Below, piece after piece: positions 1 through 64,000 of a stretch of 64,000 nt of DNA. This DNA comes from Allodiplogaster sudhausi. Its lineage: Eukaryota; Nematoda; Chromadorea; Rhabditida; Diplogasteridae. The notes under the pieces are model-generated. The model saw only the letters and a list, made by a program, of their open reading frames with translations. It had not been told where the DNA came from and searched no databases. The stretch is from assembly GCA_945643635.1 (NCBI GenBank), contig CALZFC010000057.1, positions 357,001-421,000 on the forward strand. Reading direction: 5' to 3'. Position numbers and translations under genes: made by a program. Positions within the stretch are counted from its first letter, which is position 1, and each line of letters opens with the position of its first letter.

Positions 1-51
1 TTTTAAATTTATTTAAGAGTTTTTGTTATTTAGTACGATTATCAATTACAG

Positions 52-743
52 ACTGGACTTTCCGCGACCTTACGCGATGCGGCTGCCGATCCGTCAGCGG
101 CATTTTACGCGGCGGTTCTCGCCGAAAGGCAGAAGACAAATCCGGAGGCGAGGAAGAGAAGGGCGGCCAAGTTGGAGAAGCGGAAGGCGGAGCGGGAGCT
201 GTGGAAGAAAGAGGAGCCCGAGAGGAAGATAAAGGAGGCGCGGATATGAAGAGAATGGAGACGCAGATAACGATGAAGGAGCTGAAGGCGAGGCTCGAGA
301 CCGAGCGCAGGAAGCATGGGGTAGGGAAGAGGGAGAAAGTTATATATAGAGAGAGCAATAAAGAGAGAACGAGAGAAAGAGATAGGTTGCGAGAACATTA
401 TTTAAATTTTTAAAATTATAAAATGTACATTTGTATGTATGTGAATAGATCTATAAAAATCGTGGTTCCTTGCAGATCCTGTACCAGCGCCGTTCTCCAC
501 GCTACCGCCCGCCGGATAAGGACGAAGATGACCTTTTCTCTCCCCTTCTGCTCTCTTCAATCCTCCCTCTCTCCCTCTTCTCTCTCTCTCTCTTCCTTCT
601 CCTCTCTTCTCTCTTCCTTTTGCTCTCTCTTCTCTCTCTTCCTTCTTCTCTCTTCTCTCTCCTCCTTCTCCTCTCTTCTCTCTGCCTTCCCTTTTCCAGG
701 CGACCCCCTCGTACATCTCATTGATGATCGCTGTGCACAATAA
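52..743 (+). pseudogene. Coiled-coil gene family, copy 1 (frameshifted)
   Basis: First of three diverged tandem copies (others near 5.4 and 9.2 kb). An exon opens after the acceptor at 51 (TTACAG) and reads as an Ala-rich start (TGLSATLRDAAADPSAAFYA) followed by a Lys/Arg/Glu helix. The frame stops at a TGA near 247, and the homologous reading continues in another frame (MKRMETQITMKELKARLETE), so a frameshift is present. A second exon starts at 476 after TTGCAG and is shortened relative to the other copies. After a CT-rich tract, a last exon-like segment follows TTCCAG near 698, and an AATAAA lies near 740. I do not recognise the family. The charge pattern suggests a long cytosolic or nuclear coiled coil, which is inference only. 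Confidence 0.45.
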
Positions 744-1772
744 AGTGTGAACTTGTTGTTCTCAGTGTAAAATACATAGTAAAGTTTCATATAAAAAAAC
801 GGCTTTATTAATAATACAAAATGGAAAAGGCGTTGAAGGGACCTTTTCTGTGGTCATTAATTGGAAACTAGGGTCTTATAGTGGAAATTGAGGTCGGGGG
901 AAGAGAGAACAGAGACAGAGGGAGAGAGAGAGAGAGAGAGAGAGATGGAAAGAGATGGAGGGATAGAGATGGAGATGGAGAAGAGAGAGAGAGAGAAGAG
1001 AGGGAACGAGAGATGGTGAGAGATTGTGGTTTAGCTTCCTTTTGTCTTCTTTTATTTTTTCAATTCTCTAGCCAGATTTCCTCAATTGTTGCAACTTCGC
1101 TACTTTAATTAATCATGTAAAGTAGTGAGGTTTGTATTAAACTAACCACATATTTTATTCGCCTAACAATAAGGATTCATACGAACAACTATAATTTGTT
1201 CAAGCATTTGTCGCCTGGGAAAATATTGCCTCATCTTTCTTCTTGGTTGGAGCTGTCTTCACGTGGGAATGTATTTACGACTTCACATAAAAAGAAAGGA
1301 AGACAATTTCATTTTATCTTGGCTGCTTGAATTCTTCAACTTACATACATATGTTTCGGTTGTTGTAAGTTGTCAATTTTACTGCCCAAATTTGAGGATA
1401 AAAATCAATTGGCCTTCCTCAACCTCTCCAAATACCAGTAAGAGTGCGGAGAAACAGTTAGGCGAGAGAGACCGAAGAGTCCTAGAGAGAGAGAGAGAGA
1501 GACAGATATACCGTATTTTCTCTAGATATACCGTGGAGGTCAAAGGTTACCAGCAAAACATGCATAAATATATGAGGATCGGCATCGGATAAATAAATAT
1601 TCGATGACGTCATGAGGCATGCCTGAGGAGTCGCGCCCTGCTGTGGCGCGGAAGAAGTGCGGCTAAGGTAATAACTTTTTTTAGATCACTTCGGTAATGA
1701 ACTCTAGATTGAGTGAGAGAGAAAATGAAACGAAAGGAAAAAAGAAGCTCCTTCCACTCTCTACTATTACAT
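744..1772. other. Intergenic, duplicated 3' flank and GA tract
   Basis: Positions 744-895 match the flank downstream of copy 3 at about 10,070-10,250, sharing AATAAAGTGTGAA and GGGTCTTATAGTGGAA, and so mark the duplication. Positions 897-1,010 are a GA-rich microsatellite. I see no supported gene in the rest. A perfect CRE-type octamer, TGACGTCA, lies near 1,605. Confidence 0.5.
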
Positions 1773-1773
1773 A

Positions 1774-2125
1774 TACCGTATTTTCTCTATTAGTGCCCCC
1801 GGGGGCACTATTTTTCAATCCCTTTGCGAGAGGGGGGCACAATTTGAGGGGGGGGGGGGTTTTATTAGAGGGAGTGGTACTATTTTTCAATGCGATGGAC
1901 TAAAAGTTTGATAACACCACTTTATTCTCAAAAACGAAGAATTATAGCACTTCTTCAACGGAATCATCACTGGAATATCAGTTTTACCTTAGATTCTGAA
2001 TGAATTTACAATCAGTTCATCGGTAAGAGCATCCCATACCTAAGCATGGATTCCAGAAACTTCTCTATTAGACAATAAGGGGGGGCACTATTGGAGGGGG
2101 GGGGGGGGGGGTTCTATTAGAGGGT
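1774..2125. mobile_element. ACCGTATTTTCTC MITE, partial copy
   Basis: The left end is TACCGTATTTTCTCTATTAG followed by TGCCCCC and its mirror GGGGGCA. The body contains G-runs and the recurring phrases CTATTTTTCAATG and AAGTTTGATAACA, also found in the copies at 3.8 and 33.8 kb. No right terminal inverted repeat (GAGAAAATACGGTA) is seen, so the copy is truncated or rearranged near 2,125. Confidence 0.6.
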
Positions 2126-2577
2126 TGCTCGAAGCCACTTTTGTGACAGAGATTTTTGTTCTCGTTAATTTAGTGGCTATGACCAAAGAATGCAACTCCA
2201 AGTGCAACTTGCCATTTCACTTTAAATAAATTTTTTTAAGTTAATCTTTTATAATTTTACTGCAATTTTTTTTTCTAATATTGCTCATGTATTGTTCGAG
2301 GGAAAAATTAAACTTTAGCATTCTTTCAGCAAATACATATGAGAGAGAAAGCGGCCTTCTCGGTCGCCTTGCTTTTCTTTTTTGCGGCTGTTATTGGTTT
2401 GTTTTTTTTATATTTTTTTTACAGTATTCCGCTGCGTGGACATTGCAAGATCGTGTGAGATTGTGAAGGGTCGCGTCAATTTGTAATTTCACAAAAGCAT
2501 TCGGTGATCGCCCTCCTTAAAGCAAAAACAAATTGCTCTACTAGAAAAAAAAAGAAAAAAAATTGACCTACTTTCAG

Positions 2578-3660
2578 TTGACCATATTTTGGCGACGCCC
2601 CTCGACTACTATGAACGCGGCATGTCCTCTGTTGGCTTCGCTAATCTCACAATTAACAACACTTTCTACGAGGTACGCCGGCGAGGAGTGAGCGAACTGA
2701 CAAATGGATGAATTGACGAAATTCAATAAAAGGAACCGAAAATTGACTTTTTAATTCGCGCCTTTTTACTTTTAGAGTAACATTCAGGCACACGATACGA
2801 AGAAATTTTCTAATTATTTTTTTTAATACATATTTTTTTTAGAATGTGGAATACATCTAGTATGACATCGACGGCAAAGGATGCCACCAACATGTACTTG
2901 CAGTGTCTCCTCCATGGACTGAATCTAATAGAGGCATTAAATGCATGCGGCTGCCCTCCAATTCATCAGCCGCTATCTCCCCTCCAACTCCTTCCTATCC
3001 AAAGAATCCCCTCATCAACATTGGCCGCTATGACGTCACCATCAAGGGACGCGAGTACAAGAATGTTCCCTATTTTCGTGGTGACAAGCATTTCTGGACA
3101 CCGAATGAAGGGCCACTTTGTCCGGATGGATTTCAGCATGCGATAATAACCTCAAAGGTGATGCTTGTTTGTTTGAAGGAGAATGAATTACATTTTCACA
3201 CATATTGCATTGCCCGTCCCAATGAATGAAATAAAAAAATGGCACTCATATATTCAGGAGTTCGTCAAGACATATTGCTCGGTATCAATTGGTGTCGACG
3301 GCAGTCAGACTCTTGCACCTGGAGAGGACCCAACAACATAACATTACAGTCAAGCGTAGCCGATTCCAGTGGATGCTCGACGGCGAAGGAGTTGGCGCGA
3401 TTCCGGATGAGCTTTGGGAGGAGGGTCATCCTCAAGAACGTTGGGAAGACCTCCTAAATGTCTTCGTATCATATTCAAAGGAGGGCATGAAGAGCGAACT
3501 ATATTGGGGATCCTGGCCCTGCTACATGGATCAATCCCCATCCAACACAACAACCACATCTCCTACAAACACCGCTCCTACGACCACAGCTCCTGCGACC
3601 AAGGCGCCTGAGACCACAGCTCCTACTGTCGCAGCCAGCCTCTCAGCAGGTAGACAATAA
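2578..3660 (+). pseudogene. Secreted Thr-rich (mucin-like) protein gene, broken
   Basis: Three exons can be read: 2578-2672 (after CTTTCAG, donor GTACGC, ending NLTINNTFYE), 2843-3157 (after TTTTTAG, donor GTGATG) and 3258-3660 (after TATTCAG). Phases agree between exons. The second exon has an in-frame TAG at 2858-2860. In the third exon the frame carrying EFVKTYCSVSIGVDG stops at about 3340, while a second frame carries ELWEEGHPQERWEDLL and ends in a Thr/Pro-rich tail (TAPTTTAPATKAPETTAPT) with TAA at 3658-3660, so a frameshift is needed. Cys residues, N-glycosylation-like sites and the Thr-rich tail suggest an extracellular protein. I do not recognise the domain. Two lesions make a pseudogene more likely than a functional gene. 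Confidence 0.45.
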
Positions 3661-3700
3661 GATTTGCAGTTTTGTTACACTGAGCACTTATGTACATAGA

Positions 3701-4243
3701 TACCGTATTTTCTCTATTAGTGCCCCTCCCTCTAATAGAACCCCCCCCCCTCTAATAGTGCCCCCCTCTCGCAAGGGGATTGAAAAATAGTGCCCCCGGG
3801 GGCACTAATAGAGAAAATACGGTATACCGTATTTTCTCTATTAGTACCCCCCCCCTCTCTAATAGTACTACCCTCTGATAAAGCCATTGAAAAATAGAAC
3901 CCCTCCCTCTAGTAGAACCCCCCCCCCCCTCCAATAGTGCCCCCCCTAACAGCCTAATATTTCAGCTCGAATGCATTCTGGAGGCATGGGGGCTCTTCCT
4001 AATGAACTGATTGCAAATTCATTCAAAATATGTGGTAAAATGGATATTCCATGAATGATTCCTATGAATTAGAGCTATGATTCTTCCTTTTTTGAGAAGA
4101 ACATGCTGTTATCAAACTTTTAGTGTCTCACATTGAAAAATAGTAACCCTCCCTCTAGTAGAACCCCTCCCTCTAATAGTGCCCCCCTCTCGCAAGAGTA
4201 TTGAAAAATAGAACCCGGGGGTACTAATAGAGAAAATACGGTA
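3701..4243. mobile_element. Two head-to-tail ACCGTATTTTCTC MITEs
   Basis: Positions 3701-3824 form a complete 124-bp hairpin-like element, from TACCGTATTTTCTCTATTAG to CTAATAGAGAAAATACGGTA. Immediately after it, 3825-4243 is a longer copy of about 420 bp with the same ends. Both hold runs of C and the phrase ATTGAAAAATAG. The second has the same core phrases as the 33.8-kb copy. The junction ACGGTATACCGT is a perfect palindrome. No coding capacity is seen, so these are non-autonomous. Confidence 0.75.
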
Positions 4244-5363
4244 TAATAAGTCTTCAGACTCGATCTATCGGTTCTATCGATTCAGACCTTTCATTTAGGA
4301 AGCATCGATCTGTCGGGCTTCAGCCCTTCGCTCCACCGTCTTCTCATCTGCTTCATTTCTTCGCTCTACCTTCTTCTCATCTATTTCATTGCTTCGAATA
4401 TTCTGAAATAAGACGGCTTCATGGCAAATAAATGTACTTTATCCCCGTTGTTTCCATCGATGGTAGAACAAGCGGAAAAGCCGAGAATTCATGCAATTAG
4501 CACTACTTGCGATTTCCTTACCGTCGAGTTCGAGTTCTCGAAGGAGGTAGTGTGTCTCGGTTTATAGTACAGCATGGGCCAGAAGCTACTATGTATATTA
4601 ACAGCATTTTTTTTATTGGCAAAAGTTTTTAAATTCCAAGGGAGTCCTTTTTCAGATCCAGAAAAAAGGGTGGAAGAAGACACGACGCAGGAAGAAATAT
4701 GTAGGCATATGCTCATTTGGTAAAGAAATATGGCATAAAGATAATTTAACTCAGAAAATGTTGCTCTCTCTCTCGCCAAAGAAGTGCGATGTAACAGTCA
4801 CATAGCAATTAGAGCCATTATGCGCAAGGCATTGCCATAGTAAATTAAATACGGAGCCTAGAGACAAGACATAATGAGTTCTCGAACAATTAACAAAGTG
4901 CGAGGTGAGGCGGTGCCTAATGTTAGTTAGATAATTGGCATTCGTCTTATTCACAAATCGTCCCAAGGCGCACAGCAGACGGACGACCACTCTGAACATG
5001 GTTCGTGTTCTTCTTTTTTCAGTAAATTATTATTTGATATTTTTAAATTATTTTTTATAACTATTTAAAATTTTATATACGAGATTAAACTTTTGATGAC
5101 GATAGGCGCTCGTTTGCATAGCCAACTTGTGTTGGCTTACCACTGTATTACTGGAGGAAAAATGTGCAAAACAAAAATATTATGCACGTTATATCGAATA
5201 GCTAATCACTTACTTTTCTTTTCTTTCTGAAGTCAAATAGCCTTGTTTTTAAATTAATTTTGTTGTCGCTTGAAATTAGTATTCTCGCTATTATTAAAGG
5301 AGCATATAATTATATACATACCTATTTTATTGCCAAACGAATTTTTTTTAATTTAAATAACAG
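4244..5363. other. Intergenic; segmental duplication unit A
   Basis: Positions 4244-4770 hold no supported gene. Positions about 4,770-5,215 are paralogous to about 6,600-7,030: both carry GAAGTGCGATG, CATAATGAGTTCTCGA, CCACTGTATTAC and TATATCGAATAG. The next stretch leads into the acceptor of coiled-coil copy 2. The unit marks a tandem duplication that includes the coiled-coil gene. Confidence 0.6.
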
Positions 5364-5869
5364 ATTGGACCTTCCGCGTCGAATGGCGTCGCGCCGGGTG
5401 CGGTTGCCGCTTCGGACGCGGCAGCAGCCGAGAGGCTGAAGTAGAGGAAGAGCAAGATGGAAAAAGTGGCGACGAGGAAGAAGGCGGAGCGTGAGAAGAG
5501 GAAGAGAGAGGAGGCGGAGCTAAGGGCGGGGATCGCCAAGTTGAGGGACGATATCAGGCGCCTTGAGGTGGAGACGAGAGAGATCAAGAGAGACAGAGAA
5601 AGAGAGAGAGAAAAGAGAGAGAATGAGAAGGAGTGAGAGAGAGAGAAAGAGAGAAAGAGAAAGAGAGAGAGACAAAGAGGGAGAGAGAAAGTTAGGTTCC
5701 TAGAATTTTGTTTAAGTTTTTAGAAATATAATTTGTTTATTTGAACTAAATCAGGGAATGCTTGCCATTGCAGATCCGGTGCGAGCGCCTTCGCGCTCTT
5801 CTCAACGCGAAGAGGCTGCCGCGCCCGCCGGATGAGCACGAAGGGTTGCGAGGTGACCTTAGGCTTTAA
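5364..5869 (+). pseudogene. Coiled-coil gene family, copy 2 (nonsense codon)
   Basis: Exon 1 opens after AACAG at 5363 with IGPSASNGVAPGAVAASDAA and continues into a highly charged helix (MEKVATRKKAEREKRKREEA). A TAG sits in frame near 5440. Exon 2, at 5774-5869 after CATTGCAG, reads IRCERLRALLNAKRLPRPPD and ends in TAA. RLRALLNA is shared with copy 3. The exon-exon boundary lies in a GA-rich tract, so the donor is uncertain. It is a decayed paralog of unknown function. Confidence 0.45.
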
Positions 5870-7041
5870 TTGAAGGTAAGCGGCTTTCGATTGATGGTGA
5901 AATATTTATTAAAAATTTACTTGTGAAGTGACTTTTCAAACGATATTTTGGCTATTTCTGTCTTCTCTCTTTCTCTAGTCTCTCTATCACTCTTCTCTTC
6001 TCTCTCTTTCTCTCTTCTCCTCTCTTTCTCTCTTTTTCTCTTCTCCTCTCTTCTACATATCTTCCCTCTCTCAAGTTATTAGTTAGCTTTCTCATCCAAA
6101 TAAATAAATTTTTTATATATTAATTTTTAAATAATAATGAGCAGTAAAATGACGCACATATTTTAGTCTGTTTTGCTCTTCCAGGCCGCCTCCTCATACC
6201 CAGCCAAGCCATCTCATGGCCATCTCGAGCCACGCCCCCTTCCCTCGAAACCACGCCCATTTCTCTCCAACTACGCCCCACCCCCTTTCCGAATCGGGTT
6301 AATGATATTTCCCCTTTGTTCTTTCCACCGAGTCTTGAATGTAAACTTTGCTGTAGATGTGATATGCCTTTGTCAAAATAAATCATTCATGTTGCAATTC
6401 GTGATCAACACCAGGCATATAACAAAAAAAAGAGACTATATTCATAATGCAAAAAATGGACAATACATTTGAATGGATCGTTTCAATGGAAAAAAGAGTC
6501 TTCAACTGTATGGGGGAAAAGTGCTGTGAGTGAGGAGAGTATGTCGACATATGCGCAGATTAATGAAAGGCGGCACGCGTTGCGGCTCGCGTCGCGGCTT
6601 TGTCTCGTCAATGAAGTGCGATGCAATAGTCACGAAGCAATAAGAGTCATTATGAGCAAGGCGTTGCGCAAGGCATAATGAGTTCTCGATCAATTAATTA
6701 ACGAAGTGCGAGATGAGTGTTAGTTAGGTAGATGGCATGCGTCTCATTCACAAAGTGTTCAACTACCCACGTCGTCGACAAAAGACGATGGCTCGCAACG
6801 GCGCACGGAAGACGGCGGCCACTCTGGACATGGCTCGTGTTCTTTGTTTTAAAAATATGTAAATGATAACTTAATAATTTTTTATTACAGTTAAAAATAA
6901 CCTGAAATTAAACTTTCGATGGTGATAGGTGCTTATTTTCCATGGCAACTTGTCGGTTTCCCACTGTATTACCGGTAGAAAAATGTGCAAAAATATTAGG
7001 CACATTATATCGAATAGTTAGTTAGTTACTTTATTGTGGTA
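5870..7041. other. Intergenic; duplication unit A, second copy
   Basis: A CT-rich tract lies at 5,965-6,065. A GCCACGCCC-rich stretch lies at 6,225-6,285. Positions 6,600-7,030 are the paralog of 4,770-5,215. A 25-bp string at 6,573-6,597 is identical to 13,327-13,351 inside an intron of the kinase gene. No supported gene is seen. Confidence 0.5.
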
Positions 7042-7043
7042 TA

Positions 7044-8126
7044 CACACAAAGAAGATTGTCTTGAGAGGTCAAGACAATCGCTCAAGACAATTTGTCTTA
7101 AAATATACCCAAGACAATATTGTCTTGCATGCTTTTGACAATCATTGTCTTGACGAAATTGTCTTGCCCGGTCAAGACAATTGCGCGTCGCAGAATTGTC
7201 TTGACCTCCCAAGACAATTTCGCGCTGCGCGCCTAAGCCACGCCCCCTTCTCATTTTCAAGATCGCTCACGGATCAAATGCAGTTCGAATCATTACTTTT
7301 TATGCGTATTCATTATATAAAACGCTTTATTACAATAAACAAAACGCTTTATTACATTAAATAGGTTCTGTTTAACAACATGAGAACAGCTGACTTCATC
7401 CACAAGGGCATAAAACATGAAAAATGCTTTTAAAGACTTCCGATTTGCTAGAAAATGCAGAATTCGAGCTAAAAGCAAGCATAATGTGATCTAAAATGTA
7501 AAACAAAAACAGCAAAAGTGCATAGGAACTGACCTGATTTCGTCCGGAGTCGCTGAGTCGTCGTCGTATTGCCTGGAATCAGAATGAGAGATATTTTCAA
7601 CCAAGGGGAACCGAAACCGACCAACCAGACCCAACCACCCGAACTACTACCACCACATTACCCGCCCTAGCGATCTGGATCGCTATCCAGAACTTATCCA
7701 GATGATAAGGGCAGCTTCCATGTTTGAATTCTGGCAGAGGTTGCCTGTGGAGAGAGAGAGAGAGAGAGAGAGAGAGATACAGACAGAGAGTGAGAGAGAG
7801 ACAGACAGACAGACAGAGACCGACAGAGACAAAGACAACGAGACCACTTATACTATCCAAATGCCACAAATGTCTGTCTGCACGAAAGTCTAACATTTGT
7901 TATCTGAGATCTCTGTGTGTCTGAATGTCTGACTCCTGGTTGCCTACGTGCACTTCTAGAGACAACAAAAGCATGCAACAAAATGTTAGGCCGGCTGTTC
8001 GCGCTGCTTCCCCGCGACCGCAACGCGTACAGCTTCCCCGCCAGTGCTCGCTCCGTACACGTTTATGGTCATTTGTTTACGTGTGCATCCAGAGACAACT
8101 TATGGTTAGATATATCTCTCTCTCCT

Positions 8127-8169
<43 letters not shown>

Positions 8170-8359
8170 ACATATATCTGTGTATGTGAGTGTCTGTCTC
8201 CTACCTTTCGCTTACGTGCACATAAAGAGACAAATTTCAGCCTCCGCGTCCATACGAATTTAAGATGAATCAAGGATAAGTGAACATTCGGAGACATATT
8301 ACAGACAACGCGTCCATATATCTCCTATCTCCCTTCCCTTTCTCTTTCTCCCTTTCTCT

Positions 8360-8404
<45 letters not shown>

Positions 8405-8418
8405 TGTCTCTCTGTCTC

Positions 8419-8449
<31 letters not shown>

Positions 8450-9062
8450 TTCTCACAATCAGTTTTTCTTGCTCTCTCTTTCTCACACTTGGACTTACAA
8501 CTATCTCTAAATGCGACCGGATGATGAACATCCGTTATAGGATTAACTTCTTAAAACGTGCAAAAAAGAGGGAACAGTCACAGGAAAGGGTTAAAATGCA
8601 CAATAAATGGGTGCATTCGCCTCAACAACGGGGACTTTCAGAACAACAATGGTAAATTTACAGCAAATTTCTAAAATTACTTTTCAGAATTAGTTTTAAC
8701 ATTTCACTAAAAAGAGAAGTTGCAACTGAATACATTTTAATATGTTGCACGAAAACATAATAATGTAAAATATGTAAAAGTATTTTTGAGCACTTTTGCA
8801 CGCATGTGAACCCCAAAGTGTCGCCGCTCGACGTTGCCTAACTCGCCAGATCGGACGAGATCGCTACTTCGTGCCTGGCAGGGGAATTTCAAGACAATCA
8901 AGACAATTGGGCGTGGCGGCGCCGCCTCCTGAATTGTCTTAATTGTCTTGGAAAATTGTCTTGACGGGTTAAGACAATTTCCTGCAAGACAATTTTGTCT
9001 AAGACAAATCTCAAGACAATGGCTTCAAGACAATTATTGTCTAAGACAATATTCTTTGTGTG
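7044..9062. mobile_element. 2.0-kb TIR transposon with AAGACAAT subterminal repeats
   Basis: The left end CACACAAAGAAGATTGTCTT and the right end, read in reverse complement, CACACAAAGAATATTGTCTT are terminal inverted repeats. Each is flanked by TA (7042-7043 and 9063-9064), as in Tc1/mariner-type insertions. About 190 bp at each end is packed with AAGACAAT/ATTGTCTT units in both orientations. The paralogous segment near 5,210-5,270 lacks the insert, giving an empty-site comparison. The interior has (GA)n and (CT)n tracts, GCCACGCCC motifs and no recognisable transposase, so the element is non-autonomous. Confidence 0.7.
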
Positions 9063-9174
9063 TAGATATTTTTCATTGTTACTGCTTACAATTAGTATTC
9101 TTACTATTAATGAAGGAGTTGCTTTTTTATATTTAATAATACTAATTGTAAAGGAAATTATTTTTAAATTACAG

Positions 9175-9426
9175 ACTCGACCTTCGGCGATGAAGGAGGC
9201 GAGGGAGAGAAGAGCGGCGATGATGGAGAAGCTGAATGCGGCGCGGGAGGAGTGGAAGAGAGCGGAGGCCATGAAGAAGAAAGAAGCGGCCGAGATGAAG
9301 AGAATTGAGACGCTGATCAAGAGAAATAAGGCGGAGATCAAGAAGTTACTCGAGATGGAGAAGAAGAAGGCTTCGGAATGGTTCCAGCTCACGCAGCGTG
9401 CGGAGGTAGAGAGAAAATTGTACGGA

Positions 9427-9462
<36 letters not shown>

Positions 9463-9806
9463 AAGAGCGAGAAAGGGAAAAGAGAGAGAGAGAGAGAGAG
9501 ACAGAGTCAGAGACAGAGGAGAAAGAGCGAGAAAGGGAAAAAAGAGAGAGACAGACAGAGGAGAAAGAGCGAGAAAGGGAAAAGAGAGAGAGAGCGCGAG
9601 GAGACAGAGAGATGGAAAGAGAGAGAGAGAGGTTGGGAGAATTTTTTTTAACTTTGCAAAAACATAATATGTATGTGAAATTAATATACCTATGTATGTA
9701 CATACATACATATGTATGTATATGGCGGCTTTCCTTGCAGATCGAAAAACAGCGCCTTCGTGCCCTTCTCAACGCTATGGCACAAGGCGCGGCGCCCGCC
9801 GGATGA
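9175..9806 (+). CDS. Coiled-coil gene family, copy 3
   Basis: Best preserved of the three copies. Exon 1 is 9175-9405 (acceptor TTACAG, donor GTAGAG; the first Met codon is at 9190). Exon 2 is 9741-9806 (acceptor CTTGCAG). Both junctions are phase 0, giving about 93 residues from Met-9190. The product is an almost continuous charged helix with heptad-like spacing (MKEARERRAAMMEKLNAARE), ending in QRLRALLNAMAQGAAPAG. Compared with copy 2, a 4-nt length difference after LLNA changes the frame of the C-terminus, so this copy may also be altered. An AATAAA near 10,064 could serve as poly(A) signal. The function is unknown. An upstream exon cannot be excluded because the exon starts at a splice acceptor. 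Confidence 0.45.
9420..9640. repeat. GA-rich microsatellite
   Basis: Interrupted (GA)n with repeats of GAGAAAGAGCGAGAAAGGGA. It lies in the intron of coiled-coil copy 3 and produces long spurious open frames on both strands. Confidence 0.8.
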
Positions 9807-10291
9807 GGACGAGGATGGCGAGGTGACCTTTTCTCTCTCATCCATCTCCTCTCTTCTCACTCTTCTCTCTGCTCTCTACTTGTCCTCTCTTCTCTCTTCT
9901 CCCTCTATATTCTCTCCTCTCTCTCTTCCATCTCCTCTCTTCTCTCTCCTCTCGCTCTATTCTCTCTTCTCTATTCTCTATTCTCTCTTCTCTCTCTCTC
10001 TCTTCCCTCTCTTTACCCTCTTTCCAGGCGGTCCCTCGTACATCATTGAAGGTTGCTGTACCCAATAAAGTGTGAAATTGTTGTTCGCAGTTTGAAATAC
10101 ATGGTATACTTTTATATAACAACCAACTTTATTCATAATGCAAAAAAAATGGACAAGGCGTTGTATGGACACCTTTCAAGGGTCATTGACAGGGCCCTAT
10201 GGGAAACTAGGGTCTTATAGTGGAATCTGGGGTCGGGGGTCATTGGAGGACCTTTCTGGTCATTGGGGTCGCCGGGTCCTCGGAGGCCCCT

Positions 10292-11303
10292 TCAGCGCCT
10301 GGAAATGACCGAGGCATTTTTGGTGGCCGGCGCCGGTAGAATGTACTCGAGGGCAGAAGCGAGGAAGCCCTTGGTGCGGCGGCCTCGCATGTTCTGCGAG
10401 ATGGTCTCGACACACTAAAAATAGAGAGTGTGAGAGATGAGAGAAAGAAAGAGAGAACTGAGAGAGAGAGAACTGAAAGGAGAGTATTGATATAGAGAGA
10501 GAGATTGAAGAGAGAGAGAGAAATAGAGAAAGAAAGCGAGAGAGCGAGAGAGAGAGAAAGAGAGAGAGAGAGAGCGAGAGAGAGAGAGAATAACCTTCTC
10601 CGGAGTCGGCCGGAGGTGCGGATTGAGGTTCCAGCAGCTCTTCCAGAGCTCGTCGAGATAGCCGGGCACGCGAGGAGAGACGCAGACGAGCTTCTTGCCG
10701 GAGAGGATGTACTTCTTGAGCTGGAAAGAGGGCGAGGTCAGGGGAGAGCGAGAGATATGGGAAGGGAGAGAGGGCGAGGTCAGGAGTGAGCGAGAGATAT
10801 GGGAAGAGAGAGGGCGAGGTCAGGAGAGAGCGAGAGATATGGGAAGAGAGAGGGCGAGGTCAGGAGTGAACGAGAGATATAGGAAGAGAGTGGGCGAGGA
10901 AGGAGAGAGCGAAGGTGAGAGAGAGAGGGCAGGGAGAAAGAGATGAAGAAAAGGGAGAGAGATAAAGAGAAATGAGATTGGGAGAGCGATATAAGAGAGA
11001 GGGAGAGCGAGAGAGAGAGAGAAGAAAATGAGAGAGAGAGGGAGAGAGAATACAAGTGAGAGTGGAAAAAACGAACCTCTTCAAGTCCATCGATCTCCTC
11101 ATAGGGCGTCGCGGCGTTATGGTAGACCTAATATATGCAAGAGTTATAGCCACTGTCTTCGCTCACGTTCTTTCTCTTTCTCTTTCTTATTCTTTCTTTT
11201 TCCATTCACCTCCTTGTACTATCCCTCTCCACTCTCTCTCCCGTCTCGCTATGTGTCTCTCGCTCTCTCATAATTTCTCTAGTTTTCTCCACTGCTTCCT
11301 CTC

Positions 11304-11341
<38 letters not shown>

Positions 11342-11423
11342 TCTGTACCTATCTCTTTCTTGATTTCTCTCTCTCTCATTCTCTCTATCTCTCCCTCTTC
11401 GTCAGTATCTAGCTCTTTCTTGA

Positions 11424-11473
<50 letters not shown>

Positions 11474-11584
11474 CCCAACCTCCCAAATGAGCACTCCATA
11501 GCTCCAGAGAGAATTGATGACGGCGCCAGACTTCAGGCGCGACATACCGACCGCACACCTTGAAAAAGCAGGATATGTGGAATA

Positions 11585-11635
<51 letters not shown>

Positions 11636-13057
11636 TTTTCTCTCTCACACTCTTTCTCTCTCCCTTCCTCACTCTTTCTCTCTCACTCTCTTTCTCTCTC
11701 TCTCTGAAACCCTCTCTTAGTAAGAGAAAAATGAACCTCAACACTCTTGTCCTGGATATTGATACCGAAGATAGCCTTGCCAAATTCAGCTGAAAAGAAA
11801 ACCAATCATATGACTTTTAATATTGCACTTTTTCACATGTATATACCTTAGGTTGCATTAGATTTTGAAAACAGCATTTTTCTTATTAATATTTGGCGCC
11901 AATAAACGCACACAGCTTGGCGACGTTCCTGTCCGTCACGATGCAGTTCCTTGCGCAGATGTCGCGATGAATGAGCTGCACACAAAAACGATTCATTAAC
12001 CGGGATCGAACCTTCGAACCTCTGATTCCTTCGCCTATCGACTTGCCACTTGGCCACCCCAACCCTTACCAAGCGCTGCTTGAGGTAGATGAGCGCGCGC
12101 GCGACATCGAGGAAGTAGCTCTCGCGCTGTCCGATCGTCGGGCCGGGCACGCGCGAGACCACCTGATCGAGCGAGCCTTGCTCGGCATACTCGACTGCCA
12201 ACAGCATCTGGAGGGCGGAGGGATACTGTTGGTGGAGAGAATGTAGAAAATTAGACGAAAATATTAGAGGGGAAGGGGTTACTGTAGGAAACAAAAACTG
12301 TAGGACGGGTATATTATAGGGGAATACGGTTGGAGGAGGATACTGTAGGAGGGTGATACTGCTGTTAGAAGGGAAAACTGTAGGAGGGTTATGCTAAATG
12401 ATTTGAATGCTCTAGGAATTGCACTATAGGGGGAGATACTGTAGGAAGGATAAGGGTTAAACACATTAACAAATTTTTAGAATCAAAAATCGCCGACCGG
12501 CGTTTCAGAGAGAGCGATTCCGACAAAGATGACAATGTTCGGATGGACAAGTGAGTTGAGCTGGCGTGCTTCCTGAAAAAATTCTTTTTTTTTCCTTTGT
12601 CTCTTCAAACTACAGTAACCTCAGCACATTGTATGTATATATAGCGTGGAATAATGAGATAGGTATCGGCAAAATTTTGCCCACGGTACATTTTGTATTC
12701 ATTGTTTTTTAAGCCATGTATGTATCTCACAGAAGCTACCGTTCATCTACAGTAACTCACCACCGCCAATATTCACGTACACCAACAGTTTTTATCCAAT
12801 ACCCTCACAGTAACCCATCCACATGCCTTCAGCAATCACCTCTATCTACAGTAACACATCCCATCCACCTACAGTAACCCACCATAAGCCGGTCCTCCCT
12901 GTGCTGGAGGGTCTCCGTGTACTCGGGGTTGAACTGGCGGACGGCGCACTGGCGACGCCAGCCGAAGAGGCCGACTCGCATGCTCCCCAGGAACATTGCG
13001 CCGTACTCGCCGTCGCCCAGCTTCTTCTCACTGGAAAAGAGAGAGAGAGAGAGAGAC

Positions 13058-13100
<43 letters not shown>

Positions 13101-15344
13101 CAGAGAGGGAGAGAGAGAAAGAGAGAGAGACAGAGAGGGAGAGAGAGGAAGAGAGAGAATATGAAGATGGGAAGAGAATTTGGGTGAGAAAAAAAGGGAA
13201 TTTTTTTATCTCGCTTTCCTAACTAATACGCATGGAAGGGAATGCATGAGATTTACCAGTCAGGCAATATGTAAAGGAATACTATGGAACTTTATCAAAT
13301 TGCTCTCGCTTTCATGGCGCGTCGCTGCACGCGTTGCGGCTCGCGTCGCGGTTCCTCAAACTGACAACGTGATCTCGTCGCTGCACAGCATCCACGCGTC
13401 CTTCTTGATGGCTCGAATGAGAAGGGCGCCGTTGGTGTCGATCGGAACGCGGTGGCGACAATGGTACTCGATGAGGCCTGGACGGGGATAGTCTATTTCT
13501 CTCTTTCTCTCTCACTCTCCCGCTCTCTTTCTCTCTTTCTCTCTCTCTCTCTCGCATCTCTCTAACTCTCTCTCTCTCCCTTTCTATCTCGCGCTCTCTC
13601 TCTCTCACTCTCTCTCGTTCTCCCTCTCTCTCGTTCTCTCTCTCTCGCTCTCGCTCTCTCTCCCTCCTTCTCACCCGCCGTTGTGTCGAAGCAGAACTGA
13701 TTGAGATAGAAGACGTTCTTTCGGCTATGATGCTTGATGAGGAATTCGCTGTAGAATCCCTCGTGCATGTAGCAGATGATGAAGCGCTCTTGAAATAAAG
13801 ACATTTTGAAGTAACAAATATACGTTATAAAATCTGTTACAATATTTCTGTGTTATTGAAATAATATTTAGCCTATTTTTGTTTTCTTGTGCGTCAAATT
13901 TATTTTATTTTTCTGTCTGTACATATAAGTTCTCCTTCTTACTGTATTTTATTCTCTTTTAGTCTGCTCGAACTTCAGCTTCTCCGCACTATCGAGCACT
14001 GTTTTCTCTCTCTCGCACACTCCATGTCTCTCTCTTTCTCTCTCTCTCTCTCCTTATCTCCTTCTCTCTCTTTTTTCTCTCTCTCTTCTCCTCACCTTCT
14101 TCTTCCTCTCATTCTGCTCGCCCGCTCTCGCCTGCCTGACGAGGAAGTCACCGTCCCTCTTGAGCAGCGGCCTCAGATGCTCCCTCCGCATCAGCGAATG
14201 GAAGAACGGCTCCTGCTCCATGTCAATGTAGCCGCCGGCCTTAAAAACTCACGTTTGAATTCGCGCTCTTTTTCCTGAGATACAGAGAGCGCCCAGTTTC
14301 ATTCGAAAAATCATTAGGAAATCATTGTTGGCCATTTTTAATTTCAGTTCTAAATCTGAATTTGAATTTAAACTAATGTGAATGACTACCACTTTAAGTG
14401 AAAATTGTAGTCGCATCACTCGAAATGATAATTGCAGTTAACTAAAATGACCACTGTTTCGGATCCGCATATTCAATCTAAAGTAAATTAGCATTTCGCT
14501 TGTACTCGCGAAAATAAGCAGTTGTATATCGATTTCTTTTGTGACACTTTTCCAAAAGAGGAGTTTGGCACTTTGCCAAAAGAGGAATTTGGCACTTTGC
14601 CAAAAGATGAATTTGGCCGCTTGCCATGCCACGCCCCTTCACCTCATCCTGCGAGATGCGCGTGAGCTGGATCATGCTGCGAGTGGCCCTCTCCTTCACC
14701 TTATCTTCCTCCTCCTCTGTCTCCTTCTGCTGCTGCGTCTTCTGGCGAGCGTCGCCAAGCAGCGACTGAAATATTCATTTTATTTTTTTTAATTAATATT
14801 ATTATTTACTAACTTATTTTCAAACTCATTTATACTTTAATAAAGTAAAGATCTAAATTTCTATGTGTTGTTAAATTTGATAATTTGATAAAAAAAATTT
14901 CACCTCCGTCGATTCATCTGCACTCGATTCGCAAGACGGCAATCTCGTGCGGCTGCTTGGCAACGTGGGCGGAGCATTCCCAGGAGGGGCGGACCTTGGC
15001 AAAGGGGGCGGAGCTTGTCCAGGAGGAGGAGCGTCCACTTCGGGAGAGGAAGAGCCGCTCTTGCGATTAGCCTGAAGTATTGATTTTTTATATATTATTT
15101 ATGTATTATTTTGTTTTAATAACTTAAATATAAAAATTTTTTTATTTACTGTTAGTTTTATTTATTTGTTTCTCCTTTAAGATTGTTTGCTGAAATAAAT
15201 GTAAAAAAAAACATTAATCTTTTTTATAAACATTTTGAAAGTAAAAAGAATTAAAAAAAATAAAATGATGTTCGAAGATAACAAAAGTATAACCTCAGTC
15301 GATGCAGTCCCGCTCGATGCGAACGCAGGCTGTTCAGTAGACAT
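10292..15344 (-). CDS. SH2-domain non-receptor tyrosine kinase (Fer/SPE-8-like), degenerate active site
   Basis: Fifteen minus-strand exons: 15344-15294, 15071-14904, 14765-14643, 14239-14096, 13786-13675, 13492-13366, 13030-12883, 12572-12498, 12207-12070, 11975-11912, 11789-11737, 11558-11480, 11127-11077, 10720-10595, 10414-10292. Phases agree except at exon 12. The product is about 527 residues: MSTEQPAF start, Pro-rich segment (PPPGQAPPPLPRSAPP), acidic helix, SH2 domain (PFFHSLMRREHL, GDFLVRQ, LIEYH) and kinase domain. The glycine loop is LGDGEYGAMFLG, but the VAIK lysine is Arg (CAVRQF). The catalytic loop HRDICARN is kept, and DFG reads SEFG. YVAPE and WSYGVLIWEV are present. Exon 12 is 79 nt between phase-0 introns, so its frame changes between YVAPE and WSYG. 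The SH2-kinase order without SH3 matches nematode Fer-like kinases. It could be a pseudokinase or a recent pseudogene. Confidence 0.85.
10440..10594. repeat. GA microsatellite in kinase intron 14
   Basis: Near-continuous GAGA with GAAAGA interruptions between exons 14 and 15 of the kinase gene. It leaves a usable acceptor (CTATTTTTAG on the minus strand). Confidence 0.8.
10725..11075. repeat. Short tandem repeat array in kinase intron 13
   Basis: Four to five units of about 38-40 bp built on GAGAGAGGGCGAGGTCAGGA followed by GTGAGCGAGAGATATGGGAA, then plain GA tract to about 11,055. The unit is distinct from simple (GA)n and is tandemly iterated from about 10,730 to 10,895. Confidence 0.7.
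11265..11470. repeat. CT microsatellite in kinase intron 12
   Basis: (CT)n with TTTC interruptions on the plus strand, between exons 12 and 13. Confidence 0.8.
11583..11715. repeat. CT microsatellite in kinase intron 11
   Basis: Long (CT)n with CACTCTTT interruptions between exons 11 and 12. Confidence 0.8.
11992..12064 (-). repeat. tRNA-derived sequence (SINE or tRNA relic)
   Basis: On the minus strand an A-box-like TGGCCAAGTGG (12046-12056) is followed by a B-box GGTTCGATCCC (about 12002-12012) at tRNA-like spacing. The flanking 7-nt arms do not pair, so it is not a working tRNA. It sits in the intron between kinase exons 9 and 10. A tRNA relic or SINE head is the likely origin. Confidence 0.4.
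12240..12470. repeat. Degenerate TACTGTAGG repeat, kinase intron 8
   Basis: About six irregular copies of ATACTGTAGGAGGG-type units on the plus strand. The reverse-oriented set lies at 12,610-12,885, on the other side of exon 8. Confidence 0.55.
12610..12882. repeat. Degenerate CTACAGTAACCC repeat, kinase intron 7
   Basis: Dispersed CTACAGTAAC(C/T) units (near 12613, 12749, 12806, 12846, 12870). This is the reverse complement of the motif in intron 8. Confidence 0.55.
13031..13160. repeat. GA microsatellite in kinase intron 6
   Basis: (GA)n with GACAGAGAGGGA interruptions immediately upstream, on the minus strand, of exon 7. Confidence 0.8.
13498..13672. repeat. CT microsatellite in kinase intron 5
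   Basis: CT-rich tract fills the intron between the second and third SH2 exons. On the transcribed strand it is purine rich, so exon 6 has no pyrimidine tract at its predicted acceptor. Confidence 0.7.
14540..14640. repeat. Palindromic TTTGGCACTTTGCCAAA units
   Basis: Two or three near-identical units of the imperfect palindrome TTTGGCACTTTGCCAAA, then a diverged one, ending in GCCACGCCCC. It lies in the intron directly next to kinase exon 3. It recalls the AAGACAAT/ATTGTCTT arrays at 7.1 and 8.9 kb, which are also next to GCCACGCCC. Confidence 0.55.
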
Positions 15345-16065
15345 TCTTGTGGACGGAGCTTACAATTAGCAAAGTGGGCGGAGCTAAAGGCGAAGCGACC
15401 ACTCTCGGCGGACGGTATTGAGCGAAGTGACGAGGGGAAGAGCCGATGCCGAGAGTGGGGCGAAGTAAAAAATGAGAGGAGTGCGTATGCAAATGAGGAC
15501 TTTTCTACACTTTGAAATCAATTGTAATTTTACACGTGCGATAAAGATTTTCTTGTTCGCTCAAGCGATACAAAATTATATTTCTATTCTACATATTTCA
15601 CATACATATGTCAAGTTTGGCCGCACAAGCAAGGTTAAAAAAACTGTGATTTTAAATTGCCTCTTAATATGTTCAGAAGAGACAGAGAGAGAGAGAGAGA
15701 GGCAGAGAGAGAGAGAGAGAAAGAGAGGGACCGAGGCGAGCGAGATAGAGAGAGAGAGAGAGAGCAGGGACGTGAGAGAGAGAGGACAGGGACGTGAGAG
15801 AGGCAGAGAGATAGAAGTAGGCATGCGCGGTGTAATGGCTCTACTAAACAAATTTGATCTATCTGAACGAATGCGCGAATCCTGACATCTTGTCAAAAAG
15901 CAAAAAGAGTGATATAATTACTTCAAGAGAGCACGAAACAAGTTATTGTAAATATATTTCAAATAAATTTTCAGATTTAAGTGCGCAGCATATAAAAATG
16001 TGGTGAAGCAACGGAGAAGTGCATCATACGTAGTGTAATATACAATCATGATTCCCGGGGCATTT
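15345..16065. other. Upstream region of the kinase gene
   Basis: Contains GGGCGGAGC-type motifs (15,345-15,390) and a GA microsatellite at 15,680-15,805. No other gene is recognised. It would hold the kinase promoter. No clear TATA box or initiator can be assigned. Confidence 0.35.
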
Positions 16066-16419
16066 TCACTCCATGATTTTCGTCATCGCGTTTTTCAGTT
16101 GCTTTCGCTGATTTTTTTTCCTGTTACTTTGCTGACTATCGCCTTGTGTTTCATTATCAACTGTTGATGTTCGATGTGGTTTTGATGGTTTTCGAAAAGC
16201 CCCTCTTTGAAATGTCCATAAAAGGGCAAGAAGAATCTCCCCTTCGTTCGACTTTGTGTTTTCTGTGTCGAGCCACATGACTTTTTCCTTCGGATTCGAA
16301 GAATTCGTCGAGGCTTCATGTTGGCAGTGTGATTCTGCTAGAGAAACTGAAAGCGTTTCCTTTCCTCCTCTCCGTGCGGGCTTGTCACTGGCGCTATTTT
16401 GGCTTGGTTTTGGGAGCAT
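16066..16419 (-). CDS. Hypothetical 117-residue ORF
   Basis: Uninterrupted ATG-to-stop frame, polar and Lys/Ser rich, ending KKNQRKQLKNAMTKIME. No domain is recognised. No splice support or strong start context is visible. It could be chance in an otherwise gene-poor stretch. Confidence 0.2.
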   Translation of the reverse strand: MLPKPSQNSASDKPARRGGKETLSVSLAESHCQHEASTNSSNPKEKVMWLDTENTKSNEGEILLALLWTFQRGAFRKPSKPHRTSTVDNETQGDSQQSNRKKNQRKQLKNAMTKIME

Positions 16420-16960
16420 TTAGTATTCGCTTGTGGATGCCCGTGTTGCCTTGGTTTTTTTTCTCTTTTTCATATCGTTCTTTCCGTTTACCATTCGTGT
16501 AAGAGCAGTATTTTAATAGGTTTCTCTTTTGGGTGCTAGGGATCCTAAAAAAATAACCCTGCAAAACCAGTCGATCATCCCAAAAAAAATGTATAAAACA
16601 CTAGAAATCCTCAGATTTTCGGAATACTTTAGGGCAAAAGTGTCTGTACCATCCCGGTTTTTCGTGGTGGACCCTCCATCGGCAATATTTAATGCAACAT
16701 GGTATTAAAAATATGAAGGCGCAATCCCCGGCCTGTGGAACGCTGCCGTACTGGATTTAATCAAATTGTTCTTCTCGGATGCTAGCCTGATTTTGCATTT
16801 TACACATGACTTTTCTCTTGTAAAATTAGTTGTTTTTTTTTAAGGTGCGCCGGGTTTAAATAATTCTTGCCATCAAAGTCAATTAATTGCTATTCGTGCT
16901 TGTTATTATAGTTAAAAAAAAGAAGCATGAACAAATTCTAATTCTGTTCTCATCTTGCAG

Positions 16961-18532
16961 TTTTCGTGCTCGCTCTCTGTTACTGACTGCTACACTAACG
17001 CCATGAAAAACTCCGTGACGACCCTCCCCGGCAAGAGCATCACTTTCGAGGTTGAGACGGAGGAGGACCATATCGAGGACGTCAAGGTCAAGATCCTGGA
17101 CAAGGAGGGCATGTCGCCCGACCAACAGCGCCGTATCTTCACTGGTGAGTGCCATTGTCAACTGCGGTATTAAAGTTTAAGAACTTTCATTTTCAAGAGG
17201 GGAATTAATATTATAGTATGAATGTAGTATGTTTTGTTTGTTTGGCTTTAATATGTCTTTGCCGGTAGGTGTCATAATCGGCTTGCTTTCCTTTGTTGCG
17301 TTTCCCTTGTTTAACACAGGAAAATTGAGCAGAAGAATTAGGTGAGACTTGTGGAGATATTCTTCTGAAAATGATACATCTCTTATGGGGACTTGAATTC
17401 CCGCCTTTAAAAGGAATATATAACGTGCGCAAATAAATTGTAAAATTTTTATAATGTTATTAAACAGTGTTCAAATGTAATGGCTATTTCATCATTCTTT
17501 TCAGGCAATCAGCTGGAGAATGGCCGCGCTCTCGGTGAGTCTACTGGCGGTGGAATGCATATCTTCGTGAAGACTGTCACCGGCAAGACCATCACTCTCG
17601 AGGTCGAGAGTCATATCGAGAATGTCAAGGTCAAGATCCAGGGCAAGAAGGCTATCCCGCCCTACCAGCAGCGTCAGAGCTTCACTGGTGAGTTTCATCA
17701 CCAACTTCTTTATTAAAGTAAGAGAATATAAAAGTAAAATAACGCCTATTTTCAGTGGGGATATTACTTAAAATACCATTTGAATTACCATTTCAATGTA
17801 ATATTACCATTTGAAAGTAAAACTTTGGCTCTATCATCGTCAACTTCTTTATTTAAGTAAAAGAATAATAAAGTAAAAGAACGCCCATTTTCAGTGGGGA
17901 TATTACTAATATTACCATTTGAATTACCATTTCAATGTAATATTACCATTTTAAGTTGCAACTTGAGCTTTAGCTCGTTTTGTTTAAACTGTGATTAAAT
18001 ATAGTCAAACGGCTTTTACTTCACTCTTTTCAGGTAAGCCGCTGGAGAATAGCCGCGCCCTCAGTGAGTCAACTCGCCGTGGAATGCAGATCTTCGTGAG
18101 AGGCTTCACCGGCAAGACCATCGCTCTCGACGTCGAGGCCACTGACGCCATCGAGAATGTCAAGGCCAAGATACAGGACAGGGAGGGCATCCCGCCCGGT
18201 CGACAGCGCCTCAGTTACGCAGGTTCGTTTCATTACCCGAATTATTTCATGTTTTCGCATAGTTTCCACTTATGAAAAGGAAAATTCAGCCGAAGAAATT
18301 ATTGGAAAATTTAGTGGTATTATTTTAAAAATGACACATCAAGGAAGTGGTTTTCACGCCTCGCGCTTCATTAAGAAAATATAAGCTGCTTAAATAAAAT
18401 ATTAAATTTTAATGTTATAATTTTAAAATAACAATGTTTATTAATTCAGTCGGTTCAGGCAAGAATCTGGAGAATGGCCGCACCCTCGCGGACTATAACA
18501 TCCAGAAGGAGTCAACTCTTCATCTCTGCTGA
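16961..18532 (+). CDS. Divergent polyubiquitin-like gene, 195 residues
   Basis: Four exons: 16961-17144 (ATG at 17003), 17505-17687, 18034-18222 and 18459-18532, each intron phase 1. The coding length from 17003 is 588 nt with no stop until TGA at 18530-18532. It reads as three ubiquitin heads ([54 protein letters not shown]), each cut by an intron after the residue equivalent to Gly47. Between heads the normal [19 protein letters not shown] tail is reduced to GESTGGG or SESTRRG. The last unit keeps [13 protein letters not shown] but ends in Cys, without LRLRGG. The reading frame is intact, yet a normal conjugatable ubiquitin could not be released from it. It is either a ubiquitin-fold repeat protein or an old gene under weak constraint. 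A 5' non-coding exon upstream is likely (acceptor CTTGCAG). Confidence 0.85.
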
Positions 18533-18540
18533 GTTACCAA

Positions 18541-18557
18541 TGAAGAATCTCTCTTTC

Positions 18558-18600
<43 letters not shown>

Positions 18601-18630
18601 ATCTTTCTCTCTCTATCTCTCCCCTCTTCT
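18541..18630. repeat. CT microsatellite, ubiquitin-like gene 3' flank
   Basis: (CT)n in the presumed 3' UTR, just after the stop codon. Confidence 0.75.
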
Positions 18631-18984
18631 TGTCCCCTCTATTTATATGCCTTCTTCTCCGGCCTTGAGGCCATTTTTTCCTACTGACTGAAACATCCTT
18701 TAAGGTGTTGTTATTTTTTACTGTAATATTTTCTCCCCATTAATTCCAACCAGGTGAAACCATCCTCGACTTGTGCATTTACTGTTTAGGTTAATTTACA
18801 TATGTTTTGATTTGCACATTTACATGAAGAAGTAAAGGTCATGTCAAGAAAGTAGAAAGTAGTACGATGCAAAGAAGTATGAATGTTGAGGAATTAATTT
18901 AAGTGAATTAAAATAATAGTGAAATCAACTTTGATTGGCAGTGTACATGGAAGTACGGTAGGGGCACTGAACGGGAGGGGGACG

Positions 18985-19194
18985 GGTTACGGTAGGAATA
19001 CCGAAGGCTGCTTGGGTTACGGTAGGAATACCGAAAGCGACTTGGGTTACGGTAGGAACACCGAAGGCGACTTGGGTTACGGTAGGAATACCGAATGCGA
19101 CTTGGGTTACGGTAGGAATACCGAAGGCGACTTGGGTTACGGTAAGAATACCGAAGGCGACTTGGGTTACGGTAAGAATACCGAAGGCGACTTG
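18985..19194 (+). repeat. 30-bp minisatellite, seven units
   Basis: Seven tandem 30-bp units beginning GGTTACGGTAGGAATACC, with 1-3 substitutions each. The last two units share A for G at one position (GGTAAGAATACC). Because 30 is a multiple of 3, a frame through the array stays open (GYGRNTEGDL per unit), within an open frame at 18919-19284. Coding use is not supported by flanking exons. Confidence 0.85.
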
Positions 19195-19908
19195 GGAAAA
19201 AGCGAGCGAGATGAGTGTCATGATTTGATCCTGAAGAGGAACAGCCTTGGGTTGTGTTGGGGTCCTGAAGAAAAATTGATGTAAAAATTGCGCGATTCCA
19301 CTACACAGATGGCGACTGCGAAATAGTAGCCGTCAATATAAATCTTAAAACAGGGAAAGATTTCATGCGCTAAACACGTTGTTAGAAATATTTCGTTGAA
19401 ATCTGAGTGCATCCTGAAAGCGGATAAGAAGTGCGAACATTGTCGAATAACTTACTTACAGTTTGCACTTAATAATTCCAGCAATTAAAAGGCGCTTAAA
19501 CGGCCAACAGTAGTAATTGCTGTTCGCACTCTGTTATTTCGACTGCAAATTGGCTACAAACGAGAGAACCGTCTAACGTCGACAGAGTCTAACTCTAATC
19601 TCCCTGCCCTCTACTTTTCGTTTCTCTCTTCTTTTCGATTTTCTAATTGTGCATTTCGTTCCATTTTTATATGGCATTCTGGTTGCTAGGATAGGCTACC
19701 AACTTCCCTTCCTCAGTCTCAACTGGCTATCCTAGCAACTTCATCCTTTTCCATATGGTTAATAGTTTTATGTCTAACAAGCCCAGATTATTATTAATGA
19801 TGTTTTGTACATATGAATATCGCAATCATTCAATCAATACCACCATTTGTCAGGATTACTGGTTAAATTTCGAAAATGATGGAATAGTTGTTGTTGTTGT
19901 TCAGCCAG
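19195..19908. other. Intergenic
   Basis: No supported gene. A 13-bp inverted repeat, GTTGCTAGGATAG with CTATCCTAGCAAC, lies at about 19,683-19,740. Confidence 0.4.
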
Positions 19909-20529
19909 ATGCGTGCCCGCGCAGTAGTGAGTCCAACGACGCCGACTCCAGAAGGCGTGGAGGGCTCAGAGAAGAAGGAGAAGCCGGAGCAGACAGCAGC
20001 AGCCTCAAACACGCATTCCTCGCCGACAATGAAGAAGGGGCTGGAGAAGGAGAAGGCCCCGCCCAAGAAGGCCAAGAAGGAGGTGAAGCCGCCGCCCGCT
20101 GAGAACTCGGAATTTTCCATCGGCCTCCGCTCTCTCAGAAAACGAGCAACAGAGCAGAAGGAGAAGAAGGAGTCCGCTTCGCCCGGTTAGCCGCTTCGGC
20201 ATACTTGTTATTCATCGTTCTTATCATAACTGTTGAGTAGATAAAAATATCTACATATGTACATAGTACATATGTAGATATTATTATCTACACAACAACA
20301 ACAATAACAATGAGATTTGTCAACGTCTGCAGGAAACAAGAAGAAAGAGTCGCCGACGAAGCGAGAGGCTCCCGTTCAGAAGAAGGAGAAGGCAGCACCC
20401 GCCGCCTTCTCTTCCACTTCTGCCACCAAGCCAAGTAATCCTAAGAAGGCCAAGAAGGAGCAGCCGGTAAAGAAGAAGGAGAATGTAAAGAAAAAGAAGG
20501 AATCCGTAGAGGAAGAGGTTAGCAAAATG

Positions 20530-20564
<35 letters not shown>

Positions 20565-23500
20565 GGAGAGATCGAGAGAGAGCGAGAGAGAGAGAGAGGG
20601 AGCGGGAGAGATCGAGAGAGAGAGAGGGAGCAAGCGAGAGAGAGAGAGAGAGAGGGAGCGAGAGAGAGAGAGGGAGCGAGAGAGAGAGAGAGAGGGAGCG
20701 AGAGAGAGAGAGCGAGAGAGCGAGAGTGAGAGAGAGAGAGAGCTCAATTTGCTCAATTTTCTGTCCCAAAGAGACCATTTTAGAATTTCTTCTCGCTCTA
20801 CGCTTTTGTATCAGTATACATATTTGCTTTCAGTAGATGGCTTTTTTCAGCTCTATTCTAGTTGAGGCGTCCCGCCGAATTATAGGGGTACCATATGCAG
20901 GGAATAAAAGCCACTGCCGAGGACCCAAAAGATTATCTTGGGGATGGAGGTATTGGGTCAGGAAACCAGGGTGGGTTAGCTGTTTTTGTTTAAATGTTCC
21001 TCAAAAACATGGTGGGATAGGGCTTTGGTGAGGCCCAAAATAAGGGTGGGTCGGTCGAATCGACAGTACCTCTTTTTCCCTATGGTCCATATGCGCAAAA
21101 AGGCGTCCCAAAGAAGTTAAGGCATCCCAAAAAGATTTCCAGTTTCCTGTTTTGTTATGTAGCAGATGCCGGCGGCCAACTTTGGCGCTTCACAATTGAC
21201 GAAGATTTAGGTGCCAGATGCCACGGCGCGAATCCCTCCTCCTCTGCTGGCCGGGGCTGCCGTGTCTGGAGCTGTCGCCAAGACTGTCATTGCACCTCTT
21301 GATCAGACGACCAAAATCAACGTTCATGGTTATTTGAACTGTGCTCTTTTGTATTCTAGGGGCTAGTTGACGCAGTGGTGACTTATTCAGAAAGTATTAA
21401 GGTCTGAAGAGAGGATCTCTGATTTGGGCTTCGAGGAGAAGATCGCCGCCATGGCCTGCCGTGGTATGTCTTGCTTCATTTATTTATTTATTTATTTATC
21501 GTACACGAAATTAAAATTTCAATGTGACAGCACAAATATAAGAATGAGAAAATGTCGTCTGAATAGGTGCAACTAGAGAGAAAATTAGGGGAAGTGAGGG
21601 GGGGGGGTAGGGATCGGCGTACAGAGTCGCACCAAGCTGGGGGCGCCACTGCCCGGCATCATCCAATATAATAGTTGTTCATATATTCATCCGCAGACAC
21701 TGTCCCTTCCACTCTCCTCTAATTACAATTTAAAAATCTTGTTGAAACTTGTTTGAAAAGTCGTGGTATTCGAGTAACATTGTGTATGTTCCTCTGACAA
21801 ATATATGTGTTTCTGAAATGGTGAGTGATATTCTATAGAAGTGAATAGCCATTTATTTGCTAGGTGCTTCAAGCGTACCCGACGAAGCTGACTTACACCT
21901 GGCTGCCTTTGCAGAAGGACGGCACCCGTCCTGCTTTCTCCTGCCAAAAAAAGGTTCTTCCTTGCACATTGCCTTCTCTGGTTGTTCACAATGAGCCTTA
22001 TTCGAATCTAATCGCAGCGATCTTAGAACCCAATCGTCACAAATCAGGCTCAACAAAATCATAATTAGGCTCGGAATCCTCATAAATTGCCATGAATGAT
22101 GTCATCGTCTTCCCACTTTCAGAGTGTCTTCGCTCTCTCCACGCGAGACAAGCTGCCTTACGATGCAGAGTCCCGGCTGGTCGCTGCTTTCGAGGAGGCC
22201 AGGGACTTTCTTGTCGCCAATAATCTTGTCAAGGTTAAATTCTCTTTCTTCATCTGTATATATTTAATGCATATCTGAAGCATACGAGTCATGGCTTTCT
22301 GTTCTTATCTTTTGCTGTTTCTTGCGCTCATTCGTCCTCCCGTCTTTCATTGGTATACCCATTTTTAGTAAGTAATATGTTATAAAATCTTAAAGTAAAA
22401 GGAACCATTTTAAGATGAAGTTTATTGAATTATTTACACTGTACTTTCACCGCCATATTATTTCAACGGAATTGATGAGGTTTGTTAAGAACTGCGATGC
22501 TCCGAAGTTTCCTGGGCTGAAGGAGAAGGGAAAGCAAAAGAAGAATGAGAAGAAGGCTGCAGAGAAAGCTGGAACGAGTGAAAAAGCTAAGCAGGTCCTT
22601 CCTCCTTTGCCCCTCTCGTAATCGCTTCTCAGTTTTTCGCACCTCATTCTAAATTAATTTCTTTATCAACTGTAGAAAGAAACGAATTTATCAGCTTACT
22701 GCCAGCATAAAAGTAATTTTTCTTTAACGCATTATTCCTTTTTTGATTTGTTTTCTTTGCTAAGGGGAAACGCTTTGACATCTTTCTCAATGTTGAATGC
22801 CATTGTAGAGCGAATCCGCTGATTGTGAGGGAGGGGGGGAGGAGGAAGTATGCAGTGAAGGGAACAGAGAAGAAGAAACGGAAGAGAGAAACGATGCAGA
22901 GATGCGAGATGTGGAAGACGAGGAAGACGAGGAGTTAGAGGGAGAAGTTGAAGAGGTTATTCGAATTTCTTTGACTTTATTCAAATGGTATTTAGAGGAA
23001 GAGGCAGCCAGAGATGTCAACGGGCCTAACATTTTTGGGCCGGCCCGGCCCATCGGGCCCAAACTCTCGGCCCGGCCCGGCCCGTACATTTCCGGGCCTT
23101 AGAATTTTGGGCCCGGCCCGATTTTCAAAAAAATTATGGTATCAAGGCACCGAAATCACTTAATCTATGTTTTGCTGTAATCATTAATTTGCTTGATACT
23201 GGAGCGGTTTATTTAGCAAATTGGAGTTAATAAAATAATTCAAGTTCATTGAACAACAAATGAGATCGAATCTCAAACAAAAGTGTAACAAAAGAATATC
23301 AGTGAGTGACATTCAACGCATTTTCAAATTTCAGCAGAGAACGGACGACGAGAGAATTAAAGACAGATTCGGCGCCAATGTTTTCCCGCTTTTCCGGAAC
23401 CAGATTTCTCAGATCAGAGAAGGAGCGCTCAGCTGTTGCCGTAGAGGCAGGAATGGCATAAGGCTGACATACAATGCGAGAGAGAATGGGGAAGTCGGCA

Positions 23501-24526
23501 GCCCGTTCTTTCCAAGCCAGTAAAGGGTCATCATGAGGGGGGGAAAGACGCAACTAGATAAGAGTCTACTTCAGAGAGTACGTTATCACCGGAAGCATCA
23601 AGATCATCGTATTCCGTGCGTGGTAGCTTAGGGGCCTTAGCTTGCGAAGAAGAAAGAGCGGCACCATCAACGTTTTTTACAAGTTCTTTCAGTTCAAGAA
23701 TGATCTCTCGTCGTTCTGCATCATTGGCCAGACGGCAAGAGTGACGAATTTGAAAGGTGTAGTAAAATGTGTCAACTATATAACCCTTGGCCGTTCCCCA
23801 TGGAATGTTGGGCCCGCCGGCCCATCGGGCCGGGCCGGGCCGGGCCGGGCCGTTGACACCTCTGGTGGCAGCTATGTATGTATTTTTTTTTAAATTTAAA
23901 TGCATACACAAAGGAAAACATAAGACACCGTAGGGAAAAAAGAGTTATTATTTCTTGGAAGATATCTTCGATGTAAGAAGAGATATATGGTTTTTTTTGT
24001 CGAGCATTTGGACCTTCCCGAAAATTCCCTAATTTCTCATTTGGGACCTCCCGTGAAAATTTTCCCGCCATTGGGCACATTTAAACACTGCTTTTGATTT
24101 CGCAGGATGCCTTCTCAATGTCCGGATGTCCGGCATCTCGCGCAGTAAGCCCCGCGCTATCTTCAAGATCCTCCTCCCCTCAGGCCTATCGCGTCTCTTC
24201 TCCATCGTCGGAGGCTTCACCGCCTCCGCAGCATCAGCCTGTTTCCTTCTTCACGTCAACTCTCGTGCCCCACGTGGTATCCAGACTTGCGGTGGACTAC
24301 GACAATCTGTTAGTTATTGGAAGAAAAATTAAACATGTGCTTACATTTAAAAGTTTTTCTATTGTCTGATAGCTTTCTGTCTCAAACACCGCCCAAACGC
24401 TTCTCTCTCTCTCTCTCTCTCCCTTCTCTCTCTCTGTATATCGCTCTCTCCTTTCTCTCTCTCCCTCTCTCTCTCTCTCGTATATAGCTCTCACTTTCTC
24501 TCTCGCTGTTTATCGCTCTCTCACTC

Positions 24527-24570
<44 letters not shown>

Positions 24571-25182
24571 CCTCTCATGTCCCTCAACTGTAAAATGTTA
24601 TCACTTCTTTCTAGCACTGATAATCATCTGATCCTTTTGCAGCGCTAACTCATTCTATTCCTACGTGAGAGGCCTCAACAACAACAATGAGAGCTTGCTG
24701 ACTAGGACTCTCCGAAATAATTCTGCAAGAGTAAGTAGCCCTTTTCCTTGAATTAATTAATTTATTACGGTATTAAAAATTTATACACATGGTAACGAAT
24801 AATAGTAAATAAACCAAGATCTTCTAACAGATGCGTCAAATAAAAGCACCATTAGGGGAGGGTTCGTCAATTAGATTGGGTTCTTCTGTTGGAAGAAATA
24901 CGTAATAATATAGTATTTATACCAACAACAATAATGTATTTTGCAGTTCTTTTTTTGTGCATTTTGTCATGGTTGCGTGAATATATATAAGAGATTGCAT
25001 GCTAATTGTCAGAGATTGTTTTCTTATAGATACACATGTGCCTGGAGGAGCTCTCTCAGGTTGCCGCGCACCTTGACGATGCCCCGCCTCCTCGCCATGC
25101 CCCGCCTCCTCGCGATGCCCCGCCTCCACTCATGACTCGTGGGACGTTTAAGAGTGGAAGCAGTTTTTTTTTGTTTAAGTAA
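19909..25182 (+). CDS. PWWP-type chromatin-associated protein with in-frame carrier-like exon
   Basis: Eleven exons: 19909-20185, 20333-20517, 21211-21328, 21402-21463, 21864-21953, 22123-22233, 22415-22594, 22809-22955, 24106-24308, 24643-24730 and 25030-25182. All phases agree. Total coding length is 1614 nt (537 residues), open to TAA at 25180. Order: MRARAVVSP start, Lys-rich disordered region (KKAKKE repeats), a segment resembling the first helix of a mitochondrial carrier (GAVAKTVIAPLDQTTKI), a PWWP-like core (GSLIWASRRRSPPWPAVV, then LPYDAESRLVAAFEEARDFL), a basic stretch (KEKGKQKKNEKKAAEKAG), an acidic stretch (DVEDEEDEELEGEVEE), a Ser/Pro-rich stretch and a final (DAPPPRHAPPPR) repeat. 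A nuclear, histone-mark-reading role is inferred from the PWWP motif and charge pattern. Intron 8 holds a hAT element. An AATAAA lies near 25,220. The seventh exon's AAG acceptor is the weakest call. Confidence 0.7.
20249..20279. repeat. 31-bp perfect palindrome
   Basis: ATCTACATATGTAC and its exact reverse complement around a 3-nt centre, in the first intron of the PWWP gene. Confidence 0.8.
20525..20750. repeat. GA microsatellite in PWWP gene intron 2
   Basis: Long (GA)n with GGGAGCGAGAGA interruptions following the exon 2 donor. Confidence 0.8.
21475..21535 (+). repeat. Possible retrotransposon tail
   Basis: (TTTA)n followed by TCGTACACGAAATTAAAATTTCAATGTG, in an intron of the PWWP gene. 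Similar TTTATCGCACATTCC sequence occurs near 34,750 and 35,585. Confidence 0.3.
23009..23864 (-). mobile_element. hAT element 1, non-autonomous with transposase C-terminus
   Basis: Ends are CAGAGATGTCAACGGGCC and, reverse complemented, CAGAGGTGTCAACGGCCC, followed inward by GGCCC-rich runs. Flanks give an 8-bp target duplication with one mismatch (GAGGCAGC at 23001-23008, GTGGCAGC at 23865-23872). It lies inside intron 8 of the PWWP gene. Confidence 0.85.
23299..23800 (-). pseudogene. hAT transposase, C-terminal dimerisation region
   Basis: The minus frame 23553-23299 reads DPLLAWKERAADFPILSRIV, IPASTATAERSFSDLRNLV and VFNSLVVRSLLKFE, the typical hAT C-terminal dimerisation motif. The upstream part (ILELKELVKNVDGAALSSSQ to LSEVDSYLVAS) is in another frame. 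The switch falls at a C-run near 23,540. The N-terminal and catalytic regions are missing, so the element cannot move itself. Confidence 0.85.
24395..24580. repeat. CT microsatellite in PWWP gene intron 9
   Basis: (CT)n with GTATATCG interruptions between exons 9 and 10. Confidence 0.8.
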
Positions 25183-25948
25183 CTGAACCGTCATCTTTTC
25201 GATGACGTACTAATATACAATAAAATTTATTTTTGCTAAATTTCCTGCTATTAATTCAAACTTGTGAAGCCTTGAAACATCTTAAATCCATTCCCTTTAT
25301 TTAAATATCTTGTTCATTCTGTGACACTTTTATTATTTATTGTAATTTATCGCTAGAATTGACGATGAGAAGTAAGAAAAATGTGAAGTACAAATGAATG
25401 TAAGCAGAAGATCGTAAGAGGCAAGAAATGATGACTATTGTGAAATGAGTAGTGAGAGGGAGGGATGCATTTCGTAGAGGAATATTGATTGATTTTTTCT
25501 TCATTGATTGGCAGTAGACATGGAACCCAGTAAAGAAAAGAAGTGGTGATTATGCAGATTGAGGAAAATGTCACCGGACGAGAGAATCTTCGTTAGAATG
25601 TGCAGGATTGAGAAGTGTTATTTTTGATTCCGAAAACTTACAACGAAACAAAATTGAAAAGCCATGTCTTATAATTGTAAATGGTACAATGAATAGGCGA
25701 TGAGGTTATAAAAGTTCGGCTGAATTAAGAAATTGCGTTCTCACTGTTACCTGAGAGAGGAGTAAAGTTGTGCTTTTCTGTCATACATATATTGCCATTT
25801 TAGAAAGCACACTATCTACAAAAATGAAAAAAAGACTGCAACAGTGAGATATTAAATAAATTAGTCGTTGAATGTAAGTTTAAGATATAAACAGATTAAA
25901 TTTTAAAAAAAATAGTAAAATTAAGTTTTTATTTATTAAAATTTCATT
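25183..25948. other. Intergenic between convergent genes
   Basis: Holds the PWWP gene 3' UTR with AATAAA near 25,220. Nothing else is recognised up to the stop codon of the GPCR-like exon at 25,949. Confidence 0.4.
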
Positions 25949-26563
25949 TCAATAAATAAAAACAGATAAATGATCCGAGAACGCGGCTGCGTCCGGCTTG
26001 AGGCAGTAGCAGAGCTGCACGCGGCCCGGGCCGGCCCGACCAGGCCCGGTCCAAGGGCCGGCCGGGCCCAAACTTCCAAGGCCCTCTAGGGCCGGCCCTG
26101 AGCCCGATTGGGCCCGATTTTCAAAAAATTGCTAGCGAACACGCTTATGAAAGACCGAATTTTATTGCTCATACATAATATTGTAGTTCAGGAGTTGTAT
26201 TCCTCTTCAGAATTAAATAAATGAGATGCCTTGTGAACGGCAAGATAGAAGAAAAAAATTTTCGCTAAGAAAATTACGAATTAGAAATTGGGATCAGACG
26301 TATTTAAAAATCGGGCCGGAGCGGGCCGGCCCGGGCCGGGCCCAAAATTCAAGGGCCCAAAAACTGCGGGCCGGGCCGGGCCGGCAAAAAAAATTTGGGC
26401 CCGCGTGCACCTCTGGGCAGTAGCACTCGAGGAGCTTGAGGGCGGTCGGCTTGAGGAGGCGCTTCATTTGGGGCGAGTAGAAGATGTACAAGTAGAAGAC
26501 GAAAGCGTGGTGCGTGTAGAGCAGCATGTGCGCGGCCAGCTACACCTCTTGCATCCAGGACTC
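25949..26563 (-). pseudogene. GPCR-like terminal exon interrupted by hAT element 2
   Basis: On the minus strand, after the acceptor TCTCTGCAG at 26564, the exon reads ESWMQEV, a TAG at 26542-26540, then LAAHMLLYTHHAFVFYLYIF and YSPQMKRLLKPTALKLLECY. This resembles helix 7 and the cytoplasmic tail of a seven-transmembrane receptor. At 26415 a 406-bp hAT element interrupts it. On the far side the frame resumes (LKPDAAAFSDH) and stops at 25951-25949. Removing the element and one 8-bp duplication restores the same frame. The TAG could be avoided only if a GTGTAG acceptor without pyrimidine tract is used. Upstream receptor exons were not found. Likely dead. Confidence 0.55.
26010..26415. mobile_element. 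hAT element 2 (MITE), perfect 8-bp duplication
   Basis: Ends CAGAGCTGCACGCGGCCC and, reverse complemented, CAGAGGTGCACGCGGGCCC, with GGCCC runs inside. Flanked by GGCAGTAG on both sides (26002-26009 and 26416-26423), an exact hAT-type duplication. It has no coding capacity. Confidence 0.9.
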
Positions 26564-27972
26564 CTGCAGAGAGAGACTTGGGTTACGGTAAGGTACTTTA
26601 TTCTCGATTTAATCTCAGGTTTACTTAGTAATTTATTTGGATAAATTGGCGGTTAAAATACTGTCAATGGTGCTAACAATTGCTGATAATATATTGATTT
26701 GTTAGACTGGTAATAAATATGTAACTGGAATGTTTTACAAATACATTTCATTACGGGTTTATTATTAGTCATCTAAAGTACAGTACACGCTTATCATTGC
26801 TTTAGTGGCATGGCGTTCTTTTATGTTTTACGCCTATATATGAACCACCTGATCATTGTTATTCACCTAACTTCATTGTATGTATGTGCATCGTTATGAG
26901 AAAGATATTCGAGCGAGAGAGAGAGACCGAGAAAGAGGCAGACGGAGAGAAATAGCGAGAGATGGAACGAAGGCGATAGAGAAAGAGAGAGGGGAAGAGA
27001 TAAATCTCTCAAGAAAATTATTTCAGCAGTTTTCTAATATTCTGAGATTGACTCTGTATGTGAATGTGAACAGCGCAAAGATCAGCTTGAAGAGATACCC
27101 GCGACACTCATCTTTAACTCTCTGTTCTATCGGTCTCTCTCTCTCTCTCTGGTTCTCTTTCTCTCGCTCTCTCTACCTCTCTCTCTGACCATCTCACCAT
27201 CACTCATCCTATTATCACCGTATGATTATGGATGGTGGGATGAACAGAACGTAGATTCATGGTACACATGCAGTCATGGATGCCAATACAATAATAAACA
27301 TAGATAGGTACTAAAATAAAGTAAATAAAAAAATGAACAATCTAAAAACGGGAAAGTTTTTTTTAAAGTTGTTTCAAGAAGCAGGATAGGATTAATTCCT
27401 AGCAAATCATTACAATGTCCGATTATTCAAAGAATTTATTAAAGTTGAATCAGACTGTCCCTATTCTCAACAGTCTGACAATATCTTTCAGACTGTAGAG
27501 AATAGAGACAGCCTGATAAGAAATATAATTTCTTGGAGTATTGTCAGAAGCACGGAATAGAGGAATAAGTTTGAAAGATCAACCCCTAGTTCGTGAGGCT
27601 GGAACTCATACTTTGTTAACAACTTAAAAATCACATTGTTATGTATAGTTCATCATTATTGAAATTTCAACGAATTGGTATGTATAAATTACAAAAAAAT
27701 AGACTACACATGTATAGAGTGACTGCTCGAACTTTTCATTAAGCTCTGTTTCCTGCTTGTGAAAAAAAAAAATTTGGTCATGGAATACTTTGAATTAATA
27801 GGCTCAGATTAATTAAAATGGCAGCTGTGCTTCCCGAATAAGAATTTTAGTAGATCTCTCGGCGAAATATAGCGAATTTGCAACTTACAAAACGCAGTGA
27901 GGAAGTGGACTCTGTCATCATCTCATTCAAAGTGGTACATATGAAGTGTATTGCGTAATAATTGGTATCAGG
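26564..27972. other. Intergenic with GA/CT tracts and repeat family R1
   Basis: Contains GGGTTACGGTAAGG near 26,580 (same core as the 18.98-kb minisatellite), GA and CT tracts at 26,910-26,995 and 27,135-27,185, and at 27,215-27,285 a sequence similar to 31,255-31,320 (GATTGTGGATGGTGG, GATTCATGGTAAACATGCAG). A pre-miRNA-like hairpin lies at 27,449-27,517. No supported gene. Confidence 0.45.
27449..27517 (+). ncRNA. Candidate miRNA-type hairpin, 69 nt
   Basis: The left arm begins ATCAGACTGTCCCTATTCTC and the right arm ends GAATAGAGACAGCCTGAT. The two 29-nt arms pair at 26 of 29 positions by my count, with an 11-nt loop (ACAATATCTTT). Size and pairing fit an animal pre-miRNA, but a tiny MITE or chance fold is also possible. 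The strand is arbitrary. Confidence 0.35.
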
Positions 27973-28410
27973 CAGAGGTGTCAACGGCCCGGCCCGGCCC
28001 GGCCCGGCCCGCGGGCCGGCCCGGTCCAATTTCTCAGGGCCCCGGGCCGGGCCCAAAAAAGTTGGGCCGGCCCGCAGGGCCCGTTTGGGCCCGATAAGCA
28101 CACGAGTCGTCCAGCCAAGACGACTGGTGGCACTTTTAAGAGCAAAACTTTCTTCATTTGTTCATTTTTCTCCTAAAACGTTTTCTACTATACATTAAAA
28201 TGAATATACATAGCATGAACATGACAAATTTTGAATTTCAAAATATTCTTTAGCTCGTCGGACTTTTTTCCCTCCAGAATTTTTGAAAATCGGGCTCAAA
28301 CGGCCGGGCCGGGCTCAAAATTCTAGGGCCCGGAAATCGCTCGGGCCGGCCCATACCTTGGGCCCGACGGCCGGGCCGGCCCAAAAATGTTGGGCCTGTT
28401 GACACCTCTG
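27973..28410. mobile_element. hAT element 3 (MITE)
   Basis: Both ends carry CAGAGGTGTCAAC followed by GGCC-rich runs. Flanks are GTATCAGG and GTATCAAT, an 8-bp duplication matching at six positions. About 170 bp of AT-rich non-coding core separates the GC-rich ends. Confidence 0.8.
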
Positions 28411-30086
28411 GTATCAATACGATCGCATCCATGTCGGCCTCTTTTGACTGACTAATAACACAGAATGGCGTAAAGCAAACAACCGTACGAAAGCTTTCAA
28501 CTCATTTCATATCAGTAACTTCTTTTGTAAATTAGAGGCTCTCTCTCTTCTACCTTTCCATTAGGATGAATGTACTTTATTTCGAATGTTCCCGTGCATT
28601 TCGACCCTTTTGGGTGACTAATAACACTGAATGGCAAAAGACAAACAACTGTACGAAAGGCTTTCGACTCAGTTCTAATCAGATACCACTTACAAATGTA
28701 GGTAAACATGAAGCATATATTTGATCGTTTCTCTACGGACGTTCTCTTCGTTTTACTATTGCAAATTCGACATTGGTAGTACCCCAGGGCTTTGCTGCTT
28801 TTCTCCTTCAACATTAACTGTCTGAGTGAATGTCTGGGACTTCCGAGAAAAATGATCGGATTAATAATATATACCCTTGCTACTATTCGGCCATTTACAA
28901 GGTGCCTTTGTTGCTTGCTTTGCATTAGTCGTTGTTTTCTTCCTCGTACAGTGTAACACTGTATCTACTCGTGACAGCACTTCGATGATGTTACACTGTT
29001 TCGCCTCCTCTTTTGTCATTCCATGCTTCTTCTCTATCTGCCTATCCTTTTCTCGATCTTTATTTCTTTCACAAGTTTATCTCTCACCGTATTCTGACTT
29101 GTTTTCAATCATTCCCTCTTATTTCTCCACCTATCTCTTGCCATCCTAACTCATCTACCGCATTTGATCTTTGTCAGCTTATTCCACAATCAATTCTTCC
29201 ATGTCCGAAGCAAATTCGTGATTCGAAAAATATTTATGAAATTTGCAGAGAAATTCTTGATTGCCATTCTCCGTTCGGCACGCATTCTGACAATGATTGG
29301 AACTCATAACGGTAATATTTTATCTGCCTATTATCAGTTAAAATGCACATTTTTAAAAATCAGTACGTGATAATTAGGTAGAGATTCAATCGGCATGGAG
29401 GTGGTCGGTGACTTGATGCTCCATTCAAAATGACAGAGTTAACCACAAAATCCGCTGCTCGAAAATAGCACGCGCGTATGAGAGTGCGAAGGGCAGCGGC
29501 AAATTGAAATATCACATATTTTTTCGGTGATCGCCCCCCTTTAATCATTATTCAAAATATTCATCAATAAAGTTGCCAAGAAAATTAGAATACATGCCTA
29601 AAGTTATCGCTCATGCAGCAAGATCAGATGTCGCGTTTCACTGTAAAGTAGTTGCAGATGTCACGTTCCTCTACTGCAATGATCGCCTGCTTGAAGCCCT
29701 TATGTTAGGCTTGACGAATTCATCTCGCTGGATCCACTGCTTCTCCTCACAATCAATCTGCCTCTTCTGATATCCGACATTCCACTGGAAGTAACGTTCC
29801 CTCGATCTGCTAGCTTGCTTGCTGCTTGTTTCTCTATATCTGTTGTCCTCCTCTCTTTATCTCCGCTCTCTTCCTTGCCACTATTGCATCGTCATCTCTT
29901 CTTTCCTTTCTCTGGCATTCACAAATTACTTTTTCTGCCGGCTGCTGGTCAGCAAGAGACGAGAGAGTAGAGAGCATAGAGAATTCGCTGGGTACTGTAA
30001 TGGAAAATGTCGGAAACTGATTTATTTTGAATGAAAGAAGATGATTCAGAGCGAGAGAGCATCGGACCTGAGGACCAAAACAGATA
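28411..30086. other. Intergenic with dispersed repeat R2
   Basis: Contains repeat pieces shared with the 43-48 and 60-64 kb regions: CTAATAACACTGAATGGC (28,618), CCCTTTTGGGTGACTAATAA, and GTGTAACACTGTATCTACTC (28,950), similar to 47,490. 29,530 shares TTCGGTGATCGCC with 2,500. No exon can be supported. Confidence 0.4.
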
Positions 30087-30712
30087 ATATAGAATACTGC
30101 GAGTGAATGTATGTAAGGATCCATGGTTATTTTCCTAGCTTTCCATGATGATTCCAATAAGACACCTGGTCATGGAACATTTAATAAAGATCAAAATTAT
30201 CAACCCATATCCACCATCATCAATTCATCGTCATCAATTTCGTCTCTACACTCGTCGAGAAGGAGACTGGCGGCCCTTCGTTTATTCTTACCTTTTAAAT
30301 TGAATTTTTGTTTGTTACCTTTCATCTAATTTGTAAACAAAAAATTTGCAAAAAAACACAAGTTTTTTGCAAGAATTTAGATGAGCGCTGCATGCATGAG
30401 CAAGGACATATCGGCCGGAGAAAAATATTCATAGGATTCTGTAGGTATTTATGACTTCTGCACACTCTCTCGTATCGCTATAAGCGAAAAAAGTGCTGAA
30501 TATGTTTGTATACCTTCTGTGATATCAATATCCCGAAAATTTAGTGGCTCGTCACGGACGGCTCGAGCTGCTCGGAGGTTGTTATACATGAGTTTGTTTA
30601 AAGCTGTTTTGAAAATCTAACCGTACAATTGTTTCTTTCGGCCCGATTGGCGAGCACCTTCTCGATCTCTCCGTGTTCGATCGTCAAATAAAGCTTGTCG
30701 CGCAACCCGCAG

Positions 30713-30811
30713 AAAGATAGGATCGAATCGGATGCCGACGCCACACTCACGTTGCAAATTTTGCAAGTCATTTTGGACTGCTACGCCGATACTCAGTTCT
30801 CGTTTGAAAAG
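30713..30811 (+). other. Candidate exon upstream of the BTB gene
   Basis: A 99-nt, phase-0 open segment after CCCGCAG with donor GTAAAG reads KDRIESDADATLTLQILQVI, then LDCYADTQFSFEK. The opposite strand also has an open frame (CGLRDKLYLTIEHGEIEKVL), so the coding strand is uncertain. It is mirrored in the right arm near 39,545-39,645. Confidence 0.3.
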
Positions 30812-31024
30812 GTAAAGGGAGTTAAGACTTATGTAAATACCGTACTTTAGATGATTTTGTGTTGTCAGTTCAGACAGATTTTTGCGACAAAACTAAGGCC
30901 ATGCTGCTGCTACGTTGTAGTGGACAGGGAAAATAAAGGCTGATGCAACTCGTGCATTCGGTCACATGTTGGAAGATGCTCAGCAATGATTACGATCGCG
31001 CATTTTATCACGGGCAGAAGTCCT

Positions 31025-31026
31025 CT

Positions 31027-31065
<39 letters not shown>

Positions 31066-31320
31066 CTCTCTATATTCTTCGCTCTCTCTGTTCTAATCTC
31101 TTGCCAACTTTGCCCACTCACGCAACATTGTGTTTGTCCATTTGACCTTTGTCTTTCTCTTTCTGCTATCACCTTCTCTAACCAGCGCTTACTAATTTTC
31201 TCCTTGCCGTCTCTCTGTCTCCTCTACTTTTCTCGCCGCATCTCATCCTAACGTCACCTTATGATTGTGGATGGTGGAAAGAGCAGAACGATGATTCATG
31301 GTAAACATGCAGTCAATGCA
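31025..31320. repeat. Repeat family R1 with CT tract
   Basis: A (CT)n tract is followed by ACCTTATGATTGTGGATGGT and GATTCATGGTAAACATGC. A second copy is at 27,130-27,285 and the mirror copy at 39,030-39,330. Confidence 0.5.
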
Positions 31321-31384
31321 TTTGCATATGTCGTTATGAATGGGAAGATCAAAGGCATCGGCATTCAGTTAGTTTTCCCTCGAT

Positions 31385-31745
31385 GCTGAGATGTGCACTG
31401 CTCGCACACGTATGTCACTGGAGCCTGGTCACCTCCTCGGGACGTCGCGCACCCCGCATACATACCACACTGGGAACCTGCCAACCCCAGTACGGTGTCG
31501 AGGAGATCTGCTGCTGGCTGCATCAACCCCCCCCCAACCCTCCCCCGCTCTTCATCAATTTACAATAGATCTTTCCTACAATTTGTTATTCTTCTTCTTC
31601 TTCTTCTTCTTCTTCCTTTCCACCGATTATTGCATTACATTTTTCTTCAAAACGCAATACTTGTATCTTGCAATCTTCTCGTTCTCAATCTCTTAATGTC
31701 GCCACATCTTAGTGATGTATTGAATAAATAAATAAATAAATAAAT
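31385..31745 (+). mobile_element. Probable LINE 3' end with (AATA)n tail
   Basis: About 340 bp of non-coding sequence with C-runs and (CTT)n, ending GTATTGAATAAATAAATAAA. This terminal tetranucleotide tail is typical of non-LTR retrotransposon 3' ends. No reverse transcriptase is seen next to it. The mirror is at about 38,600-38,960. Confidence 0.35.
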
Positions 31746-31900
31746 TCTAGCCAATGTGGTTGTGCACGTCGAAAGTCATGGGTCCCAGGTTCGAAGCCGC
31801 GCGCGTGCAAACCCTTTTGCGGGCTTTTACCACGGGAGATCTGTAAAACAAACATCGGTTCTGACCTTTGTGTGCTTCGTGGAGCAGAATGATGCATTGG
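31746..31900 (+). repeat. tRNA-derived SINE-like sequence
   Basis: TAGCCAATGTGG (A-box-like) and GGTTCGAAGCC (B-box) lie about 40 bp apart, directly after the (AATA)n tail. The mirror is near 38,445-38,598. Confidence 0.35.
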
Positions 31901-33039
31901 ATGAGTAAGAAACATTAAGATTGCACGAAAAGTTGGAAAATGCGGATCTGTTAGTTTTGATGCGACCACCTTAGGAAAATCGATACTGTCATTGGTAGGG
32001 AAGCCCTATCCAGATGTAATGGATGTATGTTGTAGAGAATTTTGTCGCGTACTGAAGAGTATTATCCGCATACTGTTCTCGCTGAAAACATTGAAAACAC
32101 AGCGATTCGAATAGTATTCGGTCATTTTCTGACAATGGCTGAAAAATCGAAAAATGCGTTTTTTTCATGGAAGATGATAATTTTATGAAATTTTGATAAG
32201 GAGCTTTTTTGTAAAGAAGCACATGCTCAATCGAATGAAATGGTTCATTTTATGTTTAAACAAGAATTTAACTTCTTTTCACGCATTCCTTGAATCCTAC
32301 ATATCCGAGGTACCCATATTTGAGCCTATTTTCCACCCCTTAGGGGTAGTGCACACGAAGCGAAAAGAATATATGTTATAAAAATTTTAATGCTCTACAT
32401 TTTGAGATATAAGATGAGTGTAAGGTACAAATTCAAATATTAAAAGTAATTTTTCGATGTGAAAAAATAGTTAACTGAAAGACATCTGGGCTGATTTTGT
32501 TCAGAATCCAACGTTGATTCCGTTAAAAAAAAGAAAATAGAAAAATATTGATATTAAAGAAAGTTATGGGGACTTCAACTTTTTCCATACATTTGCATGC
32601 CCAGACAAGGAAAAAAATTTTATAACAAAATTGACCTTCTAATTTTCTTCATAGCGCGCATGGGTACCCCAAATTAAATTTTGGATAACCACAGAAATTT
32701 TTGCCCCGGGGCAGGCTCCCACTGAGGACTGCTTGATCCTAACAGAGAGGCTCTCTTAAATATATTAGAGTAATGCGATGATCAAAGAGCTGCAACGTCG
32801 GAGTGGATCTGTAAATTTGGAGTGATTTGCACTGCCCTCTTTTGTCTCTTTTTTTCTTTAACCAGAGCTCTTTTTAGATAATTCGATCGTCAACAAGGGC
32901 CGCAGACGAAATGCGTGCAGTGCTATTTCGAGGCATGATTCGTTCCATCCTTTCTCTTGTAAACGGCTGAGGAGTTCATTCGTAGGATTTACAAATTAAT
33001 GTGCGACAGTTAATTAAAGTGCTGTATGAAAGAAAATGA
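31901..33039. other. Non-coding arm sequence
   Basis: No exon recognised. The short open frames here are mirrored exactly in the right arm and lack splice or domain support. Confidence 0.35.
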
Positions 33040-33075
33040 AAACTCATCTCTTCATTTGCTGCTTCCGAAAATCCG

Positions 33076-35313
33076 ATGTCAACTCTGGCGAACCCTCTGG
33101 ACCCTCGTCACTTCTCGCAGTCAAAGCGGGGAAACTGGTCGCTCTTTGACCATTCCGGCCTGCCCGATGCTTGCGTGGTTGTCCTTGGAGTCAAGTGGGG
33201 GGGGGGGGGGGGAGAGCAGTGGACCTACACACTCAGCGCATCGGTAAACAAATCTTGTTGCGCTGAACATCTACATTTTTCTATTAATTTTTTTTCTCAC
33301 TACGTACTACATATCTCTTTTTGATAAGTGTTTGGCGGAAAAATATTTACTTTTCTAACTTCAGCTTCTGTCGATATACTCGGAAACACTGCGAACGGAA
33401 ATTGGAGAGCCTGAAGAAGGGAATCGGAGTATCCTATTCCTAACCGAGGACCCGGATATCTTCGAGGACTTCCTGGATGTCATCTATCCACCTCACAAGA
33501 AGGCGGACAGTCATCGACATATTTGGAATTGATGAGACGTTCTCATTTCAGGATTCTCATATTATTAGGATCACTTATCGTTCTCGTCTGAATAAGATCT
33601 GGGAGTAAAAATTAATGAAATAATGTTCGAGAAAGTGATCCGTCTGTGCACTTAAATTTAAACTTAATCTTAATAGCACTTAATAGTTTATTATGGAGCA
33701 GCATTTGTTTCTGGTTTGAAAAAGTTAACCTTTTTCACCAGAAAAGTTTAATTTATGGTCCAAAAAATGCAATGCATTTCAAATACCGTATTTTCTCTAT
33801 TAGTGCCCCACCCTTTTTCTAGAACCCCCCCTCTAATCGTCCCCCCCCCACCTAAGGTCATTGAAAAATAGTATTGACTCCCCCCTGTCCAATAGTGCCC
33901 CCTTAATAGTCTAATATCTCGGCTCACGACGTACCTCGAATGAATCCAGGAGGCATGAGATGCTCTTCCCAATGAACTTATTGCAAATTCATTCAAAATC
34001 TCCCGTAAAATGGATATTCGAGTGATCATTCCATTGAATTCGAGCTAAGATTCTTCTTTTTTTGAAAGTAAAATGTTGTTATCAAACTTTTTGTCAATCA
34101 CATTGAAAAATAGTACCCCTCATTCCAATAGAACCCCCCCCCCCCCCCTCTAATAGTGCCCCCTCTCGCAAGGGCATTGAAAAATAGTGTCCCCCGGGGC
34201 ACTAATAGAGAAAATAAAGTAATCACAATTTTGTGTTTTGAAGTAGATTTTTTTTAAATATAAAAAAATCAGATTATTTGAGGTTGTTCTGATTGCGGTT
34301 TACGTGTCCTTCCTCGCCTCGCCCTTGCCTACCGTCTCAAGTCCCCATTTGCTATTGGCACCTTCGAGGATGCGATTGTGAACAGCTGGAGGATGCAGAC
34401 GATTATCAAGGTTTCATTTAGTTTGTTAATTTTGTTGTTGTTATAAAATAGGTATTTGAACCCATGTTCACTCATTTTAATAGTACGGCAATGCTTTCAG
34501 TCTAGAACATTATGCTCCAAAATGAGGTATACGGTTCGGCTAAAAAAAAAAGGTTTTTTTTTCAAATTTGAATCAACCGGGTGACTCGTCATAAAGCTTC
34601 AGGTAAAAGGGTGTATGCTCTTTTTCGGACCTACTTTTTTATCCTGATTTAGAGCGAAGGCGAACAGTCGCTCCTTGCTCTCCTGCAACTTCAACTCGAC
34701 CAGGAAGTTTTCAACGATCGTGCTGTGTGTGAACTTCAATTCAATCCAATTCGTTTATCGCACATTCCAAAAATATGAAATACATAAATATAAATACTGA
34801 TGTACAGTGAAGATATACACCCATTCATCCAAATAGTACTATCCATAACAATTTTGCCATTTGGGTGATATGACTATTTGTCGCCTTTTTATTTTATCAA
34901 AAATATTTTTTAAAAGAAGCATAGATGCAATAAAAAAAATTATCACTCAATTTTCGCAGTAATTTGCAGTTAGAAATGACGAGAGAATAAAAGAATGACC
35001 GCAACAATAGCGACATGGACATTTTAAGCTTGAGCAAATGCATACGACGGTGGTTTAATATTTGCAGCCAACTTTCCTGTTGGATTGGTCGTCGAAGAAG
35101 GAGTTCGAAAGTGCAAATGGCACTGAGATGAGCCGCCAACTGGATGAAGTCATCACTGCCTTCTACAAAGACGGCATGATAATTTCCGTCACAACAGTTT
35201 CCGAAAAAATAATTTATCTTCAGGCGAGTGAAGAAATTTTTTACCATTCTCATTTATTGATATGTGTAGATATATCAAAAAGAACAGAGTTCCTAGACAA
35301 GTTCCCTGATTGA
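33076..35313 (+). CDS. BTB-domain protein gene (left arm plus spacer)
   Basis: Exons 33076-33243, 33365-33509, 34283-34410 and 35068-35313 join in phase (687 nt, 228 residues). The product reads GNWSLFDHSGLPDACVVVLG, a Gly run from a 16-G tract, QWTYTLSAS, LLSIYSETLRTEIGEPEEGN, FLTEDPDIFEDFLDVIYPPH, then VLPRLALAYRLKSPFAIGTF. This matches the BTB/POZ fold (FD.sg.pDvvvvv, yS.tl, F..fLdviYpp, LAyr). BTB proteins are usually adaptors for cullin-3 ligases. The last exon (PTFLLDWSSKKEFESANGTE) lies in the palindrome spacer. A 99-nt phase-0 exon expected between the last two (FTHSTIVENFLVELKLQESK) is present only in inverted orientation at 34733-34635. The start at 33076 is not certain because no clear acceptor or promoter is visible. 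Confidence 0.65.
33784..34221. mobile_element. ACCGTATTTTCTC MITE in BTB gene intron
   Basis: Complete 438-bp copy, from TACCGTATTTTCTCTATTAG to GGCACTAATAGAGAAAATAA; the last bases of the right end are mutated. It carries the same internal phrases as the 1.8- and 3.8-kb copies. Confidence 0.8.
34635..34733 (-). other. BTB/BACK-type exon in inverted orientation (left arm)
   Basis: A 33-codon phase-0 exon (STIVENFLVELKLQESKERL, FAFALNQDKK) with donor GTAGGT on the minus strand. It resembles the helical segment following BTB domains, but points opposite to the flanking BTB exons. Confidence 0.5.
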
Positions 35314-35472
35314 CACCATTATTAATAGAGTAAGGAGAAGTAGACTATTCGCTAGAAATGAATCAAAGAATCGTAAAGGACTGCCAGATATACCGAACTT
35401 GGAAAGCATATAGAGGAGATGGGATAGGGCACTGAATCGAAGGCCTTTGTATCAATTACTTTACAAAAGTCA
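35250..35472 (-). pseudogene. Non-LTR retrotransposon reverse transcriptase fragment
   Basis: Minus-strand frames read KVIDTKAFDSVPYPISSI (RT motif A), then, after a frameshift, LSKFGISGSPLRFFDSFLAN, then NQGTCLGTLFFLIYLHIS (compare PQG.vLGpLLFLIYiND). Order and spacing fit LINE RT. It begins at the palindrome spacer/right-arm junction and overlaps the end of the BTB terminal exon frame. Confidence 0.75.
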
Positions 35473-35609
35473 TATCACCCAAATGGCAAAATTGTTATGG
35501 ATAGTACTATTTGGATGAATGGGTGTATATCTTCACTGTACATCAGTATTTATATTTATGTATTTCATATTTTTGGAATGTGCGATAAACGAATTGGATT
35601 GAATTGAAG

Positions 35610-35708
35610 TTCACACACAGCACGATCGTTGAAAACTTCCTGGTCGAGTTGAAGTTGCAGGAGAGCAAGGAGCGACTGTTCGCCTTCGCTCTAAATCAGG
35701 ATAAAAAA
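35610..35708 (+). other. BTB/BACK-type exon, right-arm copy
   Basis: Mirror of 34635-34733, here on the plus strand, downstream of the spacer exon. Acceptor TTGAAG, donor GTAGGT, phase 0 at both ends. Confidence 0.5.
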
Positions 35709-35932
35709 GTAGGTCCGAAAAAGAGCATACACCCTTTTACCTGAAGCTTTATGACGAGTCACCCGGTTGATTCAAATTTGAAAAAAAAAACCTTTTTTTT
35801 TAGCCGAACCGTATACCTCATTTTGGAGCATAATGTTCTAGACTGAAAGCATTGCCGTACTATTAAAATGAGTGAACATGGGTTCAAATACCTATTTTAT
35901 AACAACAACAAAATTAACAAACTAAATGAAAC

Positions 35933-37265
35933 CTTGATAATCGTCTGCATCCTCCAGCTGTTCACAATCGCATCCTCGAAGGTGCCAATAGCAAATGGGG
36001 ACTTGAGACGGTAGGCAAGGGCGAGGCGAGGAAGGACACGTAAACCGCAATCAGAACAACCTCAAATAATCTGATTTTTTTATATGTAAAAAAAATCTAC
36101 TTCAAAACACAAAATTGTGATTACTTTATTTTCTCTATTAGTGCCCCGGGGGACACTATTTTTCAATGCCCTTGCGAGAGGGGGGCACTATTAGAGGGGG
36201 GGGGGGTTCTATTGGAATGAGGGGTACTATTTTTCAATGTGATTGACAAAAAGTTTGATAACAACATTTTACTTTCAAAAAAAGAAGAATCTTAGCTCGA
36301 ATTCAATGGAATGATCACTCGAATATCCATTTTACGGGAGATTTTGAATGAATTTGCAATAAGTTCATTGGGAAGAGCATCTCATGCCTCCTGGATTCAT
36401 TCGAGGTACGTCGTGAGCCGAGATATTAGACTATTAAGGGGGCACTATTGGACAGGGGGGAGTCAATACTATTTTTCAATGACCTTAGGTGGGGGGGGGA
36501 CGATTAGAGGGGGGTTCTAGAAAAAGGGTGGGGCACTAATAGAGAAAATACGGTATTTGAAATGCATTGCATTTTTTGGACCATAAATTAAACTTTTCTG
36601 GTGAAAAAGGTTAACTTTTTCAAACCAGAAACAAATGCTGCTCCATAATAAACTATTAAGTGCTATTAAGATTAAGTTTAAATTTAAGTGCACAGACGGA
36701 TCACTTTCTCGAACATTATTTCATTAATTTTTACTCCCAGATCTTATTCAGACGAGAACGATAAGTGATCCTAATAATATGAGAATCCTGAAATGAGAAC
36801 GTCTCATCAATTCCAAATATGTCGCTGACTGTCCGCCTTCTTGTGAGGTGGATAGATGACATCCAGGAAGTCCTCGAAGATATCCGGGTCCTCGGTTAGG
36901 AATAGGATACTCCGATTCCCTTCTTCAGGCTCTCCAATTTCCGTTCGCAGTGTTTCCGAGTATATCGACAGAAGCTGAAGTTAGAAAAGTAAATATTTTT
37001 CCGCCAAACACTTATCAAAAAGAGATATGTAGTACGTAGTGAGAAAAAAAATTAATAGAAAAATGTAGATGTTCAGCGCAACAAGATTTGTTTACCGATG
37101 CGCTGAGTGTGTAGGTCCACTGCTCTCCCCCCCCCCCCCCCCTCACTTGACTCCAAGGACAACCACGCAAGCATCGGGCAGGCCGGAATGGTCAAAGAGC
37201 GACCAGTTTCCCCGCTTTGACTGCGAGAAGTGACGAGGGTCCAGAGGGTTCGCCAGAGTTGACAT
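35933..37265 (-). pseudogene. BTB-domain gene, right-arm copy
   Basis: Mirror exons 37265-37096, 36974-36830 and 36060-35933. The first exon reads AAG TGA where the left arm has AAG TGG before the G-run, a nonsense codon. The run also differs in length (170 versus 168 nt exon), so the frame is lost. The spacer exon present on the left is not available in this orientation. Confidence 0.6.
36123..36555. mobile_element. ACCGTATTTTCTC MITE, right-arm copy
   Basis: Mirror of 33784-34221 with a slightly different G-run length. Confidence 0.8.
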
Positions 37266-39285
37266 CGGATTTTCGGAAGCAGCAAATGAAGAGATGAGTT
37301 TTCATTTTCTTTCATACAGCACTTTAATTAACTGTCGCACATTAATTTGTAAATCCTACGAATGAACTCCTCAGCCGTTTACAAGAGAAAGGATGGAACG
37401 AATCATGCCTCGAAATAGCACTGCACGCATTTCGTCTGCGGCCCTTGTTGACGATCGAATTATCTAAAAAGAGCTCTGGTTAAAGAAAAAAAGAGACAAA
37501 AGAGGGCAGTGCAAATCACTCCAAATTTACAGATCCACTCCGACGTTGCAGCTCTTTGATCATCGCATTACTCTAATATATTTAAGAGAGCCTCTCTGTT
37601 AGGATCAAGCAGTCCTCAGTGGGAGCCTGCCCCGGGGCAAAAATTTCTGTGGTTATCCAAAATTTAATTTGGGGTACCCATGCGCGCTATGAAGAAAATT
37701 AGAAGGTCAATTTTGTTATAAAATTTTTTTCCTTGTCTGGGCATGCAAATGTATGGAAAAAGTTGAAGTCCCCATAACTTTCTTTAATATCAATATTTTT
37801 CTATTTTCTTTTTTTTAACGGAATCAACGTTGGATTCTGAACAAAATCAGCCCAGATGTCTTTCAGTTAACTATTTTTTCACATCGAAAAATTACTTTTA
37901 ATATTTGAATTTGACGGTTAAGTACCTTACACTCATCTTATATCTCAAAATGTAGAGCATTAAAATTTTTATAACATATATTCTTTTCGCTTCGTGTGCA
38001 CTACCCCTAAGGGGTGGAAAATAGGCTCAAATATGGGTACCTCGGATATGTAGGATTCAAGGAATGCGTGAAAAGAAGTTAAATTCTTGTTTAAACATAA
38101 AATGAACCATTTCATTCGATTGAGCATGTGCTTCTTTACAAAAAAGCTCCTTATCAAAATTTCATAAAATTATCATCTTCCATGAAAAAAACGCATTTTT
38201 CGATTTTTCAGCCATTGTCAGAAAATGACCGAATACTATTCGAATCGCTGTGTTTTCAATGTTTTCAGCGAGAACAGTATGCGGATAATACTCTTCAGTA
38301 CGCGACAAAATTCTCTACAACATACATCCATTACATCTGGATAGGGCTTCCCTACCAATGACAGTATCGATTTTCCTAAGGTGGTCGCATCAAAACTAAC
38401 AGATCCGCATTTTCCAACTTTTCGTGCAATCTTAATGTTTCTTACTCATCCAATGCATCATTCTGCTCCACGAAGCACACAAAGGTCAGAACCGATGTTT
38501 GTTTTACAGATCTCCCGTGGTAAAAGCCCGCAAAAGGGTTTGCACGCGCGCGGCTTCGAACCTGGGACCCATGACTTTCGACGTGCACAACCACATTGGC
38601 TAGAATTTATTTATTTATTTATTTATTCAATACATCACTAAGATGTGGCGACATTAAGAGATTGAGAACGAGAAGATTGCAAGATACAAGTATTGCGTTT
38701 TGAAGAAAAATGTAATGCAATAATCGGTGGAAAGGAAGAAGAAGAAGAAGAAGAAGAAGAATAACAAATTGTAGGAAAGATCTATTGTAAATTGATGAAG
38801 AGCGGGGGAGGGTTGGGGGGGGGGTTGATGCAGCCAGCAGCAGATCTCCTCGACACCGTACTGGGGTTGGCAGGTTCCCAGTGTGGTATGTATGCGGGGT
38901 GCGCGACGTCCCGAGGAGGTGACCAGGCTCCAGTGACATACGTGTGCGAGCAGTGCACATCTCAGCATCGAGGGAAAACTAACTGAATGCCGATGCCTTT
39001 GATCTTCCCATTCATAACGACATATGCAAATGCATTGACTGCATGTTTACCATGAATCATCGTTCTGCTCTTTCCACCATCCACAATCATAAGGTGACGT
39101 TAGGATGAGATGCGGCGAGAAAAGTAGAGGAGACAGAGAGACGGCAAGGAGAAAATTAGTAAGCGCTGGTTAGAGAAGGTGATAGCAGAAAGAGAAAGAC
39201 AAAGGTCAAATGGACAAACACAATGTTGCGTGAGTGGGCAAAGTTGGCAAGAGATTAGAACAGAGAGAGCGAAGAATATAGAGAG

Positions 39286-39330
<45 letters not shown>

Positions 39331-40270
39331 AGAGGACTTCTGCCCGTGATAAAATGCGCGATCGTAATCATTGCTGAGCATCTTCCAACATGTGACCGAA
39401 TGCACGAGTTGCATCAGCCTTTATTTTCCCTGTCCACTACAACGTAGCAGCAGCATGGCCTTAGTTTTGTCGCAAAAATCTGTCTGAACTGACAACACAA
39501 AATCATCTAAAGTACGGTATTTACATAAGTCTTAACTCCCTTTACCTTTTCAAACGAGAACTGAGTATCGGCGTAGCAGTCCAAAATGACTTGCAAAATT
39601 TGCAACGTGAGTGTGGCGTCGGCATCCGATTCGATCCTATCTTTCTGCGGGTTGCGCGACAAGCTTTATTTGACGATCGAACACGGAGAGATCGAGAAGG
39701 TGCTCGCCAATCGGGCCGAAAGAAACAATTGTACGGTTAGATTTTCAAAACAGCTTTAAACAAACTCATGTATAACAACCTCCGAGCAGCTCGAGCCGTC
39801 CGTGACGAGCCACTAAATTTTCGGGATATTGATATCACAGAAGGTATACAAACATATTCAGCACTTTTTTCGCTTATAGCGATACGAGAGAGTGTGCAGA
39901 AGTCATAAATACCTACAGAATCCTATGAATATTTTTCTCCGGCCGATATGTCCTGGCTCATGCATGCAGCGCTCATCTAAATTCTTGCAAAAAACTTGTG
40001 TTTTTTTGCAAATTTTTTGTTTACAAATTAGATGAAAGGTAACAAACAAAAATTCAATTTAAAAGGTAAGAATAAACGAAGGGCCGCCAGTCTCCTTCTC
40101 GACGAGTGTAGAGACGAAATTGATGACGATGAATTGATGATGGTGGATATGGGTTGATAATTTTGATCTTTATTAAATGTTCCATGACCAGGTGTCTTAT
40201 TGGAATCATCATGGAAAGCTAGGAAAATAACCATGGATCCTTACATACATTCACTCGCAGTATTCTATAT
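37266..40270. other. Right-arm mirror of the 30.1-33.0 kb segment
   Basis: Holds inverted copies of the SINE-like sequence, the LINE 3' end (about 38,600-38,960), repeat R1 (39,030-39,330) and the candidate exon near 39,545-39,645. No further gene. Confidence 0.6.
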
Positions 40271-40436
40271 GAAGTCCCCGAGTATGTCTGAGGAAAGGGA
40301 AATTAGTAAATTGCATATGTGCATAGAACTCAAAATTTTTAGAGAAGTTAAGATAAGAATAATTGTAAAAGTTGAATCTTCTTTATATCTAACTTCACGC
40401 ATTAGCGCAATTTGTAAAACAAATCCTCTAACTGAC

Positions 40437-41051
40437 TCTTCCCGTGTCGACCAAATCGAAGACGTGCCTCGCGATTTCGTCGAAAGCCACCACGTGGACC
40501 TTCTCACCCCAGTTAAAAATGCGGTAGAGAATACTGCTGTAATTTCCTCAGGGCAGAGGGATTTTTGTGACTTCGTGATACTTGCAATCGATGTTTCTAG
40601 CTCAGCCTGATAAGGCGAAAAAAAACTAGGCATTATTCAGTGGCTCCTTTAACCAGTTTTAAAAATAGATTCATGTCAACGTTTTAATTTATAAAAAAAA
40701 GAAAGAATTGTTTATTCTTCTTCATTATACCGGTCCTGGACCGTAAAATTGAAGACGGCATCCTTGTTTACTGCTGTGCGGAGCTCGTCGTTTTTCTCGA
40801 TGACAACAGCGCGGATTACATTTATTCTATCGCGTCTAAAATTTTATTATCTTATCTCAAACCATTTCTATTCCTCTTTCTATCTCTCTCTCTCCCTCTC
40901 TCGTTGCCCACTCTCTCTCTCTCTCTGTCTGTCTCTCTAGAGCGAGAGAGAGAGTGCTAGAAAAAAAGTTGTTGACAGAGAGAGAGAGTGATTGTTAAAA
41001 GTACCTTGCGAGATGAAGTTGACCAACGGGTCCTTTGAGCAGCTCCGCCAT
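40437..41051 (-). pseudogene. RPA1-like gene fragment, truncated at palindrome edge
   Basis: Three minus-strand exons match the first three of the RPA1-like gene at 48.9 kb: 41051-41005 (MAELLKGPVGQLHLA), 40835-40731 (NVIRAVVIEKNDELRTAVNK, AVFNFTVQDR) and about 40511-40437 (WGEKVHVVAFDEIARHVFDL). Exons 1 and 3 have nearly the same length as the homologs. The acceptor before exon 3 reads TTTTTAAC instead of TTTTTAG, so normal splicing is lost. Exon 4 would be expected about 167 bp further on, exactly where palindrome 1 begins (40270). It is therefore a 5' fragment of a single-stranded-DNA-binding OB-fold protein gene. Confidence 0.75.
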
Positions 41052-42039
41052 ACTGCAAATGTAACGTCGAATTATGTGCATGACAATTGACAATTGTCGC
41101 AAATGTATGTATATTTATCTCGAGTCACTGTTAAAGGAAGACGAAACTTGAAGGAAATCTATTTGAAAAAGGCAAAAAAGGCGCGAACGCAAGAATGAGC
41201 TTTGGCTGCTTTTTCACAAAGCTTCAACAAAAGATTGTCAAAAGAAACAACGAATGGCCCGCTTCGGGAAGGATGATACGTGCGACAGGCAGGTCAGCGA
41301 ATCGGGAAGAAAAGGGCGAGAGGAGGAGGAGGGAGGGGAGGGGGGGGGGTAAGAAAGAGAGAGAGAGAGAGAGAGAGAAGAGAGGGAGAGAACATTAAGA
41401 AAAGACAGAGCAAGAGAGAGAGAGATATTGAGAGAGAGAGGATGAATTGAGAGCGAGATGGAGATCACAGCGAGAGAGAGTGAGAAAGGGAGAAGAAAGA
41501 CAAGTATAAATTGCAGAAGAGAGAATCCGTTTGCAGTAAAGAATTGTTACACATTTATCTTGAGAGTTCTTGGCCATAAAATAGTCCAAGGAGTTGAGAA
41601 AATTATTAAAATAGAGAGAATGAGAGGTGCTGATGGAAAGCGAGAAAGAAGAAAAAAGAGATAGTGAGACAGAAAGAGAGTGGAGTGAAATAAAAAGAGA
41701 AGTGTGGAGAGAGAGAGAGTGAGAAGAAGGGCGAGAGGATAAGAGAGGGATATAGAGATTGAGAGAGAGATAGAGAGAGCGAGAGAGAGTGTGGAAAAGA
41801 AAGGAAGAGAGAGAGGGGGAAGAGAACAGATTGAGAGAAGAGAGAGAGAGAGAGATACATTTCTGAATCACGAATGGCCCCAGAGCGACGATCAGTAGGC
41901 TAATGGAAGAATTGCTTTGGGATATAATGAAAAGATCTGATTCAATAGATCAGACGGTTTTTAGTTTAATACATACTTCCTCAATTTTTCATGAATTTAT
42001 TGTGTTTTTTGGCAAAGGAAAAACTGGCCCTCCTCTCCT
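41052..42039. other. Intergenic, GA-rich
   Basis: A GA-rich region at 41,300-41,860 dominates. No gene is supported. Confidence 0.5.
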
Positions 42040-42817
42040 CTAACAACGGACGTCTTTCGGCGGGGTGTGGCAAACCACAACATATTATACATCATTCGAA
42101 AGCTCTCAATGAGCTGGTAACGTTTTTGATGTTTATAGCTGCAGAAGAGAGCGCTTGAACGTGACCAACTTTTCGCTGACCCTTAAAATTAACATTTTCA
42201 CTATTTTTGCTAGCTTTATCAACTCTAAAATTGATGTATACGTGACAGTAGGCCATATCAAACCAAAAAACTTAATTTCTGATCATTTTTAGAAAGACAA
42301 TTTTTTGGCCCTTTTTCACCAAAGTGGTCCCCTCCTTTGGAGAAAAATTAACTGTTTTGTATGGAGAAAAAGCAGTAATTTTTCGTGAAAAGATTTTTGG
42401 GCCTTATGCCACCAATTCCCCTTTCTCGAGTCATTTTTAACATGAAGAATAGTAGTTGACATATTAAATCACGCTGTAAAATCTTCATAATCTCAAAATA
42501 GTCCATCTATCTCAAAAACGTTCATTTTTTTTGCCTTAAACTGCATTATTTCTACCTAATCTTGTTTATCTGAAAGAGCAAGTCGCTTACATTCCGCATA
42601 AAAAAATCCCGTTCCATTTCTTAACTTTTGCGGCTGCTGGCGCCTGGTCTGGAAGGGGCCTCTACCAATCCAGGGCCCTTCCAGACCCTGTGCTTCAGTT
42701 TTTCCAGCGCTCTCTTCTGCAGCTATAAACATCAAATACGTTACCAGCTCGTTGAGAGCTTTCGAATGATGTATGTTGTGGTTTGCCTCACCCCGCCGAA
42801 AGACTTCCCTTGTTAGG
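42040..42817. mobile_element. MITE with ~120-bp terminal inverted repeats
   Basis: 42040-42165 and the reverse complement of 42700-42817 share CTAACAA, GTCTTTCGGCGGGGTG, TCATTCGAAAGCTCTCAA and GATGTTTATAGCTGCAGAAG. The 535-bp interior is non-coding and includes a hairpin, GGTCTGGAAGGGGCC against GGGCCCTTCCAGACC, near 42,648-42,690. No clear target duplication is seen. Confidence 0.7.
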
Positions 42818-43019
42818 TGTATACACGAAGGGAATGTCCGGAGAGAAATAATCCAATGAAACGAAGCAGGTAGCCAGAGATGCCATAAGCTTCAAGTTTA
42901 GATAAGAATTAACTGATAAGAACTGAGTCGAAAGCCCTAATTTGGCTTCTTGTCTTGTACGATTCACTCAGTGTTCCCAAAAGATGGAAAAGTTCGAAAC
43001 ATCGGGCTCATTCTTCCAA

Positions 43020-43050
<31 letters not shown>

Positions 43051-43109
43051 GAGAGAGATAGGGAGAGAGCGGGACCAGGTAGGCGGGAAAGTAGGAGCGG
43101 GAGAGAGAG

Positions 43110-43149
<40 letters not shown>

Positions 43150-43666
43150 TGAGTCAGATTCGACTGTTCGTTCTAGCACGGCGATTTGGGAGGGTAGAAA
43201 AGAGAGGGGGAGGTTAGAAAAGGTGTGTGTGAGAGAGAGGTGCAAGGCAGCGAGAGAATGCAAAAGAAGGTAGATATATGGGTGCTGACATTGAATGCAT
43301 AAGGAATCTATAAGGAATAAAGACAGGAATAAAATAGTGCAGGGAGAAATGATATTTCTTACTCCACAATTTTATCGACAGTTTGAGATAATGAGTATTC
43401 TGGACGATCTAAACGTGGTGTACTTTCAGAAAACCTTCACATGAGAAGGATATAATGAAAGGGTGAAGAGAGGGTGTTTCCTGGCACTTTCGAAAATGCG
43501 CCATCAAATCACAGCCGAAGCTGGGAAAGTGAGAGATCGTTAAGATCTGAGAGCAACCGGACAGCAGAGATTGACAAAGAGAGCGCAGGGGCGTTAGTTA
43601 GACAAAAGCGTTTATATGACTGGAAAAGTTCGAAACATCATGTTCTTTTCATTCTAAGATAAAGGT

Positions 43667-43706
<40 letters not shown>

Positions 43707-43826
43707 TGAAAGAGAGGGCGTGAGTCAGATAGGGCTGTTCGTTCTGGCTCGGCGATTTCTTTCGTTCTCTTGCACATTAAACTGCCAATGTCTCCTCAAC
43801 TGTTTGCTGGCCTCGAGAGAAGGCTA
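42818..43826. repeat. Dispersed repeat R2, three tandem-like partial copies
   Basis: GGAAAAGTTCGAAACAT recurs near 42,987, 43,621 and 43,865, each followed by (GA)n. GTGAGTCAGAT with CTGTTCGTTCTGGCTCGGCG recurs at 43,150, 43,720 and, inverted, near 47,255. AACTGATAAGAACTGAGTC near 42,910 is shared with 48,120. Confidence 0.55.
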
Positions 43827-44051
43827 TCAGTGTTATCTGTCACCCAAAAGTGTCGATGTGGATGGAAAAGTTCGAAACATGATGGATACCCATTCTTCCA
43901 AAGAGAAAGGTTGCGAAAGAGAGAAAACATCATCACTCTGCCATGGCTGGAATGGGTTGCGTTGCGTAAGCGTAGCGGTTTGAACATTTTTGATTGGAGC
44001 TCGCAGTCGCTGCTTCCGCCGTTGGTCATCTCCTGCGTGGTGTTGCTGTAG

Positions 44052-45087
44052 CGTATTTACACGCCGCACAACCTTGGAACCGTCGTATCACTTGCACCTC
44101 ATATATCCGTATGTCTACTGGTCTGATCCCAAACGACCCTATCAATGACGTCTTTCAACGCCGTTCGGAGGTTTGTCACTCTTCTCTCATTCCGATAATG
44201 CCCGATCTTTTATGTTCTTTTTGTTAACGTGTTCAACATTTAATGCGCTTAAGGGGGGTTTTCGATTTAATTTGTGCGAAACAGTCTAACGTATGTAATT
44301 AATTCCGCTCATTCGTTTCTTTTCAACGGACAGATCACTTTCGAGATGCTCATCCCAGACAGCAAGATTGATCATTGGCAAAAAGGGAAAAACAATCAGA
44401 TCAAGCACGCCAAGCGATTGGTGAAAGAGCTAGCTGCTGAACTCTCGCGATGATGCAGGGAATCGTAACAATGACTACGAAGAGACTGGACTAGGATGGG
44501 TCGGCGGCAGAGATCCAGGAACTGAGGAGGGGAAAGTGCTTGTGCCCTAGGACAGTTTGGGCATGATCATTGGCAAAGGGGGAGACATCATCAAGAGAAT
44601 CGAAGAGGAGACTGAAACCAAGATCCAGTTCAGACATCCCCGTTCGTCTTTTCATACTAATAACCGTTATTTCTTTAGTTGCTGTGTATTTGGTCTAAAA
44701 CGTGTTGCTATATTCGCATTCGGCTATTTTAAGTCGAATACATTTAGCTGATACAACTCCATATACTCGCTGGTTGACAATTATGGGAACTCGCAAGCAG
44801 ATCTGCGAGGCAACTAAGCGCATCAAGAAACTGGTACGGAAGAATGTCTGGAGACATTCTACATGGAAGTTCCGCAGAATAAGATAGGACGCGTCATTGG
44901 CAAGAACGGGGCTACAATCAAGCAGGTCTGCTTGGGTCTCTCTTCAACCATTGCTTGGGTGCATGGATACTTGTTGTAGATCTGCAGAGACAGTTGTGCT
45001 AATATTAGACTCGAGCCAGGGAACCGCTTCAGCATCAGGGGAACTTTAGTTCAATTTCACCATGCTCAACACGAAATCCGCATGATG
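44052..45087 (+). pseudogene. KH-domain (FUBP-like) gene, left arm
   Basis: Exons 44052-44170, 44334-44641, 44748-44925 and 44980-45087. KH signatures: FEMLIPDSKI, then a GXXG loop split over two frames; SLGMIIGKGGDIIKRIEEET with KIQF; NKIGRVIGKNGATIKQ; and ANIRLEPGNRFSIRGTLVQF. Spacing resembles the tandem KH repeats of far-upstream-element-binding proteins, which bind single-stranded nucleic acid. Lesions: a frame disruption in the first KH core and a TAG before DSLGMIIG (both shared with the right arm), plus a 4-nt insertion near 44,450 and a 13-nt deletion near 44,845 (private to this arm). It is a pseudogene. Confidence 0.8.
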
Positions 45088-45476
45088 GTTCCTCTCATCT
45101 TTTCTATTCCTTTCTCAGGCCTGGTGAAAATTTCGCATTTGGATACAACCTGGTTGTTGTAATAGATTCACGGAATTAATGGTAAATGCTGGTTAAGAGG
45201 GTCGGAGGGGCTGTTGTGACGCAAATGTGGTGATTTGTGTGTTGAGTTGAGTGACGTTCCGCCGAGAACGCCGGTGGCTGAATTTCCGTTCCCCATTGAC
45301 GTCACTTTCGAGGACTAAGAAGGCGTATACAAAGAAGGAAGAAGAGTGGCAGACCTATACATTTATATGCGTACTTTCATGCCCATTTTTTATAGGATTT
45401 CTGCGAACGTTAATATATGCATTTTATGCGCAGATCATTTGCGCACACTTGTAGTATATGCATAATGCTGAGAAAA
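45088..45476. other. Downstream of the KH pseudogene
   Basis: A frame near 45,270-45,320 reads VAEFPFPIDVTFED before a stop and could be a remnant of a further KH-gene exon. Otherwise nothing is recognised. Confidence 0.3.
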
Positions 45477-46859
45477 ATATGACGCGATTTGCGAGAGAAT
45501 CAAAAAGGCCGCGGACATAGCCAAAATCGACCAGCTTGGATTTTGTTCAAAAGTTCGTTATAGGTACTTTCTGATACGAGAAATCGATTGGAACTGGTCT
45601 GGGAGTTGGAAAATGCCTTGTTCATTTGCTATGAGGGCTTGAATTATTAGGCTCGCCGCGCTAGGAGGCGAGTTGGATGCATGTCTGAGGTCATTGCGAC
45701 GCACTTTGTTGAGATATAGCAATGAAAATTTGCAATATAATAGCCAAGATATTACTCTAAACAACGAAAAAAGAAAAATCCGAAAATGTAGAACGTTGAT
45801 TGTTTTATATTATGAAAAGTTTGAGGGAGCTCAGACAACGTGTTTCTCATTTTACCAGAACCAAACCTATACAGATGTATAGAGCATGAAAAGAGCTTTC
45901 GAATGGACTATTGGGTTTGGGAAACTTAGGATGCGCTGAAGTTTCCTAGGCGATTATCACCTTGCGGCAGTACAAATCAGTGGATCCGCGCCACTGAAGA
46001 ACCACTTCAGAACCATTTTCGTATGCCGAAACATACACCACGAGAAAGAGCATTAAATTTGCTACAAGCTGAAGCACTTTCAATAAAATTCCGAGTCCAC
46101 GATCTTTTGTTATAGATCAAAAGAATATGGCATCTGCTTTTAATAATTCTTCAAGGATCGGTGCTTGAAAAATAATTGGAATATTCTAATTCGAATAAAC
46201 TAAGAAAATCGATTATTGGGCGCAATGGAACAAGCATTATCGGCCCTAATTTTAAAGCTTATAACAAAATATTGTAAACTTGAAAGTTCATTGAAAGGGG
46301 ATCAGCGTGTAGCAAATTTCACGCTCTTTCTTTTGGCGTCGGTTTGGACGTGCGAAAATGATTATGAAGTAGGGAAAATCGATTAGGAAACTTCAGCGCA
46401 TCCTCAGTTTTCCAAAGCCAATAGTGCATTCAAAAGCTCTTTTCACGCTCTATACAGCTGTATAGGTTTGGTTCTGGTAAAATGAGAAACACGTTGTCTG
46501 AGCTCCTTCAAACTTAAAAGACTATAAAAGATGGAAAGTTGAACATTTTCAAATTTTTCTTTTTCCATGGTTTAGAGCAATGTCTTGGCTATTATGTTGC
46601 TAATTTTCATTTCTCTATCTCAAAACAGTGCGCTGCAATGACCTCAGGTGCATCCAACTCGCCCACCTGCGCGGCGAGCCGCATATAGCCTTCATATCCA
46701 CCGAAAACGGCATTTTCCGATCCTTAAACCACTTCCAATCGATTCCGCGTATCAGAAAGTACTTATAAGGAACTTTTGAACAAAATCCCAGCTGTTCGAT
46801 TTTGGCTATGTCCGCGGCCGCTTTGATTCATTTTGATTCTCTCGCAAATCGCGTCATAT
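45477..46859. mobile_element. 1.38-kb fold-back element
   Basis: The element reads ATATGACGCGATTTGCGAGA at one end and its reverse complement at the other. Similarity continues almost to the centre: GGCCGCGGACATAGCCAAAAT, GAGCTCAGACAACGTGTTTC and ACCAAACCTATACAG occur in both halves. The halves are about 690 bp and clearly diverged. No coding capacity. It is also present in the right arm (60936-62318). Confidence 0.8.
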
Positions 46860-48904
46860 GATGTTTAGCACACGCACTTTTTACACACAGAGAACAAGTC
46901 TCTCGAAAACGCAAAAACCCCTTTTTTTATTTGCACCGTCATATACCCCGTAACAGTTACATACATACATGCATATATGCTCATTGTCAATATAAAGGCG
47001 TTCATACAAAAATTGTGAGATGATAACTCTATGAACGAAATACACCTTAACAGGAGCAACGCCCTCTCTGATTATAATTTTTCATGCAACTGTTTTATTC
47101 ATATCCTAACAGTTTCTCTGCCTCTCTCGCTTCTTTGGCACGCACTTTCCACTTGTCTTCCTTCTGCTGCATTCTCTTCCTCGCTCCTCACTCTCGAACA
47201 CACTCTAAACCCTCCCCACTTCTTTTATTTGAGGCGAATGAATGTAAGAAATCGCCGTGCCAGAACGAACAGCCCTCCTTTTCCATTAAAATCGATACTT
47301 TTGGGTGATCAGCAACATGGAATGCTTACAAAGTTTTAAAACTCAGTATCAGGTAATTCTTATCTAAACATCTCTGGCTGCCTGCTAAGTCTGAGAGGAG
47401 TGGTACAGTCGCTGGGGCCTAAAGGCACTTTCTTCAGTTCCATTATTCTTATTTTTTTTCTGTATCAATGTTTTCTTTTTCGTGCAGTGTAACACTGTGT
47501 CCACTCGTGACCAGTGATGCAGAACAGGAAGCTTCATCACCAAAAAATGTTTTGGCCCACAAAATCGGTGCTTTATGAGTAGAAAAACCAAAAAAAATTT
47601 GTATAAAAACCCACTATTAAAAAAATTAAATGAAGCATCTGACGAACGAAAACCGTGTATTGGGGCCCGCTAACAAAATTTCAAATTTGATACGTATGCG
47701 TATCTAACATCTCTCACGTTCTCTCGTTGTCTCGGTTTTCTCTAACGTCTGTAACTCTCATTCTTGCTGAAAATGAGGTGCGAGGGCAAAATTTTGTTTT
47801 TCTAACTCCCTACCTCCCTCTCTCTCTCTCTCTCTATTTCTCTCTCTCTCTATTTCTCTTTTTCTCTCTCTATTTCTCTTTTTCTCTCTCTCTATTTCTC
47901 TCTCTCTACTTCTCTTTTTCTCTCTCTATTGCTCTTGTTCTCTCTCTATTTCTCTCTCCCTCCCTCTCTCTCTTTCTTTCTCTCTCTGTTTAAACCTTTC
48001 TCTTAGGAAGAACGTGGTTTCCGACGAATGCCATTCCATCCTTATCGACACTTTTAGTTTTCAAATAATTCTCTCATGGTAATCAACTCCTCTTCCTAGG
48101 TCTCTGCAGTATGGACCCAGTTCATATCAGTTACCTCTTATCTAAACTTGAAGCTTATGGCGTCTCTTTCTGCTCTGCCTCGTTTCAATGAACCATTGCT
48201 ACCCTGACAATGAGACAACTTATTGTTGGAGGAGTGACCATGTTGGTTGAGCTCTAACAATGCTTTGCAGTTCAATAAATCCTTGTTTTCTTCTGTATCA
48301 CTGCTTCTGTCGATTCTTCCTCGCTACAGTAGAAATGGACATGAAAATATTCCGAGAGAGAGAGAAAAAGAGAAGCAGAGAGAGGGAGAGAGAGAAGGAG
48401 TATCTCTATCACTCTCGCTCTCTTCCCATTCTTTATTAGCTCGACCATTTCACAACACCGAACGACTGCCTCATTATGGGAAGCTTCCAGATATTGAGAG
48501 AGGAGAGAGGGAGAGAGCGATTGACGAAAAAAGTCTATTCGTTCACTCCTCTCCATGTTCCCAAAAATTAATTCCCATCTAAAAAGTATGACAATATTGT
48601 TAAAGTTTACTTATTACTTTCCTACTTATATTATACTTATCTTTCCTTCCCATTCACTCTCCATTCGTTGTAGACAATCAGTTGTTGCAGCTTACTATGT
48701 GAAATTTCCGCGTTCTTCTGAGCAGCTCTGTTAAAGGGGCCAAAAACTCACGTTTGAATTCTCCCCATTCTGCCAGATACAAGGGCGAGGGAGCTTGTGA
48801 TCTAGAGAGATAAGACTACTGTAGTTAGCCTCAATCGGTGACTCGTGTTATATGCATATGCACTTGAAATTAGTGGCAATTGTAATGTAATATTTACAGC
48901 GAAC
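46860..48904. other. Upstream of the RPA-like gene; repeats only
   Basis: Inverted R2 pieces lie near 47,245-47,310 and 47,480-47,520 (GTGCAGTGTAACACTGTG). A CT tract lies at 47,815-47,990. GAGCTCTAACAATGCTTTGC with AATAAA lies near 48,250-48,280. No gene is supported. Confidence 0.45.
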
Positions 48905-48964
48905 ATGAACGAAGTGCCGATTCGCGATCTGCCACTATTCGATGGCGCAAGGTATTCTTCGCAA

Positions 48965-49004
<40 letters not shown>

Positions 49005-50519
49005 CGTTCTTTCTTATTATATCTCTCTGTTTCTCCCACTCCCTCTCACTCTCTTCTTTAATTCGTTAGTGATTCTCTCTCGAAATGTGTTCCAAATTAA
49101 ATGATTTCTTTCGAAAGATATCTTGTGCAACCTCTCGCTCGACATGAGATGATGGCAATGAATTAAATATAGATTGTGTGTGTTTGTGTGAGAAAAAACA
49201 AACAGAAAAAAACGAAAAGCTTGCAAAGATAGAGAGATGGAGAGAAATGTAGATGGCGAGATAAAAGAGAAAAAATTACAGACGCAACATCCGAGGGGTC
49301 GTCGTCGAAAAGGACGATCAGCTCCGCCGCGCCTTCAACAAGGAAGCCGTGTTCAACTTCAGCGTCCAAGACCGGTATGGTGAAGAAGTATAAACAATTT
49401 GTTTTATTTAATTAAAATCATTGAACACAAATTTATTTCAATAATGACGACAAGAGTGAGCGAGAGAGCGAGAGAGAGAGAAGGAGAAAAAGCAACAATA
49501 TACGATAATAATGAATATTTAAAATTATATTTCCTTAATTTATTGTATGCATGTTTTCCTTGAAGTATGTATATGAACTTATGTACATATGTATGCATAT
49601 ATGTAGCATAGCAATTTGTAGAACCCCTTTTTAGGTGGGAAGAGACGGTAAGCGTGGTTGCCTTCGACGATGTCGCGAGAGATATCTTCGATTTCATCCA
49701 AATTGGATCAGTCAGAGAGGATTTTTCAGATGAAAGTGTTAAGCTTATTATTAAAAAATATATATATTAAAAAAAAGCATATCTGCCATGGATTTGTTTA
49801 AATTTTACAGATATACACGCGTATACTGATTTTTTTTTTACATTTTTGTTTATCTACTTACCTATTCTCTCATGCAGACGTACGAATTCAAGAACGTTGC
49901 TCTCTGGGCTATTGACGACCTCTTCAACACGACGACCTTCAATTTTCAGCTCCTAATCCGGGATCGCACTGAGGTTTTCTTTAATACATTAGTATAAAAT
50001 GTATATTTGTACAGGATAAAGTTGTAGATCAAAATGTTTTATAGATCAGACGATGCGGGGAGGATGAGGCACTTGAAATGCCGGAACGCCGCGTTCTCAT
50101 TCGGCCGATCAGTCTCGCCCAGGCTGTGCAGCTTGCGAACCTCTCCCTCTGTGACATCTTGGGAGTCATTACGGACGTGAGCGAGCCCCAACAAGTCAGC
50201 CGAATCTCTCGTTCTCTTTGTCTCTCTCCATCTATCTCTCTCGCTTTTTCGAGCTATGTATTTCGAGGTCTCTCTCCTTGCTTTTAAGTCTTTCGCTTTC
50301 TCTTTTTCTTTCGCTTTCTCGTCTTTCTTTTTCTCTCTCACTGTCACCCAAAAAAGTGTTTCGCGCTTCCGTCCAAATTCGCTTCATTTGAAAGAAAGGA
50401 AAAAAATATAAAGTATTTCGAGGTGTTCTCGACCAGGCACCAATGTCAATACGAGCTACGAGAATTGACGCTAGCCGACGCCACCGAGACGAGGGTTGGA
50501 CTGAAAGCCATATACATAA

Positions 50520-50572
<53 letters not shown>

Positions 50573-51151
50573 TTTACATATAAGCATGCTTATTCTCGAT
50601 TTCCTTTCTCAAGGTCAAGCTGACAGTCTGGGAGGACAAGGCGGGGAGCTTCGATGAGCGAGCCGTGGGCAGCGTCCTCAGCGCCAAGGTAGGATGTTTT
50701 GGAAATAATTTAATGGCTCCTATGGAAATGTTCGGATGGGCGTAATAATTTTGGATTTGTATCTTGCACATTCACATTACAATAGAGCAGAAATATTAAA
50801 AACGTTTCCACGGACATCCAGCGTTGCTGCAAGGGAGTTGGCAATCTTGAAAGGAACCAGTTATAAAAACATTTAGAATCTTGCCAAATAACATGGAATA
50901 AAAGATATATATATATATATATATATATATTCTATAAAAAAATATATGTAATATATAAACACGTCTTTCCTTCTTTCCTTCAAAAGCGTAATTTATTTTA
51001 ATACTAATAGAAAGCCCCTAAAATTTAGAACTGCCTCTGGAAGCGCTATAACAATAGAGCGTACTTCACGCTCTTTTGGTCCGGCAGCTTTGAGAAGGCG
51101 CCCCGGACTCAGGAGGCGGCCGACCTTCTCGCCTGGTTCAATGCCCGATAA
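48905..51151 (+). CDS. RPA1-like two-OB-fold protein, 243 residues
   Basis: Eight exons: 48905-48951, 49282-49374, 49635-49710, 49878-49973, 50045-50194, 50423-50494, 50614-50688 and 51029-51151. Total 732 nt, all phases consistent, TAA at 51149. The first OB fold reads NIRGVVVEKDDQLRRAFNKE, AVFNFSVQDR, WEETVSVVAFDDVARDIFDF; a linker follows (YEFKNVALWAIDDLFNTTTF); the second reads NLSLCDILGVITDVSEPQQ and VKLTVWEDKAGSFDERAVGS. The end, RTQEAADLLAWFNAR, corresponds to the end of DNA-binding domain B of RPA70 (compare IPEAxxLRGWFD). The N-terminal protein-interaction domain and the zinc-bearing C-terminal domain of full RPA70 are absent, so this is a short paralog. Binding of single-stranded DNA is inferred. 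A 5' UTR intron is likely (TTTACAG before the ATG exon). Confidence 0.85.
50520..50570. repeat. (TA)n microsatellite in RPA-like intron 6
   Basis: About 50 bp of TATA interrupted by ACATA. A second (TA)n lies at about 50,908-50,930 in intron 7. Confidence 0.8.
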
Positions 51152-52124
51152 CTTTGTTTTTAAATTTTTTACAAGAAGTTTTTTTCTTGAAAGCGAATCT
51201 TTCGTAGATGGTAGGTACGACACGAAATGTTTTCTTATATTATTGAAGAGCAAATGAAAAGTTTGCCTAGAAAGTGTTTTTATTTTATTTTTTCCGCCTT
51301 CTATTGTCTGAAGCACTCGCACAACAATAACAAAATAAATTTAGCGCATAAAATATATTGAAACTCTTTTCCAGCTAAATCCAAGTAGGCTTAACAAAAT
51401 AAACCTGTTGATATGATGATGCAGTCCGCAATTCTCGCAGCATTTTGCTTGATAGTATAATTTGATCCCAATTCGTATATATGTATGTAGGTATGTAGTT
51501 GGCATGGTGGCATCCCTTTTGTACTAAATTGGACTTGTGAAAATTTACATATTACTAATTTGCATACATTTGCATAGAGGACTTTCGGTGAGACAAGTTT
51601 ATCGGGCATGCGTTAACAGGATAGAGAGAGACGACAAAGGAGAGGAGAAAGGTGCACTCAGGCGTCATAGTTGTGCCATCACTGGGGCGCGGCGCTCGTT
51701 GACGGCAGTGCCGTCGGCTGCCGGGGCGCTGGCGAAGAAGACGATGACGTCATGCTGATGTTGACCGGAAAAGTGGGGTCAATGAAAATTTGACAAAATG
51801 AAGCTATGTTCATTGCCAAAAGCAACGTTCATTACTGAATAGATTTTTCTTCGTTGACTCCAGGAAACCACCACGTTTTCCCCCTTCAATTGAATTGCCA
51901 ATGAATGTGCTAAATCATAAATGCATACTTTACTTACTCACACCTTACATTAGTGATTGGTACCACATTAAAAAGTGTTTTTCTCACTTTCTCTCTTACA
52001 CAGATTTATAACAAACTAGCGGCCGCTACTAATGAAGAAAATAATTGTTTTTTTTTTATTAATAAACAAATTAATATATAAACTATAAATTCGAATTTTG
52101 TGGGTTTTTGAAGCGTTTTCCTGG
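51152..52124. other. Intergenic between convergent genes
   Basis: No exon recognised. A GATGACGTCATG CRE-like site lies near 51,744. AT-rich stretches precede the unknown gene's 3' end. Confidence 0.4.
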
Positions 52125-54339
52125 CTAACTCTTCAAATGTAGCTGGGGGAAGAGAACTAATGTTTGACCAAAAAAGAAGAAATTGAGAATGACGGTGGGA
52201 ACCTGCGCCATTAACTGGTCCATCTCGACGGAGACATTGAGAGAAGAAGGATTGGCGCTGTTGACCTCCGCCTGAGGGAAGGAGGAATAATGTAAAGGGC
52301 TCTTACTATATGAATGTATGAATAGTAGGCAAGAAAAAGAATGAAAAGCTGAGAGATCAGAGAATAAGAGGAAACAAATGTAAGAAGAGAAAGGAAGACA
52401 GGGAGAGAGCGAGAGAGAGAGAAGTAAAAAGAGAGGCAGAAGGAGAAGGCCAAGAAGAGAGATTGAGAGAAAGAGGGACTGACAGAATGAGAGAGAAAGA
52501 GAAAAAACAAACTGGTATGTCTGTTTGAAGGGTAGCCGGAGAAGATGGATTGGACGGTACATTGCCATTCACCTTATTGGAGGAACTTGTGCGTACCCTT
52601 TATCCATTTTCAACGGTCATACATATATTCACATTCACATAATAATACGCGTATGCTTGTAAAAAAAATTTTTACTCAACATTCGTTAATGGAAAAATAT
52701 ATAATAGCAAAAGGAAAAGAAATGCAAAAAGATTTCACCTTCTCAGCCTTCTCAGTGCAGTAGCCAAGATCCTAAATAAGCTTCTCAATATTCTCTCTTA
52801 CTCTCTCTCTCTCTCGCCATCTTTGTCACCAAACTGAACATAAGCAGTTTTTCTAACCATACAGGCACTCCGGAAATCCATCTCCTCGGTAGACAGCTTA
52901 TCCGGCGGGGCACCAATGACACGGCGTGCCTCTTCTTTTGAAACTTTGGTCGAGAATTCGTGGGGATCCGTGTATTTCATCTCCTTATTGAGCGGGAGCA
53001 GCTTGTCGATAAGCTTGAATTGATTGTCTTAATCATGAAAGATGCTCTAATAGGGCTGATGTCCAAAAGGCATGAGGAAGGAGTGCCACGTACCTCTTGA
53101 AAAAGATGCTTGTTCAGCTTATCGCCATAATTCCGCAGCATAGTAGTCTTGTTGGCGGTCAAGAAAACCCACGTCTCTTTCAGCTGCGGGTACGTTAAGT
53201 CCTGCGAATGCAAGTTTCAAAACAAGTTGCTGAAGTATCAACATACTTACCATTAAATCAAGTACCCGAAATTGCTTTCAAGCTTATTCGTTGACTATAA
53301 TGCGATCAGTCCCAAATTTATTTAATGAAAAATAACCCTAAATGCATACCCTATTATCCCTGCCACGGTTGTTGAACTCGACTTTCCAGACTGTCGGAAA
53401 AACTGCAGGAAACAAAATAACGAAGTCAAACTTTAATCGCAACTTTCCCAACACTCACTCAGGGAGAGATGTGACGGCATTTACATGTCTGAGTACTTGC
53501 AATGAGGACTGAAAGTTGTGAAAATTCCACAATTGCGAAAAACAATAAGAGGTGAAACGAAACGACAGGAAGAAAGATAACAACAGGGAGATGAGAATAT
53601 TAAAAGCAAAAGAGAGAGAGAGAAAGAGAGAAGGCTTCGTCAAGAGAAAATTCGGCTGCATAAGCCGAATGAAAAGGAAGGATCTTTATCTCCAGCCCTC
53701 TAGCATAAAGCGCAGCGAGCAATTTTGCAGTGATAAGATTAACTAAAAAAATGGAAATCTGATAATTCACTTTACAAACATCAACACAAAAAGGTGGGGG
53801 TTGAGTCAAATTACGAAGAAAATTGAACATTAACAAGAACAGGCAAAGATATAGAGGAAAGGAGAAATGAGGGAAAGAACAAGAAATATAAAGGGACGCG
53901 AGAGAGGAGAGGAAAGGGTGAGAATAGGACGAGAAAGATGGAGAAGAAAAAATTGATTTTAAAAAAAAACAGAAATTGATGGAGAAAAAGATTTGGCCCA
54001 AAGGGCTAATCGTAGGCTTGGCTCTTCAGTGGTCTCTCAGGGATCAAGGATGAAAGCCAGTGTCCTCAGAAAGAAATGGACCTCTTCTTCCTCTCCACTC
54101 AAATCTATTTTTAAATGCAATAAAAGGAGGTGCTGCCAACCTTCGCAGATGACAACGCGCTGATATTCGCGTGCGACGACACCCTCCTGGTCGATCCTGG
54201 CCATAACATTTTCGAGCGTATCTGAAGCGTCGAAAGCGATGGGGATTTTTTCGCCATTCGCTCTAATCACTTCGACGCGCATGCCGCCAGTGGCTTGCGA
54301 GAACAGACACTGCGAAGTGACAACGGAAATTAGAGACAT
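52125..54339 (-). CDS. Ubiquitin-like domain protein with unknown helical C-terminus
   Basis: Minus-strand exons 54339-54141, 53402-53350, 53201-53094, 53013-52858, 52771-52739, 52572-52513, 52271-52203 and 52142-52125. Total 696 nt, 231 residues, every junction in phase, TAG at the end. Residues 20-66 match the ubiquitin N-terminal half: MRVEVIRANGEKIPIAFDAS, DTLENVMARIDQEGVVAREY, QRVVICE. The donor sits where the polyubiquitin-like gene also has its intron. The remainder (DLTYPQLKETWVFLTANKTT, MLRNYGDKLNKHLFQE, LIDKLLPLNKEMKYTDPHEF, ARRVIGAPPDKLSTEEMDFR) is mostly helical, ending in a polar Ser/Asn/Pro-rich tail. I do not recognise that part. An alternative terminal exon (54104-54037) would give a short ubiquitin-fold protein instead. 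Function unknown. Confidence 0.6.
54037..54104 (-). other. Alternative terminal exon of the ubiquitin-like gene
   Basis: After TTAAAAATAG, phase-compatible with the exon ending at 54141, it reads DLSGEEEEVHFFLRTLAFIL and DP, then TGA. EEVHFFLRTL aligns with the last ubiquitin strand (STLHLVLRL), but residues equivalent to about 48-62 and the diglycine are missing. Confidence 0.5.
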
Positions 54340-56015
54340 TCACACGTCACTCTAGAACAACAATGCACGGCAGAGAAGCGCGACGAAACGCGAAAAAAAA
54401 AGAATCATCGTAGTATCAGCAACACTGCCAACAATCATGACGAAAGGCACTCAACTGCTGGCTACGCAGGAAGAGACCAGAACTGAACCGCTCACTGGGC
54501 AGGAATCAACTCACACCGGGAGAGAGGGAGATCAAGAGAGCAAGAGATACAAACAGATGTATGTATGTATATAAAGAGAGGAAGAGAGAGAGAGAAAGTT
54601 TTAGGGTAAGAAGAACAAAAAAAGAAAATCAAAGGCGAATGTACAAGGATGATGCAACAAAACAATAGTCTTTCAGGCGTCACATCGGCATTCGAACACT
54701 TTTTCTTAATGAAAGCTATTCTGAAGAAGCTGGAAAAGGGATTTAACCAAGAGTTATTTGCATTACATGGAGAACCGAGAGGAATAGCAAAGTGTCAATG
54801 AAAAGGTTAAAAAGAAAAATTAAAATTAAATTAAGTCAGGATAAGTTTTAAAATTTAACAGCGTTAAGCATTAACGGAAGTCGAAAGAAAAAAATGTGAA
54901 TACTTTCATCTCATTATTAACATACCGTTAAAAGAGCGAATGTTTGTAAGAGGAGCGGCCAAGAAAAAGGATAAGAGACGAGTAAGAAAGCATGAAGGAG
55001 TGAGGACTCTTCCACTTTGGGAGTGCGAAGGAGGGGCACACAGGAAACAAACAAGCTGAGAGAGAGAGAGAGAGAGGGAGAGAGACCGGATTTTATGATC
55101 GGTCTCGATGGACGGAAGAGGAGCAAATGAGGCAAGAGAGGAATGGAGGTTTTTTTGCCGACATTGGTGCCAGATGTTGTATGTTGCACTGACAATGACT
55201 CACTGATGAAGGAGAGAGAGAGAAAAAGATAGAGAAGGAGAGAGAGAGAGATGGGGAGACAGAGACAAATCGAGAGAGAGTGAGGTAGAAGAAGAGAAGA
55301 AAGAAAAAGAAGACTCTGAAAGCTGTAATGGTTTCGCGTTCATTTTTACGATCTTGACTGATTGACGGAAGAGGAGCAAAAGAAGCAAGAGAGGAAGGAA
55401 GTGAGAACAGAGTTGTTTGTGCCCGGCCCCATTGGTGAGGATAACCCTTCCTCATCTCACAATCAACCCAAGACTTTTCAAAAATTCTTTTTTTTTTCAA
55501 AAAAAGGGGAATTTTCTTTCATTTACAATTGTTTAAAGATTTTCATATATTTTGACAATTTCTTGATGACTGATATGACCGGTGCTGATTGTGAGTTAAG
55601 GGTGCCGAATATGTAAAAAAAAAAGTCAGAATAGGTTGAATGATTCTCGGTGAAGATAATAAAATCATAATTACTATATGCATATTAACAAATGATTGAT
55701 TTTGTCTTACTGAATCTTATCGCGATTCATGCTCTCAGGCTGAGTGCTCTAAAGAACAGGAAGCAGGCAACATGAATTCCGAATTTTTTTAGAGCGCGCT
55801 GTATGTATTCCGAGTTGACTTGGATTCTTCTTATTATATATTCAAGATGCATCAATTTGTTTTAACTTTATGTATTATCTACAATTAGAATATTGAGCAC
55901 GAAGGCTTCTTTATTTTCGGAAAAATATAAACTGAAATTATATGTTGAATATAAATATAAATAAAATATAAAAAATATGTATTCACACACAAGATTTTTT
56001 ATTTTGGAAATGTAT
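54340..56015. other. Non-coding inner part of palindrome 2 left arm
   Basis: GA-rich stretches lie near 54,530-54,600, 55,060-55,085 and 55,210-55,300. Two copies of a GGACGGAAGAGGAGCAAA/AGAAGCAAGAGAGGAA-type phrase lie at 55,110 and 55,365. No exon is supported. Confidence 0.45.
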
Positions 56016-56272
56016 GAACGAGATGAAAGCAAGTCCTTTCTCTCGTTTTGTTAAAACACCAAAAAAAATAATGAACAGTGGGAGAAAGGCACTGTGAGTA
56101 GAAGAGAGAGCAAGACATAGAGGGAGAGTAAGGGAAAGGAGAGAGAGAGAGAGAGAGAGCAATTTTTAGCGATTGTGAGGCAGAAGAAAAGACGGCGAAT
56201 GCGAGAGAGAAAAGACGGCAATATTTTCAATGATCAATGACCCCAATCATAATTTATATTTAACAACCTCAA
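56016..56272. other. Palindrome 2 spacer
   Basis: 257 bp of single-copy, partly GA-rich sequence between the arms. No feature recognised. Confidence 0.8.
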
Positions 56273-57202
56273 ATACATTTCCAAAATAAAAAATCTTGTG
56301 TGTGAATACATATTTTTTATATTTTATTTATATTTATATTCAACATATAATTTCAGTTTATATTTTTCCGAAAATAAAGAAGCCTTCGTGCTCAATATTC
56401 TAATTGTAGATAATACATAAAGTTAAAACAAATTGATGCATCTTGAATATATAATAAGAAGAATCCAAGTCAACTCGGAATACATACAGCGCGCTCTAAA
56501 AAAATTCGGAATTCATGTTGCCTGCTTCCTGTTCTTTAGAGCACTCAGCCTGAGAGCATGAATCGCGATAAGATTCAGTAAGACAAAATCAATCATTTGT
56601 TAATATGCATATAGTAATTATGATTTTATTATCTTCACCGAGAATCATTCAACCTATTCTGACTTTTTTTTTTACATATTCGGCACCCTTAACTCACAAT
56701 CAGCACCGGTCATATCAGTCATCAAGAAATTGTCAAAATATATGAAAATCTTTAAACAATTGTAAATGAAAGAAAATTCCCCTTTTTTTGAAAAAAAAAA
56801 GAATTTTTGAAAAGTCTTGGGTTGATTGTGAGATGAGGAAGGGTTATCCTCACCAATGGGGCCGGGCACAAACAACTCTGTTCTCACTTCCTTCCTCTCT
56901 TGCTTCTTTTGCTCCTCTTCCGTCAATCAGTCAAGATCGTAAAAATGAACGCGAAACCATTACAGCTTTCAGAGTCTTCTTTTTCTTTCTTCTCTTCTTC
57001 TACCTCACTCTCTCTCGATTTGTCTCTGTCTCCCCATCTCTCTCTCTCTCCTTCTCTATCTTTTTCTCTCTCTCTCCTTCATCAGTGAGTCATTGTCAGT
57101 GCAACATACAACATCTGGCACCAATGTCGGCAAAAAAACCTCCATTCCTCTCTTGCCTCATTTGCTCCTCTTCCGTCCATCGAGACCGATCATAAAATCC
57201 GG

Positions 57203-57236
<34 letters not shown>

Positions 57237-57350
57237 AGCTTGTTTGTTTCCTGTGTGCCCCTCCTTCGCACTCCCAAAGTGGAAGAGTCCTCACTCCTTC
57301 ATGCTTTCTTACTCGTCTCTTATCCTTTTTCTTGGCCGCTCCTCTTACAA

Positions 57351-58774
57351 AACACCTCGAAATACTTTATATTTTTTTCCTTTCTTTCAAATGAAGCGAA
57401 TTTGGACGGAAGCGCGAAACACTTTTTTGGGTGACAGTGAGAGAGAAAAAGAAAGACGAGAAAGCGAAAGAAAAAGAGAAAGCGAAAGACTTAAAAGCAA
57501 GGAGAGAGACCTCGAAATACATAGCTCGAAAAAGCGAGAGAGATAGATGGAGAGAGACAAAGAGAACGAGAGATTCGGCTGACTTGTTGGGGCTCGCTCA
57601 CGTCCGTAATGACTCCCAAGATGTCACAGAGGGAGAGGTTCGCAAGCTGCACAGCCTGGGCGAGACTGATCGGCCGAATGAGAACGCGGCGTTCCGGCAT
57701 TTCAAGTGCCTCATCCTCCCCGCATCGTCTGATCTATAAAACATTTTGATCTACAACTTTATCCTGTACAAATATACATTTTATACTAATGTATTAAAGA
57801 AAACCTCAGTGCGATCCCGGATTAGGAGCTGAAAATTGAAGGTCGTCGTGTTGAAGAGGTCGTCAATAGCCCAGAGAGCAACGTTCTTGAATTCGTACGT
57901 CTGCATGAGAGAATAGGTAAGTAGATAAACAAAAATGTAAAAAAAAAATCAGTATACGCGTGTATATCTGTAAAATTTAAACAAATCCATGGCAGATATG
58001 CTTTTTTTTAATATATATATTTTTTAATAATAAGCTTAACACTTTCATCTGAAAAATCCTCTCTGACTGATCCAATTTGGATGAAATCGAAGATATCTCT
58101 CGCGACATCGTCGAAGGCAACCACGCTTACCGTCTCTTCCCACCTAAAAAGGGGTTCTACAAATTGCTATGCTACATATATGCATACATATGTACATAAG
58201 TTCATATACATATTTCAAGGAAAACATGCATACAATAAATTAAGGAAATATAATTTTAAATATTCATTATTATCGTATATTGTTGCTTTTTCTCCTTCTC
58301 TCTCTCTCGCTCTCTCGCTCACTCTTGTCGTCATTATTGAAATAAATTTGTGTTCAATGATTTTAATTAAATAAAACAAATTGTTTATACTTCTTCACCA
58401 TACCGGTCTTGGACGCTGAAGTTGAACACGGCTTCCTTGTTGAAGGCGCGGCGGAGCTGATCGTCCTTTTCGACGACGACCCCTCGGATGTTGCGTCTGT
58501 AATTTTTTCTCTTTTATCTCGCCATCTACATTTCTCTCCATCTCTCTATCTTTTGCAAGATTTTCGTTTTTTTCTGTTTGTTTTTTCTCACACAAACACA
58601 CACAATCTATATTTAATTCATTGCCATCATCTCATGTCGAGCGAGAGGTTGCACAAGATATCTTTCGAAAGAAATCATTTAATTTGGAACACATTTCGAG
58701 AGAGAATCACTAACGAATTAAAGAAGAGAGTGAGAGGGAGTGGGAGAAACAGAGAGATATAATAAGAAAGAACG

Positions 58775-58818
<44 letters not shown>

Positions 58819-58878
58819 TTGCGAAGAATACCTTGCGCCATCGAATAGTGGCAGATCGCGAATCGGCACTTCGTTCAT
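57351..58878 (-). pseudogene. RPA1-like gene, right-arm copy, 3' truncated
   Basis: Exons 58878-58832, 58496-58404, 58143-58068, 57900-57805 and 57733-57584 correspond one to one, with equal lengths, to exons 1-5 of the left-arm gene. Only five nucleotides of exon 6 remain before the deletion junction at 57351. The second OB fold is therefore cut in half, and no substitute exon or in-phase terminus is evident. Confidence 0.8.
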
Positions 58879-60935
58879 GTTCGCTGTAAATATTACATTA
58901 CAATTGCCACTAATTTCAAGTGCATATGCATATAACACGAGTCACCGATTGAGGCTAACTACAGTAGTCTTATCTCTCTAGATCACAAGCTCCCTCGCCC
59001 TTGTATCTGGCAGAATGGGGAGAATTCAAACGTGAGTTTTTGGCCCCTTTAACAGAGCTGCTCAGAAGAACGCGGAAATTTCACATAGTAAGCTGCAACA
59101 ACTGATTGTCTACAGTAACAGCGAACAACGAATGGAGAGTGAATGGGAAGGAAAGATAAGTATAATATAAGTAGGAAAGTAATAAGTAAACTTTAACAAT
59201 ATTGTCATACTTTTTAGATGGGAATTAATTTTTGGGAACATGGAGAGGAGTGAACGAATAGACTTTTTTCGTCAATCGCTCTCTCCCTCTCTCCTCTCTC
59301 AATATCTGGAAGCTTCCCATAATGAGGCAGTCGTTAGGTGTTGTGAAATGGTCGAGCTAATAAAGAATGGGAAGAGAGCGAGAGTGATAGAGATACTCCT
59401 TCTCTCTCTCCCTCTCTCTGCTTCTCTTTTTCTCTCTCTCTCGGAATATTTTCATGTCCATTTCTACTGTAGCGAGGAAGAATCGACAGAAGCAGTGATA
59501 CAGAAGAAAACAAGGATTTATTGAACTGCAAAGCATTGTTAGAGCTCAACCAACATGGTCACTCCTCCAACAATAAGTTGTCTCATTGTCAGGGTAGCAA
59601 TGGTTCATTGAAACGAGGCAAAGCAGAAAGAGACGCCATAAGCTTCAAGTTTAGATAAGAGGTAACTGATATGAACTGGGTCCATACTGCAGAGACCTAG
59701 GAAGAGGAGTTGATTACCATGAGAGAATTATTTGAAAACTAAAAGTGTCGATAAGGATGGAATGGCATTCGTCGGAAACCACGTTCTTCCTAAGAGAAAG
59801 GTTTAAACAGAGAGAGAAAGAAAGAGAGAGAGGGAGGGAGAGAGAAATAGAGAGAGAACAAGAGCAATAGAGAGAGAAAAAGAGAAGTAGAGAGAGAGAA
59901 ATAGAGAGAGAGAAAAAGAGAAATAGAGAGAGAAAAAGAGAAATAGAGAGAGAGAGAAATAGAGAGAGAGAGAGAGAGGGAGGTAGGGAGTTAGAAAAAC
60001 AAAATTTTGCCCTCGCACCTCATTTTCAGCAAGAATGAGAGTTACAGACGTTAGAGAAAACCGAGACAACGAGAGAACGTGAGAGATGTTAGATACGCAT
60101 ACGTATCAAATTTGAAATTTTGTTAGCGGGCCCCAATACACGGTTTTCGTTCGTCAGATGCTTCATTTAATTTTTTTAATAGTGGGTTTTTATACAAATT
60201 TTTTTTGGTTTTTCTACTCATAAAGCACCGATTTTGTGGGCCAAAACATTTTTTGGTGATGAAGCTTCCTGTTCTGCATCACTGGTCACGAGTGGACACA
60301 GTGTTACACTGCACGAAAAAGAAAACATTGATACAGAAAAAAATAAGAATAATGGAACTGAAGAAAGTGCCTTTAGGCCCCAGCGACTGTACCACTCCTC
60401 TCAGACTTAGCAGGCAGCCAGAGATGTTTAGATAAGAATTACCTGATACTGAGTTTTAAAACTTTGTAAGCATTCCATGTTGCTGATCACCCAAAAGTAT
60501 CGATTTTAATGGAAAAGGAGGGCTGTTCGTTCTGGCACGGCGATTTCTTACATTCATTCGCCTCAAATAAAAGAAGTGGGGAGGGTTTAGAGTGTGTTCG
60601 AGAGTGAGGAGCGAGGAAGAGAATGCAGCAGAAGGAAGACAAGTGGAAAGTGCGTGCCAAAGAAGCGAGAGAGGCAGAGAAACTGTTAGGATATGAATAA
60701 AACAGTTGCATGAAAAATTATAATCAGAGAGGGCGTTGCTCCTGTTAAGGTGTATTTCGTTCATAGAGTTATCATCTCACAATTTTTGTATGAACGCCTT
60801 TATATTGACAATGAGCATATATGCATGTATGTATGTAACTGTTACGGGGTATATGACGGTGCAAATAAAAAAAGGGGTTTTTGCGTTTTCGAGAGACTTG
60901 TTCTCTGTGTGTAAAAAGTGCGTGTGCTAAACATC

Positions 60936-62318
60936 ATATGACGCGATTTGCGAGAGAATCAAAATGAATCAAAGCGGCCGCGGACATAGCCAAAATCGAA
61001 CAGCTGGGATTTTGTTCAAAAGTTCCTTATAAGTACTTTCTGATACGCGGAATCGATTGGAAGTGGTTTAAGGATCGGAAAATGCCGTTTTCGGTGGATA
61101 TGAAGGCTATATGCGGCTCGCCGCGCAGGTGGGCGAGTTGGATGCACCTGAGGTCATTGCAGCGCACTGTTTTGAGATAGAGAAATGAAAATTAGCAACA
61201 TAATAGCCAAGACATTGCTCTAAACCATGGAAAAAGAAAAATTTGAAAATGTTCAACTTTCCATCTTTTATAGTCTTTTAAGTTTGAAGGAGCTCAGACA
61301 ACGTGTTTCTCATTTTACCAGAACCAAACCTATACAGCTGTATAGAGCGTGAAAAGAGCTTTTGAATGCACTATTGGCTTTGGAAAACTGAGGATGCGCT
61401 GAAGTTTCCTAATCGATTTTCCCTACTTCATAATCATTTTCGCACGTCCAAACCGACGCCAAAAGAAAGAGCGTGAAATTTGCTACACGCTGATCCCCTT
61501 TCAATGAACTTTCAAGTTTACAATATTTTGTTATAAGCTTTAAAATTAGGGCCGATAATGCTTGTTCCATTGCGCCCAATAATCGATTTTCTTAGTTTAT
61601 TCGAATTAGAATATTCCAATTATTTTTCAAGCACCGATCCTTGAAGAATTATTAAAAGCAGATGCCATATTCTTTTGATCTATAACAAAAGATCGTGGAC
61701 TCGGAATTTTATTGAAAGTGCTTCAGCTTGTAGCAAATTTAATGCTCTTTCTCGTGGTGTATGTTTCGGCATACGAAAATGGTTCTGAAGTGGTTCTTCA
61801 GTGGCGCGGATCCACTGATTTGTACTGCCGCAAGGTGATAATCGCCTAGGAAACTTCAGCGCATCCTAAGTTTCCCAAACCCAATAGTCCATTCGAAAGC
61901 TCTTTTCATGCTCTATACATCTGTATAGGTTTGGTTCTGGTAAAATGAGAAACACGTTGTCTGAGCTCCCTCAAACTTTTCATAATATAAAACAATCAAC
62001 GTTCTACATTTTCGGATTTTTCTTTTTTCGTTGTTTAGAGTAATATCTTGGCTATTATATTGCAAATTTTCATTGCTATATCTCAACAAAGTGCGTCGCA
62101 ATGACCTCAGACATGCATCCAACTCGCCTCCTAGCGCGGCGAGCCTAATAATTCAAGCCCTCATAGCAAATGAACAAGGCATTTTCCAACTCCCAGACCA
62201 GTTCCAATCGATTTCTCGTATCAGAAAGTACCTATAACGAACTTTTGAACAAAATCCAAGCTGGTCGATTTTGGCTATGTCCGCGGCCTTTTTGATTCTC
62301 TCGCAAATCGCGTCATAT
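60936..62318. mobile_element. Fold-back element, right-arm copy
   Basis: Mirror of 45477-46859, same length (1383 bp) and ends. Confidence 0.8.
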
Positions 62319-62707
62319 TTTTCTCAGCATTATGCATATACTACAAGTGTGCGCAAATGATCTGCGCATAAAATGCATATATTAACGTTCGCAGAAATCC
62401 TATAAAAAATGGGCATGAAAGTACGCATATAAATGTATAGGTCTGCCACTCTTCTTCCTTCTTTGTATACGCCTTCTTAGTCCTCGAAAGTGACGTCAAT
62501 GGGGAACGGAAATTCAGGCACCGGCGTTCTCGGCGGAACGTCACTCAACTCAACACACAAATCACCACATTTGCGTCACAACAGCCCCTCCGACCCTCTT
62601 AACCAGCATTTACCATTAATTCCGTGAATCTATTACAACAACCAGGTTGTATCCAAATGCGAAATTTTCACCAGGCCTGAGAAAGGAATAGAAAAGATGA
62701 GAGGAAC

Positions 62708-63755
62708 CATCATGCGGATTTCGTGTTGAGCATGGTGAAATTGAACTAAAGTTCCCCTGATGCTGAAGCGGTTCCCTGGCTCGAGTCTAATATTAGCACA
62801 ACTGTCTCTGCAGATCTACAACAAGTATCCATGCACCCAAGCAATGGTTGAAGAGAGACCCAAGCAGACCTGCTTGATTGTAGCCCCGTTCTTGCCAATG
62901 ACGCGTCCTATCTTATTCTGCGGAACTTCCATGTAGAATGTCTCCAGACTATAACCAGCGCCACTCTTCCGTACCAGTTTCTTGATGCGCTTAGTTGCCT
63001 CGCAGATCTGCTTGCGAGTTCCCATAATTGTCAACCAGCGACTATATGGAGTTGTATCAGCTAAATGTATTCGACTTAAAATAGCCGAATGCGAATATAG
63101 CAACACGTTTTAGACCAAATACACAGCAACTAAAGAAATAACGGTTATTAGTATGAAAAGACGAACGGGGATGTCTGAACTGGATCTTGGTTTCAGTCTC
63201 CTCTTCGATTCTCTTGATGATGTCTCCCCCTTTGCCAATGATCATGCCCAAACTGTCCTAGGGCACAAGCACTTTCCCCTCCTCAGTTCCTGGATCTCTG
63301 CCGCCGACCCATCCTAGTCGAGTCTCTTCGTAGTCATTGTTACGATTCCCTGCATCATCGCGAGAGTTCAGCAGCTCTTTCACCAATCGCTTGGCTTGCT
63401 TGATCTGATTGTTTTTTTTCCCTTTTTGCCAATGATCAATCTTGCTGTCTGGGATGAGCATCTCGAAAGTGATCTGTCCGTTGAAAAGAAACGAATGAGC
63501 GGAATTAATTACATACGTTAGACTGTTTCGCACAAATTAAATCGAAAACCCCCCTTAAGCGCATTAAATGTTGAACACGTTAACAAAAAGAACATAAAAG
63601 ATCGGGCATTATCGGAATGAGAGAAGAGTGACAAACCTCTGAACGGCGTTGAAAGACGTCATTGATAGGGTCGTTTGGGATCAGACCAGTAGACATACGG
63701 ATATATGAGGTGCAAGTGATACGACGGTTCCAAGGTTGTGCGGCGTGTAAACACG
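62708..63755 (-). pseudogene. KH-domain (FUBP-like) gene, right arm
   Basis: Exons 63755-63637, 63474-63167, 63060-62870 and 62815-62708. The third exon is 191 nt and in frame (IKKLVRKSGAGYSLETFYME, VPQNKIGRVIGKNGATIKQ), whereas the left-arm exon has lost 13 nt. The first-KH frame problem and the TAG before DSLGMIIG are shared with the left arm, so both descend from an already damaged copy. Confidence 0.8.
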
Positions 63756-64000
63756 CTACAGCAACACCACGCAGGAGATGACCAACGGCGGAAGCAGCGA
63801 CTGCGAGCTCCAATCAAAAATGTTCAAACCGCTACGCTTACGCAACGCAACCCATTCCAGCCATGGCAGAGTGATGATGTTTTCTCTCTTTCGCAACCTT
63901 TGTCTTTGGAAGAATGGGTATCCATCATGTTTCGAACTTTTCCATCCACATCGACACTTTTGGGTGACAGATAACACTGAATGGCATATGACAAATCCAT

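Follow-up and report, generated by a model that had tools for sequence, protein, structure and literature searches.

The ubiquitin-derived gene and its surroundings

The window (the whole stretch of 64,000 nucleotides that was analysed) corresponds to C57:357001-421000 of Allodiplogaster sudhausi, and searches were made against the 351.8 Mb assembly with its 382 contigs. On the plus strand it carries a gene of four exons which join to 588 nt, i.e. 195 codons and a TGA, with no internal stop. All three introns (360, 346 and 236 nt) are of the GT-AG type, and each splits the ubiquitin codon G47 in phase 1. A reading of the sequence alone had given the same exons and the same open frame, together with the junctions GESTGGG-M and SESTRRG-M and the end STLHLC-stop, and all of these proved to be as read. 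The elements of the gene are listed here; a second copy on contig C13 is described below.

16961..17002, plus strand: 5' UTR segment after the 3' splice site TCTTGCAG (AG at 16959-16960), kept in the C13 copy
17003..17144, plus strand: exon 1, start codon and unit 1 residues 1 to G47 (first base), donor GTGAGT
17145..17504, plus strand: intron 1, within codon G47
17505..17687, plus strand: exon 2, which completes unit 1 (junction GESTGGG) and begins unit 2
17688..18033, plus strand: intron 2, within codon G47; it contains a tandem duplication of 139 nt which has no counterpart in C13
18034..18222, plus strand: exon 3, which completes unit 2 (junction SESTRRG) and begins unit 3
18223..18458, plus strand: intron 3, within codon G47, aligning with introns of canonical arrays
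18459..18532, plus strand: exon 4, remainder of unit 3 up to STLHL-Cys-stop, with an in-frame deletion of residues 70-76; C13 peptide identical

The donor of exon 3 (GTTCGT, intron 3) is weak and identical in C13. The Pfam ubiquitin family (PF00240) matched three stretches of the 195-residue product (E 1.7e-49), and the tandem units share one frame, as they do in a functional polyubiquitin gene. The near-identity of units that also defines such a gene was not found: compared with ubiquitin, unit 1 has 22 replacements over 63 aligned positions, unit 2 has 18 over 61 and unit 3 has 16 over 70.

Just 3' of the gene, a 30-bp sequence is repeated in tandem about seven times (18984-19196). A protein tyrosine kinase gene occupies about 10300-14200 on the minus strand (PF07714, E 1e-23 with joined exons) and probably has an upstream SH2 domain, recognised by eye only. 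Trichuris suis (Nematoda) was the best of three database matches to a rough concatenation of its exons, at 29%. A search made with a KH exon gave no matches. Two large inverted repeats span 30087-40270 and 43827-63980, with arms that are 99.2-99.4% identical. Sequences of the latter are single in the C13 stretches compared and match both arms there, which indicates that this repeat is either recent or an effect of assembly. The tRNA and Rfam scans of the window gave no matches.

Descent from a polyubiquitin array and loss of the unit tails

A ubiquitin query of the genome yielded at least 157 matches (150 of 387 candidates scored), and by hand count those listed lie in about 55 separate places. 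Arrays are called canonical here by their protein sequence, not by a per-array check of an unbroken frame, and tblastn split one unit in the C44 array and one in the C292 array. In the arrays on C253, C44, C6, C194, C33 and C51 and in both arrays on C1 (C1a and C1b) the units shown are interrupted at residue 47-48, by a break or by an insert; no break at this place is seen in 7 of the 8 units on C115 and 3 of the 5 on C292. That the introns of the window gene sit at the same position in every unit had been singled out beforehand. The position, G47, is right, but it is ordinary, because it is a common architecture of the polyubiquitin arrays in this genome, and a special meaning of the repeated intron was rejected on this ground. 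Four database models which are nematode by name (P0035, P0051, P0068 and P0074) have extra or altered residues near G47. Ubiquitin with Ala19 is encoded by the arrays on C115, C292, C33 and C51 and also occurs in nematode polyubiquitins of the databases.

A DNA search with 16800-18700 of the window gave at least 181 matches (40 of 70 candidates scored). Among the matches listed, the best ones beyond the gene itself were on C13 (85-91%), followed by canonical arrays. The stretch 18074-18525, which contains unit 3 and intron 3, matched C194 at 73%, with C1 matching over nearly the same stretch, and 16936-17146 matched the 5' ends of the canonical arrays C253 and C44 at 81%. By DNA the gene is nearest, among the matches listed, to the C253/C44/C6/C194/C1 type (AADTIENV, RTLADYN). 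These matches to the introns and the 5' end of canonical arrays indicate that the window gene descends from such an array. An origin as a processed retrocopy was rejected, since the parental introns and 5' region are retained. Like the window gene, the polyubiquitin genes on C253, C44, C6, C194, C1, C33 and C51 consist of tandem units with introns in the G47 codon, and the 5' region and introns of canonical arrays are related to its own; unlike them, it has lost all tails in frame and has no LRLRGG.

Units 1 and 2 are without residues 58-63 and 67-73, which amounts to one loss of 18 nt and one of 21 nt, both in frame. Both losses had been noticed at the junctions and are real, but their limits had to be corrected, to DYNIQK (58-63) and LHLVLRL (67-73). 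A tree built from first half-units placed unit 1 and unit 2 as sisters with a support of 95, while their attachment to canonical units was weakly supported (51). The sister relationship bears out the view that the shared losses probably preceded the duplication of these units. The end of unit 3 was judged against six canonical array tails (VLRLRGGN-stop in C253, C44, C6, C194, C1a and C1b). It results from an in-frame deletion of 21 nt which removed residues 70-76; the ancestral stop comes next, with an alignable 3' UTR behind it, and the terminal Cys occupies the position of the extra Asn after GG in all six. A frameshift origin of the Cys-stop was weak (P 0.066) and was overruled by this alignment.

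The same losses were not found in the best 120 of 7,946 database matches. Among the matches listed, P0103 from Brassica napus has one unit without the stretch of about 57-62, with the tails kept, and we know of none outside the A. sudhausi genome that appears to share the losses of the window gene. In the mostly freely accessible literature on nematode polyubiquitin introns and non-conjugable polyubiquitin derivatives, nothing was recognised as describing such a gene.

The LRLRGG end is present in none of the three units, either in the window gene or in the C13 copy. Activation of ubiquitin by E1 and cleavage of the precursor to monomers both need this tail, so neither is expected here. A gene with all three unit tails lost in both copies would be unable to make ubiquitin, as the sequence-only reading had maintained, or to conjugate it. 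The predicted product can most likely be neither cleaved nor conjugated.

The second copy and selection between the copies

When the exon 2 peptide was searched against the genome, 92 matches were obtained (123 of 123 candidates scored), and the shortened junction was present in four of them, two in the window gene and two on C13. The C13 copy (C13:87500-94500) has four exons, both junction losses, the STLHLC-stop and an open frame of 198 codons. Its surroundings (C13:57501-124500) are collinear with the window over a stretch that starts before the kinase gene and reaches 33.7 kb, interrupted by insertions, and C13:1-57500 matches additional parts of the window. First half-units of the two copies pair with supports of 100, 98 and 99 for units 1, 2 and 3. 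The C13 region is a homoeologue, a segmental duplicate or a deeply diverged haplotype. Five pairs of ubiquitin arrays were compared in this genome: the best pieces of C253 and C44 show an identity of 97-100%, and the other four pairs one of 82-93%, apart from one short piece with 97%. By comparison of the two sequences, the shared tail losses can be placed before the split of the window and C13 copies.

It might be thought that a gene of this kind is a mere relic. Among the gene's own units, NG86 gave dN/dS values of 0.72, 0.64 and 0.55, which is near neutral, and the changes with respect to the inferred ancestor were spread over the codon positions as 32/27/27. Under neutral substitution the chance of a stop-free frame in all three units is 0.07-0.09, so the open frame alone is modest evidence. 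From such within-gene comparisons a neutral relic was expected, and it was then contradicted by the C13 copy. A comparison of the units with their parent is left out as evidence, since it mixes in the parent's own branch, which carries silent changes only.

Over 195 codons the window and C13 copies differ at 11, 11 and 20 first, second and third codon positions; the differences are silent in 16 codons and change the amino acid in 22. NG86 gave dN 0.053 and dS 0.160, and maximum likelihood (GY94) a dN/dS of 0.238 (LRT 17.1). Over 194 codons dN/dS was 0.23 (p 2.3e-5) with F3x4 and weakened to 0.46 (p 0.018) with equal codon frequencies, the comparison being one of two copies only. The values per unit were 0.17, 0.21 and 0.39, with that of unit 3 not significant (p 0.18). 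Simulations with equal-rate and with transition-biased mutation put the probability of so few changed codons at 0.001-0.010. With the substitution spectrum found outside the gene's exons, 30.0 changed codons were expected against the 22 seen (P 0.0034), and with the rate found there, 62.5 coding differences against 42 (P 0.0039); the spectrum comes from 13,172 aligned sites which include the kinase exons, so that the expectation is lowered rather than raised. As controls from the same pair of regions, all six presumed non-coding frames had dN/dS values of 0.85-1.10, none significantly different from 1, and the kinase exons (199 codons) had 0.11.

Insertions and deletions tell the same story of the coding sequence. 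Outside the gene's exons, 67 of 261 gaps are multiples of three. Within the coding sequence roughly 11.6 gaps between the copies were expected, 8.6 of them frame-breaking, against two that were found, one of 6 nt and one of 3 nt (P(<=2) 0.0007; P(no frameshift) 0.0002). This expectation is rough, in that the counts come from slightly different aligned blocks and may be inflated by repeat-rich flanks. A hand count gave seven indels with respect to canonical units, all multiples of three, with a chance of 7e-5 at the outside share of 67/261.

After the split, then, the coding sequence changed in the way expected of purifying selection, and the indels it acquired were all of three or multiples of three. 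The near-neutral differences among the units indicate that the gene first passed through a phase of relaxed evolution, and the comparison with the C13 copy indicates that purifying selection acted after the ability to form ubiquitin was lost.

The selection may have come to an end recently. The gene would then have been useful in the ancestor of the copies, with one or both of them now decaying. The constraint is intermediate (0.23-0.46) and weaker than that of the kinase exons, and on the window branch of unit 2 there are 7 changed against 3 silent codons; however, every exon is open and all introns are GT-AG in both copies, and we regard recent decay as rather unlikely. A somewhat poorer explanation, and an unlikely one, is that the gene is a dying polyubiquitin duplicate, a pseudogene which has kept its frame by chance. 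It can draw on the loss of every unit tail, on the near-neutral differences among the units, on the chance of 0.07-0.09 for an open frame, and on the stops in other ubiquitin matches of the genome, some of which lie where the match crosses an intron. Against it, both frames are open, a copy with the same losses has a dN/dS well below 1 and outside the range of the non-coding controls, the coding sequence diverged more slowly than its flanks without any frameshift between the copies, and the chance that all seven indels would leave the frame intact is very small. A dN/dS near 1, which had been named in advance as the mark of a neutral relic, was thus not seen in the second copy, and the earlier suggestion of a protein that may serve another use gains support. 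The window gene fits neither definition: its lost tails and its dissimilar units set it apart from functional polyubiquitin genes, and the comparison between the copies sets it apart from pseudogenes.

The predicted product and other ubiquitin derivatives

The explanation we consider probable is that the window gene is a constrained derivative of an intron-bearing polyubiquitin gene, with a predicted product that is uncleavable, unconjugatable and acts non-covalently. In-frame deletions would have stripped each of the three units of the tail that serves conjugation and cleavage, the frame being retained afterwards. The transcript would be spliced and translated into a single stable chain of about 195-198 residues, which presumably would be neither activated by E1 nor cut by deubiquitinases.

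Whether such a chain would be a ubiquitin-fold protein, as had been proposed, depends on the unit. The units were scored with what we take to be the 14 core positions and the strand limits of ubiquitin. All 14 positions are present in unit 3, where the window copy has no replacement and C13 a single one (I-to-V), and the last strand of this unit is cut at residue 69. In units 1 and 2, 11 of the 14 are present and the last strand is lost; among the core positions present, three are replaced in unit 1 and one (window) or two (C13) in unit 2. Hypergeometric probabilities for the unchanged core residues were 0.017 for unit 3, 0.42 for unit 1 and 0.10 for unit 2. Only unit 3 thus appears to retain the full ubiquitin core, and the proposal holds best there; units 1 and 2 fall short of it by three positions and the last strand. 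Unit 3, with its core complete up to residue 69, probably folds as a ubiquitin-like domain, and units 1 and 2 may be extended or partly folded modules.

Within the Ile44 patch, the surface that is read by proteasome receptors, residues 8 and 44 are L and I in unit 1, V and S in unit 2 and F and S in unit 3, and this holds for both copies. The chain would act via non-covalent contacts which do not involve the usual Ile44 face, given that in both copies the second and third units have Ser44. A dominant-negative mimic in the manner of UBB+1, itself ubiquitinated and clogging or tuning the proteasome, would suit the missing Gly76, the missing cleavable junction and the lysines 48 and 63 retained in unit 3, but is improbable with the Ile44 patch so altered.

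UBB+1 is a misframed ubiquitin without a usable C-terminus which arises by misreading of a normal gene. The window product would share the lack of a usable C-terminus, but its form is encoded and inherited. Another likeness is found in UBBP4, described as a human ubiquitin pseudogene with functional variants, where an altered protein is used from a ubiquitin copy thought dead (PMC7066184). Its product UbKEKS is still conjugated to targets (PMC7066184), whereas the window product has no conjugable tail and its gene has the parental introns. UbL40 and UbS27a of Plasmodium are divergent ubiquitins in ribosomal fusion genes, with UbS27a of Caenorhabditis cited too, and the UbL40 forms are described as retaining the hydrophobic patch and most lysines (PMC10457151). 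As in the window gene, the ubiquitin of one gene was freed from extreme conservation while others stayed canonical, in nematodes too; unlike it, they are fused to ribosomal proteins (PMC10457151), and the window gene is a changed polyubiquitin array with its tails lost. Human UBC has dual splice sites at unit borders (PMC10809524), whereas the introns of the window gene lie inside the units. The window product would work least like a modifier, and the nearest published counterparts seem to be pseudogene products and divergent ribosomal-fusion ubiquitins.

Other ubiquitin derivatives were observed in the genome. In an array at C29:3804800-3808000, a further polyubiquitin derivative without unit tails, 11 exons in the stretch fetched are followed by one ordinary tail, and the exons join ubiquitin residues 47-53 straight to about 16-47, giving a 39-residue repeat with variants. 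C21:528000-535200 and C9:4486000-4495800 each hold several tandem ubiquitin-like genes, some of two units, which pair between the contigs and have tails such as VLRYVGG, ALRFHGG and VLRLHGG; one of their units is preceded by a Cys-rich stretch which resembles a RING domain by eye and has no Pfam match. Paired ubiquitin-like genes on C63 and C32 have the altered tails STLFLLGRLPSG and STLYLLGG. At C16:3139500-3143900 there are two inverted copies of a ubiquitin variant, about 2.3 kb apart, which are identical over the first half-units compared; their tail is RLRRG, and the second unit matches only to residue 42. Within the window, an intronless ORF of 100 amino acids (54037-54339, minus strand) carries a second, very divergent ubiquitin-like domain. 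Its PF00240 match (E 0.0026) falls below the cut-off; it matches ubiquitin chains, and tblastn against C13:1-57500 gave no match for it.

Few proteins are as conserved as ubiquitin, which is kept so by conjugation, cleavage and its many partners. It is possible, and we suggest it tentatively, that a nematode lineage turned polyubiquitin arrays into non-modifier proteins, with the window and C13 genes as the selected case and those on C29, C63/C32 and C21/C9 as candidates. If this is true, ubiquitin serves as raw material for repeat proteins. A copy which lacks precisely the parts for conjugation and cleavage and is nevertheless under selection would allow one to ask which parts of ubiquitin are reusable without tagging, and in what way a polyubiquitin gene can escape from concerted evolution.
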